Shown piece after piece: positions 1 to 64,000 of a stretch of DNA of 64,000 nt. The notes under the pieces were generated by a model. The model saw only the letters and a program-made list of their open reading frames with translations. It was not told where the DNA came from and ran no database searches. Within the stretch, counting starts at the first letter, position 1, and every line of letters starts with the position of its first letter. The stretch comes from Olsenella timonensis (GTDB lineage Bacteria; Actinomycetota; Coriobacteriia; Coriobacteriales; Atopobiaceae). Location: NCBI RefSeq assembly GCF_900119915.1, contig NZ_LT635455.1, positions 806,001-870,000 on the forward strand, written 5' to 3'. The translations under genes were made by a program, and so were the position numbers.

Positions 1-489
1 AGTTCGCGCCGAAGGTCTTCCCGGTCTCGTCGACGTCTGGTAGATGATGATTGCGCTCGCTCGGTCGTCGAGAGGGGCAGAGGGAACGAGTTCGTCCCCG
101 ACGAGATCGAGCCGGAACTGCCCGTTCGAGTTGAAGCTATCCTTGAAAGGGGTGCTCCTGGGGCGCGTGCCCTCAGAGTCGACCTTGGCCACGGTCACTC
201 GGACGCCGCTCTCCGTGGCAAGCAGGTCCTTCCAGTGGCTCCTACCCTGACGGCCGACCGACGCCTCGAACCCCAGCGCAGAGAGTCTGCCCTTGACGGC
301 CATGGCCACGAGGTCCCTCGCGATGTGGGGAACCGAGTCCATGTCCCTCGCGTCCTCGACCGTGGACTCGACCATCTCCGCCGTCCTGTCCTCGACGGCC
401 CGCCTGATCGCCTCTACGAGTAGGGCGAGGCCATCCTCGCCCCCCAGCGCGTCAGTGACGGACTGCATGCCAGGGCTTGTCACGTTCAT
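1..489 (-). CDS. Unknown protein, C-terminus cut off by window edge
   Basis: An uninterrupted minus-strand reading frame begins with ATG at 489 and runs off the left edge, giving at least 163 residues. The start is supported by GAGG five bases upstream. The first 80 residues look helical and acidic (repeated E/D/A around LVEAIRRAVEDRT). The later part has beta-like stretches such as VRVTVAKV and ASAIIIYQ, plus the charged segment PFKDSFNSNGQFRLDL. I recognise no family. It lies just downstream of the terminator that closes the XRE operon, so it is probably transcribed separately although part of the same accessory block. In the last 60 bases another minus frame also reads plausibly, so a frameshift near the edge cannot be excluded. 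Confidence 0.55.
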   Translation of the reverse strand, partial: MNVTSPGMQSVTDALGGEDGLALLVEAIRRAVEDRTAEMVESTVEDARDMDSVPHIARDLVAMAVKGRLSALGFEASVGRQGRSHWKDLLATESGVRVTVAKVDSEGTRPRSTPFKDSFNSNGQFRLDLVGDELVPSAPLDDRASAIIIYQTSTRPGRPSART

Positions 490-549
490 GTATACCTCGC
501 TATCCGAGAAGGAATAATCGATAAGAGGATAGCAAATTATTGGCGCAAT

Positions 550-583
550 CGATAATAAAACATGAAGAAAATTTCTTCATGTT
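550..583 (-). terminator. Rho-independent terminator of the XRE accessory operon
   Basis: Arms ACATGAAGAAA and TTTCTTCATGT (560-582) form an almost perfect inverted repeat. Read on the minus strand it is followed by TTTTATTAT. It lies about 25 bases after the stop of the last gene of the operon. A protein-binding palindrome is the alternative reading, because the loop is short. Confidence 0.6.
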
Positions 584-605
584 GAGTGAGCGATCTACCT
601 GTCAC

Positions 606-788
606 CTACACCGCCCCCGTATCAGCTCCACGTTCGGCTGCCTTCCCCGAGGCCAGCGCGGCGTTGCGCGCGACGACGACAAGGGAGTGGCGGTTCTCCG
701 CCGTGGAGGCGTCGTAGCACCTCACGAGCTCCTCGCGCATGGGGTCGGCGGGCGCCGCGCGGTAGTTCGCTTGTCTCTCCAGCTCCAT
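606..788 (-). CDS. Small protein resembling the tail of XRE regulators
   Basis: This 60-residue ORF starts at ATG 788, and its start overlaps the upstream stop as TGATG, which suggests translational coupling. Its core (ELVRCYDASTAENRHSL, then an alanine-rich helix) resembles the segment after the helix-turn-helix in the first gene of the same operon (ELHRCYRSCDRERQDRLL). Many XRE regulators carry such a tail. Here it stands alone without a DNA-binding domain, so it may act as a dimerisation partner or modulator. That role is inference. The ORF is short, but it lies between the coupled upstream gene and a good terminator. Confidence 0.5.
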   Translation of the reverse strand: MELERQANYRAAPADPMREELVRCYDASTAENRHSLVVVARNAALASGKAAERGADTGAV

Positions 789-1396
789 CACAGGCCTCCC
801 GTCGCGAGACCGAGCAGGAATTCGAGCAGCTTCACGATGAGCCCTGGCGTCGCCGTGGCGAGCGCAGACATGATCTTCGAGGATATTCCAGCGAAAGAGC
901 CGCCGTCTCTCTTCGTTGCGGCTCCCTTCGCCTGGGCGAGTAGCATCTGAAGCTCCGCCTTCTGCTCCTCTGTGAGCTTCGGGTCGGCGTCAACAGCCTC
1001 GATGGCCTCGGACATCGTGACGCTCACGGTCGCGCATGCGCTCGATTTGGCGGTTGTCGTCTGCGTGGCGCTGTTGTCGACGTACACGCTCACCTGCCCC
1101 GCCACGTCACCCTCCCTGTTGCCAGTCTTGCCCTCGACCAGGTCCTCCCGGTAGAGCTCCAGCTTCTTACATAGGACTCTCAGGTCACGAGTGTTGTCGA
1201 TCTGAGGCTGCGATATGTCACTGAACCAGACACGCTGTTGGTAGCGATCAAGGCCGCTCTTGATGTCGGGAATCCTCGACGCGAACACCCCCACGATCTC
1301 CTTGACGAGTTCGGACTTCGATTGTTCTCCCGGCTGACTGGACAGCGCCTCATCTATCCGTGAGATGTAGCCATCGACGAAGTCAATCCTGCTCAC
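788..1396 (-). CDS. Unknown 202-aa protein with helical, hydrophobic C-terminus
   Basis: This is the middle gene of a three-gene coupled operon. Its start overlaps the XRE gene stop and its stop overlaps the next start. The N-terminal 90 residues look helical (FVDGYISRIDEAL, SELVKEIVGVFASRI). A Thr/Ser-rich linker (VYVDNSATQTTTAKSS) follows, then a charged coil (DPKLTEEQKAELQMLLAQAK) and a hydrophobic C-terminus (PGLIVKLLEFLLGLATGGL). The linker-coil-hydrophobic-tail layout recurs in bacterial accessory proteins of unknown function. It could suit membrane association or oligomerisation. I do not assign a function. Confidence 0.6.
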   Translation of the reverse strand: MSRIDFVDGYISRIDEALSSQPGEQSKSELVKEIVGVFASRIPDIKSGLDRYQQRVWFSDISQPQIDNTRDLRVLCKKLELYREDLVEGKTGNREGDVAGQVSVYVDNSATQTTTAKSSACATVSVTMSEAIEAVDADPKLTEEQKAELQMLLAQAKGAATKRDGGSFAGISSKIMSALATATPGLIVKLLEFLLGLATGGL

Positions 1397-1758
1397 GCCA
1401 CCTCGCCCCCTTCTGCGGGAGGTACATCACGTTCGGCCACATCCCGGCTCATGCCCGCGAAGTCGCGGGCGGTGTCGAGGAGGCGGTCCTGGCGCTCCCG
1501 GTCGCAGGAGCGGTAGCAGCGGTGGAGCTCCGCCTCGCGCGGGTCGGAGAACTCGGAGGGGTCGCGCACCGGCATACCCGCGATCTCGTCTATGGAGCAG
1601 TCGAGAAGGACGGCGCAGTTGTAGGCCTGCTCGAGAGACATCATCGCCTCTCCGCGTTCCCAAGAGCCATAGGTTCGTACTTTCACGTTAAGCCTCTCAG
1701 CGATCTCCGCTTGCTTAAGTCCTGCACGCTTCCTCATCTCCTGGAGGTGTATTTCCAT
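1393..1758 (-). CDS. XRE-family HTH transcriptional regulator
   Basis: A 121-residue protein. Residues 1-60 form a classic XRE/Cro helix-turn-helix: MRKRAGLKQAEIAERLNVKV followed by a recognition-helix region containing YGSWERGEA, then SLEQAYNCAVLLDCSIDEIAG. The C-terminal half (SDPREAELHRCYRSCDRERQ onward) is a helical tail. I chose ATG 1758 over the upstream ATG 1812 because GAAAGGAGG sits five bases before it. It is the first gene of the accessory operon and probably regulates it. The overlaps with the downstream gene indicate co-expression. The partner proteins are unknown, so this could be a toxin-antitoxin regulator, a phage-type repressor, or the switch of an uncharacterised defence unit. 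Confidence 0.8.
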   Translation of the reverse strand: MEIHLQEMRKRAGLKQAEIAERLNVKVRTYGSWERGEAMMSLEQAYNCAVLLDCSIDEIAGMPVRDPSEFSDPREAELHRCYRSCDRERQDRLLDTARDFAGMSRDVAERDVPPAEGGEVA

Positions 1759-1783
1759 CGATGCCTCCTTTCTTATGACGCAG

Positions 1784-1812
1784 ATACTACAACCAGAATG
1801 GAAGAGCCTCAA
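1784..1812 (-). promoter_or_regulatory. Predicted promoter of the XRE accessory operon
   Basis: On the minus strand, TTGAGG (1807-1812) is separated by 17 bases from TAGTAT (1784-1789). It lies 25 bases upstream of the chosen XRE start. Spacing and hexamers fit a sigma-A-type promoter. There is no experimental support. Confidence 0.5.
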
Positions 1813-1832
1813 CGAGATTGTCAGTGTTCAGT

Positions 1833-1854
1833 GGCGGTGCCGTTGGGCACCGCC
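1833..1854. terminator. 9-bp GC hairpin between serine dehydratase and XRE operon
   Basis: Arms GGCGGTGCC (1833-1841) and GGCACCGCC (1846-1854) are perfect complements around a 4-base loop. The hairpin lies about 120 bases after the serine dehydratase stop. Neither strand has a clear T-run after it, so its role as a terminator is uncertain. Confidence 0.35.
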
Positions 1855-1971
1855 CCCTTGTTGTAGCTTTCAAGCAGACTGCCGGTTTTGGCGCCATATC
1901 GGCATGATTTCTTGGTTGCGAGCGAAAAAAAGCAATAGTTTGCTCCGAGGGGCCCGCCCCGACGCTGCCGG

Positions 1972-3576
1972 CTACGCGCAGCCCCCGCACGCCGCGCACG
2001 CCGCGCGTGCCGTCGGCGCGGCCGCCAGGCCGCCGCGGGCCGTCTCGCGCAGACGCGACGGCAGGGCGTGGCCGACCTCGGCCATGGCGGCGACGACCTC
2101 GTCGAAGGGGACGAGCCAGCGCACGCCGGAGAGCGCGAGCTGGGCGCTCGAGAACGCCGCCGCCACCCCGATGGCGTTTCTCGCCTGGCAGGGGACCTCG
2201 ACGAGGCCGCCCACCGGGTCGCAGACGAGCCCCAGCAGGTTGGAGATCGCGAGGGAGGCCGCGGTGAGCGCCTGCTCGGGCGAGCCGCCGAGAAGCTCCA
2301 CGAGCGCGGCGGCCGCCATCGCCGCGGCGGAGCCGACCTCGGCCTGGCAGCCGCCCTCGGCGCCGGCAACGCACGCGTGCGTCTGGATGTTGAGGCCCAC
2401 CGCGGCTGCGCAGTAGAGGGCCGACGCGACGTCCTTCTCGCCGGCGCCCGTCGCGTCCGCCACGGCGAGCACGCAGCCGGGGACCACGCCCGCAGAGCCT
2501 GCCGTCGGGGCCGCCACGATAACGCCCATCGCGGCGGAGCGCTCGAGCACCGCCATCGCGCGGGCCACGGCGTCGGTCTGCACGGCGCCCATGAGCGCGC
2601 CCGCCCAGCGCCCTGCGCCCGCGCTCACCAGCTGTGCCTCGCCGCCGATGAAGCCGCCGAGCGAGCGGGCGGGGCGGGAGAGCGGCGCGCTCGTCTCCGC
2701 GCGCATGACCTCGATCACGCGCCTCATGGCGGCCTCGGCGCGCTCCGCCCCCGTGAGGCCCCGCTCGCGCAGCCCCATGACGCCGCCGATGGAGAGCCCG
2801 CGCTCGGCGCACGCCTCCAGCAGCTGCCCGCCGTCGTCGAAGAGCTCCTCGGCGGTGACGCCGGGCGCCGTCGCCGAGGCGGAGCCAGGGACCATGATGA
2901 ACGTGGCGAAGCTCACGTCGCGCAGCGCGCGCACCTGCGACAGCACGCCGTCGGCGGGCGCCCCGTCCGTCTCGAAGACCGAGTACGCGCGGCCGCCCTG
3001 CTCGGTGCGGTAGGTGCGACAGAAGGCGATGTTCACCTCGGCGTCCGCCAGCAGGCGCGTGAGGGAGGCGAGAAGCCCCGGGGCGTCCCGGTGCGCCACG
3101 AAGAGCGTCGCGTAGGCGCCGGTGATGTCCACGCCGACGCCGTTGACGCGGCTGATCCGGACGCGCCCGCCGCCGAGGCTCTCGCCGCGGACCTGGCAGC
3201 GCGTGCCGTCCGCGCACTCCATGTCGATGTCGACGGTGTTGGGATGCACCGAGGTGTCGTCGGGCGCAACGTCGAAGGAGACCTCGATGCCGGCCGCGCG
3301 GGCGAGGTCAAAGGCGTCGCGGATGCGCTCGTCGTCGGTGTCGAGGCCGAGGACGCCGGCCACGAGCGCCCGGTCGGTGCCGTGTCCCCGGTGGGTGTGG
3401 GCGAAGGAGTTCCACAGCGTGAAGCGCACACGCACGACGGGGCTCGCCACGAGCGAGGCCGCCACGCGCGCGCAGCGCAGGGCGCCGGCGGTGTGCGAGG
3501 AGGACGGGCCCACCATGACGGGCCCGAGCACCTCGAACGCCGAGGTCGTGGCAAGGGTCTGGGGCTTTGCTGCCAT
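1972..3576 (-). CDS. sdaA: L-serine ammonia-lyase, single chain, iron-sulfur type
   Basis: This enzyme deaminates L-serine to pyruvate and ammonia using a 4Fe-4S cluster in the cytoplasm. The 534 residues hold three parts. The beta domain (about 15-145) begins with VMVGPSSSHTAG. An ACT-like segment (about 150-225) contains DITGAYATLFVAHRDAPGLL. The alpha catalytic domain (about 240-534) contains EGGCQAEVG and DPVGGLVEVPC, both family hallmarks. The extreme C-terminus is cysteine-rich (ACAACGGCA), as expected for cluster binding. In Bacillus the beta-ACT and alpha parts are separate subunits; here they are fused. The start at 3576 has AGGAG upstream. It follows gltX on the same strand by 47 bases, with a strong hairpin between them, so co-transcription is uncertain. 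ACT domains usually sense serine or related amino acids. Confidence 0.95.
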   Translation of the reverse strand: MAAKPQTLATTSAFEVLGPVMVGPSSSHTAGALRCARVAASLVASPVVRVRFTLWNSFAHTHRGHGTDRALVAGVLGLDTDDERIRDAFDLARAAGIEVSFDVAPDDTSVHPNTVDIDMECADGTRCQVRGESLGGGRVRISRVNGVGVDITGAYATLFVAHRDAPGLLASLTRLLADAEVNIAFCRTYRTEQGGRAYSVFETDGAPADGVLSQVRALRDVSFATFIMVPGSASATAPGVTAEELFDDGGQLLEACAERGLSIGGVMGLRERGLTGAERAEAAMRRVIEVMRAETSAPLSRPARSLGGFIGGEAQLVSAGAGRWAGALMGAVQTDAVARAMAVLERSAAMGVIVAAPTAGSAGVVPGCVLAVADATGAGEKDVASALYCAAAVGLNIQTHACVAGAEGGCQAEVGSAAAMAAAALVELLGGSPEQALTAASLAISNLLGLVCDPVGGLVEVPCQARNAIGVAAAFSSAQLALSGVRWLVPFDEVVAAMAEVGHALPSRLRETARGGLAAAPTARAACAACGGCA

Positions 3577-3592
3577 GAGAGCTCCTAAGAAT

Positions 3593-3623
3593 GGGTCAAA
3601 AGGGGACTGTCCCCTTTCGACCC
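3593..3623. repeat. 31-bp palindromic hairpin between gltX and sdaA
   Basis: Left arm GGGTCAAAAGGGGAC and right arm GTCCCCTTTCGACCC pair over 15 positions with one mismatch around a single base. It begins right after the gltX stop. Palindromes of this GGGTC-A-rich-GGGGAC type recur between genes in many bacteria as REP-like elements. It could also act as a terminator or attenuator for gltX, although no T-run follows. Confidence 0.6.
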
Positions 3624-5108
3624 TTAGCCGGCGAGGGAACGGGCGCGCTCGATGCGCGGGAGGCAGTCCGCGCGCCCCACGAGCGCCATCGTCTCGCCGA
3701 GGGGAGGGCTCACCAGGTTGCCGCAGACGGCGACGCGCACCGCCTGGAACACGAGGCGCTTCTTCACGTCCAGCTGCTCGGGCAGCGCCTCGAGCGCGGC
3801 GTCGATGGCCCCCGGCGTCCAGTCGTCGGCGTCCAGCGCGTCGAGTGCCGCGTACGCGGCGTCGAGCACCGCGCCCATGCCCTCCCGGGCGAGGCCCTTG
3901 GCCACGCTCTTCTCGTCGTAGACGAGCGTGTCGGCGGTGGCAAAGACCGGTGCCGTCACCGTGACCACGTCCGCCGGGAACTTGGTGCGCGGCCGCACGA
4001 TGGCGACGAGCGCGCTCATCCAGTCCTCGTCGAACTCGGCCCCCTCGCCGACGACCCCGGCGCGGACGAGCTCCGGCAGCAGGATCTTGTCGGCGAACTC
4101 CCGGTCGCTCATCGAGCGGATGTACTCCGCCTGGATCCAGTCGAGCTTGGCGGGGTCGAAGGTCGCCGGGTTCTTGGAGACGTGGTCCAGCGAGAACTCC
4201 CGCGCCAGCACGTCGCGCGGGATGATCGTGGTCTCGCCGTCGAGCGACCAGCCGAGAAGCGCCAGGTAGTTGACAAAGGCGTCGGAGAGGTACCCCGCGT
4301 CTCGGTACTCCTCGACGTTCGTGGCGCCGTGGCGCTTGGAGAGCTTCTTGCCGTCGGCGCCCAGGATCATGGAGATGTGCGCGAAGGTGGGCACCGGCGC
4401 CCCCAGGGCCTCGTAGACGATGACCTGGCGCGGCGTGTTGGAGAGGTGGTCATCGCCGCGGATGACGTGGGTGATGCCCATCGCGGCGTCGTCCACCACG
4501 GTGGCGAAGTTGTAGGTCGGCGTGCCGTCGGTGCGCTGGATGACAAAGTCGTCGAGCTCGCGGGCCGCAAAGGTCACGTCGCCGTGGACCGCGTCGCGCA
4601 CGACGACGTCGCCGCGGTCCTCGGGCACCTTGATGCGCAGGACGTAGGGCTCTCCGGCGTCGATGCGCGCCCGAGCCTCCTCTGGGTCGAGGTCGCGGCA
4701 GCGGCGCTGGTAGCCCTGGAAGGGGTCCTTGCGGGCGCGGGCCGCCTCGCGGTCGGCGGCGAGCTGGTCGGGCGTGCAGAAGCACGGGTACGCCTTGCCC
4801 TCGTCCCACAGGCGCCGGGCGGCGGCGCGGTACATCTCGGCGCGCTCGGTCTGGAAGTAGGGGCCGAAGTCGCCGCCCACCTCGGGGCCCTCGTCCCAGT
4901 CGAGCCCCAGCCAGCGCATGGCGCGCAGGATGATCTGGGTGTTCTCCTCGGTCGAGCGCTCGGGGTCCGTGTCGTCGATGCGCAGGATGAAGACGCCGTC
5001 GTTGGCGCGGGCGAAGGCCCAGTTGTAGATCGCGGTTCGGGCGCCGCCCACATGGAGCTTGCCGGTGGGGGAGGGCGCAAAGCGAACGCGAACGGGGGTC
5101 TCGGACAT
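3624..5108 (-). CDS. gltX: Glutamate--tRNA ligase
   Basis: This class I aminoacyl-tRNA synthetase charges tRNA-Glu, and in organisms lacking GlnRS also tRNA-Gln. The 494-residue length is normal for bacterial GltX. The Rossmann start is RVRFAPSPTGKLHVGG (residues 7-22), which holds the HIGH-type motif. The second signature ADGKKLSKRHGATN lies near residue 250. Cysteines in CFCTPDQL and RRC suit the zinc-binding region of discriminating or non-discriminating forms. I chose ATG 5108 rather than the upstream frame start because homologous sequence begins at VRVRFAPSP and GAGAGG lies upstream. No gatCAB genes are in the window, so I cannot say whether it misacylates tRNA-Gln. Confidence 0.97.
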   Translation of the reverse strand: MSETPVRVRFAPSPTGKLHVGGARTAIYNWAFARANDGVFILRIDDTDPERSTEENTQIILRAMRWLGLDWDEGPEVGGDFGPYFQTERAEMYRAAARRLWDEGKAYPCFCTPDQLAADREAARARKDPFQGYQRRCRDLDPEEARARIDAGEPYVLRIKVPEDRGDVVVRDAVHGDVTFAARELDDFVIQRTDGTPTYNFATVVDDAAMGITHVIRGDDHLSNTPRQVIVYEALGAPVPTFAHISMILGADGKKLSKRHGATNVEEYRDAGYLSDAFVNYLALLGWSLDGETTIIPRDVLAREFSLDHVSKNPATFDPAKLDWIQAEYIRSMSDREFADKILLPELVRAGVVGEGAEFDEDWMSALVAIVRPRTKFPADVVTVTAPVFATADTLVYDEKSVAKGLAREGMGAVLDAAYAALDALDADDWTPGAIDAALEALPEQLDVKKRLVFQAVRVAVCGNLVSPPLGETMALVGRADCLPRIERARSLAG

Positions 5109-5148
5109 GGGGTTCCTCTCGGTGGTCCTTCTCGTCACATACGCAATC

Positions 5149-5154
5149 AGTATA
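5149..5154 (-). promoter_or_regulatory. Possible -10 element for gltX
   Basis: TATACT on the minus strand lies about 40 bases upstream of the gltX start, in the short gap after the YhgE-like gene. No convincing -35 hexamer sits at the right distance. Confidence 0.3.
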
Positions 5155-5186
5155 CCGCGCGGGCGAGAAGGACGAGGGCCCGCGGC

Positions 5187-7427
5187 TCACATGAGGCGCG
5201 TGTCCTCGAGGCGCCGCTCGAACCACGCACCGAGGCGGATGACCGGCCGGCGCACCACGAGCCCCAGCACGAGCGCCGGCGCCAGGTAGGCGAGAAGGAC
5301 TGCGAGCTCGCGCCAGTAGTCGAGCCCGTAGAGGCCAAACATCGCCGCGCGCAGGGCGCCCTCGCTGTGCACGAACGGCAGCCACTGGTAGAGCGCCTGG
5401 AACACGGGCGGCAGCATCTGCGGCGGGAAGGTGCCGCCGGAGCCCGCCACCTGGATCACCATGAGGACCACGGCCACCGCCTTGCCCACGTCACCAAAGG
5501 ACGCCGTGAGCGAGAAGATCAGGTTCACGTAGACCACCGACGACGCGACGCACGCCAGTACGAAGAGCGCCGGGTGCGCGCACTGCACGCCGAGAAACGC
5601 GAGGTCGCCGCCAGCGATGAGTGCGGCCTGCGCCACGCCCACCGCGCAGAAGAGCGCGAGCCTCCCGAGGTAGGCCCCCGCGCGCGAGCAGCCGGTCTCG
5701 GCGAGCGCGTCCTCTGATGGCGTGGCGCGCACGAGCGCGGCGAGCACCACGCCGCCGATCCAGATCGCGAGCGTCGTGTAGAACGGCGCCATGGCCGAGC
5801 CGTTGTTCTCGACCGGGTAGACCGCGGTGCGCTCCACGCTCACCGGGGAGGCCATGAACTCGGCGAGCGCGCCCGTCCCGGAGGAGAGCACGGCGCGCAG
5901 CTGGCCTGTGTCGGCCGAGTCGAGCGCCGCGCCCAGGCGCGCCCGGAGCTCGTCGAGCCCGTCGGCCGCCGCGTCGAGCTGGCCGGCGACGTCGTCCAGG
6001 GCGCCGCGGCCCGCCTCGAGTGCGCCCGCGGCGCCCGACGCGGCACCCTCGACGGAGGAGAGGGCGCCGGCGAGCCCACCCTGCACCTCATCGGCCCCAT
6101 CCGCCGCCGTGCCCACCTGGTCGGCGAGGTCCGCCAGGGTGTCGCGCGCCGTGTCGTCGTAGCTGGCCTGCGCGCCGTCGAGGGCGTCGCGCGCGTCGGC
6201 GAGAAGCCCGTCGAGCTCGCTGCGCGCGTCCTCCGCGTTCTTGGCCCCGCTCGCGAGGTCGGCTGCTGTCTGCTCGATGCCGTCCGCGAGGTCCTGCAGC
6301 TCCGCGCGGACCTCGCGGGCGGTCTCGGCGAGGCCCGCCACGAGCGAGCGGACGGCGGCCACGCGCTCGGCCCCGGCGCCTCCCTCCCCGAGGCTCGCCT
6401 GCAGCCGCGCCAGGAGGTCGTCCGCCTGGTCGAGCGAGCTCGTCAGCTCGTCGAGCGTCGCCATCTGGTCCTTGAGGGACGCGTCGGCATCCGCGAGCGC
6501 GTCCTGGACGCTGCCCTGCTGGGTCGCCGCCGTCGCAAAGGCGCCGTCAATCGCGTCCCGGACGTCGTCGAGGCTCGTCCCGGCCGACGTGAGCGCTCCC
6601 GCCACCGCATCTGACGCGTCATCGAGCGCCGTGCCGGCCCCCTCCAGCCCCTCGGCCGTCTCGCGCAGCGTCTCGCCGGCGCCTGCCGTCGGCGAGAGCG
6701 CGGCGGAGGCTGCGTCGCCGCCGGTCGTGAGCAGCTCCTCGGTGTCCGAGAGCAGCCCGGAGAGGTCGCGGGCGTCCTCGGCGGAGCCTCGGATCTGGTC
6801 GGAGGCATCCGAGACGGCCGCGGCGAGGCGCCCGGCGAGGCTCTGGACGCCTTCGTCGTCGAGCGTGCGCCCCAGCTTCTCGAGGGTCCCCGCGCCCACG
6901 GTCGTGACGGCTGAGGCAAAGCCCCGGTTGATGTCCGCGAGCACCGCGTCCTCAGCCTTGCCGGTCACGATGGCGGCGATCGCGTTGGCCTTCTCGTTCT
7001 GGTAGAAGCGCACCTGCGGGCGCTCGGGGTCGCTCGAGAGCATCGTCATGAGGTCGCGCGAGAAGTCCTCGGGCAGCACGATCGCGGCGTAGTACTCGCC
7101 CGAGCACACGCCCCCCACGGCGTCGTCGGCCGAGGTGACCACGTAGTCGATCGTGTCGGACGCCCGCAGCTCGTCGATCACGCGGTCGGCCAGGTTCACG
7201 CTCACCGGGACGAGCTCGCCGGTGTAGCCCTCGTCCTCGCTCGCCACCGCAACGCGGATGTTGTCGGTGTTGCCGTAGGGGTCCCAGCTCCCGGCGATGT
7301 TGAACCAGGCGTAGAACGACGGGACCGCTACCATGCCCACGAGCGCCACGAGCGCAACCACGTTGGCGCGCAGGTGCCGCGCGTCGCGCCGGACGAACGA
7401 GCCGACCCTTCCCAAAAACCCTCTCAT
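5187..7427 (-). CDS. YhgE/Pip family membrane protein (second of a pair)
   Basis: A 746-residue membrane protein. An N-terminal transmembrane helix (about 23-42, ending PSFYAWFNIAGSWDPYGNT) carries the YhgE/Pip signature. A long outer region of about 480 residues follows. It is rich in Ala/Asp/Leu, with repeated L-x-x-(L/A)-x-x-G-like coiled-coil spacing. The C-terminal 200 residues hold about five transmembrane helices of ABC-2 permease type. The family includes phage infection protein (Pip) of Lactococcus and relatives of the type VII secretion protein EsaA. Its substrate is generally unknown. It starts within the stop of the upstream paralogue (ATGA overlap), so the two are surely co-translated and may form a heteromer. 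The last residues form a basic cytoplasmic tail. Confidence 0.85.
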   Translation of the reverse strand: MRGFLGRVGSFVRRDARHLRANVVALVALVGMVAVPSFYAWFNIAGSWDPYGNTDNIRVAVASEDEGYTGELVPVSVNLADRVIDELRASDTIDYVVTSADDAVGGVCSGEYYAAIVLPEDFSRDLMTMLSSDPERPQVRFYQNEKANAIAAIVTGKAEDAVLADINRGFASAVTTVGAGTLEKLGRTLDDEGVQSLAGRLAAAVSDASDQIRGSAEDARDLSGLLSDTEELLTTGGDAASAALSPTAGAGETLRETAEGLEGAGTALDDASDAVAGALTSAGTSLDDVRDAIDGAFATAATQQGSVQDALADADASLKDQMATLDELTSSLDQADDLLARLQASLGEGGAGAERVAAVRSLVAGLAETAREVRAELQDLADGIEQTAADLASGAKNAEDARSELDGLLADARDALDGAQASYDDTARDTLADLADQVGTAADGADEVQGGLAGALSSVEGAASGAAGALEAGRGALDDVAGQLDAAADGLDELRARLGAALDSADTGQLRAVLSSGTGALAEFMASPVSVERTAVYPVENNGSAMAPFYTTLAIWIGGVVLAALVRATPSEDALAETGCSRAGAYLGRLALFCAVGVAQAALIAGGDLAFLGVQCAHPALFVLACVASSVVYVNLIFSLTASFGDVGKAVAVVLMVIQVAGSGGTFPPQMLPPVFQALYQWLPFVHSEGALRAAMFGLYGLDYWRELAVLLAYLAPALVLGLVVRRPVIRLGAWFERRLEDTRLM

Positions 7428-10018
7428 CGGGCCTCACCGTCTTTCTCGCCCAGCAGCTCGGCAACGAGCTCGTCGCGCCCCATGTGGGAGAGCTCCCCGC
7501 GGGAGCGCAGACGTTCGCGCAGGTAGGCAAGGCAGATGAGGTATCCGCAGGTGATCGCCAGCGAGGCCGCCCACGCGGCGAGAAGGACGAGGCGCGCCTC
7601 GGGCAGCGCCGCGCCGAGGGCCAGCGCACACGCCGGCGCCACGACGAGCGCCGCGACGCCGCGGCGCACGCGCGCGGGGTAGCGCTGCTCGAAGCTCTCC
7701 GTGCGCTCGAGCAGGGCGTCGCGCGTGGTCGGGGACTCCGCCAGCGCGCGCAGGAGGGTCGCGAGGCGCCCGCCCTTCTCGCCCGTGCGCTCGGTGACGA
7801 GCAGGTCCGTCCGCGCGAGCTCGCGGTCGAAGAAGGCGTCGAGGTCGAGCAGGCGGGGCCGGCCCACGGTGGCGAGCAGGAGCGCCGGCAGGGCAAAGGC
7901 GAGAAGAACGAGCAGGTCGCGGACGTAGTTTCCGTCGTAGAAGCCGGCGACGGCCTCGCGCATGGCGTTGATGCCGTAGGTGAACGGGAGCCAGGGGCCC
8001 AGGGCCTGGAAGAAGGCCGGCTGCATCTGGATCGGGTAGAGGCCCGAGGCGCCGGGGATCTGCAGGACCACGAGCAGCACCGCGAGCGCCTTGCCCACGT
8101 GCTTGAGCGTGGCGGCGAGGGCGTAGACCACGAGGACGTAGACGAGCGAGGCGACCATGCCCGCGAGCACGTAGGCGGCGGGCGACACGCACTGGACGCC
8201 GAGCGCGAGGTCGCCGGCGCAGCAGATTACAGCCTGGACCTGGCCGAGCAGGGCGAGCAGCATCCAGCGGCCCCAGAACGCCTGGCTCGCGGTGACGCCG
8301 GTGCCGGGCAGGTCCTCGCGGTCGACCTCGAGCTTGTAGACGGCCACGAGGACGAAGCCGCCGACCCACAGGGCGAGGTTGGTGTAGAAGGGCGCGACGC
8401 CGGAGCCGTAGTTGGCGACCGGGTAGATCGCCTCGGTGACCATGTCGACGGGCGAGGCGAGCGCGGAGCCCGTCTGCGCGGGTTCGAGCGCGAGGACGCG
8501 CGTGACGAGCTCGGGGTCCGCGGCGCCCTGGAGTGCGGCGACGTCGTCGGCGAGCGAGCCGGCGCTCGCGGCGGCGTCGCGCAGGGTGCCGGCGCCGTCC
8601 TCGAGCGTGGAGGACGCCTGGTCGAGGAGGGTGCCCAGCTGGTCGAGGGTGCCTTGGGCCTGGGCGACCATGGCCGGCAGCGCGTCCGCGCCGCCCGCGA
8701 GGCGCCCGCCGACGTCCGCGAGGGTGTCGAGCGCGCCGGTGAGCTCGGGGGCAACGTCCTGGGAGAGCTCGGCCTGCAAGCTGGTGAGGGAGTCGGCGCC
8801 CGACTGGGTCGCGTCCGCCACGGCGCCCGCCAGGCCGCTCGCGCCCTCGGCGCCCGCTGCGATCTCCTGCGAGGTCTCGCGCATGGCCGCCGCCTGTGCG
8901 TCCTGGGCGTCGGCGAGCTCGCCGAGCATCTGGGCCTGGGCGTCGAGGGCGGCCACCGCCGCGTCGCGCGCCTGTGCCTGCTCGCCGGTCGCGGGGAGGG
9001 CGGCGATCGCGTCGCGGGCGCGGCCGAGCGCGGCCTGGACGTCGCGTAGGGTCCCGTTCGCGGCCTCCACTTGGGAGATCGCGGCGTCGAACTTCCCCTG
9101 TGCCCAGCCCACGTCACCGGCGACGAGGCCGACGTCATGGCTCGCCTGCGACGTGAGGTCCGTGAGGGTCGCGGCGCCCGCGCCGATCTCGCCCGAGAGC
9201 TCCGTCGCCAGGCTGCGGATCTGCGTGCGCGTGTCGCCGAGGGTAGAAAGCGACGCGCCCAGGGCGTCCGCGAGCGAGCCCGCCCCGGCCGTGACGTCGT
9301 CCAGCGCGTCGCTCGCCTGCGCCACGGAGGTCCGCGCGTCGGCGAGGCTGTCGCGCGCATCGTCCAGCGCGTCCGCTGCCTCGCCGAGCGTCCCCTCGAC
9401 CCCACGCAGGGTGTCGAGGGCGCCGGCCGAGGCCTCGCCCGTCGCTGCGTCCGCCGTGCGCACGGCGTCCTGGACCCGCTCGGTGACGGTCTCGCCCGCC
9501 ACGCTCATGAACTCGGAGGAGATCTGGTTCTCGAGGGTCGTCGCCCCGGTGTCGGTGACCTTCGGCGAGACCGCGTTGACCTTCTCGTTCACGTAGTAGC
9601 TGACGCGCGCCGGCTGGGCGTCGCCCTCAACGACGCCGGCGAGGGTGCTCGTGAAGTCGGCCGGGATGACGAAGGCTGCGTAGTAGCGGCCCGCGTCCAC
9701 GCCCTCGAGGGCCTCCTGCTCGTCGACGAAGGTCCAGGCGAGCTGGTGGTTCTGCTCGAGGCGCTCCTGGATCATCTGGCCGGCGTTGACCTCGCCGAGG
9801 CCGGGCACGTCCGCGCCGACGTCCTCCACGACCACGGCGACGGGCACCGTGCCCGTGTTCTCGTAGGGGTCCCAGTTGGCGAGGATGTTCAGCCAGGCGT
9901 AGGCCGACGGTATCAGGCAGACGCCCAGCGTGACGAGAAGCGCCACGGGGCTCCTGAGCAGGCGCTTGAGGTCGCGGGCGAGTATGGAAAGCGAGGCGCG
10001 CACGGTGTCCTCCCTCAT
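7424..10018 (-). CDS. YhgE/Pip family membrane protein (first of a pair)
   Basis: An 864-residue paralogue of the downstream gene. The first helix (about 22-42) leads into SAYAWLNILANWDPYENTG, the YhgE/Pip N-terminal signature. A long Ala-rich coiled-coil outer region (about 190-530) and a multi-helix C-terminal membrane domain follow. Unlike its partner it has an extra C-terminal extension of about 150 residues. This contains a charged cytoplasmic loop (FDRELARTDLLVTERTGEK) and two more membrane helices, ending in an acidic tail. I chose ATG 10018 because homology begins there, although the ribosome site is weak. The upstream frame start at 10096 would add 26 non-homologous residues. Phage-receptor and secretion-accessory roles are known for relatives. 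The role here is unknown. Confidence 0.85.
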   Translation of the reverse strand: MREDTVRASLSILARDLKRLLRSPVALLVTLGVCLIPSAYAWLNILANWDPYENTGTVPVAVVVEDVGADVPGLGEVNAGQMIQERLEQNHQLAWTFVDEQEALEGVDAGRYYAAFVIPADFTSTLAGVVEGDAQPARVSYYVNEKVNAVSPKVTDTGATTLENQISSEFMSVAGETVTERVQDAVRTADAATGEASAGALDTLRGVEGTLGEAADALDDARDSLADARTSVAQASDALDDVTAGAGSLADALGASLSTLGDTRTQIRSLATELSGEIGAGAATLTDLTSQASHDVGLVAGDVGWAQGKFDAAISQVEAANGTLRDVQAALGRARDAIAALPATGEQAQARDAAVAALDAQAQMLGELADAQDAQAAAMRETSQEIAAGAEGASGLAGAVADATQSGADSLTSLQAELSQDVAPELTGALDTLADVGGRLAGGADALPAMVAQAQGTLDQLGTLLDQASSTLEDGAGTLRDAAASAGSLADDVAALQGAADPELVTRVLALEPAQTGSALASPVDMVTEAIYPVANYGSGVAPFYTNLALWVGGFVLVAVYKLEVDREDLPGTGVTASQAFWGRWMLLALLGQVQAVICCAGDLALGVQCVSPAAYVLAGMVASLVYVLVVYALAATLKHVGKALAVLLVVLQIPGASGLYPIQMQPAFFQALGPWLPFTYGINAMREAVAGFYDGNYVRDLLVLLAFALPALLLATVGRPRLLDLDAFFDRELARTDLLVTERTGEKGGRLATLLRALAESPTTRDALLERTESFEQRYPARVRRGVAALVVAPACALALGAALPEARLVLLAAWAASLAITCGYLICLAYLRERLRSRGELSHMGRDELVAELLGEKDGEAR

Positions 10019-10137
10019 GGGGTTGCATGTGAGGGGGCTTCTTCCCGTCGCCGGCGCGAGCCGCGGTGCCGACGTTCTTCTCGCCCGCGAATCCACCGTT
10101 GGGGCACAAACCTGTCCGCTGCCTGAACCCCTCGCTG

Positions 10138-10253
10138 GAGGTTTGGGTTCACCGTTTGCCGCCGCGCCCCCTCATTGATCAAAGTAGAAACCTGTTACCT
10201 GCGGTTTTGTTGATCGCCTCCGTCGCTGGGCCCAAAGCGTGAACCCAAACCTC
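10138..10253. repeat. Perfect 15-bp inverted repeat, arms 86 bp apart
   Basis: GAGGTTTGGGTTCAC at 10138-10152 and its exact complement at 10239-10253 enclose a further GATCAA/TTGATC pair. This could be a small non-autonomous element or a regulatory site shared by the divergent genes. Confidence 0.6.
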
Positions 10254-10596
10254 TCGGCGTCGACCCGATGAGCCCCTGTGGACCGTTGCGTGTGGCCGTC
10301 CCATGTCGCCCTCGGTGGTTCTGGGTAACTCTTTGATGCGTACGCCAGGTTTGAGGGGCTTTTGTATCAAACCTTTTCCCACAACCCACGAAAACATGGA
10401 TTTTTCGGAAAAACGCATAAGAGTTCTATCCAAAACCAAGCCAGTTGTCCCAGATTCGGCCGTCCCAAAACCGAGCAAGGCGAGAAAACCCAGAACCCCG
10501 GGCTTCTTGGCAGGGGCGCGTGGCCCCAACACCTCGAAAATGTGGCGAGACGGCGCAATCGGTCATAACGTCCGGACGCGCGGGTATCATGTACGG

Positions 10597-10621
10597 GCCA
10601 GCCGGCGGAATGGTAACGGCC
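10597..10621 (+). promoter_or_regulatory. Leader hairpin ahead of metK
   Basis: CCGGCGG and CCGCCGG (7-bp stem, 11-base loop containing AATGGTAACGG) lie about 20 bases before the metK ribosome site. It could modulate translation. It does not match a SAM riboswitch I can recognise. Confidence 0.35.
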
Positions 10622-10645
10622 GCCGGGATCGTAGAAAGGACAACC

Positions 10646-11926
10646 ATGACCACCACGACTCGTTCCACTGCACCCCGCAGCTACCTCTTCACCTCTGAGA
10701 GCGTCACGGAAGGCCACCCGGACAAGATCTGCGACCAGGTCTCCGACGCCATACTCGACGCGCTTCTCGCCAAGGAGGCCCAGCTCCAGGCCGAGGGCTA
10801 CGTCGCCCCGAGCGGCACCCCCGCCAACGTGGACAACGTCCGCTGCGCATGCGAGACCTTCGTGACGACGGGCACCGTGGTGGTCGCCGGCGAGGTGCGC
10901 ACCGAGGCCTACCTCGACGTCCAGAAGATCGCGCGCGACGTCATCCGCCGCATCGGCTACGACCGCGCCAAGTACGGCTTTGACGCCGAGACCTGCGGCG
11001 TCATCAACATGATCCACGAGCAGAGCCCCGACATCGCGGCCGGCGTGGACGAGTCCTTTGACGCGCAGGCCGGGCGCTCGACCGACCCGCTCGACCTCGT
11101 GGGCGCGGGCGACCAGGGCATGATGTTCGGATACGCCACCGACGAGACGGACGTCCTCATGCCCATGCCCCACTACCTGGCCTCTCGCATGGCCGAGCGC
11201 CTGGCCGCCGTGCGCAGGGACGGCACGGTCCCGTACCTGCGCCCTGACGGCAAGACGCAGGTGACGGTGCGCTACGAGGACGACCGGCCGGTCGAGGTCA
11301 CGGCCGTCGTCGTCTCCACCCAGCACGACGCCGCGGTGGAGGACATGGGGGTCGTGCGCGCCGACATGGTCGAGCACGTGATCGCGCCGGTGCTCGACGC
11401 CGCGGGGATCGAGTGGGGCGGCGCCGAGGTCTACGTGAACCCCACCGGGCGCTTCGTGGTGGGCGGCCCGATGGGCGACACCGGCCTCACCGGCCGCAAG
11501 ATCATCGTGGACACCTACGGCGGCATGGGCCGCCACGGCGGCGGGTGCTTCTCGGGCAAGGACTGCACCAAGGTCGACCGCTCCGCCGCCTACGCCGCGC
11601 GCTGGGTGGCCAAGAACGTGGTGGCGGCCGGGCTCGCGCGGCGCTGCGAGATCCAGCTCGCCTATGCTATCGGGGTCGCGCACCCGCTCTCCGTGATGGT
11701 GGACACCTTCGGCACGGGCGCGGTCGCAGACGACGTGATCGAGGCCGCCGTCGGGCGGGTCTTCGACCTGCGTCCCGGCGCCATCATCCGCGACCTCGAC
11801 CTGCGCAGGCCGATCTTCGAGAAGACCGCGGCGTACGGGCACTTCGGCCGCGAGGACCCGGACTTCACCTGGGAGCGCTGCGACCGCGTGGAGGAGCTCC
11901 GCTCCGCGGTCGGGTCGCTCGCCTAG
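10646..11926 (+). CDS. metK: S-adenosylmethionine synthase
   Basis: The enzyme makes S-adenosylmethionine from methionine and ATP in the cytoplasm, as a tetramer. The protein has 426 residues, slightly longer than the usual 380-400. The signatures are [19 protein letters not shown] near the N-terminus, [15 protein letters not shown] (about 152-166) and the phosphate loop [14 protein letters not shown] (about 273-286), followed by DTYGG. I chose ATG 10646 with GAAAGGA upstream. The frame is open further back but that part has no homology. An insertion of about 20 residues ([20 protein letters not shown]) near residue 45 explains the extra length. The next gene starts 14 bases later and may be co-transcribed. 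Confidence 0.96.
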
Positions 11927-11940
11927 CCGCCCGTCTCGCC

Positions 11941-12801
11941 ATGCGCGGCTTCTCCTTCACCGACCGCGGCAACGCCGCGAACGAGGACTTCGCCTGCGCG
12001 GGCCCGCTGCCGGCGGGCGGGGCGTACGGCGTCGTGATCGACGGGGCGACGGGCCTCGCGGGCGAACCGCTCTTCCCGGGGCGCTTCGCCACCAACGCCC
12101 AGTGGTTCTCCCACACGGTGGGCGCGGCGCTCTGCCGCGCGCTGGAGGCGGGCGTGCCGGCGGGCGAGGCCCTGGGCGGCGCCGTCGCGGCGGCCCGGGA
12201 GGAGCTGGAGGGCGCCGCGGGTGCCCCGCTCGCCGACCAGGACGCGGACGCCGTCCCCTCCGCCGCGCTCGCGCTGGCGGTGGTGGGCGAGAAGGACGTG
12301 GAGCTCTGGGGGCTCGGCGACTCGCCCCTCGTGGTGCTCACGCGCGCCGGCGAGCTCGTCGTCTCCACCGACGAGGCCCTCGAGGCCCTTGACGCGCGCG
12401 TCGTCGAGCTCATGGTCGAGCGCTCCGCGGGACGCGACCTGACGGTCGCCGAGCGCCGCGCCCTCGTGCGCGACGAGGTCGTCGCCAACCGCCGGAGGCG
12501 CAACACCCCGGGCGGCTACTGGTGCCTGGACCCGTCCGGCGCGGGCCTGGCGCACGCGCGCCGGATCACGCTGCCGCGCGCGAAGGTCGTCGCGGTCGCG
12601 GGCATGACCGACGGGCTCTTCCGGGCGTTCGGGCAGTACGGCCTGGCATCGCCCGCCGAGTGGCTGCCGCGCGCCACGTACTTCTCGGCTCAGCTGCTCT
12701 GCGACCGGATGCGCGCGCTCGAGGCGGCCGACGCGCGGCTCACGCGGTTCCCGCGCATGAAGGTCGGCGACGACGCGAGCCTGTTCTGGCTGGGCGCGTG
12801 A
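11941..12801 (+). CDS. PP2C-like serine/threonine phosphatase domain protein
   Basis: A 286-residue soluble protein with the scattered acidic motifs of PPM/PP2C phosphatases. These are DRGNAANEDF at the N-terminus, VIDGATGL (about 33-40), LWGLGDSPLVV (about 122-132), AGMTDGLFRAF (about 220-230) and GDDASLFWL at the very C-terminus. They normally bind two metal ions and dephosphorylate Ser/Thr residues. The start is the first ATG after metK. No kinase gene is adjacent, so the target is unknown. The domain is compact and lacks membrane helices. It is followed by a palindromic regulatory region and then the YfhO gene. Confidence 0.75.
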   Translation: MRGFSFTDRGNAANEDFACAGPLPAGGAYGVVIDGATGLAGEPLFPGRFATNAQWFSHTVGAALCRALEAGVPAGEALGGAVAAAREELEGAAGAPLADQDADAVPSAALALAVVGEKDVELWGLGDSPLVVLTRAGELVVSTDEALEALDARVVELMVERSAGRDLTVAERRALVRDEVVANRRRRNTPGGYWCLDPSGAGLAHARRITLPRAKVVAVAGMTDGLFRAFGQYGLASPAEWLPRATYFSAQLLCDRMRALEAADARLTRFPRMKVGDDASLFWLGA

Positions 12802-12810
12802 TGAACGCCG

Positions 12811-12884
12811 CCGCTCGTGAATTCACGAGCGGTGGCAATTCTCGGCAAAGACGCCAATACCGCCCGCATATGAATTCACGAGCG
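12811..12884. promoter_or_regulatory. Perfect 22-bp palindrome plus repeated half-site
   Basis: Bases 12811-12832 are a perfect palindrome with half-site CCGCTCGTGAA. The 14-base string TGAATTCACGAGCG occurs inside it (12818-12831) and again at 12871-12884. It lies between the phosphatase stop and the YfhO gene start, so it probably binds a dimeric regulator controlling the YfhO gene. Confidence 0.6.
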
Positions 12885-12936
12885 CGACTTGCCCGCTCAA
12901 CGGGCGGCGCATTGGGTCTAGACTGAAGGGCGGTAG

Positions 12937-15792
12937 ATGGCCCCATCGCCACGCGAGGGGGCACGCGCGAGGGGAGTGACCGTGGAGCAGGAGAGGGACC
13001 GACGCCTTGCCCGGCCGCGCCGCGAGCGTGCGCGCGCCGCGGCGCTCTACGCCCTCGCCTTCGCGCTGCCGGTCGCCCTGCTCTGCGCATGGGCCGCCGC
13101 GGCGGGCGTGAGGCCCTTCGGCCCGACGTCCATGCTCACCGAGGACCTCATGTATCAGTACGCGGACTTCTACGAGTGGTATCGCAGGGTCCTCTCCGGC
13201 CGGGAGTCGCTCTTCTACACGTTCTCCACGAGCCTGGGGAACAACGCGTGGGGGCTGTGGTCGTACTACCTCGCCAGCCCGTTCAACCTTGTCGCCCTGC
13301 TGTTTCCGCTCGAGCGCCTGGGTGACGCCATCTTCATCATCTCCGCCGCCAAGCTGGGCCTCATGGGGGTGTCTGCGACCCTCTACCTCCGCCGGCGCTT
13401 CTCGCTGCCGGGCGGTGCCTCCCTCGCCCTGGCGCTGTGCCTCTCGGGCTCCCTCTGGGTCGCCACCCAGCTGAGAAACCCGATGTGGATGGACGCGATG
13501 ATCCTCCTGCCGCTGGTCGCCCTCGCCGCATGGCGCTGCGTGACGCGCGGGCGCTGGGCGGCGCTGCTCGTCGCGCTCGTGTGCGCGATCGCGAGCTGCT
13601 GGTACACCGGCTACATGACGGTCCTCTTCACGGTCTGCGTGTCCATGCTCGAGTGGTTCGTCGCCCCGGCCGACGGCACCGAGCGCCTGCGCGGCACGCG
13701 CGCCGTCTCGCTCGTCTGCGGCGTCCTCTGCTGCGCGCTGCTGCTCAGCGCGTGGACGCTCTACCCCACGGTCGCCGCCCAGCTCGGGTCCTGGAGCCCG
13801 TTCAGGACCGTCGCGCTGCTCTCCCTCTCGGCGGTCGTGCTGGTGCTCGGGCTGCTCCTCCTCGACGGGAGGCTGCCGGACGGCGTCGTCCGCGGGCTCG
13901 GGCGCGCGGCGCTCGTCGTCGCGGGCGTCGGGGTCGTGGCGCTGGGAGGCTACTATGCGGTCAGGCTCCTGGGGACGGGCTCGCTCGGGGAGGTCGCGGC
14001 GAGGGTCACGCCCTTCAGGGTCGAGAACCTGGTCTCCAGCCCCTTCCTCGGCACCTACCAGGACAAGTTCTCCCCCCAGCTCTACGTGGGGTACCTCCCG
14101 CTCGTCGGGTCGATCGCGCTGCTTGCCGACGGGAGCCTCGCGCGGCGGCTGCGCGCGGGGGCGCTTGCGGCGATCTGCCTCGCCGTCCTCAGCGTGGTGT
14201 TCACGGTCCTCTACGTCGCCTGGTGCGGGTTCGCAGTGCCCCACGGCTTTCACAGCCGCACGGCGTTTCTCGTCGTGTTTGCGACCGTCTGGACGTGCGC
14301 GCTCTACCTCTCCAGGAGGTCGGTCGCGGCGCCGTCTCGCGGCGCCGTCGCCGGGGTCGCCCTCCTCGCCGCGCTCTCGGTTCCCTGCTCGCTCGCCGGC
14401 CCGGTGCATGCGGGGTGGCTGATCGTCGCAGGCGCCGTCCTCATGGCGCTCTACCTCGTCCTGCTCTCCTCCCGGCTCCGGGTGCCGGCGTGCGCCGCGC
14501 TCCTGGCGCTCGTCTTCGCCGAGCTCGCCCTGAGCGGCGGGAGCGTCTGGCCCGAGCTCTACTCCTACACGCAGGAGCAGCACGAGACGTACGTGGCGAC
14601 CGCGCGCGGCGAGATGGCCGGGCTCAGGGAGCTCGACGGGGGCTTCTACCGCGTCGAGAAGACCTACACGCGCGCCGCGGACGCCGCGCTGAACGAGGGT
14701 CTCTCCCAGGGGTTCTACCGGCTCGCCTCCTACGTCTCGGGGAGCAACCCCGCCGCGATCGCCCTGCTCAACTCGCTCGGCTACTCCCATCCCGGGGAGT
14801 TCTCGACGGGCTACCGGACGCCGGTGCTGCCGAGCGACACGCTCCTCGGCGTGAGGTACGTCTTCTCGAGGGTGCCCGTCAATGCCCTCTCCCGGGTGGA
14901 CGCCCCCTTCCTGGCGGAGGGGGACCTCCTCTTCGAGAACCCCGACGCGCTCTCCGTGGGGTACGCGTCCTCGGCGGACGTCGCGTCCTTCTCGCCGCGG
15001 GGCGCGGGCGACCCCTTTGCCTGCCAGAACCAGCTCGCGAGCGCCCTCCTGGGGCGGGACGTCGAGCTCTACGTCCCGCTCGACTCGAGCGTCGTGGCGG
15101 ACGGGGAGGGCACGCGCTCGTGGCGCGTCGCGGTTCCCGCCGGCACGCTGGCGTGCTCCTGGCTCGCGTCCGCCTCCGAGGTCCCCTATCGCTATTCCGT
15201 CGACGACCCCACGGCGGCCTGGACCGCGAGCGCCGAGGCGGGGGGAGCGGCGTGGGACAACACGCGCTTCTCGCACGCGGTCCGGATGCTCGGGGACGTC
15301 TCGGACGAGCCGCGGGAGGTCGTCGTCACCGTCCAGAGCGCCGAGGGCGCGGCCGGGACGGCGACGGACGCGCTTCCCGAGGACGCCTCCTGCCTGTTCT
15401 TTGGGATGGACGAGGGGGTCTACCGGGAGCTCGTTCGCGAGCTGTCGCAGGAGCAGCTCGAGGTGACGGAGTGGTCAGGGGCGCGGCTCGCCGGCACGTT
15501 CACCGCCTCGGGCGAGAGGGACGGCCTGCTCCTCACCGTGCCCCATGACGCGGGCTGGACGATCCTGCTCGACGGCGAGGAGGTCGAGGGCACCGCAGCC
15601 GCCGGCGGCGCGCTGACGTTCGTTCGCGTGCCCGGTGCCGGCGCGCACGAGCTCGAGATGAGCTACGTGCCCCCGATGCTGCGCGCGGGCTGCGCGGTGA
15701 CGCTCGTCGCGGGCGTCGCGCTCGCGGCGCGCGCCTGGCGCCTGCGGCGTCCCGGCGGGCGTCGGGGCAGGGGCGCCTCGGCGCTACAATAG
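12937..15792 (+). CDS. YfhO-family integral membrane protein
   Basis: A 951-residue multi-spanning protein. After a basic N-terminal tail it has about a dozen hydrophobic helices up to about residue 540. A soluble outer domain and one last helix (AGCAVTLVAGVALAARAW) come before a basic tail. The motifs LTEDLMYQYADFYEWYRRVL and FSTSLGNNAWGLWSYYLASP near residues 65-110 are typical of the YfhO family. In Bacillus and Listeria that family helps glycosylate lipoteichoic or wall teichoic acid as a GT-C-like enzyme using a lipid-linked sugar. ATG 12937 has AAGGG upstream. GTG 12982 after GAGGGG is an equally good start, giving 936 residues. The sugar and acceptor here are unknown. Confidence 0.85.
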   Translation: MAPSPREGARARGVTVEQERDRRLARPRRERARAAALYALAFALPVALLCAWAAAAGVRPFGPTSMLTEDLMYQYADFYEWYRRVLSGRESLFYTFSTSLGNNAWGLWSYYLASPFNLVALLFPLERLGDAIFIISAAKLGLMGVSATLYLRRRFSLPGGASLALALCLSGSLWVATQLRNPMWMDAMILLPLVALAAWRCVTRGRWAALLVALVCAIASCWYTGYMTVLFTVCVSMLEWFVAPADGTERLRGTRAVSLVCGVLCCALLLSAWTLYPTVAAQLGSWSPFRTVALLSLSAVVLVLGLLLLDGRLPDGVVRGLGRAALVVAGVGVVALGGYYAVRLLGTGSLGEVAARVTPFRVENLVSSPFLGTYQDKFSPQLYVGYLPLVGSIALLADGSLARRLRAGALAAICLAVLSVVFTVLYVAWCGFAVPHGFHSRTAFLVVFATVWTCALYLSRRSVAAPSRGAVAGVALLAALSVPCSLAGPVHAGWLIVAGAVLMALYLVLLSSRLRVPACAALLALVFAELALSGGSVWPELYSYTQEQHETYVATARGEMAGLRELDGGFYRVEKTYTRAADAALNEGLSQGFYRLASYVSGSNPAAIALLNSLGYSHPGEFSTGYRTPVLPSDTLLGVRYVFSRVPVNALSRVDAPFLAEGDLLFENPDALSVGYASSADVASFSPRGAGDPFACQNQLASALLGRDVELYVPLDSSVVADGEGTRSWRVAVPAGTLACSWLASASEVPYRYSVDDPTAAWTASAEAGGAAWDNTRFSHAVRMLGDVSDEPREVVVTVQSAEGAAGTATDALPEDASCLFFGMDEGVYRELVRELSQEQLEVTEWSGARLAGTFTASGERDGLLLTVPHDAGWTILLDGEEVEGTAAAGGALTFVRVPGAGAHELEMSYVPPMLRAGCAVTLVAGVALAARAWRLRRPGGRRGRGASALQ

Positions 15793-15819
15793 TCTGCCGA
15801 GAAGAACGGAGGCCGTCGC

Positions 15820-18123
15820 ATGCCCTACGCGAGCGTCGTGCTCGACATACCCACGCGCGCGCTGGGCACGGCCTTCGACTACGCCGTGCCGCCCGCGCTC
15901 GCCGCCGACGCCGTCACGGGGGCCACGGTGCTCGTGACCTTTGCGCGGCGTGCCGCCGTGGGCTACGTCGTCGCCGTGCGCGACGAGCCGCCCGAGGGCG
16001 TGCCGGCCGAGAAGATCCGGCCGATCGAGCAGGTCCTCGCCCCGGCGGCCTTCGACGACGTCGCCGCGCGCGTCGCCGCCTGGATGGCGCGCGAGTACGC
16101 CTGCCCTCTCGCCGAGGCGGTCCGCCCCTTCCTCGCCCCGGGGCAGAAGGTCCGCGTCACGCGCGCTGCCGAGGGAGCCCCCTGGGAGCTCCAGACCGAG
16201 CGCGCCGGAGCCGTCGACGACCGCTGGGCCCGGCTCGCCCCCGCCGCCAACGACTACGAGCCGCCGCGCTCGGCCTCGCGCCAGCGCGCCGTGATCGAGG
16301 CGCTGCTCACCGGCCCCCTGCGCGTGGCCGAGCTCTCCGCGACCATCCCGGGCGCCGCAAGCGCGGTCGCCGCGCTTGAGCGGCGCGGCGTCGTGGCGGT
16401 CACGCGCCGCCGCCGCCTGCGCGGCTCGGACGACACCACGCTCTCCTCGGCCGCCGCCCCTCGCCCCGAACGCCTCACCGACGGCCAGCGGGCCGCCCTC
16501 GACGCCATCGAGCGCGCTCGCGCCGCCGGCCGCGGTGACGTGGTCCTCGTCGACGGCGTCACCGGCTCCGGCAAGACCGAGGTCTACCTCGCCGCCATCG
16601 AGCGCGCGCTCGCCGACGGGCGCGGCGCCCTCGTGCTCGTGCCCGAGATCTCCCTCACGGCCCAGACCGTCGGCCGCTTCCGCAGCCGCTTCGGCGACGA
16701 GGTGGCCGTGCTGCACAGCCGCCTCTCCACCGGCGAGCGCTTCGACCAGTGGGACCTCGTGCGCCAGGGCGCCGCGCGCGTGGTGGTCGGCGCCCGCTCC
16801 GCGCTCTTCGCCCCGCTCGCCGAGGTCGGGCTCGTCATCATCGACGAGGAGCACGAGGGCTCCTACAAGCAGGACAAGTCGCCGCGCTACCATGCGCGCG
16901 AGGTCGCGGCCGAGCTCGCGCGCGAGCGCGGCGCCGCGCTCGTCCTGGGATCGGCCACGCCCTCGCTCGAGAGCCTCGAGCGCTGCCGCGCGGGCGGCTT
17001 CCGCGGCGCGCGCTGGACGCGCGTCGAGATGCCGGAGCGCCCCGGCGCGGCCGTCCTGCCGCGTGTCACGGTCGTCGACATGGCGGAGCAGTTCCGCGGC
17101 GGCGGGCGCTCGATCTTCTCGGCCCCGCTCGCCGACGCCCTGCTCGACGTCGCACGGAGGCGCGAGAAGGCGGTGCTGCTCCTCAACCGGCGCGGATTCG
17201 CGAACTTCCTCATGTGCCGCGAGTGCGGCTGCGTGCCCGAGTGCCCGCACTGCTCGACGGCGCTCACCTACCACGAGCGCGGCCACCTGCTCGCCTGCCA
17301 CACCTGCGGCAGGACCTGGCCGGTGCGTGCCTTCCCGGACCCGTCCACGAGCTGCCCCAACTGCGGGAGCCGCTACCTCGCCGCCTTTGGCGTCGGCACG
17401 CAGCGCGTGGAGGACGAGCTCGCCATGCTGCTGCCGCAGGACGTCGAGGTCATCCGCATGGACGCCGACACCACGCGCGCCAAGGGCGCCCACCAGCGCC
17501 TCCTGGAGCGGTTCGACGCCGCGGAGTGCGCGGTGCTCGTCGGCACGCAGATGATCGCCAAGGGGCTCGACTTCCCCGAGGTCACGCTCGTGGGCGTCAT
17601 CAACGCCGACACCATGCTCAAGCTGCCGGACTTTCGCGCCGCGGAGCGCACCTACGACCTGCTCGAGCAGGTGGCCGGGCGCGCCGGGCGCGGGTCGCGC
17701 CCGGGCGAGGTCATCGTCCAGACCTACTGGGCGACGCACCCCGCCATGCGGGCGGTGGCCTCCCACGACCGCGCCACGTTCCTCGACGCCGAGCTCGCCG
17801 AGCGCGCGCAGGCCCACTACCCCCCGTTCTCCCGGCTTGCCAACGTGGTCGTGTGGGGGCGCTCGGAGGGCGACGTGCGCTCGGTCTGCGACGAGATGGC
17901 CGCGGCGGTGCGCGAGCGGGTGCGTGGGTCGGCGGGCTGGGAGGTCCTGGGGCCGGCCGACTGCGTCAAGGCCCGCGTGAAGGACCGCTTCCGCCGCCAC
18001 CTCATGGTGAAGGCGCCCGCGGACGCCGACCTCGGCGGAATGCTCGGGGAGCTCGCCGCATCGATTCCGCGCCGGGCGGGTAGTAACATGGCAGTGGACA
18101 TTGACGCCTACGACCTCATGTAG
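15820..18123 (+). CDS. priA: Primosomal protein N', replication restart helicase
   Basis: PriA recognises stalled forks and D-loops and reloads the replicative helicase. The 767 residues show the N-terminal DNA-binding part (YASVVLDIPTRALGTAFDY), Walker A in DGVTGSGKTEVY (about 245-256) and Walker B IIDEEHEGSYKQ (about 339-350). They also show the paired zinc fingers (CRECGCVPECPHC, CHTCG and CPNCG, about 465-525) and helicase motif VAGRAGRG near 620. The length is normal. ATG 15820 has GGAGG seven bases upstream. It heads the priA-def-fmt-rsmB run, with 8 bases to def. Confidence 0.97.
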   Translation: MPYASVVLDIPTRALGTAFDYAVPPALAADAVTGATVLVTFARRAAVGYVVAVRDEPPEGVPAEKIRPIEQVLAPAAFDDVAARVAAWMAREYACPLAEAVRPFLAPGQKVRVTRAAEGAPWELQTERAGAVDDRWARLAPAANDYEPPRSASRQRAVIEALLTGPLRVAELSATIPGAASAVAALERRGVVAVTRRRRLRGSDDTTLSSAAAPRPERLTDGQRAALDAIERARAAGRGDVVLVDGVTGSGKTEVYLAAIERALADGRGALVLVPEISLTAQTVGRFRSRFGDEVAVLHSRLSTGERFDQWDLVRQGAARVVVGARSALFAPLAEVGLVIIDEEHEGSYKQDKSPRYHAREVAAELARERGAALVLGSATPSLESLERCRAGGFRGARWTRVEMPERPGAAVLPRVTVVDMAEQFRGGGRSIFSAPLADALLDVARRREKAVLLLNRRGFANFLMCRECGCVPECPHCSTALTYHERGHLLACHTCGRTWPVRAFPDPSTSCPNCGSRYLAAFGVGTQRVEDELAMLLPQDVEVIRMDADTTRAKGAHQRLLERFDAAECAVLVGTQMIAKGLDFPEVTLVGVINADTMLKLPDFRAAERTYDLLEQVAGRAGRGSRPGEVIVQTYWATHPAMRAVASHDRATFLDAELAERAQAHYPPFSRLANVVVWGRSEGDVRSVCDEMAAAVRERVRGSAGWEVLGPADCVKARVKDRFRRHLMVKAPADADLGGMLGELAASIPRRAGSNMAVDIDAYDLM

Positions 18124-18131
18124 GAGGAACT

Positions 18132-18677
18132 GTGAAGGAACTCGAAGACATCGTGCTCTCGCCCGACCCGCGTCTCTCGCAGGAGTGCGCGCCGATCGAG
18201 AAGATCGACGACGAGGTGCGCGCGCTGGCCAAGCGCATGCTCAAGGTCATGTACGCCGCCGACGGCTGCGGTCTCGCCGGCCCGCAGGTCGGCGAGATGC
18301 GCCAGATCGTGGTCATCGACGTCGACTGGGCTGGCAGGGGGTCAAAGAAGAACCCCTACGTGCTGATAAACCCCGAGGTCGTGGTCGCGGACGGCCCCGA
18401 GGTCGAGGGCAGCGAGGGCTGCCTCTCGTTCCCGGGCGTGAGCGTGCGCGTGAGCCGCCCCTCCCACGTCATCGTGCGCGCCCGCAACCTCGACGGCGAC
18501 CTCATGCAGTACGAGGCGTCGGACAACCTGATGGCCGTCTGCCTCCAGCACGAGATCGACCACGTCCGCGGCGTGACGATGTTCGACCATCTGGCGCCGA
18601 TGGCGCGCGCCGAGGCCGAGCGGGAGTACGAGGCGGCGCTGGCCGCCGGCGCCCGCCCGGGCGAGACCGAGGTCTAG
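18132..18677 (+). CDS. def: Peptide deformylase
   Basis: It removes the formyl group from the N-terminal methionine of new proteins using a metal ion. The 181 residues include the three motifs: GCGLAGPQVG (motif 1), EGCLSFPG (motif 2, metal-binding Cys) and QHEIDH (motif 3, metal-binding His pair and catalytic Glu). Motif 1 reads GLAGPQ where most enzymes have GLAAPQ. The start is GTG 18132 with AGGAGG close upstream. It sits between priA and fmt. The deformylase-formyltransferase pairing is a common operon because the two enzymes handle the same N-formylmethionine. Confidence 0.96.
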   Translation: MKELEDIVLSPDPRLSQECAPIEKIDDEVRALAKRMLKVMYAADGCGLAGPQVGEMRQIVVIDVDWAGRGSKKNPYVLINPEVVVADGPEVEGSEGCLSFPGVSVRVSRPSHVIVRARNLDGDLMQYEASDNLMAVCLQHEIDHVRGVTMFDHLAPMARAEAEREYEAALAAGARPGETEV

Positions 18678-18686
18678 GGGGCAGAC

Positions 18687-19601
18687 ATGCGCGTCGTCTT
18701 CATGGGAACGCCGGACTTTGCCGTGCCGTCGCTCGAGGCGCTGGCCGAGAGGCATGACGTGGCGCTCGTGCTCACGCGCCCCGACGCCGTGCGCGGGCGC
18801 GGGAGGGCGCTCGTGCCCTCGCCGGTGAAGGCCCGCGCGCTCGAGCTGGGCCTCCCCGTGCTCGAGGCCGCGCGCATCACCCCGGAGGTGGCGGACGCCC
18901 TGCGCTCGGCTGCCGCCGACGTCTTCTGCGTGGCGGCCTACGGCTGCATCCTGCCTGACGAGGCGCTCCAGATGGCGCCCGGCGGCTGCGTCAACGTGCA
19001 CGCGTCGCTTCTGCCGCGCTGGCGCGGCGCGGCGCCGATCCAGCGCGCGATCCTCGCCGGTGACGCCGAGACGGGCGTCTCCATCATGCGGATCGGCCAC
19101 GGCGTGGACACCGGCGCGTACTGCGCGCAGGCTCGCGTGGCGATCGCCGAGAAGGACGCTCGCGAGCTCACGGCCGAGCTCGCGCGCGTGGGTGCAGAGC
19201 TCCTGGCCGAGATGCTGCCCGCCGTGGTCGACGGCACCGCCGCGTGGGTCGAGCAGGACGAGGCGCTCGTCACGCATGCCGCAAAGATCGAGAAGCGCGA
19301 GCTCATGCTCGACCCCGCCGACACCGTTCGCGCGAACGCGCTGCGGGTGCGGGCGTCCGGTGACACGGCCCCGGCACGCTGCGTCGTGGCCGGCCGCGGC
19401 GTGCGCGTGTGCGCCGCGCGCGCGGGCGAGGGGGGCGTCGCGCCCGGCGCCGTCCTCGCGGCGCACGGTCGCGTGCGGCTGGGCTGCGCGGACGGCGCGC
19501 TCGAGGTGCTGCGCGTCAAGCCGGACGGCAAGCGCGAGATGGAGGCCGGCGCGTGGGCCGCGGGCCTGCGCGGCGACGGTCTCGCCTGGGGGCTCGCGTA
19601 G
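18687..19601 (+). CDS. fmt: Methionyl-tRNA formyltransferase
   Basis: It formylates Met-tRNA-fMet with 10-formyltetrahydrofolate, preparing the initiator tRNA. The 304 residues start with MRVVFMGTPDFAVPSLEAL, and the catalytic region is VNVHASLLPRWRGAAPIQ (about 107-124), with Asn/His in the expected places. An SLLPRWRG-type motif is diagnostic. The C-terminal OB-like domain begins near residue 205. The spacing of 9 bases from def, and a stop sharing a base with the rsmB start, indicate one transcript. Confidence 0.97.
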   Translation: MRVVFMGTPDFAVPSLEALAERHDVALVLTRPDAVRGRGRALVPSPVKARALELGLPVLEAARITPEVADALRSAAADVFCVAAYGCILPDEALQMAPGGCVNVHASLLPRWRGAAPIQRAILAGDAETGVSIMRIGHGVDTGAYCAQARVAIAEKDARELTAELARVGAELLAEMLPAVVDGTAAWVEQDEALVTHAAKIEKRELMLDPADTVRANALRVRASGDTAPARCVVAGRGVRVCAARAGEGGVAPGAVLAAHGRVRLGCADGALEVLRVKPDGKREMEAGAWAAGLRGDGLAWGLA

Positions 19602-20920
19602 TGGCGCGGCTCTCGCCGGCCCGGCGGGTCGCGTGCGCGCTTCTCGGCGAGCGCCGTCGGCGGGGCGCGCGGGCGCGCGACCTGCTGCGCGGCTCGGAGA
19701 GCCTCTCGGCGCTCCCCGAGCGCGACCGCGCCCAGGCGACGCGGCTCGTGATGGGGACGACCGCCGCCGAGGGCGCGCTCGACGCCCTGATCGACTCCCA
19801 CCTGCGGCATGGGGCCAAGCTCGAGCCGCGCGTGCGAGACGCCCTGCGGCTCGCCGCCTTCGAGCTCGTCTACCTCGACGCCCGTGCCGACGTCGCGGTG
19901 AGCCAGGGCGTGGAGCTCGTTCGCGCGGTGGCGCCCCGGGCGGCGGGCCTCGCCAACGCCGTGCTGCGCCGCGTCGCGGAGGAGGACGCGCCCGCCGTCA
20001 CGGAGGCGCGCGAGCGTCTGGCGGCAGGCGACTCCGGTGCCCGTGACCTTGCGCTCGTCGGCGCCGTTCCGGAGTGGCTCGCCGAGCGCGCGCTCGCCTC
20101 GCTCGGGGCCGCGCGCGCCGCCGCGTGGGCGTCGGCGGCGCTCGAGCCCGCGGGGGCCTGGGTCGCCGTCAACCGTGCGGCCTGCGCGGCGGACGAGGCT
20201 GCCGCCCTTCTTGCCGACGCCGGCTGCGAGCCGGAGCCGGGGCCGCTCCCAGGCTCGCTCCTCCTGCGGGCGCCGTCGCGGCTCGCGCCTTCCGGCCTGG
20301 TCGAGCGTGTCAGCGTCATGCCGTGCGACCTTGCGGCCCAGGAGGTCGCGCTCGCCTGCGCCCCGGCGCCCGGCGAGCGCGTGCTCGAGGTGGGGCAGGG
20401 GCGGGGCACCAAGACGCTGCTGCTCGAGAGTGCGGCGATCGCCTCCGGCGGCCCGTGCGAGGTCACCGCCGTCGAGGTCTCGCCGCACAAGTCCGAGCTC
20501 GCGCGGCGCCGCATGGAGGCCGCCGGGGTCGCCGGGCACGTCCGCTGCGTCTGTGCGGACGGCCGGGGGCTCCCCGACGCTCTCGGCACCTTTGACCTCG
20601 TCTTTCTCGACGCCCCCTGCTCCGGCACCGGCACGCTTGCTCGCCACCCGGAGGTCGCTTGGTCGCTCGAGCCGTCCGTGCCCGCGGCGCTCGCCGTCCT
20701 GCAGGCCGAGCTGCTCGCCGCGGCCGCCGCGCGCGTGGCGCCGGGCGGGAGGCTCGTCTACGCCACCTGCTCCGTCCTCGCGGAGGAGAACGACGCCGTG
20801 GTCGGGGCGCTTCTCGCCGGCTCCGCCGGCGAGGGCTTTGAACTCGTGCGCGCCGGCCTCACCGAGTGCGCCTTCCCCTCCGACACCCACTTCCACGCCT
20901 GCCTCCGCCGCGTCCGCTGA
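19601..20920 (+). CDS. rsmB: 16S rRNA (cytosine-C5)-methyltransferase RsmB
   Basis: It methylates C967 of 16S rRNA using S-adenosylmethionine. A GTG start at 19601 shares its first base with the fmt stop (TAGTG) and gives 439 residues. The N-terminal NusB-like helical domain spans about 1-140. The methyltransferase domain has LEVGQGRGTKTLLL (SAM-binding loop, usually DxCAAPGGK; here the Cys-Ala-Ala-Pro part is altered), FLDAPCSGTGTL with the first catalytic Cys, and VYATCSVL with the second. The divergent SAM loop is worth noting but the rest is canonical. It is the last gene of the priA-def-fmt-rsmB run. Confidence 0.93.
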   Translation: MARLSPARRVACALLGERRRRGARARDLLRGSESLSALPERDRAQATRLVMGTTAAEGALDALIDSHLRHGAKLEPRVRDALRLAAFELVYLDARADVAVSQGVELVRAVAPRAAGLANAVLRRVAEEDAPAVTEARERLAAGDSGARDLALVGAVPEWLAERALASLGAARAAAWASAALEPAGAWVAVNRAACAADEAAALLADAGCEPEPGPLPGSLLLRAPSRLAPSGLVERVSVMPCDLAAQEVALACAPAPGERVLEVGQGRGTKTLLLESAAIASGGPCEVTAVEVSPHKSELARRRMEAAGVAGHVRCVCADGRGLPDALGTFDLVFLDAPCSGTGTLARHPEVAWSLEPSVPAALAVLQAELLAAAAARVAPGGRLVYATCSVLAEENDAVVGALLAGSAGEGFELVRAGLTECAFPSDTHFHACLRRVR

Positions 20921-20975
20921 CCCGCGGCCCGCGCCCCCGTCTGCACCCTGCGGTCCCGCTTCGCCCGCCCTCGAC

Positions 20976-21077
20976 GGGTATGTACGCCCCTCGGACCGCG
21001 CCGTTGCGGGAGATGGTTCTCCACCTGCCGCTTTGCGGACACGGTATTCGGCGGTATCCGGAGGGGTGCACATACCC
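20976..21077. repeat. Imperfect 21-bp inverted repeat, about 100 bp overall
   Basis: Arm GGGTATGTACGCCCCTCGGA (20976-20995) is nearly complementary to 21057-21077. The inner 61 bases are also hairpin-prone. It lies alone in the gap between rsmB and the GtrA gene. It looks like a REP/MITE-type element or a two-arm operator and has no T-run to suggest a terminator. Confidence 0.55.
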
Positions 21078-21183
21078 GGCGTAGCTTCTGTGAAATCTGC
21101 CGTTTTCTGCGCGCGCCCGCGCGCGGGGCGCAGCGCGGCTATCATTACGCGGTGTCACCTGTCAGCGAGCATCTGGGAGCAGC

Positions 21184-21615
21184 ATGAGTGAGTCCGCGCA
21201 GCCTGGGGCGGCGACCGGCCTGAGGGGCCTCGTCGCGCAGTTCCTGAAATTCGGCGTCGTGGGAACCGTGGCGTTCGTCATAGACTTTGGCGTTATGGTC
21301 CTGCTCAGGGAGGCGTTCGGCATCGAGCCGGTCGTCGCGGCGACGGTCTCGTTCTGCGTCTCGGTCATCTTCAACTACGCGGCGAGCATGCGCTACGTCT
21401 TCGCGCGGCGCGACGACATGGGACGCGCCCGCGAGCTCGCGACCTTCGTCGCGCTCTCCGTCGTCGGCCTCGGCATCAACGACGCCCTCATGCTCCTCGG
21501 CACCGAGGCGCTCCAGTGGGACTACCGTCTCGTGAAGATCGCCGCGACGGTCGTCGTCATGGTCTGGAACTTCGTCTCGCGCAAGGTCTTCCTCGAGCGG
21601 CACGACGCGCGCTGA
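21184..21615 (+). CDS. GtrA family membrane protein
   Basis: A 143-residue protein with four membrane helices. The first is FLKFGVVGTVAFVIDFGVMVLL and the second begins EPVVAATVSFCVSVIFNYAA; the loop YAASMRYVFARRD and the C-terminal NFVSRKVF are typical of GtrA. Members flip or help transfer undecaprenyl-linked sugars during O-antigen or wall-polymer glycosylation, usually beside a GT2 dolichol-phosphate-mannose-synthase-like enzyme. No such partner is adjacent here. The nearest GT2 of that type is at 31.7 kb. GGGAGCAGC precedes the start. Confidence 0.88.
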   Translation: MSESAQPGAATGLRGLVAQFLKFGVVGTVAFVIDFGVMVLLREAFGIEPVVAATVSFCVSVIFNYAASMRYVFARRDDMGRARELATFVALSVVGLGINDALMLLGTEALQWDYRLVKIAATVVVMVWNFVSRKVFLERHDAR

Positions 21616-21752
21616 GGTCCCACCTCCGCGTCGTCCCCGCGGGCGCGCGTCCCTACTCTGGAATCGGGCTGAACCCGGGAGGGGCGGTGCATTCTTTCGG
21701 CGCAATTTGGGTACCGTAGTAGCGTTTGCCGCACGCCAGGGAGGACCCACCC

Positions 21753-24700
21753 ATGCTCGAGCTCAAGGGCATCTGCAAGCGCTACGTGACGACCGGCTTC
21801 ACGCAGGTCGCGCTCGACCACGTCTCGGTCGCCTTTCGTGACAGCGAGTTCGTGGCGGTGCTCGGCCCCTCCGGCTCCGGCAAGACCACCATGCTCAACA
21901 TCGTGGGCGGCCTCGACCACTTCGACGAGGGCGACCTCGTGATCGACGGCATCTCGACCCGCGAGTACCGCGACCGCGACTGGGACGCCTACCGCAACAA
22001 CCGCATCGGCTTCGTCTTCCAGAGCTACAACCTCATCCCGCACCAGTCCATCCTCGCCAACGTCGAGCTCGCGCTCACGCTCTCGGGGGTGGGCCGCGCC
22101 GAGCGCCGCCGGCGCGCCCTGGACGCCCTCGCGCGCGTGGGCCTCGCCGACCACGTGAACAAGCGCCCGAGCCAGCTCTCCGGCGGCCAGATGCAGCGCG
22201 TCGCGATCGCCCGCGCTCTCATCAACGACCCAGAGATCCTGCTCGCCGACGAGCCCACCGGCGCCCTCGACTCCGCCACGTCCGTGCAGGTCATGGACCT
22301 GCTCAAGGAGGTCGCGCAGGATCGCCTCGTCGTCATGGTCACCCACAACCCCGAGCTCGCGCGGAGCTACGCCACGCGCATCGTCGAGCTCGCGGACGGC
22401 CACATCACCGCAGACTCCGACCCCTTCGACCCCCAGACGGCGCCCCGCCGCGAGGCCAAGGCTGCCCGGCGCACCTCGATGAGCTTTCTCACGGCGCTCG
22501 GGCTCTCGTTCAACAACCTCATGACCAAGAAGGGCCGCACCATCATGACGGCCTTCGCGGGGTCGATCGGCATCATCGGCATCGCGGCGATTCTCGCCCT
22601 GGCCAACGGCGTCAACGACTACATCGCGCGCGTCGAGGAGGACACCCTCTCGAGCTACCCGCTTTCCATCACCAAGCAGAGCATGGACCTCTCCGGCATG
22701 CTCTCGGAGGACGCGGCCGCGAGCGGCGACGCCGGGAGCGACGCCGACGCCGACCAGATCCCCGAGTTCATGATGCTCACCGACATGTTCGCCACCGTGG
22801 GATCCAACGACCTCTCCGGGCTCAAGGCATACCTCGAGTCCAACCCCGACGACCTGGACTCCTACGTGAACGCCATCCAGTACGACTACGGCCTCACGCC
22901 GCTCGTCTACAAGGCCGACACGTCGGAGGGCCCGGTCCAGCTCAATCCCAACGCGCTCTCCACGACGATGACCGGGGGCGCGTCGGGAACCGCCACGGCG
23001 GGCATGACCGGCGGCGGGATGTCGGTCTTCAACGAGATGATCGACGACCAGGAGCTGCTCGACTCGCAGTACGATGTCGTCGCCGGCCGCTGGGCGACGG
23101 CGGCCGACGAGTGCGTGCTCGTGCTCACGCAGAGCGGGCGCATCAGCGACTACACGCTCTACGGCATCGGCGTGCTCGACCCGGCGGAGCTCACCGAGAT
23201 GGTGAGCAGCGCCATGAGCGGAACGGCGGGGGAGACCGAGATTGCCGAGAAGGACGTGGACTTCACCTACGACGACGCGCTCTCGCTCGACTTCCGCGTG
23301 CTGAGCCCCGCCGACCTCTACCGCAGGAACGCCGAGACGGGCGGCTGGACCAACATGGCGGACGACGAGGAGTTCGTGGCCCAGGCCGTCGAGAGTGGCC
23401 TCGACCTGCACGTCGTTGGCGTCGTGCGGCCCAACGAGAGCTCGGACGCCAAGGCGCTCTCCGCCGGCATCGCCTACACGCCCGCGCTCACCGAGGCGCT
23501 CATGCAGCGCTCTGCCGACTCGGCGATCGTCCAGCAGCAGCTCGCCGACCCCGAGACCGACGTCTTCACCGGCAAGAGCTTCGACACCCTGCAGGAGGAG
23601 GCGCGCCAGGGCGTCGACCTCGCCGACCTTTTCTCCGTTGACGAGCAGGCGCTCTCCTCGGCGTTCTCGTTCGACGCGAGCGCGCTCGCAGGCGCGTTCG
23701 ACCCGAGCGGTCTGGACCTCTCCGGCCTCAGCGTGGACCTCTCGTCCGTCTCCGACCAGATTGACGTGGAGTCGCTCGTGGCAGGCGCCCCCGTGCCGGA
23801 CTTCTCGGCGATCCTGGACGGGGAGCTCTCCGACCCCACGCTCACGCCCGACCAGGTCGAGCAGGTCATGGAGCTCGCCAACAGCCTCGTCGGCGGCTTC
23901 ATGCAGCAGAGCGACCTCGACCCCGAGGACCCGGACCTCGTCCAGAAGCTCGCGGCGAGCTTCGCGCTCTACCTCCAGACCGAGGAGGCCCAGGCCACCC
24001 TCGCCCAGATCGAGGAGATAGCCGGTCCCGCCGTGCGCGAGCGCGTCCAGGAGATCCTGACCGACTACGTCTCGAACGACCTCGCTCCGTACCTGCAGTC
24101 CTTTGTGCAGCAGATGTCCGACCAGATCGCCGCGGCGGTCTCCGCCCAGCTCCAGGGCTCCATGACGCAGCTGCTCTCGCAGTACGCCGACCAGGTCGCC
24201 GGCGGCCTCGCGCAGCTCCAGAGCGCATTCTCGGTCGACGCCGAGGCACTCGCCGGGGCGATCCACTTCAACATGGACGCCGAGGACCTCGCCTCGCTCA
24301 TGGAGAGCTACGCCAACGCGTCCCAGCTCACCTACGACAACAACCTCCAGACGCTTGGCTACGCCACGCCCGACGACCCCGCCGCGATCGAGATCTACCC
24401 GCGCGACTTTGAGGCGAAGGAGCGCGTCATCGACGTCATCGACGCCTACAACGAGGAGCAGCGCGCCGCCGGCAACGAGGAGGGCGTCATCACCTACACC
24501 GACTACATGGGCGTGATCATGGGCAGCGTGACCGACATCGTGAACATGATCTCGCTCGTGCTGATCGCCTTCGTGAGCATCTCGCTGGTGGTGAGCTCGA
24601 TCATGATCGGCATCATCACCTACATCAGCGTGCTCGAGCGCAAGAAGGAGATCGGCATCCTGCGCGCGATCGGCGCCTCCAAGCGCAACGTCGCGAGCGT

Positions 24701-24950
24701 CTTCAACGCCGAGACCTTCATCGAGGGCCTGATCTCGGGCGTCTTCGCGATCGCGGTGGTGCTGGCCGTGTCGGTTCCGGTGAACGCGTTCGTGGCGGAC
24801 GCCTTCGACGTGGAGGGCATCATGAGCCTGCCGTGGTCCTCGGCGGCCGTGCTCGTGGCCATCTCTGTGGCGCTGACGCTCGTCGCCGGCCTCATCCCGT
24901 CGAGCGCCGCGAGCCGCCGCGACCCCGTGGAGGCGCTAAGGGGCGAGTAG
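21753..24950 (+). CDS. MacB-like ABC transporter, fused ATPase and permease
   Basis: A 1065-residue fusion. The N-terminal ATPase (about 1-225) has [22 protein letters not shown] and DEPTGALD, matching the MacB/LolD group. A first membrane helix (about 263-283, [15 protein letters not shown]) leads to an outer domain of roughly 640 residues, rich in acidic and Gln residues with helical and coiled stretches. Three C-terminal FtsX-type helices follow, with the loop [19 protein letters not shown]. Proteins of this group act as mechanotransducing pumps or as peptide or lipoprotein exporters. The outer domain is far larger than in MacB (about 200 residues). ATG 21753 has GGGAGGA upstream. It stands alone, so its cargo is unknown. 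Confidence 0.88.
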
Positions 24951-24980
24951 GGGAGCGCGAGCCTTCTCTCCCGCCCGCTC

Positions 24981-25008
24981 TTGACATGTAGGGTTTTGCA
25001 GATAGAAT
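24981..25008 (+). promoter_or_regulatory. Strong predicted promoter of hipBA
   Basis: TTGACA (24981-24986), 16 bases, TAGAAT (25003-25008). This is the best sigma-A-type promoter seen in the window. It ends three bases before the first HipB-type operator. Confidence 0.75.
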
Positions 25009-25010
25009 CT

Positions 25011-25055
25011 TATGCAAAAGTATGCATATTCTACAGTCATGCAGAACTCTGCATA
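25011..25055 (+). promoter_or_regulatory. Two HipB-type operators, (T/C)ATGC-N8-GCATA
   Basis: TATGC-N8-GCATA at 25011-25028 and CATGC-N8-GCATA at 25038-25055, with centres 27 bp apart, cover the expected transcription start. E. coli HipB binds TATCC-N8-GGATA, so spacing and symmetry match with altered half-sites. Autorepression by the downstream HipB is inferred. Confidence 0.75.
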
Positions 25056-25083
25056 TTATGGGGGCGAGAGGAACGTGGATACC

Positions 25084-25452
25084 ATGCCCATCTCCGCGTC
25101 GCGCCAGGCCGGGATCTACGTCCGCCGCGCCCGCGAGGCACGGGGCCTCACGCGCGCCCAGCTCGCCGCGGCGGCTGGCGTCTCGGAGCGGCTGCTCGCA
25201 TCGCTCGAGCTCGGTGATGCCACGGGGATTCGGCTGGACAAGTTGCTCGCGGTCTTTGACGCGCTCGGGCTCTTGCTTGCGGCGCAGGGCGAGCAGATCG
25301 CGGCGCCTGTGGCCGCCCCGGTGGCGAGGGCGGTCTCTTCGAGGCGCGCAACCGCCCCGCCGGGTGCCGTCCGCGGGCCTACGACCTTCGCGCAGCTCTT
25401 CCGGGAGATTGCCCGTGAGCAGGGTGTCTCTCTGCCTGAGCAGACGGACTGA
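25084..25452 (+). CDS. hipB: HipB-like antitoxin, XRE-family regulator
   Basis: A 122-residue protein. Residues 8-65 form a helix-turn-helix: GIYVRRAREARGLTRAQLAA, AAGVSERLLASLELGD, then LDKLLAVFDALGLLL. This last stretch is characteristic of HipB-type antitoxins. A long Ala/Pro/Arg-rich linker and a short C-terminal helix (TTFAQLFREIAREQGVSL) follow. It should bind and neutralise HipA and repress the operon through the two operators just upstream. I chose ATG 25084; the frame is open to 25012, but that would run through the operators. It lies two bases before hipA. Confidence 0.85.
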   Translation: MPISASRQAGIYVRRAREARGLTRAQLAAAAGVSERLLASLELGDATGIRLDKLLAVFDALGLLLAAQGEQIAAPVAAPVARAVSSRRATAPPGAVRGPTTFAQLFREIAREQGVSLPEQTD

Positions 25453-25454
25453 TC

Positions 25455-26744
25455 ATGGCAGTTCTCGACCTACGCGTTCTTGTCGCCGGAATCCCCGCTG
25501 GCATCATTCGCCAGGACGAGCACGGTCTCATGACGTTCGCATACGACGAGGACTACCAGGGTCCGCCCCTCTCGCTCTCCATGCCGCTCTCCAACCGCGT
25601 CTACGGGCCCGACGTGATGCGGCCCTATCTCTTTGGCCTGCTGCCGGACAGCGAGCTCCAGCGGCGAGCCATCGCGCGTGAGCTGGGCGTGAGCGCTAAC
25701 AACCCCGTAGCGCTGCTTGCCCATATCGGCCTCGACTGCCCGGGCGCCGTGCAGCTCTGCCTGCCCAAGCGCCTGGATGAGGCCCGCTCCTGTGCCGGCG
25801 AGCGCCGCGAGCTCACGGACCACGAGATTGCCCTGCGCCTCAAGACCGTCCGCGACGAGCCCGAGGTCTCGTGGATGGGGCTCGAGGAGCGCTGGTCGCT
25901 CGGCGGCAACCAAGGCAAGTTCGCGCTTGCGGGGGAGGGCGGCCGCTGGTACGAGTGTCGTGGCGCGGCTCCCACCACGCACATCTTCAAGAACGGCGTC
26001 GTGGGCTTTAGGCTCCAGGCGCTGAACGAGTACGTGTGCATGCGCACGGCCGAGCGCTGCGGCGTGGCAGTGGCCCACGCAGACTATCGCTTCTTCGAGG
26101 ACGAGCCGGCGCTCATCGTGGAGCGCTACGACCGGGTGCGCGATGCGAGTGGCACGGTGGTCCGCATGCATCAGGAGGACCTCTGCCAGGCGCTCTCGGT
26201 CATGCCGGACAGAAAGTACACCGAGGACGGCGGCCCGTCGGCACGCGACGTGATGCGGCTGCTGGCAGGGACCGTCCACGGCAAGCTCAACCTCCTGCTC
26301 TTCTCGCAGCAGCTCTTCTACAACGCGCTGATCGGCGCGCCCGACGCCCATGCCAAGAACTACTCCCTGCTCTTGGGCCTTGGACGCAACGCTGGTCTTG
26401 CCCCCATGTACGACGTCGCCTCCGGTCTGGCCTACGAGAGGCTGCGCCGGCGCCTGCGTCTCGCGATGTCCGTTGGCGGCGAGAACCGCGTGGGCCGCAT
26501 CGGCGCTGGCGCGCTCGAGCGCTACGTTGGCGCGGGCGACCCCGAGTTCGCGGCGCTGCTCGACCGCGCGGGCCTTACGCTGGCGTCGTGCCGCGCCCTC
26601 ATGGCGGACCTCGCCCAGGAGGTCCCCGTTGCGATGGCGGAGGCCTTTGAGGAGTCCGCGGGCGTCCCCGGCGCCGACGAGCTTCGCGAGCACCTCCTCG
26701 AGCCCGTCGTCGCCACCTGCAGGCGCACCCTCGCCTCGCTGTAG
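25455..26744 (+). CDS. hipA: HipA-like serine/threonine kinase toxin
   Basis: A 429-residue toxin of the HipA kinase family. In E. coli it phosphorylates glutamyl-tRNA synthetase and induces dormancy. The visible motifs are the flexible P-loop SLGGNQGKFAL (about 152-162), THIFK (about 176-180), VERYDR and the catalytic loop GAPDAHAKNYSLL (about 295-307). The metal-binding APMYDVAS follows. All key residues are present, so the kinase should be active. The N-terminal part (LPDSELQRRAIARELG) matches the HipA N-terminal subdomain. The likely target gltX is also in this window, but that is only a family-based guess. Confidence 0.92.
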   Translation: MAVLDLRVLVAGIPAGIIRQDEHGLMTFAYDEDYQGPPLSLSMPLSNRVYGPDVMRPYLFGLLPDSELQRRAIARELGVSANNPVALLAHIGLDCPGAVQLCLPKRLDEARSCAGERRELTDHEIALRLKTVRDEPEVSWMGLEERWSLGGNQGKFALAGEGGRWYECRGAAPTTHIFKNGVVGFRLQALNEYVCMRTAERCGVAVAHADYRFFEDEPALIVERYDRVRDASGTVVRMHQEDLCQALSVMPDRKYTEDGGPSARDVMRLLAGTVHGKLNLLLFSQQLFYNALIGAPDAHAKNYSLLLGLGRNAGLAPMYDVASGLAYERLRRRLRLAMSVGGENRVGRIGAGALERYVGAGDPEFAALLDRAGLTLASCRALMADLAQEVPVAMAEAFEESAGVPGADELREHLLEPVVATCRRTLASL

Positions 26745-26789
26745 CGCGCGGGTCGGTCCCCCTCGGCGCGCCTTGGCCGATTGCTCGCT

Positions 26790-26851
26790 GAGACGGAGCA
26801 TCTACGGAAAATCGCCCAAAAATCGGCGCCCTTTTCCGCAGATGCTCCGTC
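26790..26851. repeat. 66-bp-class inverted repeat, copy 1
   Basis: Left arm GAGACGGAGCATCTACGGAA and a right arm ending TTTTCCGCAGATGCTCCGTC. It lies between hipA and the next gene. It belongs to the family also found at 55096, 57256, 61660 and 62956. The right end is slightly decayed (GTCACGG rather than GTCTCGG). Confidence 0.9.
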
Positions 26852-26894
26852 ACGGCGGTATCGTAGACGGGACGCAACGTCGAGAGGAGCGCGC

Positions 26895-27287
26895 ATGCTG
26901 CAGAGGGACTACGTCCTAGAGATCGTCGGCCAGTTCGTGGAGAGCGTCTCCCGAGCGCTGCGCCGTGCGGCGGCGGGTGAGAAGGACGGCCTCGTCGCCA
27001 CCGAGCGGGAGATCGGCGAGCTGCTCGACCTCGACTACGAGACCGCGCTCGCGCTTTCCCCCGACTCCCTCGTCACGATGATGGTGCTCTCGGGCATCGG
27101 GGACTCGGTGGCTGAATACGTCTGCTACGCGCTGGACCGCCTGGCGCGCCTCTACGAGCGCGAGGGCGATGAGGACGCCGCCGGCCTGCGCCGGCTCCAG
27201 GCGAGGGCCGTGGCGGAGTCCTTCGGCTGCGACCCCTCTACGGTGCCGGCCGAGCTCGCCGCGCTGGACGGGGAGCTGTTCGGGTAG
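26895..27287 (+). CDS. Small helical protein of unknown function
   Basis: A 130-residue soluble, mostly helical protein. It starts MLQRDYVLEIVGQFVESVSR and has acidic helices and a C-terminal stretch with an RLYEREGDEDAAGLRRLQAR motif. The layout resembles DUF6483-type proteins, but I cannot confirm this by eye. ATG 26895 has GAGAGGAG upstream; the frame is open back into the inverted repeat, which I exclude. It lies between hipBA and an XRE gene on the other strand. No toxin or enzyme motif is visible. Confidence 0.65.
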   Translation: MLQRDYVLEIVGQFVESVSRALRRAAAGEKDGLVATEREIGELLDLDYETALALSPDSLVTMMVLSGIGDSVAEYVCYALDRLARLYEREGDEDAAGLRRLQARAVAESFGCDPSTVPAELAALDGELFG

Positions 27288-27328
27288 GGCGGCCGCACGG
27301 TCGCGGATTACTGCCCCTGCTCTGCGTC

Positions 27329-27349
27329 GGAAGGACTGGAGTCCCTTCC
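27329..27349. terminator. Hairpin between convergent genes
   Basis: GGAAGGACT and AGTCCCTTCC pair with one bulge in the gap between the small helical gene and the XRE gene on the opposite strand. It may end transcription from both sides. There is no strong T-run. Confidence 0.35.
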
Positions 27350-27382
27350 GCGCCCTCAGCGTGAGAGCGGGCGAGAGGCTTC

Positions 27383-27688
27383 TCAGGGCTGGTCTCGTCG
27401 GAGTAGCTGTTTTGCCTGATAGGTGAACCCCTGGTCCATCCTGAAGGACAAGGCAACCTCAAGCTTCGCGAGCGTGCTCAGGGTGATGTTCTGCTTGCCG
27501 GTGATGATGCGAGAAATCTGGCTTCTGTCCATATCGCAGAGCTCGGCAAGCTCGTTCTGGGTGATTCCAAGCTCCTTCATGCGCGCGTAGACGGATCCGG
27601 AGATATCCATGCGGTGATCGAGGGCGAGGTCCTCAGCGCTGGTTTCCTCGTCGGCGAGCCACGCTAGATTGCTGCCTTCCCTAATCAT
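27383..27688 (-). CDS. XRE/HigA-like antitoxin-type regulator, orphan
   Basis: A 101-residue protein with a helix-turn-helix in the C-terminal half: MKELGITQNELAELCDMDRS, QISRIITGKQNITLSTLAKL, then EVALSFRM. This arrangement is typical of HigA or MqsA-like antitoxins, whose toxin gene normally lies directly upstream on the same strand. Here the IS256 element begins 28 bases upstream of the start, and no toxin ORF is visible beyond it. I chose ATG 27688, preceded by AAGGAGGGGC. It may be a leftover of a toxin-antitoxin pair or may now be driven from the element. Confidence 0.75.
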   Translation of the reverse strand: MIREGSNLAWLADEETSAEDLALDHRMDISGSVYARMKELGITQNELAELCDMDRSQISRIITGKQNITLSTLAKLEVALSFRMDQGFTYQAKQLLRRDQP

Positions 27689-27716
27689 GCGCCCCTCCTT
27701 CGTGGTACCGTCAAGA

Positions 27717-29030
27717 TTCTTGCGCACTTTACGACAACCCCATAGGCCCGCCCTCCGGTGCGTCTACTCGTCCAGCAGCGTCACGTCCAGGTAGCTGCGG
27801 GCGCCCCACTCGCTCTCCGCGACGTACTTCAGTCTCGCGGTCACGAGCATGAGGGCGCTTCTTCCGTCCGGGAAGGTGCCCACCACCCGGGTTCGCCTGC
27901 GGATCTCGCGGTTCAGCCGCTCGATGGCGTTGTTGGTCCTGATCCTCCGCCAGTGCTCGCGGGGGAACCTGGTGTACGCCAGGGTCTCTGCGTAGCCGTC
28001 CATGACGACCTTGGCGGCCTCGTTCAGCTTGGCCGCCCGGAGCTCCGAGGCCACCTCGAGCGCCTTGGCCTCGGCGGCCTCGCGCGACTCCATGGCGTGG
28101 ATCGCCCTGAGCATTGCGGCGACCTTCGGCCGCTTGGACTTGGGTGCCTTGGCCAGCACGTTGCGGTAGAAGTGGACCGTGCAGCGCTGGTAGGCGGCCT
28201 CCGGGAACACCTCGGCGATCGAGCCGACCATCCCGGCCGCCTTGTCGCCCGTGAACATGCGCACGCCGCGCAGCCCGCGCGACTTGAGCCACGAGAGGAA
28301 CTCGCGCCAGCACTCGGCCGACTCGGTGAACCCCTCGGCGGCCCCGATGACCTCGCGGCAGCCGTCGTCGTTGACGCCTATGGCCACCATCACCGCCACG
28401 TTCTCGTAGGAGCCGCCCCAGCTTCTCTTCAGGCAGATCCCGTCGACGTAGACGTAGGGGTAGGCGCGCTCGAGGGGACGGTTGCGCCACTCCTCGACGG
28501 ACGCGAAGGCCTTCTCGTTGAGGTTCGAGACGGTGGAGGCCGAGACGCTGGAGCCCCAGAGAATCTCGCTCACGTCCTCGATGCGCCTCGTCGAGACGCC
28601 CGCGAGGTACATCTCGATCATCGCCTCCTCGACGCCGGTCTCCCGCCTGCGGTAGCGCTCGATGATCGCCGTGGTGAAGCGCATGCCCTTGAGCTTGGGC
28701 ATCCTGATCGTCACCTCGCCGGACGTCGTCGCGAGCTTCCGCTCGTAGTGTCCGGCGCGGTAGGCCTCGCGGTCGGCGGTGCGCTCGTAGCGCTCGGCGC
28801 CGACGAGGTTTCCGGCCTCCTCCTCGAGGAGGCCGTTCAGCGTGTCCTCGACGGTCCTCCTGACGAGCTCGCCGAGATCGGCCCTCAGGGATTCCTCGTT
28901 CAAAGATACAATGGGATCGGGCATGGTCTACCTCCAGCATGTTTCTTGTCTAGGCAACTCGAATCATACCGGGGCGGGCCGTGCCCTCCTCTCTGTCTGG
29001 ACGCTATTCCGCTGTCAAAGTGCGCAAGAA
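27717..29030 (-). mobile_element. IS256-family insertion sequence, complete
   Basis: A 1314-bp element with perfect 14-bp terminal inverted repeats TTCTTGCGCACTTT at 27717-27730 and 29017-29030, flanking one intact transposase. Length and layout suit IS256. I see no matching 8-9 bp target duplication (left flank CGTCAAGA, right flank ATTGTACG), which suggests rearrangement after insertion or a misjudged end. Confidence 0.85.
27764..28924 (-). CDS. IS256-family transposase (Mutator type)
   Basis: A 386-residue transposase. The first catalytic Asp lies in VYVDGICLKRSW (about 157-168). The second is in MFTGDKAAGM (about 220). The Glu is in NNAIERLNREIRRRTRVV (about 335-352), a highly conserved IS256 stretch. 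The N-terminal helical part (NGLLEEEAGNLVGAERYER) is also typical. The start ATG 28924 has GGAGG six bases upstream. No frameshift is seen, so the element could be active. Confidence 0.95.
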   Translation of the reverse strand: MPDPIVSLNEESLRADLGELVRRTVEDTLNGLLEEEAGNLVGAERYERTADREAYRAGHYERKLATTSGEVTIRMPKLKGMRFTTAIIERYRRRETGVEEAMIEMYLAGVSTRRIEDVSEILWGSSVSASTVSNLNEKAFASVEEWRNRPLERAYPYVYVDGICLKRSWGGSYENVAVMVAIGVNDDGCREVIGAAEGFTESAECWREFLSWLKSRGLRGVRMFTGDKAAGMVGSIAEVFPEAAYQRCTVHFYRNVLAKAPKSKRPKVAAMLRAIHAMESREAAEAKALEVASELRAAKLNEAAKVVMDGYAETLAYTRFPREHWRRIRTNNAIERLNREIRRRTRVVGTFPDGRSALMLVTARLKYVAESEWGARSYLDVTLLDE

Positions 29031-29207
29031 ATTGTACGTTACCTCCTTCGTGATGATTGACTTATCACACACATTCCGTTCATTTGCGGTTGTCTTTACC
29101 CGGTGAATCGGTAAGTCGCCACCCTTGCTAACGTTGGTCGACGTGGCTCCTCGCGGTCCTGCTGATAGAATGGACTCAAGTCGACCACCCTATAGTCTGG
29201 GGGACCT

Positions 29208-30590
29208 ATGAACCTCGCACTGCGCCTCAAGAGCCTAGAGCTGAGGAACTTCCACCGCTTTGAGAGGTTTTCCATAGACTTTGACGACCATATGACCGTT
29301 CTCGTTGGCGACAACGGGTCCGGTAAGTCGTCTCTTCTCGCTGCTGCGGCAGTCGCGGTAGGAACGCTCTTCATAAAGTTTGACAACGTTCCCACTAGGT
29401 CGATCCTCCGCTCGGACGCCCGTGTGAAGAGCTTTGACTACGGAGAAACAATAGACTTGCAGGAGCAGTATCCGGTTGAGGTCACGGCTCGGGGCTCTGT
29501 CGCGGAGGGGGATTCCGGGAATGTCCCGGAGGGCGCGCAATCCGGCATCTGGACCAGGCGTCTGACCACCTCGAACGGAAAAACAACCTATGGTGACGCC
29601 GGATTCATGGTCGCATGGTCCGACGAGATTGCCCGGCGCGTTCAGGATGGGGACGCAAATCTTGTGCTCCCCGTCGTGTCGTATTACGGAACCGGGCGCC
29701 TGTGGGCCAAGAAGCGCCGCAAGTCCGAACGCAAGCAGCGCTTCTCTCGCCTTGACGGTTATCGTGACGCGCTCGACGCAGAGACGAACGAGGACCAGAT
29801 GCTCTCTTGGTTCTTCAAGATGGCAGTGCAGGATGCGCAGCGTGCGCAGGGCCTTTCGCCTGACGGGAGGAGTGCCCTCTATGCCGCGGTGAGAAGGGCC
29901 ATCGCGCAGTGCTTTACGAGAATCACCAAGAGAGAGCGCGTCGAGGTCTCCTACAACTTTGACACCGACGACATCGAGGTCACGCACCTCGATGGCGAGG
30001 GCAACGTCCGGAGAATGCCCATGAGCCTGTTGAGCGATGGGTACAAGACCACACTCAGCATGATCGCGGATATCGCATATCGAATGGCCCTGCTCAACCC
30101 CATGCTGGGTGATCGGGTCCTGGAAAGTCCGGGGGTTGTGCTCATCGACGAGGTTGACCTTCATCTGCACCCCCTCTGGCAGGCACAGATTCTCGGCGAT
30201 CTTCGCTCGATTTTCCCCAACGTGCAGTTCATCGTTTCCACCCATGCTCCCGTCGTCGTCTCTTCGGTGAGAGCGGAACACGTCCGGGTTCTTCGTGGGG
30301 GAGAAGGCAGCAAGAGCGAGTGCGCCGAGATGCCGCATGGCCAGACGTATGGCAGTGACGTGGGACGCACGCTCGAAAGCGTCATGGGTGCCCCCGAGCG
30401 GCCCGAGGAGATACGTCGAAAGTTCGATGAGTTCTATGAAAAGCTTGACCAACTGAGCCTTATGGAGCGGCCCGACTTTGCTGTTGCGGAGAAAATGCTC
30501 GATGACCTTGAAAGGGAGATTGGGCCGAACGACACGGATCTCGTTGCCGCCCGAACTGCGCTCGAGCTCGAGATTGTCGACTGCCTATGA
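29208..30590 (+). CDS. ptuA: PtuA-like ATPase of a Septu-type defence pair
   Basis: A 460-residue SMC/RecF-like ATPase. Walker A is LVGDNGSGKSSLL (about 36-48), the signature-like loop is LLSDGYKTTLSM (about 275-286), and Walker B is VVLIDEVDLHLHP (about 308-320), followed by FIVSTHAP. The insert between Walker A and the signature is short of a true coiled coil. Its stop overlaps the start of the HNH gene (ATGA), so the two proteins are made together. ATPase plus HNH nuclease is the layout of Septu (PtuA/PtuB), which blocks phage growth. No reverse transcriptase is adjacent, so this is not a retron-associated version. Exact subtype is not decided. Confidence 0.75.
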   Translation: MNLALRLKSLELRNFHRFERFSIDFDDHMTVLVGDNGSGKSSLLAAAAVAVGTLFIKFDNVPTRSILRSDARVKSFDYGETIDLQEQYPVEVTARGSVAEGDSGNVPEGAQSGIWTRRLTTSNGKTTYGDAGFMVAWSDEIARRVQDGDANLVLPVVSYYGTGRLWAKKRRKSERKQRFSRLDGYRDALDAETNEDQMLSWFFKMAVQDAQRAQGLSPDGRSALYAAVRRAIAQCFTRITKRERVEVSYNFDTDDIEVTHLDGEGNVRRMPMSLLSDGYKTTLSMIADIAYRMALLNPMLGDRVLESPGVVLIDEVDLHLHPLWQAQILGDLRSIFPNVQFIVSTHAPVVVSSVRAEHVRVLRGGEGSKSECAEMPHGQTYGSDVGRTLESVMGAPERPEEIRRKFDEFYEKLDQLSLMERPDFAVAEKMLDDLEREIGPNDTDLVAARTALELEIVDCL

Positions 30591-31300
30591 TTCCGATTCA
30601 AAAGGGTGCTGCGCCCAGGGAGCTGGGTATCAGGATTAGGGAGATCAAGGCCACCCCCGATATGACCCTGAATTGGCCCAACATCTCTGGGACATTGGGC
30701 GGAGCTGCCGGCGCCAAGGGCAAGAACAAGGGAAGCGTCGTTGATGCAGTAAAGAGGGCCCTGCTCAGGGATCAGGGCGGCCTTTGTGCGTACTGCATGA
30801 GGAAGATTGACCTTGGCAACTCCCACGTCGAGCACGTCGTTCCCCAGAGCGAGGGGCGTGGCTCCGATGACATGTTGTCGGTCGACTACGGGAACATGCT
30901 CGCCGTGTGCGACGGATTCGAAGGCGACAGGAACGGGCTGACATGTGACCGAGCCCGAGGGAACAAGAAGATGACCGTGAGCCCGCTCAAGCCGCAGACC
31001 CTTGAGGGCATCAGGTACGGTCGAGACGGAAAGATTCGGAGCGACCGGTCAGAGATCGAGGGTGACCTGACAAAGACGCTCAACCTGAATCAGGAGTCGC
31101 TGAGAAAGAACCGCAAGGCAGTGATTGACCAACTGGCGCGCTATTTCAAAAAGATTGATGAGCGAGGGGGGTCTGTGGCTGACCATTGCAAGAAGCAGCT
31201 GGACGCTCTCAGGTCTGAGACGTGCCAGAAGAGCGAGTATCAGGGCGTGAGAATCTACTTCTTCGAGAAGAGGCTGCGGGCAGAGGGCAAACGAGGGTAA
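30587..31300 (+). CDS. ptuB: PtuB-like HNH endonuclease of a Septu-type pair
   Basis: A 237-residue nuclease of the TIGR02646-like HNH group. The N-terminus MIPIQKGAAPRELGIRIREI is typical. The zinc/HNH core is GLCAYCMRKI (about 66-75), VEHVVPQSEG (about 85-94), then YGNMLAVCDG and LTCDRARGNK. The His-Asn-His positions are preserved. In Septu systems the PtuB-like nuclease is assembled on PtuA and cuts nucleic acid during phage attack. The start overlaps ptuA. The C-terminal third is charged and helical (QESLRKNRKAVIDQLARYFK). Confidence 0.78.
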   Translation: MIPIQKGAAPRELGIRIREIKATPDMTLNWPNISGTLGGAAGAKGKNKGSVVDAVKRALLRDQGGLCAYCMRKIDLGNSHVEHVVPQSEGRGSDDMLSVDYGNMLAVCDGFEGDRNGLTCDRARGNKKMTVSPLKPQTLEGIRYGRDGKIRSDRSEIEGDLTKTLNLNQESLRKNRKAVIDQLARYFKKIDERGGSVADHCKKQLDALRSETCQKSEYQGVRIYFFEKRLRAEGKRG

Positions 31301-31343
31301 GGACCCTGCGAGAGAATCCGTCTCCAACGCGGTTCCTGTGAGG

Positions 31344-31679
31344 CTACCTATCGCGCAGCGCCTCCGACTGGGCCATGCGCACGAGCTTCTTCTTGAGCTC
31401 GCAGATCTTCTGGTCCTGCGTGAACGTGCGGACGAGAAGGACGAGGATGCCGCAGCAGAAGATGAAGTTCACGGGTGCGTCAAATCCGAGGACGCCGGAC
31501 GCCCAGTATGCGATCTGGGGAAAGAGGGCGAGCACGAGCAGGGCGACGACGATTATCAGCCAGAAGATGGAGTCGGCGATCTCGAGGTTGGACTTGCGGA
31601 TGCGACGCAGCACGAAGAGCAGGATGAGCAGGGCGCAGACGATGAGGGATATCCGGAGCGGCGTGTTCACAGAGATCAC
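31344..31679 (-). CDS. DUF2304-family small membrane protein
   Basis: About 111 residues with three membrane helices: RISLIVCALLILLFVLRRI, then SIFWLIIVVALLVLALFPQI, then FIFCCGILVLLVRTF. A coiled, charged tail (QDQKICELKKKLVRMAQ) follows. The fold and the position behind a GT2 gene fit DUF2304, a frequent partner of polyprenyl-phosphate sugar synthases. GTG 31679 overlaps the upstream stop (GTGA). GTG 31688 is also possible. Together with the GT2 it probably delivers a lipid-linked sugar to the outer face. Confidence 0.75.
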   Translation of the reverse strand: MISVNTPLRISLIVCALLILLFVLRRIRKSNLEIADSIFWLIIVVALLVLALFPQIAYWASGVLGFDAPVNFIFCCGILVLLVRTFTQDQKICELKKKLVRMAQSEALRDR

Positions 31680-32356
31680 CTGAACCACTGGACGAGGAGG
31701 ATGGACGTGCAGGCGCGTGCCATGTAGGAGATCGAGCGGCGAAGGTCGAGGTAGGACTCGCCCGCCTCGCGCTCGCGCATCTCCACTTGGACCTCGCGGA
31801 CGTGCGCTCCGCGGCGCATGAGATAGGCCACGGAGTCGGGCTCCGGCCCAAAGTCGAAGCGCCTGGCAAACTCTTCCATCATGGAACGGTCATACAGGCG
31901 CATCCCCGAGGTCGGATCCGCGACGCGCTGGCCGGTGGTGACCCTGATCAGGGCGGACAGCAGCCTCGAGCCGATCATGCGAGCGGAGAGAGACTTTCGC
32001 GCGCTCACGAACCGCGACCCTATCACGATGTTCGCCCCCGTGTGCTCCATCTCTGCGACCATGAGCGGGACGTAACCAGGAACGTGCTGGCCGTCTGCGT
32101 CGAACTGGATGACGGCGTCAAAGCCATGGGCCAGGGCGTATCTGACGCCGGTCTGGAATCCCGCCGTGAGGCCGAGGTTGGTGGGGTGCGTCACATGGTG
32201 GTACCCGTGCTCGCGGCAGATGGCCTCGGTGGCGTCGGAGGAGCCGTCGTTGACGATGAGGTAGTCACAGCCCGTGTCCGCCGCGAGGAACTCCTCGACG
32301 GTGGAGACGATGGACTCCTGCTCGTTGTAGGCAGGGATGATGGCGAGTACGCGCAT
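31676..32356 (-). CDS. GT2 glycosyltransferase, polyprenyl-phosphate sugar type
   Basis: A 226-residue GT-A glycosyltransferase. The nucleotide-binding start is VLAIIPAYNEQESI, then LIVNDGSSDAT (about 37-47). The DxD-type motif is IQFDADGQH (about 85-93), and SGMRLYDRSMMEEF lies near the acceptor site. The short length and sequence resemble dolichol-phosphate mannose synthase relatives that load a sugar onto undecaprenyl phosphate. I chose ATG 32356; the frame is open further. The DUF2304 gene follows with an overlap. It faces away from the GT4 gene at 32518, so promoters for both lie in between. Confidence 0.88.
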   Translation of the reverse strand: MRVLAIIPAYNEQESIVSTVEEFLAADTGCDYLIVNDGSSDATEAICREHGYHHVTHPTNLGLTAGFQTGVRYALAHGFDAVIQFDADGQHVPGYVPLMVAEMEHTGANIVIGSRFVSARKSLSARMIGSRLLSALIRVTTGQRVADPTSGMRLYDRSMMEEFARRFDFGPEPDSVAYLMRRGAHVREVQVEMREREAGESYLDLRRSISYMARACTSILLVQWFR

Positions 32357-32517
32357 GGTGCTCCGAGATTCTTCTGACACTCCGTATCCTAATACGCGGC
32401 AACGAGTATACCCCAGTCGTCTCGTTGCCCGCCGACGGACGAGGGGGAAGTCGGCCAGAGATGCCCGGTACAATGGGGAAGCGTCGGCAACCATTCGAGG
32501 GCACTGGAGGCGATTGC

Positions 32518-33684
32518 GTGGACGAAGCTGGGTCGGCTGGCACCGGAGCCTATGCGCTCTTCTCGCCGCACTATCCTCCTCACTTGGGTGGGATAGAGAA
32601 CTTCACGCAGAACCTTGCCGCGGCGCTCGCCCGGCGAGGCAACGACGTCATCGTGGTTACCAACGACACCGAGGGGATCGGCTCCGGCTTCAGCAACGAG
32701 GACGGCATCAAGGTGCTCCGGCTCCCCTGCGTCCCGCTCGTATCGGGTCGGTTCCCCGTGGCGCGTCGTCGGGCGGAGCGTCGGCGCCTTCTGTCCACGC
32801 TGGACTCCATTCCGCTTGCCGGTGTTCTGGTCAACGCGCGCTTCTACCCGCACTCGCTCCTGGGGATGCGCATCGCCCGTCGTCACTGTCTCACGCCTGC
32901 GGTGCTCGACCATGGGTCTGCATACCTCTCGTTCAGCAGCCCCGTGCTCGACCCGGCTGTCAGGTGCTACGAGCGCCTCATCACGGCGTGGGGTCGGCGA
33001 TACGGCGCCGCCTACTACGGGATCTCCGAGAAGAGCGTCGAGTGGCTCAGGTCATTTGGCATCGAGGCGAGAGGGGTCATCACCAATTCGATCGACGCCG
33101 TTGCCTACCGGGAGGGCGCCTCGGCCAGAGACTTTCGCTCGGAGCTGGGAGCTGGAGCTGAGCAGACGGTCGTGGCCTTCGTCGGCAGACTGATTCCCGA
33201 GAAGGGGGTGCGCGCGCTCGTCGAGGCGTCCCGAGACGACCGTCTCGCGGGGGCCAACGTGACCATCGTGCTTGCGGGTGACGGTCCGCTCGCAGACGAG
33301 GTGCGGGCGGCGGAGGGCGCCACACTCCGATGGCTGGGAAGGCTGAGCCGTGAGGACACGGCTGCCCTTCTGCTCCAGTCGGATCTTCTCTGCCTGCCCT
33401 CGCGCTCCGAGGGCTTCTCGACCACGCTGCTCGAGGCGTCCGCGTGTGGCTGTCCCTCGCTCGTGACCGATGTGGGCGGGGCGCGAGAGCTGATTCCCGA
33501 TCAGAGCTACGGGCGTATTATGTCGGACGCGTCCGCTGGACAGGTCGTCTCGGGCATCGTCGAGCTCGCGTCCCATCGCGACGCGCTCATATCGATGGGG
33601 GAGCGCTGTCGCGCACGCGTCGAGGGGCTCTTCTCATGGGACGAGGTCGCGCGGCGCGTCGAGCGGGAGCTCCGGCGAGGCTAG
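32518..33684 (+). CDS. GT4 glycosyltransferase
   Basis: A 388-residue GT-B enzyme. The N-terminal Rossmann half has SPHYPPHLGGIENFTQNLAA, with the Gly-Gly loop. The C-terminal half has VVAFVGRLIPEKGVRALVEA (about 215-234) and the nucleotide-sugar EX7E-type motif SRSEGFSTTLLEASACG (about 295-311). It probably adds a sugar to a growing lipid-linked surface glycan at the inner membrane face. GTG 32518 has CTGGAGG seven bases upstream and begins where homology starts, so I prefer it to TTG 32425 or ATG 32461. Its stop overlaps that of the convergent licCA-like gene. Confidence 0.85.
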   Translation: MDEAGSAGTGAYALFSPHYPPHLGGIENFTQNLAAALARRGNDVIVVTNDTEGIGSGFSNEDGIKVLRLPCVPLVSGRFPVARRRAERRRLLSTLDSIPLAGVLVNARFYPHSLLGMRIARRHCLTPAVLDHGSAYLSFSSPVLDPAVRCYERLITAWGRRYGAAYYGISEKSVEWLRSFGIEARGVITNSIDAVAYREGASARDFRSELGAGAEQTVVAFVGRLIPEKGVRALVEASRDDRLAGANVTIVLAGDGPLADEVRAAEGATLRWLGRLSREDTAALLLQSDLLCLPSRSEGFSTTLLEASACGCPSLVTDVGGARELIPDQSYGRIMSDASAGQVVSGIVELASHRDALISMGERCRARVEGLFSWDEVARRVERELRRG

Positions 33685-35462
33685 GCGTCTGCGCCGTCCT
33701 CGTACCAGGACAGCACCCGGTCGACGTGATTGACGGCGTAGCTGTAATAGATGTAGAGCCACTCGCCGACTCCCGCGCCCTCGGCCTCCTTCTCGAGAGC
33801 CCAGACGTACCAGCACCATCCACCGAGAACCACGCGCGACCAGAAGTGTCGCCGCTCCTCAAAGGAGGGCTCTCGGCCAAAGTAGTAGGCGAGCGCCCGC
33901 TCCGCCTGCTCCTCGTCATACTGGCTGCAGATGACGAAGGTTCCAAAGTCATTGCCCGGGTCGGACATGCCGGCGTACTCCCAGTCGATGACGTTCATCT
34001 CCCCTTCACGATCGAAGAGGATGTTGAGAGAGAAGTAATCGTTGTGGCTGAAGCAGGGCTCGTAGCCGTCTGAGGCGGACAGCGCGTTGAGGCGCGTGAC
34101 CTTCTCGCGCAGCTCGAGGTAGCCGGGGATGTCTATGGGGCCATGCGTCTCGAGGAGCCGCTCGTATTCCACTCCGTTCTCAAAGAAGTCAAAGGTCTCC
34201 TCGATGCGAGTGTCTGACTCATGAAACTGACGGCACAGCTCCATGGCGCGTCTGACCTGGCTGTCGTCAGTGGGGTCAAGGGTGCGTGCGCCAGGGACGA
34301 AGTGGCAGATCTTCCAGCCTCTCCGCTCGTCCTCGTGGATGAACGTGCGGTCTATCCCAAGCTGACGCGCCGCCTCGTTCGCCCGCGTCTCGGCAACTCG
34401 GTTCATGAACTTCTCGGTTCCGACCCCGGGATGGCGATAGACGTACTCGTGATCGCCCACCGCAAAGTGGCACGAGAGGTTCGTGAGTCCCTGGCTCATG
34501 GGATAGAAGTCCCGAATCTCGTCGCGCGAGCAGCCGAGCACGCTCACGATGTTGTCGAAGATTTCCGAGTCGACGTTCTCAATGAAGTTGGGGTCGAAGC
34601 TCTCGAGCTCGGCAAGGGAGTCAAACTCATGGATGACGCCGTCGGGGTAGCGACGAATCTCCATGTCGAGCGAGGGAAGGTTGTCGGCATAGATTGCCTC
34701 CCAGAGCTTTCCGTCGTTCTCCGGGCGGGTGACGGCGTCCTCGAGCAGGGGGACAAAGCGTTGGGAGAAGTCGTAGTCAAAGTAGACCTGACCGAGCATG
34801 ACCCAGGAGTCCCGGCCGCCTACGTCGACTCCCGTGATGCGGTCGTCCGGGTCCGTCTCGAGGCACCACTCGTCGGTCGGTCCGGAGACGTACTCAGAGG
34901 CGTAGTACGACTTGTAGACGTAGCGTTCGAAGGGGTTCTCGGTGAAGTAGTCGTCGGACGAGCAGACATATGTGTTGCCCAGCTGCTTGCGCGCGAGCCA
35001 AAGCGTCCAGCTGTTGTTCTTCTCGGCAAACGCGCTGTTCACCAGGATCTTGACGCCGTACTTGGCGGCAAGATAGAAGAAGTACTCCTTCTTGTAGCCC
35101 ACCACGACGGTGATATCCGAGATGCCGCGCTTGAGCAGCTGCTTGATCTGACGCTCGATAAGAACCTCGCCGCGGACCCGGAGCATGCCCTTGGGACGCT
35201 CGTACGACAGCGGGACGAAGCGGCTGGAGAGGCCCGCGGCCATGATGACGGCGTTGCGGACTCGATAGGGTTCAAGCGCTCGAAGGCCCTTCTCCGAGAG
35301 GCGGCCGTCTGTGACGAGCCCCGACTTCTCGCAGGTGCGGACGACGGAGCTGACGGTGTCGACCGACAGGCTGCTACGGTGTGCGAGCTCTCCCTGCGTC
35401 AGGCGCTCGCCGGTTCCGGCCAGCACGTGGAGGACCTCGAACTCGCTCTTGGTGAGGGACAT
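33681..35462 (-). CDS. HTH-LicC-LicA fusion: choline cytidylyltransferase and kinase
   Basis: A 593-residue three-domain protein. Residues 1-65 are a winged-helix/MarR-like DNA-binding domain (FEVLHVLAGTGERLTQGELA). Residues 70-290 are a nucleotidyltransferase with AVIMAAGLSSRFVPLSYERP and DITVVVGYKKEYF, as in LicC (CTP:phosphocholine cytidylyltransferase). Residues 300-593 are a choline/ethanolamine kinase-like domain with GLTNLSCHF, SHNDYFSLNILFD and VIDWEYAG, as in LicA. One chain would therefore activate choline to CDP-choline in two steps. The LicD gene 4 kb away would transfer phosphocholine to a glycan. No choline importer is visible. The DNA-binding part may make it self-regulating, which is inference. 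Confidence 0.85.
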   Translation of the reverse strand: MSLTKSEFEVLHVLAGTGERLTQGELAHRSSLSVDTVSSVVRTCEKSGLVTDGRLSEKGLRALEPYRVRNAVIMAAGLSSRFVPLSYERPKGMLRVRGEVLIERQIKQLLKRGISDITVVVGYKKEYFFYLAAKYGVKILVNSAFAEKNNSWTLWLARKQLGNTYVCSSDDYFTENPFERYVYKSYYASEYVSGPTDEWCLETDPDDRITGVDVGGRDSWVMLGQVYFDYDFSQRFVPLLEDAVTRPENDGKLWEAIYADNLPSLDMEIRRYPDGVIHEFDSLAELESFDPNFIENVDSEIFDNIVSVLGCSRDEIRDFYPMSQGLTNLSCHFAVGDHEYVYRHPGVGTEKFMNRVAETRANEAARQLGIDRTFIHEDERRGWKICHFVPGARTLDPTDDSQVRRAMELCRQFHESDTRIEETFDFFENGVEYERLLETHGPIDIPGYLELREKVTRLNALSASDGYEPCFSHNDYFSLNILFDREGEMNVIDWEYAGMSDPGNDFGTFVICSQYDEEQAERALAYYFGREPSFEERRHFWSRVVLGGWCWYVWALEKEAEGAGVGEWLYIYYSYAVNHVDRVLSWYEDGADA

Positions 35463-35725
35463 GTGGCACCCCTAGAACTGAAGGTGATTACAGATACCTT
35501 ACGTGAAACATACACTAGGCGTACAGAAAGAGGTATTCAACATATAGAAGAGAAGAATGGGAATCGCACATGTGAACAGAAGCATTCCGCCATGAGCATG
35601 TTCGGCGCCAATTCGACGAGGATGCTTGTGTGGTCAATGTGATGTGGGGGCGCGGAGTGAGCCGACAACTTCATTGCGCGCATAGTAGCATTGCCATACG
35701 TTCAGCCGCTGAGGGATTGGATGCC

Positions 35726-36967
35726 GTGCGCGAACAGAAGCAGCTTTCAATAATGCAGAATATGTCCTGGAACATGATGGGATCGCTGACGGGCCTTGTG
35801 TGCCAGTACCTCATTACTGTCTTCGTTGTCAGACTGTCGGCTGATTTCGATTCGGCGGGCCTCTACTCACTCGCCATGTCTATCAACGGAATCTTTTCCC
35901 CTATTGCGCAGTACGGAATCTACACCTATCAGACCACTGACGTGAGAGACGAGAACACGCTCGGTGAGTACGTCACGTTCATTCTCGGCACCAATCTCGT
36001 CTCTCTTGCGTTTACGTTCGTCTACGCGGCGCTTACGTGTCGCCCTAATGCCTTGTCTATCGTCTTGCTTTACGGTGTCTACAAGAGCTGTTCCATCGTC
36101 CTCGACATACTTCACTCATACAACCAGAAGAAGCGCCGGATGGACATCAACGGGATATCCATGGCACTACAGGGCGTGGCTTCAATCGTCGCATTTTGCG
36201 CTGCCTTTGGAATCACGGGTGACCTTTCCTGTGCACTTATTGCTATGACCGTAGGTGTCGTGGCCGTTGGCGTTCTCTACGACCTGCCGGCAACCAAACG
36301 GCTGACCTCGATTTCCCTCGGAATTACGCCTCAGAAGGCGACGTTGCTGTTCAAGGCATGCTTGCCTATCGTTGTTGCGAATATTGCATATGGGTCCATT
36401 CCCTCGATTCCTAGGCAGTTTCTCTCGAGCTTTCAGGGGGACGCGGCGCTTGGAATATATGCGTCCGTTGCGGCCCCGGTTGCCATCGTGCAGGCTGGGG
36501 CGACATACATATACAATCCGCTCATTAGTTATTTTGCTGAATACTATGTCAGAAGGGATAAAAGCGGCTTCGTACGGCTCCTTAAGCTGACCGTGGTGGG
36601 AATAATCGTGATCGGGGTAGTCTGTGTGATTGGCGTTGCCCTGTTTGCGGAGCCGGTCCTACGCCTTCTCTACGGTCAAACGGTAGCTGAGCACACCTAT
36701 TTGATGTACCCACTCGTCGTCTCCTCACTTTCGATCGGCACGCTCTCGTTTCTCAACAACCTTTTCGTTGCGATGCGCACGTCCAAGTCCATGCTCGTAA
36801 CCAACCTCGTGGCTCTTGTCGTAACGTTGGGGCTTAGTGTGCCCCTCATCATGTCATTTGACATGAATGGCGTGACCTATGCGCTTATCGTTTCGTGCCT
36901 TGCCGGCATTGTGTACGCGTCTATCTGCATACGCGTCCGACTGCAAGGTCTTGAACGGGACACCTAA
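35726..36967 (+). CDS. Wzx-type oligosaccharide flippase
   Basis: About 413 residues with a dozen hydrophobic helices, of the MATE/MVF-type polysaccharide exporter family. It begins with the typical amphipathic start SIMQNMSWNMMGSLTGLVCQ. Later segments such as YGIYTYQTTDVRDEN and GDAALGIYASVAAPVAIVQA resemble Wzx proteins, which flip undecaprenyl-pyrophosphate-linked repeat units across the membrane. The start is uncertain. GTG 35726 follows GAGGGA; ATG 35642 and GTG 35630 would add residues without homology. Codon use and lower GC than the window average suggest transfer. Confidence 0.85.
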   Translation: MREQKQLSIMQNMSWNMMGSLTGLVCQYLITVFVVRLSADFDSAGLYSLAMSINGIFSPIAQYGIYTYQTTDVRDENTLGEYVTFILGTNLVSLAFTFVYAALTCRPNALSIVLLYGVYKSCSIVLDILHSYNQKKRRMDINGISMALQGVASIVAFCAAFGITGDLSCALIAMTVGVVAVGVLYDLPATKRLTSISLGITPQKATLLFKACLPIVVANIAYGSIPSIPRQFLSSFQGDAALGIYASVAAPVAIVQAGATYIYNPLISYFAEYYVRRDKSGFVRLLKLTVVGIIVIGVVCVIGVALFAEPVLRLLYGQTVAEHTYLMYPLVVSSLSIGTLSFLNNLFVAMRTSKSMLVTNLVALVVTLGLSVPLIMSFDMNGVTYALIVSCLAGIVYASICIRVRLQGLERDT

Positions 36968-38088
36968 ACGTCAAACGTACCAAACGCGACGGAGCGCAGC
37001 AAATCCGCCACCCTAGGGACCGTATCTTCGAGATCATATCCCGATGACTTCACATTCCAGACCCCTTGAGACCGATTCTCCATCGGGGTCTGCGCGCACT
37101 TGACGCACGTTGCGGCCCAGACCTTGGCATCATCGGTGGGAATTCGTCGGACTTGTTCTGAAACCACGACGTCGGAGGGGACTGCGTCCGACAAAAGGCA
37201 GGGCAACCCGGACGCCTGTGCCTCAAGAGCGGCAATTCCGAACCCTTCACACTGAGAAGGGAAAACGAAACAGTCCATCGCTGCGTAATATGGAGCGGTG
37301 TTCGCAACGGCGCCAACGAATACAACATCCTCTTCCAGGTCGCGCTCCCGGGCCTGTTGTAGTAGGTTCTCCCTAATCGGCCCGTCGCCGACGAGCAAAA
37401 GACACGTTTTTGCTCTGGCCTCACGCATTTGTTCGAGTACGCTTAGGAGAAACGCTTGGTTTTTCTGGGGGTGAAGCCTACCGACGTTCCCCAGAACATA
37501 GGTATCGTCCGAAAAGCCCAGACGATTGCGCAGGCGTTGTCTGTCTTCTGGCGAGAAGGCAAAGCGCTCAGCGTCGATTGCGTTTGGCACCACCGTGTAG
37601 CCATGCTCCGCTACCACGTGTCTGGGAAACATAAAGTGTGCTCCAGGATCCGAGCATGCGCATAGAGCACGCGCAAGGCGACTCGCGTGATGACGATGAA
37701 CATAGTGGAGAAAGCGGTTGATCCAGTTTCCCATGCTTTGGGAGCTGTGGCTGTGGACGAGGCAAGGAACGCCCCGTGCGCTTGCGACACGCAGGAGAGT
37801 GATATCGCTGAGTGTGCAAACGTTGTACCAGACCAGGTCTATGTCTCGTTCGGAGAAGATTGCCCTTAGACCGCTGGCGAAGTGAAAGGGGTCGACAACG
37901 CGGTTCCTGAGCAGGAAGAAGCGGGAGCCACGAGCCTTGAATTCCTCCACACAGTCGGGCATCTCATCGAAAACCACGAAGTCAAAACGTATGTCAGACT
38001 GCGAATCGAGAATCCGCCGCGTATAGTTCAGGATAAAGGACTCAACGCCTCCGCGATTCGCCGAGAGGCCAAATACGAGAACCCTCAT
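36964..38088 (-). CDS. GT4 glycosyltransferase
   Basis: A 374-residue GT-B glycosyltransferase. It starts RVLVFGLSANRGGVESFILN and has the mid-chain VLGNVGRLHPQKNQAFLLSV. The nucleotide-sugar motif is PSQCEGFGIAALEAQASGLP (about 285-304). This is typical of enzymes like EpsF or WcaL that extend capsule or exopolysaccharide units. Its start overlaps the upstream GT4 stop (ATGA), so both are made from one message. The stop overlaps the flippase stop on the other strand by four bases. Confidence 0.87.
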   Translation of the reverse strand: MRVLVFGLSANRGGVESFILNYTRRILDSQSDIRFDFVVFDEMPDCVEEFKARGSRFFLLRNRVVDPFHFASGLRAIFSERDIDLVWYNVCTLSDITLLRVASARGVPCLVHSHSSQSMGNWINRFLHYVHRHHASRLARALCACSDPGAHFMFPRHVVAEHGYTVVPNAIDAERFAFSPEDRQRLRNRLGFSDDTYVLGNVGRLHPQKNQAFLLSVLEQMREARAKTCLLLVGDGPIRENLLQQARERDLEEDVVFVGAVANTAPYYAAMDCFVFPSQCEGFGIAALEAQASGLPCLLSDAVPSDVVVSEQVRRIPTDDAKVWAATCVKCAQTPMENRSQGVWNVKSSGYDLEDTVPRVADLLRSVAFGTFDV

Positions 38089-39203
38089 TGTCCACTCCAG
38101 AGGATATGGGACTTATATAGACTTACAAGCTTATCGGCAGTGTCTGTGATGTCAAAGCCAGCGGAACGTACGTTTTCGATTTGGCTTTCCCTTCGGGTCG
38201 CTGTTTCGAGAGCGGAGACGGAGGCATCGGCCCACGCTCGCCCCCCATCATCCAAGGGAAGATACTTTGCTAGATCGGTTACTCGGGACAATGGTGGAAG
38301 TGCGTCCGACAGTATGCAGGGCAGGCCCGTTGCTTGGGCCTCAATGGCGGCAATTCCGAGCCCCTCTCGCATAGAGGGGAACAGGAACACGTCCGATGCC
38401 ATCAGGATGTCAGGAACGTCATCGCGCACGCCGAGAAAACAAACATTGTCGGCAAGGCCGCGCGACTTGACGTCATTGGCAACACTCTCCTCGAGCGGAC
38501 CCCTTCCTGCCATCAGTAGCACTGCGTCAGGGCGACGCTCGACTACCAACTCAAATACGCGCACCAGAAAATCATGGTTCTTCTCGGGGACGAACCTTCC
38601 GATGTGACAGAAGACGGGGGTGTGCGGACTAATGCGCATGCGGTCACGAAACGCCTGGCGACGAGTTTCGTCAAAACGATACTGTTCAAGTGGTATGCCG
38701 TTGTTTACTACGCGAAAACGCTCATCAGAAACAACCTTGATTCCATACCGATCCTGTCCCGCCTCTCGCGAGCACGCTAGGAATACGTCAGCAATGAACC
38801 GAGTCGGATAAGACACCGCGTCGAAGGCGCGCTGCCACAGGCCTGCGCCCCTTGTTGCATGGCTGTGAGCAATGGTGAACATGCCCGCGCGTTTTGCTTC
38901 AGAAAGATATAGTGCGGCGCATGAGCCAATGTGTCCGTGAACTGCTGCATAGTCAGGGTGGTTCTCAAAAAAACTTCGACACGATCTTATATACAAGGGT
39001 GCGTTGACCCCCGTAAAGCGCGGGACTCGATAGATCTTTCCGCCCATCTCTCGAATCTCAGAATCGTAGTCACACTCTCGATGCTCGTGGACGAGGAAAT
39101 CAAACTGAATGACCGATCGGTCAACGGTGCGATAGACATTCATGATGAATGTCTCGGCGCCCCCGCGGTCCATTGCGCCAATGACGTGTAGCACCCGAAT
39201 CAA
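38085..39203 (-). CDS. GT4 glycosyltransferase
   Basis: A 372-residue GT-B glycosyltransferase, paralogous to its downstream neighbour. It starts RVLHVIGAMDRGGAETFIMN; the second half has FCHIGRFVPEKNHDFLVRVF and FPSMREGLGIAAIEAQATGL. The acceptor is unknown. It is the first gene of a two-gene minus-strand unit and diverges from licD, so the 175-bp gap at 39204-39378 holds both promoters. The gap is AT-richer than average and I could not place either promoter securely. Confidence 0.87.
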   Translation of the reverse strand: MIRVLHVIGAMDRGGAETFIMNVYRTVDRSVIQFDFLVHEHRECDYDSEIREMGGKIYRVPRFTGVNAPLYIRSCRSFFENHPDYAAVHGHIGSCAALYLSEAKRAGMFTIAHSHATRGAGLWQRAFDAVSYPTRFIADVFLACSREAGQDRYGIKVVSDERFRVVNNGIPLEQYRFDETRRQAFRDRMRISPHTPVFCHIGRFVPEKNHDFLVRVFELVVERRPDAVLLMAGRGPLEESVANDVKSRGLADNVCFLGVRDDVPDILMASDVFLFPSMREGLGIAAIEAQATGLPCILSDALPPLSRVTDLAKYLPLDDGGRAWADASVSALETATRRESQIENVRSAGFDITDTADKLVSLYKSHILWSGQ

Positions 39204-39378
39204 GGCTATCCATTCCGTCGATATCTATCCCTACTCACGTGCATAACACGTGTCATTCAACACTATAGGGCAGTATCGACGTGCGCCGTCTGATAGTCCA
39301 TTGTTGTCCTGACAATCAAGCATGTGCTTCAGGTAGACTTTACAAAAGTCTGACATATCTGCTTGGACGAGGGGACCA

Positions 39379-40251
39379 ATGGACCAAGGGGAAAGCCTGC
39401 ATAAGCTTCAGCTCGAGGAGCTTGACATCCTGCTTGTAATTGACGAGTTCTGTGCACGAGAGGGCATTACGTGGTTCTTAATGAGCGGAACGGCCCTGGG
39501 CGCACTCCGACATCGTGGGTTCATTCCCTGGGACGATGACATAGACATAGGCATGCTCCGTCGAGACTACGATCGCTTCATCCAACTTGCGGAGCATGGG
39601 CTTCCATCCGGATACTCCCTGCACACCGTTGACAATACGCCGGGACTCGCGGGATTCTTCGCCAAGATCTATCGGGACGGGACCGTTTTCCAGACGGCCG
39701 AGACAAAGGAGGCCGGCTGTCGGCAGGCCATCTTTGTCGACGTTTTCCCGTTTGACCGTGTCTCCAACAACGAGAAAACTCGTTTGAAGCAGCTTTCTCA
39801 TGCCAAGATGTGGCAGCGTATCTCGTACCTCTATCACTCCGGAAGCATCACGGTACCGCACGGCGGCGTTCTCGGCTCTATGGAGCGGTTGGCCTGTCGG
39901 GTGGCGCATCACGTTGTGCGACCGCTCATGAGCATCACGGTCATTCGGCAAAACTTCGACCGGGCAGTCACGATGACAGAGCCGGCACCTGAGACGCCGC
40001 AAGGCTATGAGGAGGGCCGCTACACGACCTTTGCGTGGCCATATGCAGAACCTGTTGACCTTGAGCTTCTGATTCCGACCTCCGTGGCGACTTTCGAGGG
40101 GCATGAGTTGCCCGTCCCGGCGCGATGTGAGGACTATCTCGAGAACGAGTACGGTAACTGGCGCCAGCTCCCGCCTCTCGATCGGCGGAGGACGCACCTG
40201 CCCGAGCGTCTGGTCTTCAGCGATGGGAGCGAGTGGTCACAAAGGTCATAG
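39379..40251 (+). CDS. licD: LicD family phosphotransferase
   Basis: A 290-residue LicD-type enzyme. The key motif MSGTALGALRHRGFIPWDDD (about 35-54), continuing with IDIG, is the nucleotidyltransferase-like metal site of the family. FVDVFPFDRVS near residue 120 is also conserved. LicD moves phosphocholine from CDP-choline to sugars of teichoic acid or lipooligosaccharide. The upstream steps could be supplied by the HTH-LicC-LicA fusion at 33.7-35.5 kb. ATG 39379 has GGGGACC a few bases upstream. It may instead transfer another phospho-alcohol, because LicD relatives vary. Confidence 0.88.
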   Translation: MDQGESLHKLQLEELDILLVIDEFCAREGITWFLMSGTALGALRHRGFIPWDDDIDIGMLRRDYDRFIQLAEHGLPSGYSLHTVDNTPGLAGFFAKIYRDGTVFQTAETKEAGCRQAIFVDVFPFDRVSNNEKTRLKQLSHAKMWQRISYLYHSGSITVPHGGVLGSMERLACRVAHHVVRPLMSITVIRQNFDRAVTMTEPAPETPQGYEEGRYTTFAWPYAEPVDLELLIPTSVATFEGHELPVPARCEDYLENEYGNWRQLPPLDRRRTHLPERLVFSDGSEWSQRS

Positions 40252-40265
40252 GTTCGTTCAGGGGC

Positions 40266-40481
40266 TCAGCGGGGGACGAACGAAATGCTGTTGGTCATTA
40301 GACGGTTCTGTTTGACACATGTGAACAGCACCAGATAAAACGGCACGAGGCATTGGAGCGCAAAGGCGTAGCGGGGCCAGTACCAGATGGGCGATGCTAT
40401 GAGCAAGGTCGCGACGTGGCCCCACGAGGGAACGAGACCAGCCAGGAGTCTCCGCGGCGATCCTGACGGCGGTCCCGTCAC
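40266..40481 (-). pseudogene. C-terminal remnant of a membrane glycan protein
   Basis: A 71-residue frame opened by a GTG that overlaps the upstream stop. The last 50 residues read like the final helices of a large membrane protein: VATLLIASPIWYWPRYAFAL, then QCLVPFYLVLFTCVKQNR. The first 20 (MTGPPSGSPRRLLAGLVPSW) look like noise. The sequence resembles the C-terminus of large multi-pass proteins found in such clusters (DUF6020-like). I read it as the tail of a deleted gene. Confidence 0.5.
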
Positions 40482-42532
40482 TCAGTAAGCGCCGTTATCT
40501 CGTAGAGAGCGAGCGACCCCTCGGAGAGCACGCAGGTGAAGCCCGGCGTGTTCTCGTCAATAAGGAAGCCATCCCACATACCGTCCTTGCAGGTTCCCAG
40601 ATACGTGTAGATGTCGTCGTTCTCGGTGAGCAAGCCGTCTGAGTCGAGGACGAGCACATAGCGTGCGCCTGTGTTCCGCACGGCCTCCAGCACATCAGCA
40701 TCGGACGCGATTCTGTTGAGGCGGGTTCTGATGAGCTCGCTGTCGGCAGTCTCGCCAGACGGCCTGCATGACTTGTAGTAAACGTTCATGCTCTCAGATG
40801 CGTATGAGAAAACGCTGCCATCAAAGGGGAAGTTGAGGACGAGTGCGCCGTCTGGTATTAGCTTGCGTGCCCTCTGAACGAAATCTCGCTCCTCCTGTGT
40901 GTAGATGTTAACGTCAGTGAAGTTGTAGGTGCCGGCCACCTGCCCCTCAGCAAAGGAGAAAGCGCTCTCCACAACGTCAGCGATCAGCGGTTTCTCGATG
41001 CTGTAGTTGACTTGGGCGAAGGGAATAGCCAGTACCACCGCGAGAACCCCCGTGGCGGCCGGCACGAACTCGGGGCGTTGAAGTAATGAGCCGAAAGTAC
41101 GAGCAACGAGTGAAGCCGCCCATTGGAGCCCAAGGGCGGAGAGGGGAACCGCGGCAATGGCCAAAAGGGCCGAGGTCCGCTCGGGGTCGTTGTACCAGTA
41201 GCCAGTGAAAAGCTTTCGCGTCTCAAAGTCGAGCGCCAGGCCCAGAGAGAAGACGAGGGCAACCAACGCGTAGGAAACGGCGAGCCATGCGTGCTGGCGC
41301 TCGCGCACACATCGACCAAAGCCCAGAGCGATGAGCAGGGCGAGAAGGTACTGAGGGATGTCGAGGAAAAAGCCGGCGTTCACGACGCTCGCAAGGGCGT
41401 CGAGTGGTTCGCGCGTCGACTCCCAGATGAAGTTCACGACCGAGGAGAAGACAGACGTGCGCTGAAGGGCAACCCAAACGACAATGATGAGGAAGCAGAC
41501 CGCCACTTGGAGCAACGTCGTCAGGTGAGGGGTTCGAGTTCGCTTGCTCGAGGCGGCGATGCGCGGGATCACTCGACAGACGAGGTAGGGCGTAAGCAGA
41601 AGAACGCAGGAGAAGACCATGTTGGGGTGCGTAGCGGCCCCCCCGATCGCGGCAAGGAGAAATGCGGGGACATACCTACCCTGCAGTCTCGGCCCGTCCT
41701 CGCTGTATGGGAACGCACTGATAAAGAGCGTGCAGACCGACGGGATGAGGCAGAAGGCCGCAACGTTGGGAAACGGGCCGTGTACGGTGAGCATCCGAAG
41801 CGGGAAGGCGGCAGACGCGAGGCAGACGGCGCCCGCGGCGACGCCGATTCCTCTTCTGTCCGGGAAGAGCCTCATGAGCAGTGCCGAGCACCCTGCGGGA
41901 AACACGACGGCGACAAGGGCGACGTTAACGGCGTTCTCCGCAACGGGGGAGGTCACTCCGCTCAGCGCACTACTCAACGCCACGAGAATGTGCCAGCCGT
42001 TCGGGTAGAACCCCGCGTTGTGGAGGGGAATTTGCGCGGCGGGAAGAGAGCCGGGATAGCTCGTCGTCGAGAAGATCGAGAAGCTTCCACCGTTGACCAT
42101 ACTCGTGACAAGTCCGAGATGGGTGACGTTGTCGTCAAACTGGACAAAGGAGTCCAGGCCGTCCATCGGCCGGATGAAAATGAAGCAGATGACGATGAGG
42201 GAGAAGACTATTCCGATGCAGAGCTCGAGCAATTGATGCCGTTCGTGATGATAAAAAAGACCGGTGAGGGGTGCAGCGCGCCGGAGAAGAACCTTCAGGA
42301 CGCTTCCAACTACCAGCGAGAGGCAAAGAGCTGTGCACAGGAGCGCCGGCCAACCCGATATCCCAAGCAGGTCCAAGGCCACCCCTGAGACGACATAGAA
42401 ACAAATCGACACTGCCGGGGCGCACGGAACGGCGAGCTCGGCCTTGAGTCCGAGCATGCCGAGCGTCAGCCAGCCGGGGACGGTGGCAACGACAAGACAG
42501 ATGAGGAACGCGAGACAAAACTGAAACTCCAC
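40478..42532 (-). CDS. DUF6541-like multi-pass membrane protein
   Basis: About 684 residues. Eleven or so hydrophobic helices fill the first 510 residues, and a soluble outer domain (about 510-684) follows. The motif FVQFDDNVTHLGLVTSMVNG (about 130-149) and NAGFYPNGWHILVALSSALS (about 172-191) resemble GT-C-type membrane glycosyltransferases and the DUF6541 family. A role in outer-face glycosylation of the surface polymer is likely, but the sugar is unknown. GTG 42532 follows GGGGAG and is preferred; GTG 42544 adds four residues. It ends against the remnant at 40266-40481. Confidence 0.7.
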   Translation of the reverse strand: MEFQFCLAFLICLVVATVPGWLTLGMLGLKAELAVPCAPAVSICFYVVSGVALDLLGISGWPALLCTALCLSLVVGSVLKVLLRRAAPLTGLFYHHERHQLLELCIGIVFSLIVICFIFIRPMDGLDSFVQFDDNVTHLGLVTSMVNGGSFSIFSTTSYPGSLPAAQIPLHNAGFYPNGWHILVALSSALSGVTSPVAENAVNVALVAVVFPAGCSALLMRLFPDRRGIGVAAGAVCLASAAFPLRMLTVHGPFPNVAAFCLIPSVCTLFISAFPYSEDGPRLQGRYVPAFLLAAIGGAATHPNMVFSCVLLLTPYLVCRVIPRIAASSKRTRTPHLTTLLQVAVCFLIIVVWVALQRTSVFSSVVNFIWESTREPLDALASVVNAGFFLDIPQYLLALLIALGFGRCVRERQHAWLAVSYALVALVFSLGLALDFETRKLFTGYWYNDPERTSALLAIAAVPLSALGLQWAASLVARTFGSLLQRPEFVPAATGVLAVVLAIPFAQVNYSIEKPLIADVVESAFSFAEGQVAGTYNFTDVNIYTQEERDFVQRARKLIPDGALVLNFPFDGSVFSYASESMNVYYKSCRPSGETADSELIRTRLNRIASDADVLEAVRNTGARYVLVLDSDGLLTENDDIYTYLGTCKDGMWDGFLIDENTPGFTCVLSEGSLALYEITALTE

Positions 42533-42655
42533 GAATCTCCCCACATCATTTAAGGTTCTAGGCTGTGTATCCTGAAAAAGGGTAGCATGAGTCGCTGTCC
42601 TCGAATGCTATGGTCCGTCTTGCTTAGCTTTTCCTCATAGGTCGGTTGGGTCTAC

Positions 42656-43683
42656 ATGAACGCTGGTCGAGTCATATACTTTGACATCCTGAATGTGGTT
42701 GCGGCCTTTGGGGTCGTGGCTATGCACTTCAACGGGCTTGTCCATGCCTATATGCCTACGTGGGATTGGGTTCAGGCCCTTGCGGTCGACTGCCTCTTCT
42801 ACTGGGCGGTCCCTGTTTCTTCATGCTGTCCGGCGCGACGCTCATGGACTATCGCGATCGCTACACCACCAAAGAGTTTCTTCGTCGTCGAGCAAGAAGG
42901 ACCCTCGTCCCGTTTCTCGCCTGGAGTGTTATCGCACTGGTTTGGAAGGTGGGAACCGGGCAAAAGCCCCTGCCCCAGGGGCCGATGGCCCTCATCAGTC
43001 TCATCTTCAATACCCAGATTATTGACATCTACTGGTTCTTCATTCCGCTTTTTGCGGTGTATCTATCTCTGCCGGTTCTTTCGCTTCTGAGGGATAACAA
43101 GAAGGCTCTCCGGTATCTCGCAACGCTTGGGGTTTTGCTCAACGTCGCACTTTCTTTCCTCTGCTCCGTTGCTGGAATCACGTGGAATTCATCAGCATCT
43201 TTCCCCCTTCTTGGTGGCTACCTGTTGTACGTCCTTCTCGGGTATCTCCTGCGCGACGCGGAGCTGGATTCTTCGAAGCGCAGGCTCATTTACATTGTCG
43301 GAATAGCTGGCGTATTAGTTCGATTCGTGCACACGGTGCTTGCTTCTCGCGCGTCTGGCGAGCTTTTGCAACTCACCTGGGGATACACAAACCTCCCATG
43401 CTTTCTCGAGGCGATGGCGGTCTTCGTGTTTGCGCGACAGGTGAAATGGGACAGATTCTTTCGCTCCGACCGCTCACGTGAAGCGCTTTCGCGCGTAGCG
43501 GGGTGCAGCTTCGGTGTTTACCTCATCCATATGATTGTCTTTTGGTTCGGCTTGGTGCTATCAGAATATGATGGCGGCGACTATGAATGGCGACTCATCG
43601 GTCCAATTGTCGCCTATGTGGTCTCGCTGACAATCGTGGCAGCCATGAAGCGCGTGCCCGTTGTGCGGGCCCTCTTCCCGTAA
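42656..43683 (+). pseudogene. Acyltransferase-3 family protein broken by a -1 frameshift
   Basis: The reading frame from ATG 42656 (RVIYFDILNVVAAFGVVAMH, then DCLFYWAVPV) breaks near 42816-42819. The homologous continuation (FFMLSGATLMDYRDRYTTKE) is in another frame and runs to 43683. Adding one T to the TTT at 42816-42818 restores VPVFFMLSGA, the expected family sequence. The intact protein would have about 342 residues and ten membrane helices. Such enzymes O-acetylate or O-succinylate surface sugars. It could be a true mutation, slippage-based switching (the run is only three T) or a sequencing error. Confidence 0.85.
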
Positions 43684-43749
43684 GCGTCCGATTCGGTAGA
43701 ATCAGCACAATGAGAATAATGACTGACGGCTTCGTCGGGAGGATTATCT

Positions 43750-46700
43750 ATGCCGCTCTTCTCCATCGTGATCCCCGCATACAAGAACGAGCGTTATCTT
43801 GCGGGATGCCTTGAAAGTGTTCTCTCGCAGTCGTGCGAGGATTTGGAGTGCGTGGTTGTCGTTGACGGAAGCCCGGATGCCTCGTCCTCCGTCGTGGCAG
43901 AGTATGGCGCCAAGGACCAACGCGTCCGCCTTATCGATAAGAAGGAGAACGAGGGCACCCATCGCGCTCGTATGAGTGGCGTGGAGGCGAGCAGGGGAGA
44001 CTACATCTATCTCCTCGATGCGGATGATGAGCTGCCGCCTGACGCGCTCTCTAGCCTTCGGGATGCGCTCGTCGTTGAGCCCGATGCTGACATGCTTCAC
44101 TATGGCATCAATGTCGTTGGTGTTGACATCAATGAGGCCGAGAGGTCGTCCTTCGAGGAATACATCAACAGGCCGTGCGACGACCTCAATGGTGCGGAGA
44201 TTCTTGCTGCCGCGTGCGCGTCGGACATGGGTTATCTCCAGGATTGGCGCGTGACTCAGCGGGTCTACTCGCGAGAGCTGCTGCAGCGCGCGTTTGCGGC
44301 GATGACGCGCGACCGGCTTGGGCGCGCACAGGATGGTTACGAGTACTTTGTCATTGCGAGCATGGCGCGCAGACAGGTGACGCGAAACGACATCGTTGCG
44401 CTGGATTACTTCTACGGACGAGGCATCAACGGTGATGCGGGGCTCTCGCCCGATGCTTTCCTGAAGAGCGCTCGCGACTTTCAGGCAACCATCGATGCCA
44501 TCGCGGCTTTCTCGGAGCAGCGACAGGGACAGATTGTCTCCGCGCGTGAGGGGGCGGTGACAAAACTGCTCGAGCTCCTCATGAACGACTGGCACGCTCG
44601 CCTGTCGAACGAGGACAAGCTTGCTGTTCTGGACGAGCTTGCGGGTGTCATCGGTGCCGATGCGCTGTCCGCCGAGCTCATGCGCTTCGTGCGCGACGAC
44701 GCCTACGCGCTTTGGTGCACCGACGGGGTCCTGGGGGAGGGGTCTCAGCTCGAGGCGTGGGCTGCCGCCGCTCGTTCCCTCCGCGACGGGCTCGGGCGCA
44801 GCGAGCGATACGAGGCGATGCGCGACGACGCCGAGCGTCACCTCGCGAGCCTTCGCCTCCGAACCGAGCGCTGGTCGACGTACGAGAACCAGCCAGTTCG
44901 CATCTTCGTCTCCACGCACAAGGACGTGAACTTCTTCCAGGGCGACGTTCTTCAGCCTGTCCAGGTCGGTGCGTCGCTGCGGTCGGGTTCGATCAGGCAT
45001 GCGCTCCGCGACGATGCGGGCGAGAACATCTCCGACCTCAACCCCATGTACTGTGAGCTCACCACCCAGTACTGGGCGTGGAAGAACGTCGACGCGGAGT
45101 ACTACGGCTTCTGCCACTATCGTCGCTACTTTGACTTCTCGCCCGTGCGACACAGCGAGAACCCCTGGGGAGAGATCATCGCCGACCGGATCTGCGACGA
45201 GACCCAGCGCGAGTACCGGCTCGACGACGCCAGCATCCGCGAGGCGGTCGAGGGCTACGACGTCATCACGACCGAGTTCAAGGACCTCAGGCGCTTTCCG
45301 GCCGACTACTCGACGCCGCACGAGCACTACGAGAAGGCGCCGCAGCTCAACATCGACGACCTCGACCGATGCATGAGAATAGTCGCCGAGATGCACCCGG
45401 ACTACGCCGAGGACGTCGAGGCATACCTCCGGGGCAACACGAGCTGCTTCTGCAACATGTTCATCATGCGAAAGGGCATCTTCCAGGACTACTGCGCCTG
45501 GCTGTTCCCGATCCTCGAGCGCTTCTTGGCGGAGTCGGACATGAGCCGCTACAGCCGCGAGGGGATGCGGACCCCCGGCCACCTCGCCGAGCGCCTGCTC
45601 AACATCTACTACAACCACCACATGCGCATCGGCGCCGGCTGGAGGACCAAGCAGCTCCAGTGCGTCCACTTCGAGCGCCCCGAGCGCTCCTACGAGCTCC
45701 AGGAGGTGCACTCCCCGCGCTACCTACCGGTTGTGCCCGTGGTCCTCGCCGCGGACGACAACTACGTCCCCATGCTCACCACGACCATCTACTCCATGTT
45801 GAAGAACGCCTCGACGAGCTTCCACTATGACGTCGTGGTCATAGGACGGGACATCCCCGCCGAACGGCGCTCGGTCATGTCGAGGTTTCTCTCCCGCTTC
45901 CCCAACATGACGCTGCGCTTCGTCGACCCCAACCCCATCGTCGACGCCTACGAGCTCAAGACCAACAACGCCCACATCGGCATAGAGACCTACTACCGCT
46001 TCCTCATCCAGGAGCTCCTCCCGTTCTACGACAAGGTCCTCTACCTTGACTCCGACCTCGTCGTGGAGGGAGACGTCTCTGAGCTCTTCTCCAGCGACCT
46101 GGGAGACGACCTGCTGGCCGCCGTTCACGACATCGACTTCCTGGGCAACCTCAATCTCGACGACGGCGTGCGCATGAGGTACAGCAAGGAGGTGCTCCGC
46201 CTCGACGACCCCTACGGCTACTTCCAGGCGGGCGTGCTTCTTCTCAACACGCGCGCCCTGAGGGGGCTGTGCACGGTTGGGGAGTGGCTCGAGGCGGTCT
46301 CCAACTCCAAGTTCATCTACGATGACCAGGACGTCCTCAACTCGCGCTGCCAGGGGCGCGTCCGCTACCTCGACTATCGGTGGAACGTCATGAACGACTG
46401 CAGGGGCCGCGTGGGGAAGCTCTTCTCCATTGCCCCGGCGTCCGTCTACGACGCCTATCTCGCCTCGCGCGAGGACCCTGCGATCGTCCACTACGCCGGT
46501 GCCGACAAGCCCTGGAACTGCGTTCGCTGCGACGAGGCGGCGCGCTTCTGGGCGTATGCCCGTGAGACGCCGTTCTACGAGGAGCTGGTGCGCTCACTCT
46601 CCGGCGTCGGAGGCGACGGGGAGAAGGGACCTGTCGCGAAGGCGCTCTCCAGGGCGGCCTCTGCGGGCAGCCCGCTGCGCAAGGCCGCGGAGCCGCTGTT

Positions 46701-46764
46701 CCCGGCCGGCTCTCGTAGGAGGGAGCTTGCCAAGCGGATAGTGCGCGCCGCCCGCGGGAGGTAG
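43750..46764 (+). CDS. Three-module glycosyltransferase: GT2, DUF4422 and GT8
   Basis: A 1004-residue protein. Residues 1-230 are GT2 (SIVIPAYKNERYLAGCLESV, LLDADDELP). A helical linker of about 140 residues follows. Residues about 375-640 match DUF4422 (RIFVSTHKDVNFF, DLNPMYCELTTQYWAWKN, YYGFCHYRRYFDF). Residues about 655-975 are GT8 (LYLDSDLVVEGDVSELFSSD, then VHYAGADKPWN with the metal-binding His). It could therefore add up to three sugars in sequence. The GT2 part has lower GC like its neighbours, while the DUF4422-GT8 part from about 44.8 kb is GC-rich, suggesting a recent join. ATG 43750 has GGGAGGA upstream. Confidence 0.88.
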   Translation: MPLFSIVIPAYKNERYLAGCLESVLSQSCEDLECVVVVDGSPDASSSVVAEYGAKDQRVRLIDKKENEGTHRARMSGVEASRGDYIYLLDADDELPPDALSSLRDALVVEPDADMLHYGINVVGVDINEAERSSFEEYINRPCDDLNGAEILAAACASDMGYLQDWRVTQRVYSRELLQRAFAAMTRDRLGRAQDGYEYFVIASMARRQVTRNDIVALDYFYGRGINGDAGLSPDAFLKSARDFQATIDAIAAFSEQRQGQIVSAREGAVTKLLELLMNDWHARLSNEDKLAVLDELAGVIGADALSAELMRFVRDDAYALWCTDGVLGEGSQLEAWAAAARSLRDGLGRSERYEAMRDDAERHLASLRLRTERWSTYENQPVRIFVSTHKDVNFFQGDVLQPVQVGASLRSGSIRHALRDDAGENISDLNPMYCELTTQYWAWKNVDAEYYGFCHYRRYFDFSPVRHSENPWGEIIADRICDETQREYRLDDASIREAVEGYDVITTEFKDLRRFPADYSTPHEHYEKAPQLNIDDLDRCMRIVAEMHPDYAEDVEAYLRGNTSCFCNMFIMRKGIFQDYCAWLFPILERFLAESDMSRYSREGMRTPGHLAERLLNIYYNHHMRIGAGWRTKQLQCVHFERPERSYELQEVHSPRYLPVVPVVLAADDNYVPMLTTTIYSMLKNASTSFHYDVVVIGRDIPAERRSVMSRFLSRFPNMTLRFVDPNPIVDAYELKTNNAHIGIETYYRFLIQELLPFYDKVLYLDSDLVVEGDVSELFSSDLGDDLLAAVHDIDFLGNLNLDDGVRMRYSKEVLRLDDPYGYFQAGVLLLNTRALRGLCTVGEWLEAVSNSKFIYDDQDVLNSRCQGRVRYLDYRWNVMNDCRGRVGKLFSIAPASVYDAYLASREDPAIVHYAGADKPWNCVRCDEAARFWAYARETPFYEELVRSLSGVGGDGEKGPVAKALSRAASAGSPLRKAAEPLFPAGSRRRELAKRIVRAARGR

Positions 46765-46785
46765 TGCCCGACAATATGGGAATGC

Positions 46786-46822
46786 GAGGGGTCGAGCGGG
46801 CGCAAGTCGGCTCGACCCCCTC
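46786..46822. terminator. Convergent terminator hairpin
   Basis: GAGGGGTCGAGC (46786-46797) pairs with GCTCGACCCCCTC (46810-46822) with one bulged C. It lies between the glycosyltransferase and the convergent ugd gene. There is no good T-run on either side. Confidence 0.5.
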
Positions 46823-46854
46823 GTCTGATTCGGTTGAGGCCCTTGGCAGAGACT

Positions 46855-48030
46855 CTAGTCCCTCTGCCAGAGGTCACGGGTGTAGACCTTGCCGCGCACG
46901 TCGGCGAGGTCGTCGCTCCAGCGGTTGGCGAGGATGACGTCGCTCTGTGCCTTGAGGCCGTCAAGGCTGACGAGCGGGTGTCCGAGCGCCTCGTTCCCGT
47001 CGAGCGTCGGCTCGTAGACGACGACCTTGACGCCGCGCTCCGCCACGAGCCTGACGACGTCGAGCATCGCGCTCTGGCGGAAGTTGTCCGACCCCGACTT
47101 CATGACCAGGCGGTAGACGCCGACGGTCTGCGGCCCTCGCGCGAGCACGCGCTCGGCGATGAATTCCTTGCGGGTCGCATTTGAGTCGACGATGGCGCGG
47201 ATGAGATTCTGGGGGACGTCGGCGTAGTTGCTGAGCAGCTGCTTGGAGTCCTTGGGCAGGCAGTACCCGCCGTAGCCGAACGAGGGGTTGTTGTACTGGT
47301 CCCCGATGCGCGGGTCGAGACAGACGCCCTCGACGATGGCGCGTGCGTCCAAGCCCTTGGACTCGGCGTAGGTATCGAGCTCGTTGAAGAACGAGACTCG
47401 GAGGGCGAGATAGGTGTTGGCAAAGAGCTTGATGGCCTCGGCCTCGGTCGAGCCCATGACGAGCGCGGGGACGTCCTCCTCCTCGGCACCCTCGCCGAGG
47501 AGCTCGGCGAAGCCCCAGGCAACCTCCTCGTCCTGCGGCCGGGTGACGCCCACCACGATGCGGGAGGGATGCAGGTTGTCCTCGAGGGCATGGCCCTCGC
47601 GCAGGAACTCCGGCGAGAAGAGGACGCGCAGGGTTGTGTAGCGCCTGGAGATGCGCGCGGTGTAGCCGACGGGGATGGTGGACTTGATGACGACGGTCGG
47701 ATGCCCGCCCGACGTGGCGATGAGGTCGAGGACGCTCTCGATGCTGGAGGTGTCGAACGAGTGGGTCTCGTCGTCATAGTTGGTGGGGGTGGCTATGACC
47801 ACGACATCGGCCTTGGCGTAGGCCGCCCGGGCCTCGCAGGTGGCGAGAAGGCTGTCGGGGCGACTCGCGAGGTAGCGCTCGATGAGGGGGTCAGCGATGG
47901 GGGAGACGCCGGCGTTTATCTTGTCGACGCGCCCGGCGTCGACGTCGACGGCGGCGACGTCGTTGTGCTGCGAGAGCAGGCAGGCGAGCGAGAGTCCGAC
48001 GTAGCCGAGTCCAGCGATGGCGATGTGCAT
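46855..48030 (-). CDS. ugd: UDP-glucose 6-dehydrogenase
   Basis: It oxidises UDP-glucose to UDP-glucuronate with NAD, supplying uronic acid for the surface polymer. The 391 residues start with MHIAIAGLGYVGLSLACLLS (NAD-binding Rossmann). The catalytic Cys lies in FGYGGYCLPKDSKQLL (about 250-265). VIKSTIPVGYT and LFSPEFLREGHAL are family hallmarks. An ortholog acting on UDP-N-acetyl sugars cannot be ruled out, but length and motifs fit Ugd of the short type. A TATACT sequence near 48066 may be its -10 element. No epimerase is adjacent. Confidence 0.93.
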   Translation of the reverse strand: MHIAIAGLGYVGLSLACLLSQHNDVAAVDVDAGRVDKINAGVSPIADPLIERYLASRPDSLLATCEARAAYAKADVVVIATPTNYDDETHSFDTSSIESVLDLIATSGGHPTVVIKSTIPVGYTARISRRYTTLRVLFSPEFLREGHALEDNLHPSRIVVGVTRPQDEEVAWGFAELLGEGAEEEDVPALVMGSTEAEAIKLFANTYLALRVSFFNELDTYAESKGLDARAIVEGVCLDPRIGDQYNNPSFGYGGYCLPKDSKQLLSNYADVPQNLIRAIVDSNATRKEFIAERVLARGPQTVGVYRLVMKSGSDNFRQSAMLDVVRLVAERGVKVVVYEPTLDGNEALGHPLVSLDGLKAQSDVILANRWSDDLADVRGKVYTRDLWQRD

Positions 48031-48129
48031 GATGTTGTCCTCTCACATTGGAATCACTTAGTCTAGTATAGTTGCGAAATCTCGTGGGGCACCTACTGGG
48101 GCTGCCTCATCTCCTTCGATTGGGGCCTT

Positions 48130-49032
48130 GTGGTCAGAAGAAGCTCGTTAGCGCTGCTGAAGAATAAGATTCGAAGAATAGGGACGCGCGTGGCGCGGCG
48201 CTTCAGCTCTCAAGAGCGCGTTATCGTGAGCTTGACCTCGTATCCAGCGCGGATTGGTTATGTGCACGAGGTTGTCCGCTCGCTCTTTGCGCAGACCGTG
48301 TTGCCCGACAGAGTTGTGCTGTATCTCTCTCTCGACGAGTTTCCAGACAGGGAGAGAGATCTTCCAGATAGCCTACGCGCCTGCCTCGGTTTTGACTTTG
48401 AAGTTCGCTGGGTAAACGGAAACATGAAGTCTCACAAGAAGTACCTCTATGCTGTCCGGGACTTTCCAGAGGCGCTTGTCATTACGGTTGACGATGATAT
48501 TGTCTGCAGAAACACATTGGTAGGGGAGCTTCTCGAGGGATATCGTCGTTTCCCTGGATGCGTACCTGCTATTCGCTGTCACATCATCAACTTTACTTCA
48601 GACGGTTATGTTGCTCCCTATATGGATTGGATTCATGAATCAGGCAACACATTTTCAAAAACCCTTAACCACCCCAGCATGAGGCTATGTCCGACTTCCG
48701 GCGCAGGCATGCTGCTTGCCCCGGGGAGTCTTCCTCCGGAAGCGTTTGACGAGCAGGCGATTCGCTCGACGTGTCTCGATGCCGATGATTTGTGGCTGAA
48801 GGTGATGACGTCACTCGCCGGTTGGCCGTCAGTGAGCCTTCCGGGGTGGCAGGGCGTCATCAGCATTGAAGGGTCACAGGATCAGGCGCTTTGGAGCACT
48901 AACTCGCGCGGCGGCAACGATTTGGCCTTTGCTGCGATTCGGTCGTACTGCGCCGAGCATCTTGAAGTGCCGCGCATAGACGACCTAATGCGTGACGACG
49001 ATCTTGACGCGCTCGTTACTTCAGACGGTTAA
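48130..49032 (+). CDS. Glycosyltransferase-like protein
   Basis: A 300-residue soluble or membrane-edge enzyme of GT-A type. It has VIVSLTSYPARIGYVHEVVR (about 31-50), DDDI in LVITVDDDIVCRN (about 117-129) as the likely metal motif, and a C-terminal DADDLWLKVM segment. The sequence resembles GT2-like proteins of surface-glycan clusters but is divergent. The start is a GTG with no strong ribosome site. Its GC is lower than that of ugd, fitting the imported part of the cluster. It diverges from ugd, and the 99-bp gap at 48031-48129 holds both promoters. Confidence 0.7.
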   Translation: MVRRSSLALLKNKIRRIGTRVARRFSSQERVIVSLTSYPARIGYVHEVVRSLFAQTVLPDRVVLYLSLDEFPDRERDLPDSLRACLGFDFEVRWVNGNMKSHKKYLYAVRDFPEALVITVDDDIVCRNTLVGELLEGYRRFPGCVPAIRCHIINFTSDGYVAPYMDWIHESGNTFSKTLNHPSMRLCPTSGAGMLLAPGSLPPEAFDEQAIRSTCLDADDLWLKVMTSLAGWPSVSLPGWQGVISIEGSQDQALWSTNSRGGNDLAFAAIRSYCAEHLEVPRIDDLMRDDDLDALVTSDG

Positions 49033-49169
49033 TCATCCACAATCTCGGTGGTTCACGCCTATGTATGCGCTGCCGTAGTGTAGTCTGTCCCTTAGGCGCT
49101 CAAGCGTAGAAGAAGAGAAGTGGTGTGCGCAGGCGCGCTCACTCTCCTCTCGATATTTGGAGGCATTAT

Positions 49170-50903
49170 ATGAAAAGGAAAGACGCGGACTCAAGGCCCA
49201 ACATGACGAGGAGGGGCTTCCTAAAGCTGGGTGGTTCCGCCGCATGCACAGCCGGTCTTGGAGCCCTTGCAGTCGCCTCCGGAAGCCTATTGGCTCCCGA
49301 GACCGCATACGCTACGGTTGAAGGCGATCAGACGATGCTGACTCCTGAGCAGATTGCAGAAGCCGAGGAAAAGGGCCTTATCGCGACGGAGCCCTACGTG
49401 GACGCGAGCGTCCCATCTCCGATGTCCGCCGACTCCAAGGCGGTACGGACGATCGGCGGGGCGTTGCGTTATGACACGTCGGCCCTTCAGGCTCAGGATG
49501 CTTGGCCAAGCGGGTCGGAGTGGGTCATTATCGCAAGCGGGGAGAGCTATTCCGACTCAATTTGCTCTGGAGGCCTCGCGGGCGCGCTCTCCTGCCCGAT
49601 TCTGCTTGCGAGCAAGAACAATCTTCCCGCCTCCATCAGCAACGAGATCAAGTCACTCGGAGCCTCGCACGCTATCATTCTCGGTGGCACTGACGTCATC
49701 TCTACCTCGGTTGAGACCTCGATCCGGGGGCTCATTCCCGACACAACGAGGCTCTGGGGTGAGACGCGCTACGACACGCAGGTTGCCGTCTATCAGTATG
49801 GACTCCAGCACGGTCTCTGGGGCAATACGGCAATCATCGCCTACGGCGAGAACTTTGCCGACGCCCTTGCCGTCTCGCCCCTTAGCTATAAGCTGAAGGC
49901 GCCCGTCTTCTATGTTGGCGGGTCAGGATCCCTTCCGGAGAGCCAGCTCAGCGCAATCATGTCCAGCACGACGCTCTCCTCCTTCATTATTGCGGGGGGG
50001 ACTACGGTTGTTCCTCAGTCGGTCGAAACGCAGCTCAAGCAGAAGGGCGCGGTCACGCGCCTTGGAGGCCCCACTCGCTATGAGACCTCTGACCTCATAG
50101 CACAGTATGCCGTCCAGAGCGCTGGGATGACGTGGGACGGCGTGGCGATCGCGTCCGGAGAGGTGCCGTTCGACGCTCTGGGAGGCGGGGCGGCCCAGGG
50201 CAGGAACAATTCGGTGCTGATCCTGAGGTGCGATAACGGAGGCAACTACCAGTCAAAGCCGACCATTCCCTGCTCTCGTCCTGCCTCCATTAGATTCTAT
50301 GGTGGCAACGACGTCTTCTCCGGTGCCTACAAGGCGCGCCTTGCCCTTTCGGCTGGGTATACGATTTATGACATCGAGAACTTCCTTGCATATATCGATG
50401 CGGGGCACGGTCGGCTCAACAACGGTGCCTATGACGGCGGTGCGTCCAGCGGTAGCTATGTCGAGCACAACCTGACGCAAGATCTCGCCAATCGCGTTGC
50501 CAATCAGCTCAGGAGCCGCGGGGTGCAGGTATATGTGAATTCCAACAATGGCGAGTATAAGCTTCACAATCCCGAGGCTCTCAGGATAGGCGCCGCCGTC
50601 CTGGTCTCCATTCACTTCAACGCCGGCGGTGGCACGGGGACCGAAAGCTATATTCACACCTATCATGCCGCCTACGGTGCCGAGCAGCTGCAGAGTGCCA
50701 TTCACCCGCGTCTCGTGAGCGCTCTCGGGCTGCGGGATCGTGGCAAGTTCCGCGAGCAGTGGGCCGTGACGGGCGGCCGTGTCCCGGGGACCCTTCTCGA
50801 GATTTGCTTCATTGATAACGGTTCCGACATGAACACGTATAACTCGCGACGCGACGCGGTTGCCTCGGCAATCGCCGAAGGCATAGTCAACATCAAGTAC
50901 TAG
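49170..50903 (+). CDS. Tat-exported CWB2 N-acetylmuramoyl-L-alanine amidase
   Basis: A 577-residue wall hydrolase. The N-terminus has a twin-arginine signal (TRRGFLKLGGSAACTAGLGA, then an Ala-x-Ala site near AYA), so it is exported folded by Tat. Three cell-wall-binding type 2 (CWB2) repeats follow (about 95-370), each with (G)GxTRY or LRYDT-like starts and a later IASGE/VILGG segment. The C-terminal Amidase_3 domain (about 390-577) has YIDAGHGR (zinc His), a Glu in YVEHNLTQDL, SIHFNAGG (zinc His) and LLEICFIDN (catalytic Glu). It cleaves the glycan-peptide bond of peptidoglycan. ATG 49170 has TTGGAGG upstream. Confidence 0.9.
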   Translation: MKRKDADSRPNMTRRGFLKLGGSAACTAGLGALAVASGSLLAPETAYATVEGDQTMLTPEQIAEAEEKGLIATEPYVDASVPSPMSADSKAVRTIGGALRYDTSALQAQDAWPSGSEWVIIASGESYSDSICSGGLAGALSCPILLASKNNLPASISNEIKSLGASHAIILGGTDVISTSVETSIRGLIPDTTRLWGETRYDTQVAVYQYGLQHGLWGNTAIIAYGENFADALAVSPLSYKLKAPVFYVGGSGSLPESQLSAIMSSTTLSSFIIAGGTTVVPQSVETQLKQKGAVTRLGGPTRYETSDLIAQYAVQSAGMTWDGVAIASGEVPFDALGGGAAQGRNNSVLILRCDNGGNYQSKPTIPCSRPASIRFYGGNDVFSGAYKARLALSAGYTIYDIENFLAYIDAGHGRLNNGAYDGGASSGSYVEHNLTQDLANRVANQLRSRGVQVYVNSNNGEYKLHNPEALRIGAAVLVSIHFNAGGGTGTESYIHTYHAAYGAEQLQSAIHPRLVSALGLRDRGKFREQWAVTGGRVPGTLLEICFIDNGSDMNTYNSRRDAVASAIAEGIVNIKY

Positions 50904-50932
50904 CCATGTTCGAGAGACGAGGATGTATCCGG

Positions 50933-52504
50933 ATGAGTTGTTGCCAGAAAAGCCCCACATATAAGCCTCTCGCCGCAATACTCTCTGTTCTGCTCGCGCT
51001 TGTCGCCATCCCTGCCCGTGCGGGGGCGAGTGTGGTGGGCTCGGCGGTCGAGCTTGGCGGTCAAACACGCTATGAGACGGCTGCCGAGCAGGCCCTGTAC
51101 GCCCATCCAAGCTCTGACTGGGTGATCGTGGCGAGTGGTGAGAGCTACGTTGACGCCCTTGCCTCGGCGAGCCTTGCTGGCGCGCTTGACTGCCCCATTC
51201 TGCTTACGGGCCCTTCCCGGGTACCTGACGTCACGCTTGCCACCATCTCGCAGATTGGCGCGAAAAACATTATCGTCCTCGGTGGCACAAGCGCGGTGGG
51301 CGAGACGGCGCAGTCTCAGCTTGCCCAACTGGGCACCGTTACGCGTCTTGGTGGTCAGACACGATACGAGACTCAGCTCGAGATATTTGAGTTCGGGCGC
51401 AGCCGGGGCTTCTTCACGGGAGGCCAGGTTTTTATCGCCTCTGGCGAGTCGTTTGCCGACGTGCTCTCGGCGTCCCCGCTGCTGTACGCCCTTCAGGCTC
51501 CGGTTTTCTTTGCGGGCGGATCGGGGCAGCTCTCCTCTCAGGAGCTGGCGGCGCTGAGCGAACTGGGTGCCACTGACTATACGGTCGTCGGTGGACCGCA
51601 GGTTGTTTCAGACGCAGGGTATGCGCAGGTGAGTTCGCTTGCGACGGCTAACGGGGGATCAATACGGCGCTGCTCGGGGGATACGCGCTATGAGACGAGT
51701 CTTCGCATTGCCGCGTATGCCGTCGAGTCGTGCGGGTTCTCCTGGGATGGGGCTGCCTTTGCGTCCGGTGAGAGTCCCTACGACGCGCTGGGTGGAGGTG
51801 TTGTTCAAGGAGAGGGAAAGTCGGTGCTGATTCTCGCCACGAACAGCAATCTCTTGGGTATGGCGCGGCGTCTTCCCGGCAACCTTGTTAAATCGAGCAT
51901 CAAGTTCTTTGGAGGAACCAACGTCTTTTCAGGTTCTTCTCGCTCGGCGGTTTGCTCTCATTTTGGGCTGACCTACTCGTCGGGCACGCCCATCATGGGC
52001 ACGAGCAAGGTTACGGCCGCTCAGCTTGCCTCCTACTATCGTAGCGTGGTCGGCGATTCAGCCTATCCCGCAGCCGTCTACTCGAACAAGGGGGCGGCGA
52101 CGATTGATGACTGGTGCAGCATTCTTGTGGAGGAGGCCAACTCTGAGGGCGTGCGCGCCGAGGTCATGTTTGTTCAGTCGATGAAAGAGACCAACTGGCT
52201 GCGTTTCACCGGTAACGTCCGAGCCGATCAGTGCAACTTTGCCGGCCTTGGCGCCGTGGACTCAAATCCGACCGATGCGAATACGTTCCCCGACGTTCGC
52301 ACGGGCCTGCGTGCCCAAGCTCAGCACCTTAAGGCTTATGCATCGACCCTGCCTCTCAACAATGCGTGCGTGGATGTGCGCTTCCATCTCGTCACGCGGG
52401 GGTGTGCGCCATACATCGAGAACCTGTCTGGCAGATGGGCGTCTTCGCCCACTTACGGGCAGTCGATAGTATCTATGATGAATGAGATGTTCAAACATAT
52501 ATAG
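50933..52504 (+). CDS. Secreted CWB2 protein with glucosaminidase-like domain
   Basis: About 523 residues, with a Sec-type signal peptide (LAAILSVLLALVAIPARAGA). Three CWB2 repeats (about 45-350) start ELGGQTRYETAAEQALYA and VTRLGGQTRYETQLEIFEF. A C-terminal glucosaminidase-like domain (about 370-523) has WCSILVEEANSEGVRAEVMF, VQSMKETNWLRF and NFAGLGAVD. The latter would cut between N-acetylglucosamine and muramic acid. ATG 50933 is preferred to ATG 50906 because the signal peptide then starts normally and GAGGA precedes it. It lies 29 bases after the amidase, so the two hydrolases are probably co-expressed and ended by the terminator at 52528. Confidence 0.85.
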   Translation: MSCCQKSPTYKPLAAILSVLLALVAIPARAGASVVGSAVELGGQTRYETAAEQALYAHPSSDWVIVASGESYVDALASASLAGALDCPILLTGPSRVPDVTLATISQIGAKNIIVLGGTSAVGETAQSQLAQLGTVTRLGGQTRYETQLEIFEFGRSRGFFTGGQVFIASGESFADVLSASPLLYALQAPVFFAGGSGQLSSQELAALSELGATDYTVVGGPQVVSDAGYAQVSSLATANGGSIRRCSGDTRYETSLRIAAYAVESCGFSWDGAAFASGESPYDALGGGVVQGEGKSVLILATNSNLLGMARRLPGNLVKSSIKFFGGTNVFSGSSRSAVCSHFGLTYSSGTPIMGTSKVTAAQLASYYRSVVGDSAYPAAVYSNKGAATIDDWCSILVEEANSEGVRAEVMFVQSMKETNWLRFTGNVRADQCNFAGLGAVDSNPTDANTFPDVRTGLRAQAQHLKAYASTLPLNNACVDVRFHLVTRGCAPYIENLSGRWASSPTYGQSIVSMMNEMFKHI

Positions 52505-52527
52505 TTCAAGTTGTATTTGAGTGGCAT

Positions 52528-52575
52528 GGAGGCATCCCGTATCGCTGGTAGCCGAGCGGGATGCCTCCGTGTTTT
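52528..52575 (+). terminator. Rho-independent terminator of the CWB2 operon
   Basis: GGAGGCATCCCG (52528-52539) and CGGGATGCCTCC (52557-52568) form a perfect 12-bp stem, followed by GTGTTTT. It lies 24 bases after the stop. Confidence 0.85.
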
Positions 52576-52668
52576 GCGTCGGCTGGCGCCCTGTGTTTTG
52601 GATGAACGCGCCGAATATCACATATTATGAAAAAGTTGTCGGACCACTCGATAAGGACGAGGGTAAAT

Positions 52669-54558
52669 ATGGCCTCTCACTTTGCCCCTCAGGATGACAA
52701 GCCCAAGAAGAAGGCGGCGCCCGCCCGCGCCGCAGCTGGGCGCTCGCGCTCCGACGCCGCCTACTATGCCGCCTCGCGCAGGGGCGGCGGGATGAGTCGC
52801 GGCAAGAAGGTCGGTCTCGTCATTGGCATCGTGCTCGCCGTTCTTCTCGTCGTGGGCGGCACGTGCGGCGTGCTGATGTATCGCTCGGCCATGTCGGTCA
52901 AGGCCCAGGCGCAGGAGATCATGGACCAGGTCGACCCGCTGAAGGAGGCGCTCAAGAGCGGTGACGCCACCGCGCTCGACTCCTCCGTCGGCACCGTCCA
53001 GGAGAACATGGCCTCCATCAACGCCGAGGTGCACGGCCCGCTGTGGACGCTCGCGTCCTTCCTGCCGGTGGTGGGGGAGGACGTCCAAAGCGTCCGGAGC
53101 CTCGGCGAGGCAGGCCAGGCGCTCGTCGACGGGGTGCTCGTCCCCATTGCCAACGACGTGTCCGGCACGGGGGTGTCCGGGCTCTTCAAGGACGGCGTGG
53201 TCAACGTCGGCCTCGTCCAGACGATCTCCGAGACGGTGAGTTCCTCTCTGCCCACCATCGAGTCCTCGCTCGACACGATCGCCTCGCTGCCGGAGGCGCA
53301 CATCCCGCAGCTCGCCGAGGTGCTTGACCGGGTGCGGGGTCCTGCGGAGCAGGCCCAGGGGCTCGTCGGCCAGGCAAAGCCGTTCCTTGACCTGCTCCCG
53401 CAGATGCTTGGCGCTGACGGCCAGACGCGCACCTACATCGTCATCGCGCAGAACAACTCCGAGCTGCGCTCCACTGGTGGCCTCCCCGGTGCATGGGGGA
53501 CCGTCTCGGTCACCGACGGCGCGATCTCAATGGGGGAGTTCCAGTCCATTCTGCACGCGGACGGCCTGCAGGTGGAGGCCACCGCCGAGGAGCGTGCGGC
53601 AACCATGACCAACGTCGACACCGATCCCGCGCAGGTGAACTGCATCCCGGACTTCTCTCGCGTCGGAAAGCTCGCCAAGGACTACTGGGCGCAGGCGGGG
53701 TATGGCGACGTCGACGGCGTCATCGCCGTCGACCCCGTGTTCCTCCAGCGTCTGCTGGCGCTCACGGGTGGCGTCACGGCCCCGGACGGTACCGTGGTGG
53801 ACGGCTCCAACGCCGCCCAGGAGATTCTGAGCGGCACTTACTGGAAGTACGGCGACGACCCCAACGCCCAGGACGCCTACTTCGCCTCCGTCGCCGGCCT
53901 CGCCTTCGGACAGATCATGGGCAACCTCGGAAACGCCGACATCACCGACCTCATCGACGTGATCGGTCAGTCCGGTGCCGATGGGCGCCTGCTCGCCTGG
54001 ATGGCCAACGAGGAGGAGCAGGCCCTCATGGAGGCCATCGGCGTCTCCGGCGCGCTCGAGACCGACCCCTCGGAGCCGGTTCTCGGGGTCTACCTTAACG
54101 ACGACACCTACAGCAAGATCAGCTGGTACGCCTCCTGCTACACGACCGTGGGCGAGGGAGTGAAGAACGCCGACGGAACGACGACCTATGACGTCACCAC
54201 GACGCTTCTCAACACCATCACGCCCGAGGAGGCCGCGACCGCGCCGAAGTACATCTACGGCGGCAACGAGGAGAAGCGTGACAACTCGGACATGCTCAAC
54301 TACGTCTACTTTGTCGCCCCGGCCGGCGGGACCATTACCAACCTCACCGAGACGAACGGCGCCGTGTTCGACGGGTACGGGTTTGCCGAGACAACGCTGA
54401 ACGGCCTCCAGTTCTTCAGGACGCGCACGCACCTTCGCTCCGGCGAGTCGGCGGTGTTCACCTATCAGGTGACCGTCTCTTCCGAGGCGACCGAGCCGCT
54501 GTCCGTGCGAACGACGCCGCTCGCGCAGGATTCCCTGATGCAGGCGCCCGCCGAATAG
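52669..54558 (+). CDS. DUF4012 domain membrane-anchored protein
   Basis: A 629-residue protein. A charged cytoplasmic N-terminus (Lys/Ala-rich) comes before one membrane helix (about 48-71, GLVIGIVLAVLLVVGGTCGV). A long outer domain follows, starting with helical segments and then the DUF4012 signature around YIVIAQNNSELRSTGGLPGA (about 260-279). DUF4012 proteins are common near polysaccharide genes in Actinobacteria; their role is unknown, possibly in glycan attachment or assembly. ATG 52669 has AAGGACGAGG upstream. It is flanked by good terminators on both sides, so it is a single-gene unit. Confidence 0.85.
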   Translation: MASHFAPQDDKPKKKAAPARAAAGRSRSDAAYYAASRRGGGMSRGKKVGLVIGIVLAVLLVVGGTCGVLMYRSAMSVKAQAQEIMDQVDPLKEALKSGDATALDSSVGTVQENMASINAEVHGPLWTLASFLPVVGEDVQSVRSLGEAGQALVDGVLVPIANDVSGTGVSGLFKDGVVNVGLVQTISETVSSSLPTIESSLDTIASLPEAHIPQLAEVLDRVRGPAEQAQGLVGQAKPFLDLLPQMLGADGQTRTYIVIAQNNSELRSTGGLPGAWGTVSVTDGAISMGEFQSILHADGLQVEATAEERAATMTNVDTDPAQVNCIPDFSRVGKLAKDYWAQAGYGDVDGVIAVDPVFLQRLLALTGGVTAPDGTVVDGSNAAQEILSGTYWKYGDDPNAQDAYFASVAGLAFGQIMGNLGNADITDLIDVIGQSGADGRLLAWMANEEEQALMEAIGVSGALETDPSEPVLGVYLNDDTYSKISWYASCYTTVGEGVKNADGTTTYDVTTTLLNTITPEEAATAPKYIYGGNEEKRDNSDMLNYVYFVAPAGGTITNLTETNGAVFDGYGFAETTLNGLQFFRTRTHLRSGESAVFTYQVTVSSEATEPLSVRTTPLAQDSLMQAPAE

Positions 54559-54583
54559 GTCCGATTCGCCGAGCCCGTTTGCG

Positions 54584-54634
54584 CCGGGTCCCGCTCGCCG
54601 TCGTCTTGCACGGTGAGCGGGGCCCGGTTCTTTT
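54584..54634 (+). terminator. Rho-independent terminator of the DUF4012 gene
   Basis: CCGGGTCCCGCTC pairs with GAGCGGGGCCCGG (one wobble) around an 18-base loop, followed by TTCTTTTG. It starts 25 bases after the stop. Confidence 0.8.
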
Positions 54635-54789
54635 GTGTTTCTCGTCCCACCGGCACCTAATTGCCCGCGGGCGGATTGTCGTGTCTGAGGAAGAGGATTC
54701 GGGGTAACATATCCCTCGTGGCAATCGCCACGGGTATCGCGCGCAAGCGCAGCTTTTGCCCCGCGGGGCGTATGAAAGAAAGGCACGAC

Positions 54790-54993
54790 ATGGCTCAGGG
54801 TACTGTTAAGTGGTTCAATCCGGACAAGGGCTACGGCTTCATCTCCCGTGAGGATGGGGACGACCTGTTCGTTCACTACTCCGAGATTCAGATGGACGGC
54901 TTCAAGACGCTGGACGAGGGCCAGGCCGTCGAGTTTGACATCACCACCGGCCAGAACGGCAAGCTCCAGGCCTCCAACGTCCGCAAGCTCTAG
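54790..54993 (+). CDS. cspA: Cold-shock protein
   Basis: A 67-residue OB-fold RNA chaperone with both RNA-binding motifs: KGYGFIS (RNP1, about 15-21) and DLFVHYSEI (RNP2, about 27-35). It melts RNA structure and aids translation. ATG 54790 has GAAAG/AAAGG upstream. A leader of at least 150 bases after the previous terminator has small hairpins (CGTGGC/GCCACG and CCCCGCGGGG), as often found in cold-shock mRNAs, which may allow temperature-dependent control. That is inference. A strong terminator follows. Confidence 0.95.
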
Positions 54994-55018
54994 GCTCTAG
55001 CGAACACGGCGACTTGGA

Positions 55019-55047
55019 GGGGCTCGGGCTTCGGCTCGGGCCCCTTT
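55019..55047 (+). terminator. Terminator of the cold-shock gene, UUCG loop
   Basis: An 11-bp stem (GGGGCTCGGGC with GCTCGGGCCCC, including two G-T wobbles) closes a TTCG tetraloop and is followed by TTT. It lies 25 bases after the csp stop. Confidence 0.75.
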
Positions 55048-55060
55048 GCTGTGCCGCGGC

Positions 55061-55161
55061 TCTTCTCGCCTGCGTGTTATGTCGCCCGCCCTCACCGAGA
55101 CGGAGCGATTACGGAAAAGCTGGCCGATTTCGGGCTCGTTTTCCGTAGTTGCTCCGTCTCG
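55061..55161. repeat. Inverted-repeat copy 2 inside a 101-bp duplicated block
   Basis: The core at 55096-55161 has left arm CGAGACGGAGCGATTACGGA and right arm ending GTAGTTGCTCCGTCTCG, with a 21-base middle. The whole block 55061-55161 matches 57221-57321 with only five differences. It lies just upstream of the AbiL-like pair. Confidence 0.92.
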
Positions 55162-55248
55162 CGAATTGTGAGCCGGCGTTTTGCTGGCCGTGCCCGATCG
55201 ACATATCGGTGTTATAAAGTACTATATTCATAACCTCCGCTAGATTTT

Positions 55249-55278
55249 TTGCGAACTATCCGTAATATTCTGTATATA
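55249..55278 (+). promoter_or_regulatory. AT-rich predicted promoter of the AbiL-like pair
   Basis: TTGCGA (55249-55254), 18 bases, TATATA (55273-55278), ending 24 bases before the ATPase start. The tract 55201-55280 is strikingly AT-rich for this genome. GTTAT (55211) and ATAAC (55230) form a possible operator upstream. Confidence 0.5.
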
Positions 55279-55302
55279 GCAAATGAAGAGGAGGGAACTG
55301 CA

Positions 55303-56553
55303 ATGCTCACGGCCTTCTCGTTCAAAAACTTCGGACCCTATCGGGATGAGGTGCGGCTCGATCTGCGCGCCGCCCCTGCATATAAAGAGCACGAGTACAA
55401 CCTTGCCGAGTCCTCTATGGGCGAAAGACTCCTGAAGGTCGTGGCAATCTATGGGGCTAATGCCTCGGGAAAGAGTCAGTTCGTAAAGGCTTACCAGGCA
55501 TTCTTTAGGACTATCATGGAGTCGTTCAGCCAAGTGGACGAGCGCTCCATGAACCTGTCGGGAGACTATGTGGCGAGCCGCGGCGTCGGGTCTGCGCTTC
55601 GGCGGCATTACAACCCCTTCAAGTTTTCTTCCGACGGCGCCGGTGAAACGGAGTACGAGGCAACATACGCCGTGGATGAGGGGGAAATCAGATACGGCTT
55701 CTCGACCGACGGAAACAAGGTGCTTTCCGAGTGGTTCTATCTGGTGAAGGCGTCTACGAAAAGGACGAGCATCCTGTTTGAGCGCGACGGGCAGGATGTT
55801 GAATTTGGCTCCTCCGTACGTTCCGAGTGTGAGAGGTATGCGGAGAACATCTCCGAGGAGACCTTGGTGCTCTCGTTCATGAGCAGCATAGAGCTCAAGA
55901 CCCCGTATTTCAAAATCGCCCGGAGCTGCGTGGCCAGGACCCTGGCCTTCACCAACCTTTCTCCGGAGGTCGTCGACGTCATCATCGGGGATATCGCCCC
56001 CAATCTTGTGACCGGTGGCATGCACAGAAGCCTCCTCGAGTTCCTCGGCGCGATAGACGTTTGCATCGAGGACATCTCGGTAGAGAGAAACAACGACGAA
56101 GTGCTCGTGTTCACGCATCATCGTGGTCCCGATGGCAGGGTCTACCGTGTTCCGATCTCAATCGAATCGGAGGGGACCAAGAAGGCAATTGTGCTGTTCA
56201 GCCTGATGAGCGCGGTAATCGGGACCGATGCGACACTGCTTGTTGACGAGCTCAGCGCCGCGCTCCACCCGTTGCTCGTGCGCGCCCTCATAACACAGTT
56301 CTACCGCGAGGGGACCAAGGGGCAGATCGTGTTCACCACGCACGACACCTCCATGTTGGACAAGCGATATCTGCGTAGGGACCAGGTGTGGTTTGTGGAC
56401 AAGGACGAGGGAGGGTCATCCGAGCTCTACTCGCTTTCCGATTTCAGGCTGCGAAACGACACCAACTATACGAAGGGGTATCTCTCTGGCATGTTTGGCG
56501 CCGTTCCCAACCTCAGGGAGTTTGTGCTCGGAGGTGATGCGCGTGAAGAGTAG
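55303..56553 (+). CDS. AbiLi/RloA-like AAA ATPase
   Basis: A 416-residue ATPase of the AAA15/OLD-like group. The start is MLTAFSFKNFGPYRDEVRLD. Walker A is AIYGANASGKSQF (about 49-61), Walker B is TLLVDELSAALHP (about 310-322), and VFTTHDTSML follows (about 345). The middle part is a beta-rich and helical insert. The RloB gene begins inside its 3' end, so the proteins are coupled. ATPase plus RloB matches AbiL of Lactococcus and the RloA/RloB genes linked to restriction loci, known or predicted to abort phage infection. ATG 55303 follows GGAGGGA. AT-rich leader and lower GC indicate import. Confidence 0.78.
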   Translation: MLTAFSFKNFGPYRDEVRLDLRAAPAYKEHEYNLAESSMGERLLKVVAIYGANASGKSQFVKAYQAFFRTIMESFSQVDERSMNLSGDYVASRGVGSALRRHYNPFKFSSDGAGETEYEATYAVDEGEIRYGFSTDGNKVLSEWFYLVKASTKRTSILFERDGQDVEFGSSVRSECERYAENISEETLVLSFMSSIELKTPYFKIARSCVARTLAFTNLSPEVVDVIIGDIAPNLVTGGMHRSLLEFLGAIDVCIEDISVERNNDEVLVFTHHRGPDGRVYRVPISIESEGTKKAIVLFSLMSAVIGTDATLLVDELSAALHPLLVRALITQFYREGTKGQIVFTTHDTSMLDKRYLRRDQVWFVDKDEGGSSELYSLSDFRLRNDTNYTKGYLSGMFGAVPNLREFVLGGDAREE

Positions 56554-57208
56554 CGGGAGGTTCAAGGACCGTCGCAAGCAGAGGGGGCCTCGGACGATTG
56601 AGACAAGGGAGCCCCGCTGCGAGACTTTTCTAATCGTCTCTGAGGGTACGAGGACGGAGCCGCTGTATTTCGAGGGCCTCGTCAGGGCGCTCGCCAAGGG
56701 AGAGGTGCCCAACGAGGTGGAGATTGAGGGCGTCGGCCGCGTTACCACGTCGCTGGTGGAATGGACTGCGAAGAGGGTGAACCGCTCGCCGAGAAACTAC
56801 GACAACGTGTGGGTGGTGTTTGACAGAGACGACTTCGAAAACTTTGACGAGGCGGTGACTGCGGCAGAGCGAAGTGGATTCTGCGCTGCGTGGAGCAACG
56901 AGTCGTTTGAATACTGGCTCTGTCTCCATTTGGGTAGGTATGACTCCGCGCTGTCCCGGGGCGACTGGTTCCGCATTCTGAACGATGCTCTCAAGAAGTC
57001 GGGATACGGCGGTTTTGAGAAGAATCGGGAGGATTTGTTCTCTGTTCTCGACAAGATGGGCAGTCGTAACATGGCCAAGAGGAACGCCCGGAGCATCCGA
57101 GAGGGCTACGGGAAGGCCGCGCCGCCCTCGCAGTGTAATCCGTGCACGACGGTGGACCTGCTTGTCGAACAGTTGGAGAGGTCGCTGGACGGGTGGGTCG
57201 ACCATTGA
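56543..57208 (+). CDS. AbiLii/RloB-like protein
   Basis: A 221-residue protein of the RloB family. It has FLIVSEGTRTEPLYFEGLVR (about 31-50), with the EGxxTExxYF motif. The acidic pair is in VWVVFDRDDFENF (about 90-102), and NESFEYWLCLHLGRYD follows (about 120-135). These Glu and Asp-x-Asp positions look Toprim-like, so metal-dependent nucleic-acid cutting is a fair guess but unproven. GTG 56543 lies eight bases after GGAGG and overlaps the ATPase stop by 11 bases. ATG 56537 is less well spaced. It is the second half of the AbiL-like module. Confidence 0.78.
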   Translation: MKSSGRFKDRRKQRGPRTIETREPRCETFLIVSEGTRTEPLYFEGLVRALAKGEVPNEVEIEGVGRVTTSLVEWTAKRVNRSPRNYDNVWVVFDRDDFENFDEAVTAAERSGFCAAWSNESFEYWLCLHLGRYDSALSRGDWFRILNDALKKSGYGGFEKNREDLFSVLDKMGSRNMAKRNARSIREGYGKAAPPSQCNPCTTVDLLVEQLERSLDGWVDH

Positions 57209-57220
57209 CGTCCTGCTCGC

Positions 57221-57321
57221 TCTTCTCGCCTGCGCGTCATGTCGCCCGCCCTCACCGAGACGGAGCAACTACGGAAAAGCTGGCCGATTTCGGGCTCGTT
57301 ATCCGTAGTTGCTCCGTCTCG
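57221..57321. repeat. Inverted-repeat copy 3 inside a 101-bp duplicated block
   Basis: The core at 57256-57321 has left arm CGAGACGGAGCAACTACGGA and right arm ending GTAGTTGCTCCGTCTCG. The block matches 55061-55161 with five differences, and starts 12 bases after the RloB stop. Spacing between blocks is exactly 2160 bp. Confidence 0.92.
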
Positions 57322-57394
57322 GCGGTGTGTGTGGGTCGGCGGCGTGTGTGCCGGCGGTGTGGGTGTGCCGGCGGCCCGCCCTGGCACTCACCCC

Positions 57395-57423
57395 TTGACT
57401 ATCATCCGAAATCGGACTAACCT
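57395..57423 (+). promoter_or_regulatory. Promoter with overlapping palindrome, MarR-ABC operon
   Basis: TTGACT (57395-57400), 17 bases, TAACCT (57418-57423). The spacer contains the palindrome TCCGAAATCGGA (57405-57416), well placed for repression by the MarR protein encoded 30 bases downstream. Confidence 0.6.
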
Positions 57424-57453
57424 CAGAGCCCGGCCGAGGAGAGGGGGTAGTCC

Positions 57454-57915
57454 GTGTCAGACCAGCTTGCCAGCGCGCGAGAGATCGACGTGCTCTACCG
57501 CGAGAGCGACAAGCTCTACTATGAGATCGCCCGCAACTGCGGGCTTTCCGAGACCGCATACTGGATTCTCTATGCGCTGGAGGTCTCGGGCGGCAGCGTC
57601 ACGCAGCGCCAGATCGCGGAGCACTTCTCCTACTCCAAGCAGACCGTCAACTCTGCGCTCAAGACGCTCGAGGCGCGCGGGCTGGTCACGCTCGTCCCGT
57701 CCGACGGGGACCGTCGCAGCAAGCTCGTCTCCCTCTCCGAAGCGGGCCGCGCCTTCGCCGACGAGCGCATCCGTCCCGCCATCTCCGCCGAGGACCGCGC
57801 CTTCACGAGCCTCGCGCCGGAGGACCGCGCCGAGCTCGTGCGCCTGGTGCGCGCCTATGCGACCGCCATCGACGCGGAGCTAGCGCGGCTGAGAGAGGGG
57901 AGGGCAAGCGCATGA
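57454..57915 (+). CDS. MarR-family regulator of the downstream exporter
   Basis: A 153-residue winged-helix regulator. The DNA-binding region includes VTQRQIAEHFSYSKQTVNSA (about 50-69), the recognition helix being SKQTVNSALKTLEARGL, followed by the wing PSDGDRRSKLVSLSEAG. It should repress the operon until a ligand binds. GTG 57454 has GGAGAGGGGG upstream. The stop overlaps the first ABC gene start (ATGA). The palindrome in the promoter spacer is the likely operator. Confidence 0.9.
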   Translation: MSDQLASAREIDVLYRESDKLYYEIARNCGLSETAYWILYALEVSGGSVTQRQIAEHFSYSKQTVNSALKTLEARGLVTLVPSDGDRRSKLVSLSEAGRAFADERIRPAISAEDRAFTSLAPEDRAELVRLVRAYATAIDAELARLREGRASA

Positions 57916-59696
57916 GCGAGAAGAACGCGCCGGCCAGGGACTACAGCAAGCGCACCTCCGCGCGCCTGCTCCTGAGCCTCGTCGCCCCCTACAAGGCCCT
58001 TCTCGCCGCCATCTTCGTGGCGTCGCTCTGCGACATGGGTGGCATGCTCTTCATTCCGACGCAGCTCTCGGCCATGGTCAACGTGGCGGTGAACACGCGC
58101 GACATGAGCTCGCTGATGGGTCATGGCGTCGCCATGCTGATCGCGGCGTTCGTGGGGTCCGGCGGGTATCTCACGACGGTCTACCTCACCTCGCGCCTGT
58201 GCGCGCACGTGGGGCGCGACCTGCGCATGCGCGTCTACGAGGCGTCGCTCGCCTTCTCCGCGTCTGACTTCAACGCCTTCGGCACGGGGTCGATGATCAC
58301 GCGGACCCTCTCCGACGCAAACGTCGTGCAGCAGACGCTGCTGATGTCGATCCTCATGATCTTCCCGGTGCCCATCGCCTGCGTGATCGCGGCCGCGCTC
58401 GCGTTCTCCACGGACGTGGTGATGGGCTGGGTGCTGCTGGCCGTGACGCTGGCCGTCGTCGCCATCTGCGTGGTCGCCGTGGCCAGGTCCGCCCCGATCT
58501 TCACGCGCCTTCAGGGCTTCATCGACAACATGAACACGCGCCTGCGCGAGTCGATCACGGGCGTTCGCGTGATCCGCGCCTTTGGCAAGGAGTCCTACGA
58601 GCGCGCCCGCCTCGGCGAGACCTTCACCGACTTCGCCGAGAGCGCCATCCGCGTGAACTTCGTCTTCGCGCTCACCGACTCGATCACGTTCTTCCTCATG
58701 AACGCCGTGGAGGCCGCGATCATGTGGGTCGGCGCGGACCGCGTGGGCGCCCACGCCATGCAGATCGGATCGATCTCCGCCCTGGTCGAGTACGCGATGC
58801 TCATCATGTTGTTCCTCATGATGGCGCAGTTCGCCATCTTGCAGGTTCCGCGCGCGCTGGCATGCCTCACGCGCGCCGCGTCGGTGCTCGACGTGCGCCC
58901 GGAGATCGCCGACGACCCCGCCTCCTGCGTGCTCCGCGCGGGCGAGGGGGGAGACGAGGTGGCGCGCTTCGACCATGTTGACATGCGCTTCTCGGACGCC
59001 GACGAGGACACCCTGCACGACCTCACGTTCTCTCTGCGGCGTGGGCAGGTCACCGCGATCATCGGCAACACCGGTTCGGGCAAGTCCACGGTCGCGCGCA
59101 TGCTGCTCCGCTTCAACGACGTGACGGGCGGCAGCCTCAGCTTCGCGGGGGTCGACGTTCGCCGCCTCACGCAGGGGGAGCTGCGGCGGCGCATCGCGTA
59201 CGTGCCGCAGAAGGCGTGGCTCTTCTCGGGGACCATCGCCGAGAACCTGCGCCACGGCGACGCGGACGCCTCCGACGAGCGCCTCTGGCACGCCCTCGGC
59301 GTCGCCCAGGCATCCTTCGTCCGCGAGCTGCCCGACGCCCTCGGCACGCGCGTGGCCCAGGGGGGCACCAACTTCTCGGGCGGCCAGCGCCAGCGCCTCG
59401 CCATCGCGCGCGCCCTCGTGCGAGACGCCGACCTCTACATCTTTGACGACTCGTTCTCCGCGCTCGACTACAAGACCGACGCCGCGCTGCGCCATGCGCT
59501 CACGGGCGAGCTCGCCCGTGCGGCGACGCTCATCATCGCCCAGCGCGTGAGCACCATCCACGACGCGGACCAGATCGTGGTCCTCAAGGACGGCGAGGTC
59601 GTGGGCCTGGGTCGTCACGACGAGCTGATGGAGGGCTGCCCCACCTACCGAGAGATCGCCGATTCCCAGACGAGGGGAGGGACCACCGATGAGTGA
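57912..59696 (+). CDS. ABC exporter half, degenerate-site subunit
   Basis: A 594-residue half-transporter with six membrane helices (about 20-320) and an ATPase domain (about 350-590). Walker A is IIGNTGSGKSTVAR and the signature is NFSGGQRQRLAIAR. Walker B reads LYIFDDSFSALD, with Asp instead of catalytic Glu. The switch His is replaced by Gln in TLIIAQRVSTI. These changes mark the degenerate-site partner of a heterodimeric exporter such as TM287 or BmrC. It pairs with the next gene and overlaps it by eight bases. The substrate is probably a drug or lipid-like compound, judging from the family only. Confidence 0.92.
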   Translation: MSEKNAPARDYSKRTSARLLLSLVAPYKALLAAIFVASLCDMGGMLFIPTQLSAMVNVAVNTRDMSSLMGHGVAMLIAAFVGSGGYLTTVYLTSRLCAHVGRDLRMRVYEASLAFSASDFNAFGTGSMITRTLSDANVVQQTLLMSILMIFPVPIACVIAAALAFSTDVVMGWVLLAVTLAVVAICVVAVARSAPIFTRLQGFIDNMNTRLRESITGVRVIRAFGKESYERARLGETFTDFAESAIRVNFVFALTDSITFFLMNAVEAAIMWVGADRVGAHAMQIGSISALVEYAMLIMLFLMMAQFAILQVPRALACLTRAASVLDVRPEIADDPASCVLRAGEGGDEVARFDHVDMRFSDADEDTLHDLTFSLRRGQVTAIIGNTGSGKSTVARMLLRFNDVTGGSLSFAGVDVRRLTQGELRRRIAYVPQKAWLFSGTIAENLRHGDADASDERLWHALGVAQASFVRELPDALGTRVAQGGTNFSGGQRQRLAIARALVRDADLYIFDDSFSALDYKTDAALRHALTGELARAATLIIAQRVSTIHDADQIVVLKDGEVVGLGRHDELMEGCPTYREIADSQTRGGTTDE

Positions 59697-61530
59697 CCAG
59701 ACCGAGAGGGACGCCATCCCCGCGCCCGAGCGCGAGACGGGCGGTGAGGAGCTGGAGGTGCCGACGGACGCCCTCGGGACCGTGCGGCGCCTGTGGGGCG
59801 CCGCCGCCGGGCAGCGCTGGAGGCTCGTCGTTGCGGCGGTGTGCTCGGTGCTCTACGTCGCCGGATCGCTCTCCGCCACCGCCTACAGCGCGCATCTGGT
59901 CGATCTGCTCTGGGCCAACATCCAGGCCGCCTTCGCGGAGGGGGAGAGCTTCGTCGTGGCGATCGGCAACGGCGGCGAGCAGATCCTCGTGTTCCTGGGA
60001 ATCTGGACCGCGGCCTGGCTCTTCTACACGGTTCAGGTGCTCGTCATGGCGAGCTTCGCGGAGCGGCTGAACCTGGGCCTGCGCGAGCGCATCGCCGAGA
60101 AGTGCGCGCGGCTTCCGCTGTCCTACTACGACGCCCACCAGCCCGGCGACACCATCTCCCGCGCCACCAACGACCTCGACAAGGTCTCAGAGGTGCTGCA
60201 GCGCGGCCTGCTCCAGCTCCTCATCGCCGTCACCATGGTGGGCGGCGCCATCGTGATGATGGCGACCTACGACCTCGTGCTGACGTGCGTCTTCGTTGCC
60301 TTTGCGCTGGTCGCGAGCGTGGCGACCAAGATCGTGACGGCGGCGACGCTCAAGGTCGCCGCGGCCCGCCAGGCGGCGCTCGGCGAGCTCACCGGTCGCG
60401 TCGAGGAGGCGTACTCCGGCCGCGCCGTCATCAAGGCGTTCGGGAGGGAGGAGGCGAGCACGACCGACGTGCGCGAGGCGGCCGAGCGCCTCGCCGAGAC
60501 GAGTGCCACCGCCGACTTCGTGACCAACGCCATCGCGCCCGCCATCCGGTTCCTGATGCGGCTGTGCCAGGTGACGGTGGGGCTTCTCGCCGGCGGCATG
60601 CTCGTCATGGGGCAGATCTCCGTGGGCGTGTTCCAGGCGTTCTTCCAGTACGTGATGCAGGCATCCGAGCCCCTCACCCAGCTCTCGCTCACGGTGAACA
60701 TGCTGCAGGGCGCGCTCGCCGCGGCAGAGCGCGTGTTCCGCCTGCTCGACGAAGCCGAGGTCGTCTGCGACCCGGCGTCTCCCGCGGCCCTGCCGGACCC
60801 GGTGCGGGGCCGGGTCGCCTTCGAGCACGTGCGCTTTGGCTACGCGCCCGACGCCCCGCTCATGCGCGACGTGTCGCTCGTCGCCGAGCCGGGCCAGAAG
60901 GTCGCCATCGTCGGCGCCACCGGCGCCGGCAAGACGACCCTCATCAACCTGCTCATGCGCTTCTACGAGGTGGACGGCGGCCGCATCACGCTCGACGGCG
61001 TTGACACCCGCGACCTCACCCGTGCCGACCTGCGCCGGCAGTTTGGCATGGTGCTCCAGGACGCGTGGCTCTTCGAGGGCACGATCGCCGAGAACATCGC
61101 CTACGGCAAGGTGGGCGCCACGCGCGAGGAGGTGGAGGCCGCCGCGCGCGCCGCCCACGTCGACTTCTTCGTGCGCACGCTGCCCCACGGCTACGACACG
61201 ATGCTCGCCAACGACGCCGAGAACATCTCCCAGGGCCAGCGCCAGCTGCTCACGATCGCCCGCGCCATGCTCACCGACCCCGCCATACTCATCCTCGACG
61301 AGGCGACCTCGAGCGTTGACACCCGCACCGAGCAGGCCATCGTCCGGGCGATGGAGGCGATCATGGAGAATCGCACGAGCTTCGTCATCGCGCACCGGCT
61401 CTCCACGGTCGTCGACGCCGACCTGATCCTCGTGATGGACCACGGCACGATCATCGAGCAGGGAACGCACGCCGAGCTCATGGCCGCGGGCGGCGCCTAC
61501 GCCGAGCTCTATCGCAGCCAGTTCGCGTAG
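59689..61530 (+). CDS. ABC exporter half, canonical-site subunit
   Basis: A 613-residue half-transporter with six helices and an ATPase domain (about 365-610). Walker A is IVGATGAGKTTLIN. Walker B is ILILDEATSSVD with the catalytic Glu, and the switch His is present in SFVIAHRLSTV. Its signature reads ENISQGQRQLLTIAR, with ISQGQ in place of LSGGQ. The composite degenerate site therefore pairs this signature with the first subunit's Walker motifs, as in other heterodimeric exporters. It is the last gene of the MarR operon; an inverted repeat and a degenerate tandem repeat follow. Confidence 0.93.
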   Translation: MSDQTERDAIPAPERETGGEELEVPTDALGTVRRLWGAAAGQRWRLVVAAVCSVLYVAGSLSATAYSAHLVDLLWANIQAAFAEGESFVVAIGNGGEQILVFLGIWTAAWLFYTVQVLVMASFAERLNLGLRERIAEKCARLPLSYYDAHQPGDTISRATNDLDKVSEVLQRGLLQLLIAVTMVGGAIVMMATYDLVLTCVFVAFALVASVATKIVTAATLKVAAARQAALGELTGRVEEAYSGRAVIKAFGREEASTTDVREAAERLAETSATADFVTNAIAPAIRFLMRLCQVTVGLLAGGMLVMGQISVGVFQAFFQYVMQASEPLTQLSLTVNMLQGALAAAERVFRLLDEAEVVCDPASPAALPDPVRGRVAFEHVRFGYAPDAPLMRDVSLVAEPGQKVAIVGATGAGKTTLINLLMRFYEVDGGRITLDGVDTRDLTRADLRRQFGMVLQDAWLFEGTIAENIAYGKVGATREEVEAAARAAHVDFFVRTLPHGYDTMLANDAENISQGQRQLLTIARAMLTDPAILILDEATSSVDTRTEQAIVRAMEAIMENRTSFVIAHRLSTVVDADLILVMDHGTIIEQGTHAELMAAGGAYAELYRSQFA

Positions 61531-61556
61531 CGGCCCTCTCGCTCGCGCGTCAAACC

Positions 61557-61660
61557 CGCCCTTCTCGCGCCCTTATCGCCGCCATTCCGCCGTCCTTCTC
61601 GCCCCTGTTCCGCCGCCCTTCTCGCCCCCATTCCGTTGGCCTTCTCGCCCCCATTCCGCC
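61557..61660. repeat. Degenerate tandem repeat, about 4 units
   Basis: Units close to CCGCCCTTCTCGCCCCCATT recur about every 24-27 bases between the exporter stop and inverted-repeat copy 4. The string CTTCTCGCC also occurs beside copies 2, 3 and 5 (there as GGCGAGAAG). Confidence 0.7.
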
Positions 61661-61725
61661 GAGACGGAGCGATTACGGAAAACTGGCCCCCAAATTGGCC
61701 ACTTTTCCGTAGACGCTCCGTCTCG
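61660..61725. repeat. Inverted-repeat copy 4
   Basis: Left arm CGAGACGGAGCGATTACGGA and right arm ending GTAGACGCTCCGTCTCG. The right flank GGCGAATCGGAG is shared with copy 5. It lies between the exporter operon and the convergent AbiEi-like gene. Confidence 0.92.
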
Positions 61726-61779
61726 GCGAATCGGAGAGCGGATGAGGGGGACGGATGAGAGGGACGGGCGAGAAGGGCG

Positions 61780-62838
61780 TCAGACTCGGGCTCGTGCGCG
61801 AACAATGCGCAGCCGGTCGGTCGCGTAATCGAGCCGCGAGCTGCGCGTGATTATCTCGGGGGCGACCGTCGGCCACGTGTCGGCGCCGTGCGGCACGCCG
61901 AAGCGCTCGAGCAGCTGCCCCAGGCGCGCCGGGTCGCGCGCGTCGTCGTAGGAGAAGCGCGCGATCGCCGGGTGCAGCGCCGTGAGGTGCGACTCGCGCA
62001 GGCGCTCGTCCTGCATGACGCGCAGCGCGTCTCTCCCGCCCATGAGCTCGGGTCGCTCCGTCTTCTGATGGCCGTCGAGCTCGCCGATAACGAGGCGACC
62101 GTCTGCGGTGAGCCACAGGAAGTCCACGCGGAACCACTTCCCGGGCTCGACGGGGTCCTCGATCCACACCTGCAGCTCGGGCATCGCAAAGCCGAGGAGG
62201 TGCATGTTCGCGCGCGCGATGGACTCGCCGCCGCTCTCGGCCCGCGCGTCGGCGAGCGCGGCTGCCCGCAGCGCGCCGCGGACGCCACGGTGCCCGCGGT
62301 ACCGCTCTCCGAGGTGGGTCGCAAGGCCCCGTGCCGAGACGCCGCTCATTCGCAGCGCGGCGTCGGCAATGGCGAGCGCGTCGGGCAGCTCGAACGACGC
62401 GAGGCAGTCGAACACCGTGCGCCAGAACGGCGTGAGCGGAAGCCCATCGTGCTCCTGGACGGCGTCGTCCTCGAGGTGCCGCCTCACGATGCCGGGGCAT
62501 GACCGGCGGCTCGCACCGGACGGGGCGGCCACGTGCACGTCGGAGAGCAGGTCCCACGTCACGGGGAGCCCGTAGGCAACGGCGGCCGACGCCCCGCAGA
62601 ACTGCCAGTTTGGGTGGTTGGGGGCGAGGGCGCGCATGAGGTGCAGCGTCCTCTCGGGCGGCTTGAGGCGCTCCCAGGAATCTCGCCGGAAGAAGAGGCC
62701 CCTGACAGGCTCGACGACCTGGTCGCGGCGATGGCGCATCGCCTCGCGCAGGCCGCGCTCGCTCGGGGTGCAGCAGCGCCGCGCCCGCTCGGCCTCGTCC
62801 AGCATCGCGGCGACGCTTTCATCGATGGACTTGCTCAT
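61780..62838 (-). CDS. AbiEi/DUF559-like protein
   Basis: A 352-residue protein. The middle (WRTVFDCLASFELPDALAIA, then DAALRMSGVSARGLATHLG) and the C-terminal SGGESIARANMHLLGF, ELQVWIED and RVDFLWLTADGRLVIGELDG match a common actinobacterial family. That family combines AbiEi-antitoxin-like helices with a short-patch-repair (Vsr/DUF559)-type nuclease fold. The Glu-Asp spacing in VIGELDGHQK fits a PD-(D/E)xK-like remnant. No AbiEii toxin gene is adjacent, so it is a solo form of unknown role, perhaps in defence. ATG 62838 has AAGGGGAGG upstream. Inverted-repeat copies 4 and 5 lie on either side of it. Confidence 0.65.
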   Translation of the reverse strand: MSKSIDESVAAMLDEAERARRCCTPSERGLREAMRHRRDQVVEPVRGLFFRRDSWERLKPPERTLHLMRALAPNHPNWQFCGASAAVAYGLPVTWDLLSDVHVAAPSGASRRSCPGIVRRHLEDDAVQEHDGLPLTPFWRTVFDCLASFELPDALAIADAALRMSGVSARGLATHLGERYRGHRGVRGALRAAALADARAESGGESIARANMHLLGFAMPELQVWIEDPVEPGKWFRVDFLWLTADGRLVIGELDGHQKTERPELMGGRDALRVMQDERLRESHLTALHPAIARFSYDDARDPARLGQLLERFGVPHGADTWPTVAPEIITRSSRLDYATDRLRIVRARARV

Positions 62839-62955
62839 GGATTGCCTCCCCTTGTGAGACTTCACCTCACAACAGCAGAATAGCAAACCACGAGTTTAAG
62901 AATTACAGCATTAGGTGAACGCTCGTATGTGCGAAGCCAAGGCTTACGCCTACAC

Positions 62956-63021
62956 CGAGACAGAGGAACTGCGGAAAACGGCGCCAAATTTCGGCCGATT
63001 TTCCGTAGATGCTCCGTCTCG
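62956..63021. repeat. Inverted-repeat copy 5
   Basis: Left arm CGAGACAGAGGAACTGCGGA (diverged) and right arm ending GTAGATGCTCCGTCTCG. It shares its right flank GGCGAATCGGAG with copy 4. It lies between the AbiEi-like and FmdB genes. Confidence 0.88.
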
Positions 63022-63054
63022 GCGAATCGGAGGGCGTATGGGGAGCGGGCAAGG

Positions 63055-63089
63055 GGGGCGAGAAGGGCGAGAAGGGCGAGAAGGGCGCC
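63055..63089. repeat. Short GGCGAGAAG tandem repeat
   Basis: Three to four tandem units of GGCGAGAAG lie just after the FmdB stop, on the plus strand. The same string is the complement of CTTCTCGCC seen beside the other inverted-repeat copies. Confidence 0.7.
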
Positions 63090-63319
63090 TAGTCGCAGGC
63101 CCCGCAGCTCTCGCACTTCTCGGGCTTGGGGGAGCCTCCCTTGCCGCGCTGGTCGGTGTTGTAGAAGCCGGAGCCCTTGAAGACGATGCCGGAGGGGTCG
63201 AAGACGCGCTCGGCCTCGTGACCGCAGCTGGGGCAGCTGACCGTGGGGTGAGCGCTCATCGGGTGCTCGACCTCGAAGGTGATGCCGCAGTCGGGGCAGT
63301 GATAGTCATAGCGTGCCAT
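63089..63319 (-). CDS. FmdB-family zinc ribbon protein
   Basis: A 76-residue protein starting MARYDYHCPDCGITFEVEHP with a CxxC, a second CPSCGHEAERVF, and a C-terminal CESCGAC. The paired CxxC motifs are typical of the FmdB/CxxC_CxxC_SSSS zinc-ribbon family, often regulators or small metal-binding proteins of unclear role. ATG 63319 has GGAGG upstream. It diverges from the HAD gene, with promoters for both in the 171-bp gap. Confidence 0.85.
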   Translation of the reverse strand: MARYDYHCPDCGITFEVEHPMSAHPTVSCPSCGHEAERVFDPSGIVFKGSGFYNTDQRGKGGSPKPEKCESCGACD

Positions 63320-63490
63320 GTCAGCCTCCGCAAAACCTGAAACGTCCAAACGCAAGATACTTTACCCAACGCACGCGTCGGCGAACGCGAGGATTTTATC
63401 GCCGAATGCGTTTATCATCATATCTGCTCTACTCGTACAGGAATGTGTGTGCAAGTGCGCCCGGCTGCGCACCTGCGGAACGGGGGACCG

Positions 63491-64000
63491 ATGGAGATTT
63501 CCGGCGCGATCTTTGACTGCGACGGCACGCTGGTGGACTCTATGGGCATGTGGCGCGGCGCCAACCGCTGGCTCTTCGAGGCCAACGGCCTGGATGCCGA
63601 CGCCGTCGACCTCGTGGCGCTCGAGGCCCTGTCGATCAGGGACATGTGCGCCTACATGCATGACGAGCTCGGCGCGAGCGCATCCGCCGACGACCTCTAC
63701 GAGCAGCTCTGCGCCCATGTGCGCGACGCCTACGCGCGCGAGGTCCCCGTCTTCCCCGGGGCCCGCGAGTTCCTGGCGGAGCTCGCCGCCGCGGGCGTGC
63801 CGATGGTGATCGCCTCCTCGACGCCGGTGCGCGAGCTGCGCTGCGCGCTCGAGGCACACGGACTCGACGGCTACTTCGCCGACCTCGTGAGCACCGAGGA
63901 CGTGGGCGGCCGCGACAAGGAGTTCCCCGACGTCTACCTGGAGGCCCAGCGGCGCCTCGGCACCCCGCGCGAGACCACGTGGGTCTTCGAGGACGCGCCC
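63491..64000 (+). CDS. HAD-superfamily hydrolase, C-terminus cut off by window edge
   Basis: The first 170 residues of a HAD phosphatase. Motif I is GAIFDCDGTLVDSMGMWRGA, with the nucleophile Asp and acid Asp. Motif II is VIASSTPVREL. GGRDKEFPDVYLEAQRRLG near the end holds the motif III Lys region. The cap is small and helical, placing it near beta-phosphoglucomutase or phosphatase-like members. It ends at WVFEDAP, just at motif IV. The substrate cannot be judged. The start is ATG 63491, after CGGGGG. Confidence 0.9.
   Translation, partial: MEISGAIFDCDGTLVDSMGMWRGANRWLFEANGLDADAVDLVALEALSIRDMCAYMHDELGASASADDLYEQLCAHVRDAYAREVPVFPGAREFLAELAAAGVPMVIASSTPVRELRCALEAHGLDGYFADLVSTEDVGGRDKEFPDVYLEAQRRLGTPRETTWVFEDAP

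Follow-up and report, generated by a model that had tools for sequence, protein, structure and literature searches.

The movement of small transposase-less defence and toxin-antitoxin modules among chromosomal sites is largely an open question. In integrons, attC sites are hairpin sites with variable centres that border exchangeable cassettes, often of toxin-antitoxin genes. REPINs, in the available part of the account by Bertels and Rainey (PMC3116915), are inverted doublets of REP sequences. In TIME-COMP structures and mobile insertion cassettes, cargo without a transposase is flanked by a pair of miniature elements, which may be oriented alike or oppositely (PMC4133298).

The window analysed here, a stretch of 64,000 nucleotides, covers positions 806001-870000 of the single-contig 2.18-Mb genome of Olsenella timonensis (labelled G000 among the compared genomes). 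The original prediction described two near-identical, directly repeated blocks offset by 2160 bp, with just an ATPase-RloB ORF pair and its AT-rich leader between them, and held the two blocks to be much more similar to each other than the other copies are among themselves. All of this was confirmed. Blocks 55061-55161 and 57221-57321 are identical at 96 of 101 bases (95% over 101-103 nt), and the pair is exceptional, since the closest of the remaining genomic copies reach only 72-85% identity, mostly restricted to a palindromic part of ~67 nt. To this description we add the near-perfect palindrome itself, which makes up 68 of the ~101 bases of each block (folding z about -9 on the left and -11 on the right) and recurs in ~20 copies across the genome. 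Each block is thus a 68-bp palindrome plus 34 bp of flank, and the pair also has in common the 34 nt that precede the palindrome on its left. The features of the site are listed below.

54791-54993, + strand: cold-shock protein gene (csp), left border of the site, conserved beside the interval in relatives
55026-55043, + strand: hairpin resembling a csp terminator, not part of the left block (consensus scan)
55061-55161, + strand: left repeat block, directly repeated at 57221-57321
55095-55162, no strand: left 68-bp palindrome with core GCTGGCCGATTTCGGGCTCG; 21/24 arm pairs, folding at -47 kcal/mol, z -9.1
55198-55225, + strand: promoter-like site in the AT-rich leader, within the frame (consensus scan only)
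55303-56553, + strand: abiLi-like ATPase gene (AAA_21; Pfam PF13304, 8e-19; PADLOC AbiLi, 1.8e-78)
56537-57208, + strand: abiLii-like gene for an RloB protein, overlapping the ATPase gene (Pfam PF13707, 3e-36; PADLOC AbiLii, 9e-26)
57221-57321, + strand: right repeat block, beginning 13 bases past the rloB stop
57255-57322, no strand: right 68-bp palindrome, core equal to the left core (20/20); 23/24 arm pairs, z -10.9
57454-57915, + strand: gene for a MarR-type regulator, bordering the site on the right

As in AbiL systems, an AbiLi-type ATPase gene and an AbiLii/RloB gene are adjacent here, and both are intact; the translated ATPase retains its Walker A motif (GANASGKS), and its orthologs carry the same motif. 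The pair is probably a phage defence that works by abortive infection. Searches for solved structural relatives of AbiLi and RloB gave none that were convincing, the weak RloB matches being chance or designed proteins. AbiLi homologues are found in 15 of 199 genomes sampled across the order. A distant, apparently decayed homologue in G040 has two in-frame stops (L295, G040:C1:836273-837475). The palindrome frame sets this locus apart, as the AbiL loci examined in other genera of the order are unframed, and the frame was rejected as a component of the AbiL system on this ground. Upstream of abiLi, a conserved TTACGGATAAnCCGTAA-like inverted repeat (55240-55290 in the window, with equivalents at L039, L040 and L041 in G003, G014 and G004) is a possible operator.

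The palindrome is built of two conserved inverted 24-nt arms (CCGAGACGGAGCnnnTRCGGAAAA) around a variable 20-nt core, and the spacing to the partner is 44-45 nt in 150 of the 154 arm matches that have one. Cores are self-complementary beyond shuffles (z 5.4). Arms are paired in 93% of cells, the mid-arm is frequently unpaired and covariation is weak. A conserved RNA hairpin was rejected as the sole constraint for the latter two reasons, and recognition of the sequence fits them at least equally well. The copies in G000 are nearly all intergenic (by rough gene calls), and their cores differ except in the AbiL pair. Most copies are single and lie among housekeeping genes, some of them between divergent genes. 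Relatives bearing the repeat include Olsenella uli An820 and uncultured or candidate Olsenella genomes, in a genus now named Thermophilibacter. In related genomes, equally long palindromes with different arms are found as type B in G005, G010, G001 and G045, as type C in G004 and G040, and in another form in G007. Rfam gave zero matches within the window, and a search for the palindrome on phages, plasmids and viral contigs gave no match. A CTTCTCGCC/GGCGAGAAG motif is found beside many palindromes.

Like attC sites, these palindromes are hairpins with variable centres bordering what look like exchangeable cassettes. They differ from attC sites in being dispersed rather than in one array and in having consensus ends CCGAGAC...GTCTCGG, with the GTTRRRY/RYYYAAC end boxes absent. 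They resemble REPINs as presented in the available part of the original account (PMC3116915): in both, conserved inverted ends stand at a fixed distance around a spacer that varies more in sequence but not in length and can pair, the doublets are scattered over the genome outside genes, and they form a long hairpin. Unlike REPINs, they have no linked RAYT gene. RAYT genes occur widely in the genus and carry shorter GGGGACnGTCCCC repeats; in genomes that carry both, they do not lie beside the palindromes, and G005 has palindromes and no RAYT. A RAYT-linked REPIN was rejected because the RAYT genes of the genus bear other repeats, and since this link fails, we do not file the palindromes as REPINs. 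A further difference is that matched pairs framing defence-type cargo are absent from the available part of the REPIN paper (PMC3116915). Several RAYT-like genes of the genus are themselves framed by two GGGGACnGTCCCC-type repeats of 33-45 bp (L241:1062-1096 and 1959-1993; also L244, L245 and L252).

At the csp-MarR site, AbiL is framed by two palindromes in G000, G003 and G014, and the two cores match within each genome (20/20, 18/20 and 19/20, respectively), the G000 core being unlike the other two. In a tree of the blocks, grouping is by genome and not by position (bootstrap 93-100). The original prediction took the high similarity of the blocks as a sign of recent duplication. A single such event is unsupported, since the frames in G003 and G014 have different cores and the blocks cluster by genome, which indicates repeated duplication or ongoing homogenisation. 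AbiL genes diverge by 11-25% among these genomes, so that the module, if orthologous, is not newly arrived in G000; with an old module, the mere 5% divergence of the G000 blocks needs homogenisation or renewed duplication. The frame is not obligatory, because G004 carries AbiL with a palindrome of a different arm type on the right-hand side only. In G005, the csp-MarR interval contains a single palindrome and no AbiL module.

Three further copies lie in the window, two of them around an AbiEi-like gene.

26788-26855, no strand: single palindrome past a HipA-like gene
61659-61726, no strand: palindrome beside the AbiEi-like gene, ABC side
61780-62886, - strand: AbiEi-like gene framed by two palindromes (ORF translation; weak PADLOC AbiEi match of the G003 ortholog, 2.5e-6)
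62955-63022, no strand: palindrome beside the AbiEi-like gene, zinc-ribbon side

Palindromes of four arm types frame the AbiEi-like gene in eight genomes (G000, G003, G014, G024, G005, G010, G007 and G040), and the cores are clearly matched in five of these but not in G000, G005 and G010. In G045 the gene is absent and one palindrome stands at the site, its core agreeing with that of G010 at 18/20. In G005 the gene is inverted; the inversion ends at the palindromes, and the flanks are collinear. A degenerate 23-bp tandem repeat (CGCCCTTCTCGCCCCCATTCCGC) at 61545-61659 of the window adjoins the palindrome at 61659.

One site, bordered by the genes for an ABC transporter and a 67-aa protein, holds different cargo in different genomes. 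The two border genes are separated by almost no spacer and no palindrome in G040, G023, G004, G013 and G024, and by one palindrome in G014, G005 and G045, whereas a palindrome pair surrounds a DUF3990+XRE cassette in G003 and, in G001 and G010, a 570-aa gene. The core of the lone G014 palindrome equals that of the G003 pair at 18-19/20. DUF3990 was found in only one of 31 genus genomes (G003), and it is therefore probably a recent arrival at this site, which in the relative G014 holds a single palindrome. A RES toxin identity for the 570-aa cargo, guessed from its sequence, was confirmed by no library searched. Sites with and without the doublet both exist, and comparison of the two does not indicate precise insertion, as roughly 30-70 additional flanking bases travel along with the palindrome. 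By eye, an 11-bp GC-rich repeat is present at the G003 DUF3990 site, with no clear target duplication.

HipBA is framed in G045 and accompanied by a single palindrome in G000 (on the right) and G040 (on the left). In G003 and G014 all that is left is a short piece of hipA next to one palindrome; no palindrome was detected at HipBA in G005, G023 and G001. Other framed genes are a membrane protein gene in G007 (near-matched pair) and a tandem duplication in G024. Close pairs at G003 C71 and G024 C21 were excluded as frames, their cores being unshared and their arm types mixed.

To gauge core matching, 1800 background comparisons were used, which have a median of 9, a 99% value of 15 and a maximum of 18 identical positions (of 20). 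In 10 of the 16 same-site framing pairs, the core similarity is one reached by at most 0.5% of the background. The other six have no clearly matched cores (AbiEi in G000, G005 and G010; the 570-aa gene in G001; HipBA in G045, which is marginal; and the rpsL site in G024). Matches to the palindrome model tend to lie close together in twos. This pairing is significant in G003 (4 pairs observed versus 0.3 expected, P 0.0002), and the excess of pairs in G000 alone is weak to marginal (P 0.06). Our impression is that, among the matches listed, matched pairs lie mainly around defence-type cargo.

When the matched framing pairs are compared with the gene-less, single-palindrome sites of relatives, the palindromes look like borders for gain, loss and flipping. 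On these sequence comparisons, we lean slightly towards the view that exchangeable defence-type cassettes are bordered by REPIN-like doublets, unlinked to RAYT, at which recombination takes place. Genus-wide, a resident palindrome would be duplicated around a small incoming accessory module, mostly one for defence or a toxin-antitoxin function, and the AbiL pair between csp and marR would be one such cassette. Exchange between the direct arms of the two copies would then delete the cargo and leave one palindrome, exchange between their inverted arms would flip it, and gene conversion would keep the two cores alike; possibly, nothing beyond general recombination or replication slippage would be needed. 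The anatomy, the matched cores and the different states of the sites are observed; we infer the cause and direction of the steps, including that gain and loss result from recombination at the palindromes and that the palindrome is doubled on insertion. The earlier proposal that the frame lets the module come and go by recombination is supported in part: single-palindrome empty sites, swapped cargo and one inversion speak for it, but the frame is not required, as G004 illustrates. G005 is the strain with a single block and no module that it had suggested looking for at csp-MarR, and the alternative cargo was found at another site (G003 versus G001 and G010), along with the empty sites in G014 and G045. 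Its other suggestion, that the blocks mark the insertion of an unknown repeat-copying element, found no support.

The main rival to recombination borders is that the palindromes are passive bystanders, which landed independently in the intergenic gaps made by any inserted module and whose neighbours were later converted alike, with no role in cargo gain or loss. Cargo with one palindrome or none does exist (AbiL in G004; HipBA in G005, G023 and G001), which also counts against a border role; most copies are single among housekeeping genes, and the grouping of blocks by genome is what conversion predicts. We nevertheless consider this account doubtful, because at two sites a single-palindrome empty site carries the core of a relative's framed pair (G014 versus G003, G045 versus G010), because the AbiEi inversion terminates at palindromes, and because of the mainly defence-type cargo of the matched pairs listed. 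A more elaborate form of the border reading, which we regard as unlikely, is a dispersed, array-less cassette system in which small defence and toxin-antitoxin modules would land at, and be bordered by, species-specific 68-bp palindromes, each arrival would duplicate the resident palindrome, and a hairpin-recognising recombinase would drive gain, loss and inversion.

Two miniature elements could also carry the DNA between them as a composite non-autonomous transposon, with transposase supplied in trans. Paired copies, direct or inverted, frame unrelated transposase-less cargo here as in TIME-COMP (PMC4133298), and one site holds different cargo. However, the loci examined contain no parent transposon, no arm on its own and no longer element bounded by such ends, target duplication is not clear, the same cassette was never seen at two sites and the RAYT genes carry other repeats, which makes this quite improbable. 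Least likely of all, the palindromes would be bidirectional hairpins kept by selection as transcription insulators on either side of toxic modules. They fold into strong hairpins, with block 1 following the csp terminator and preceding the promoter-like site of AbiL and block 2 right after the rloB stop, but hairpin selection needs no shared core, the consensus scan called no terminators at the palindromes, and some copies lie between divergent genes.

A literature search on palindromes framing toxin-antitoxin modules found nothing direct. If the palindromes are indeed recombination borders, REPIN-like repeats would gain a possible role in shuffling defence genes. Since borders, empty sites and alternative and inverted cargo are visible at defined loci, gain and loss are directly testable in this genus.

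The other genus members examined at csp-MarR have neither AbiL nor the palindrome, but other repeats are present there. In G001 and G010 (L044:1690-2500 and L043:2150-2800), the interval contains arrays whose ~40-bp units combine variable spacers with the conserved motifs CGTTGGAGACC and GCGCTTAGGGTT, and the array changes to the inverted form halfway. In G002 (L048:2060-2700), it contains tandem palindromes with AGCTCGCTCAAAGTCACGCTTT arms and variable cores.
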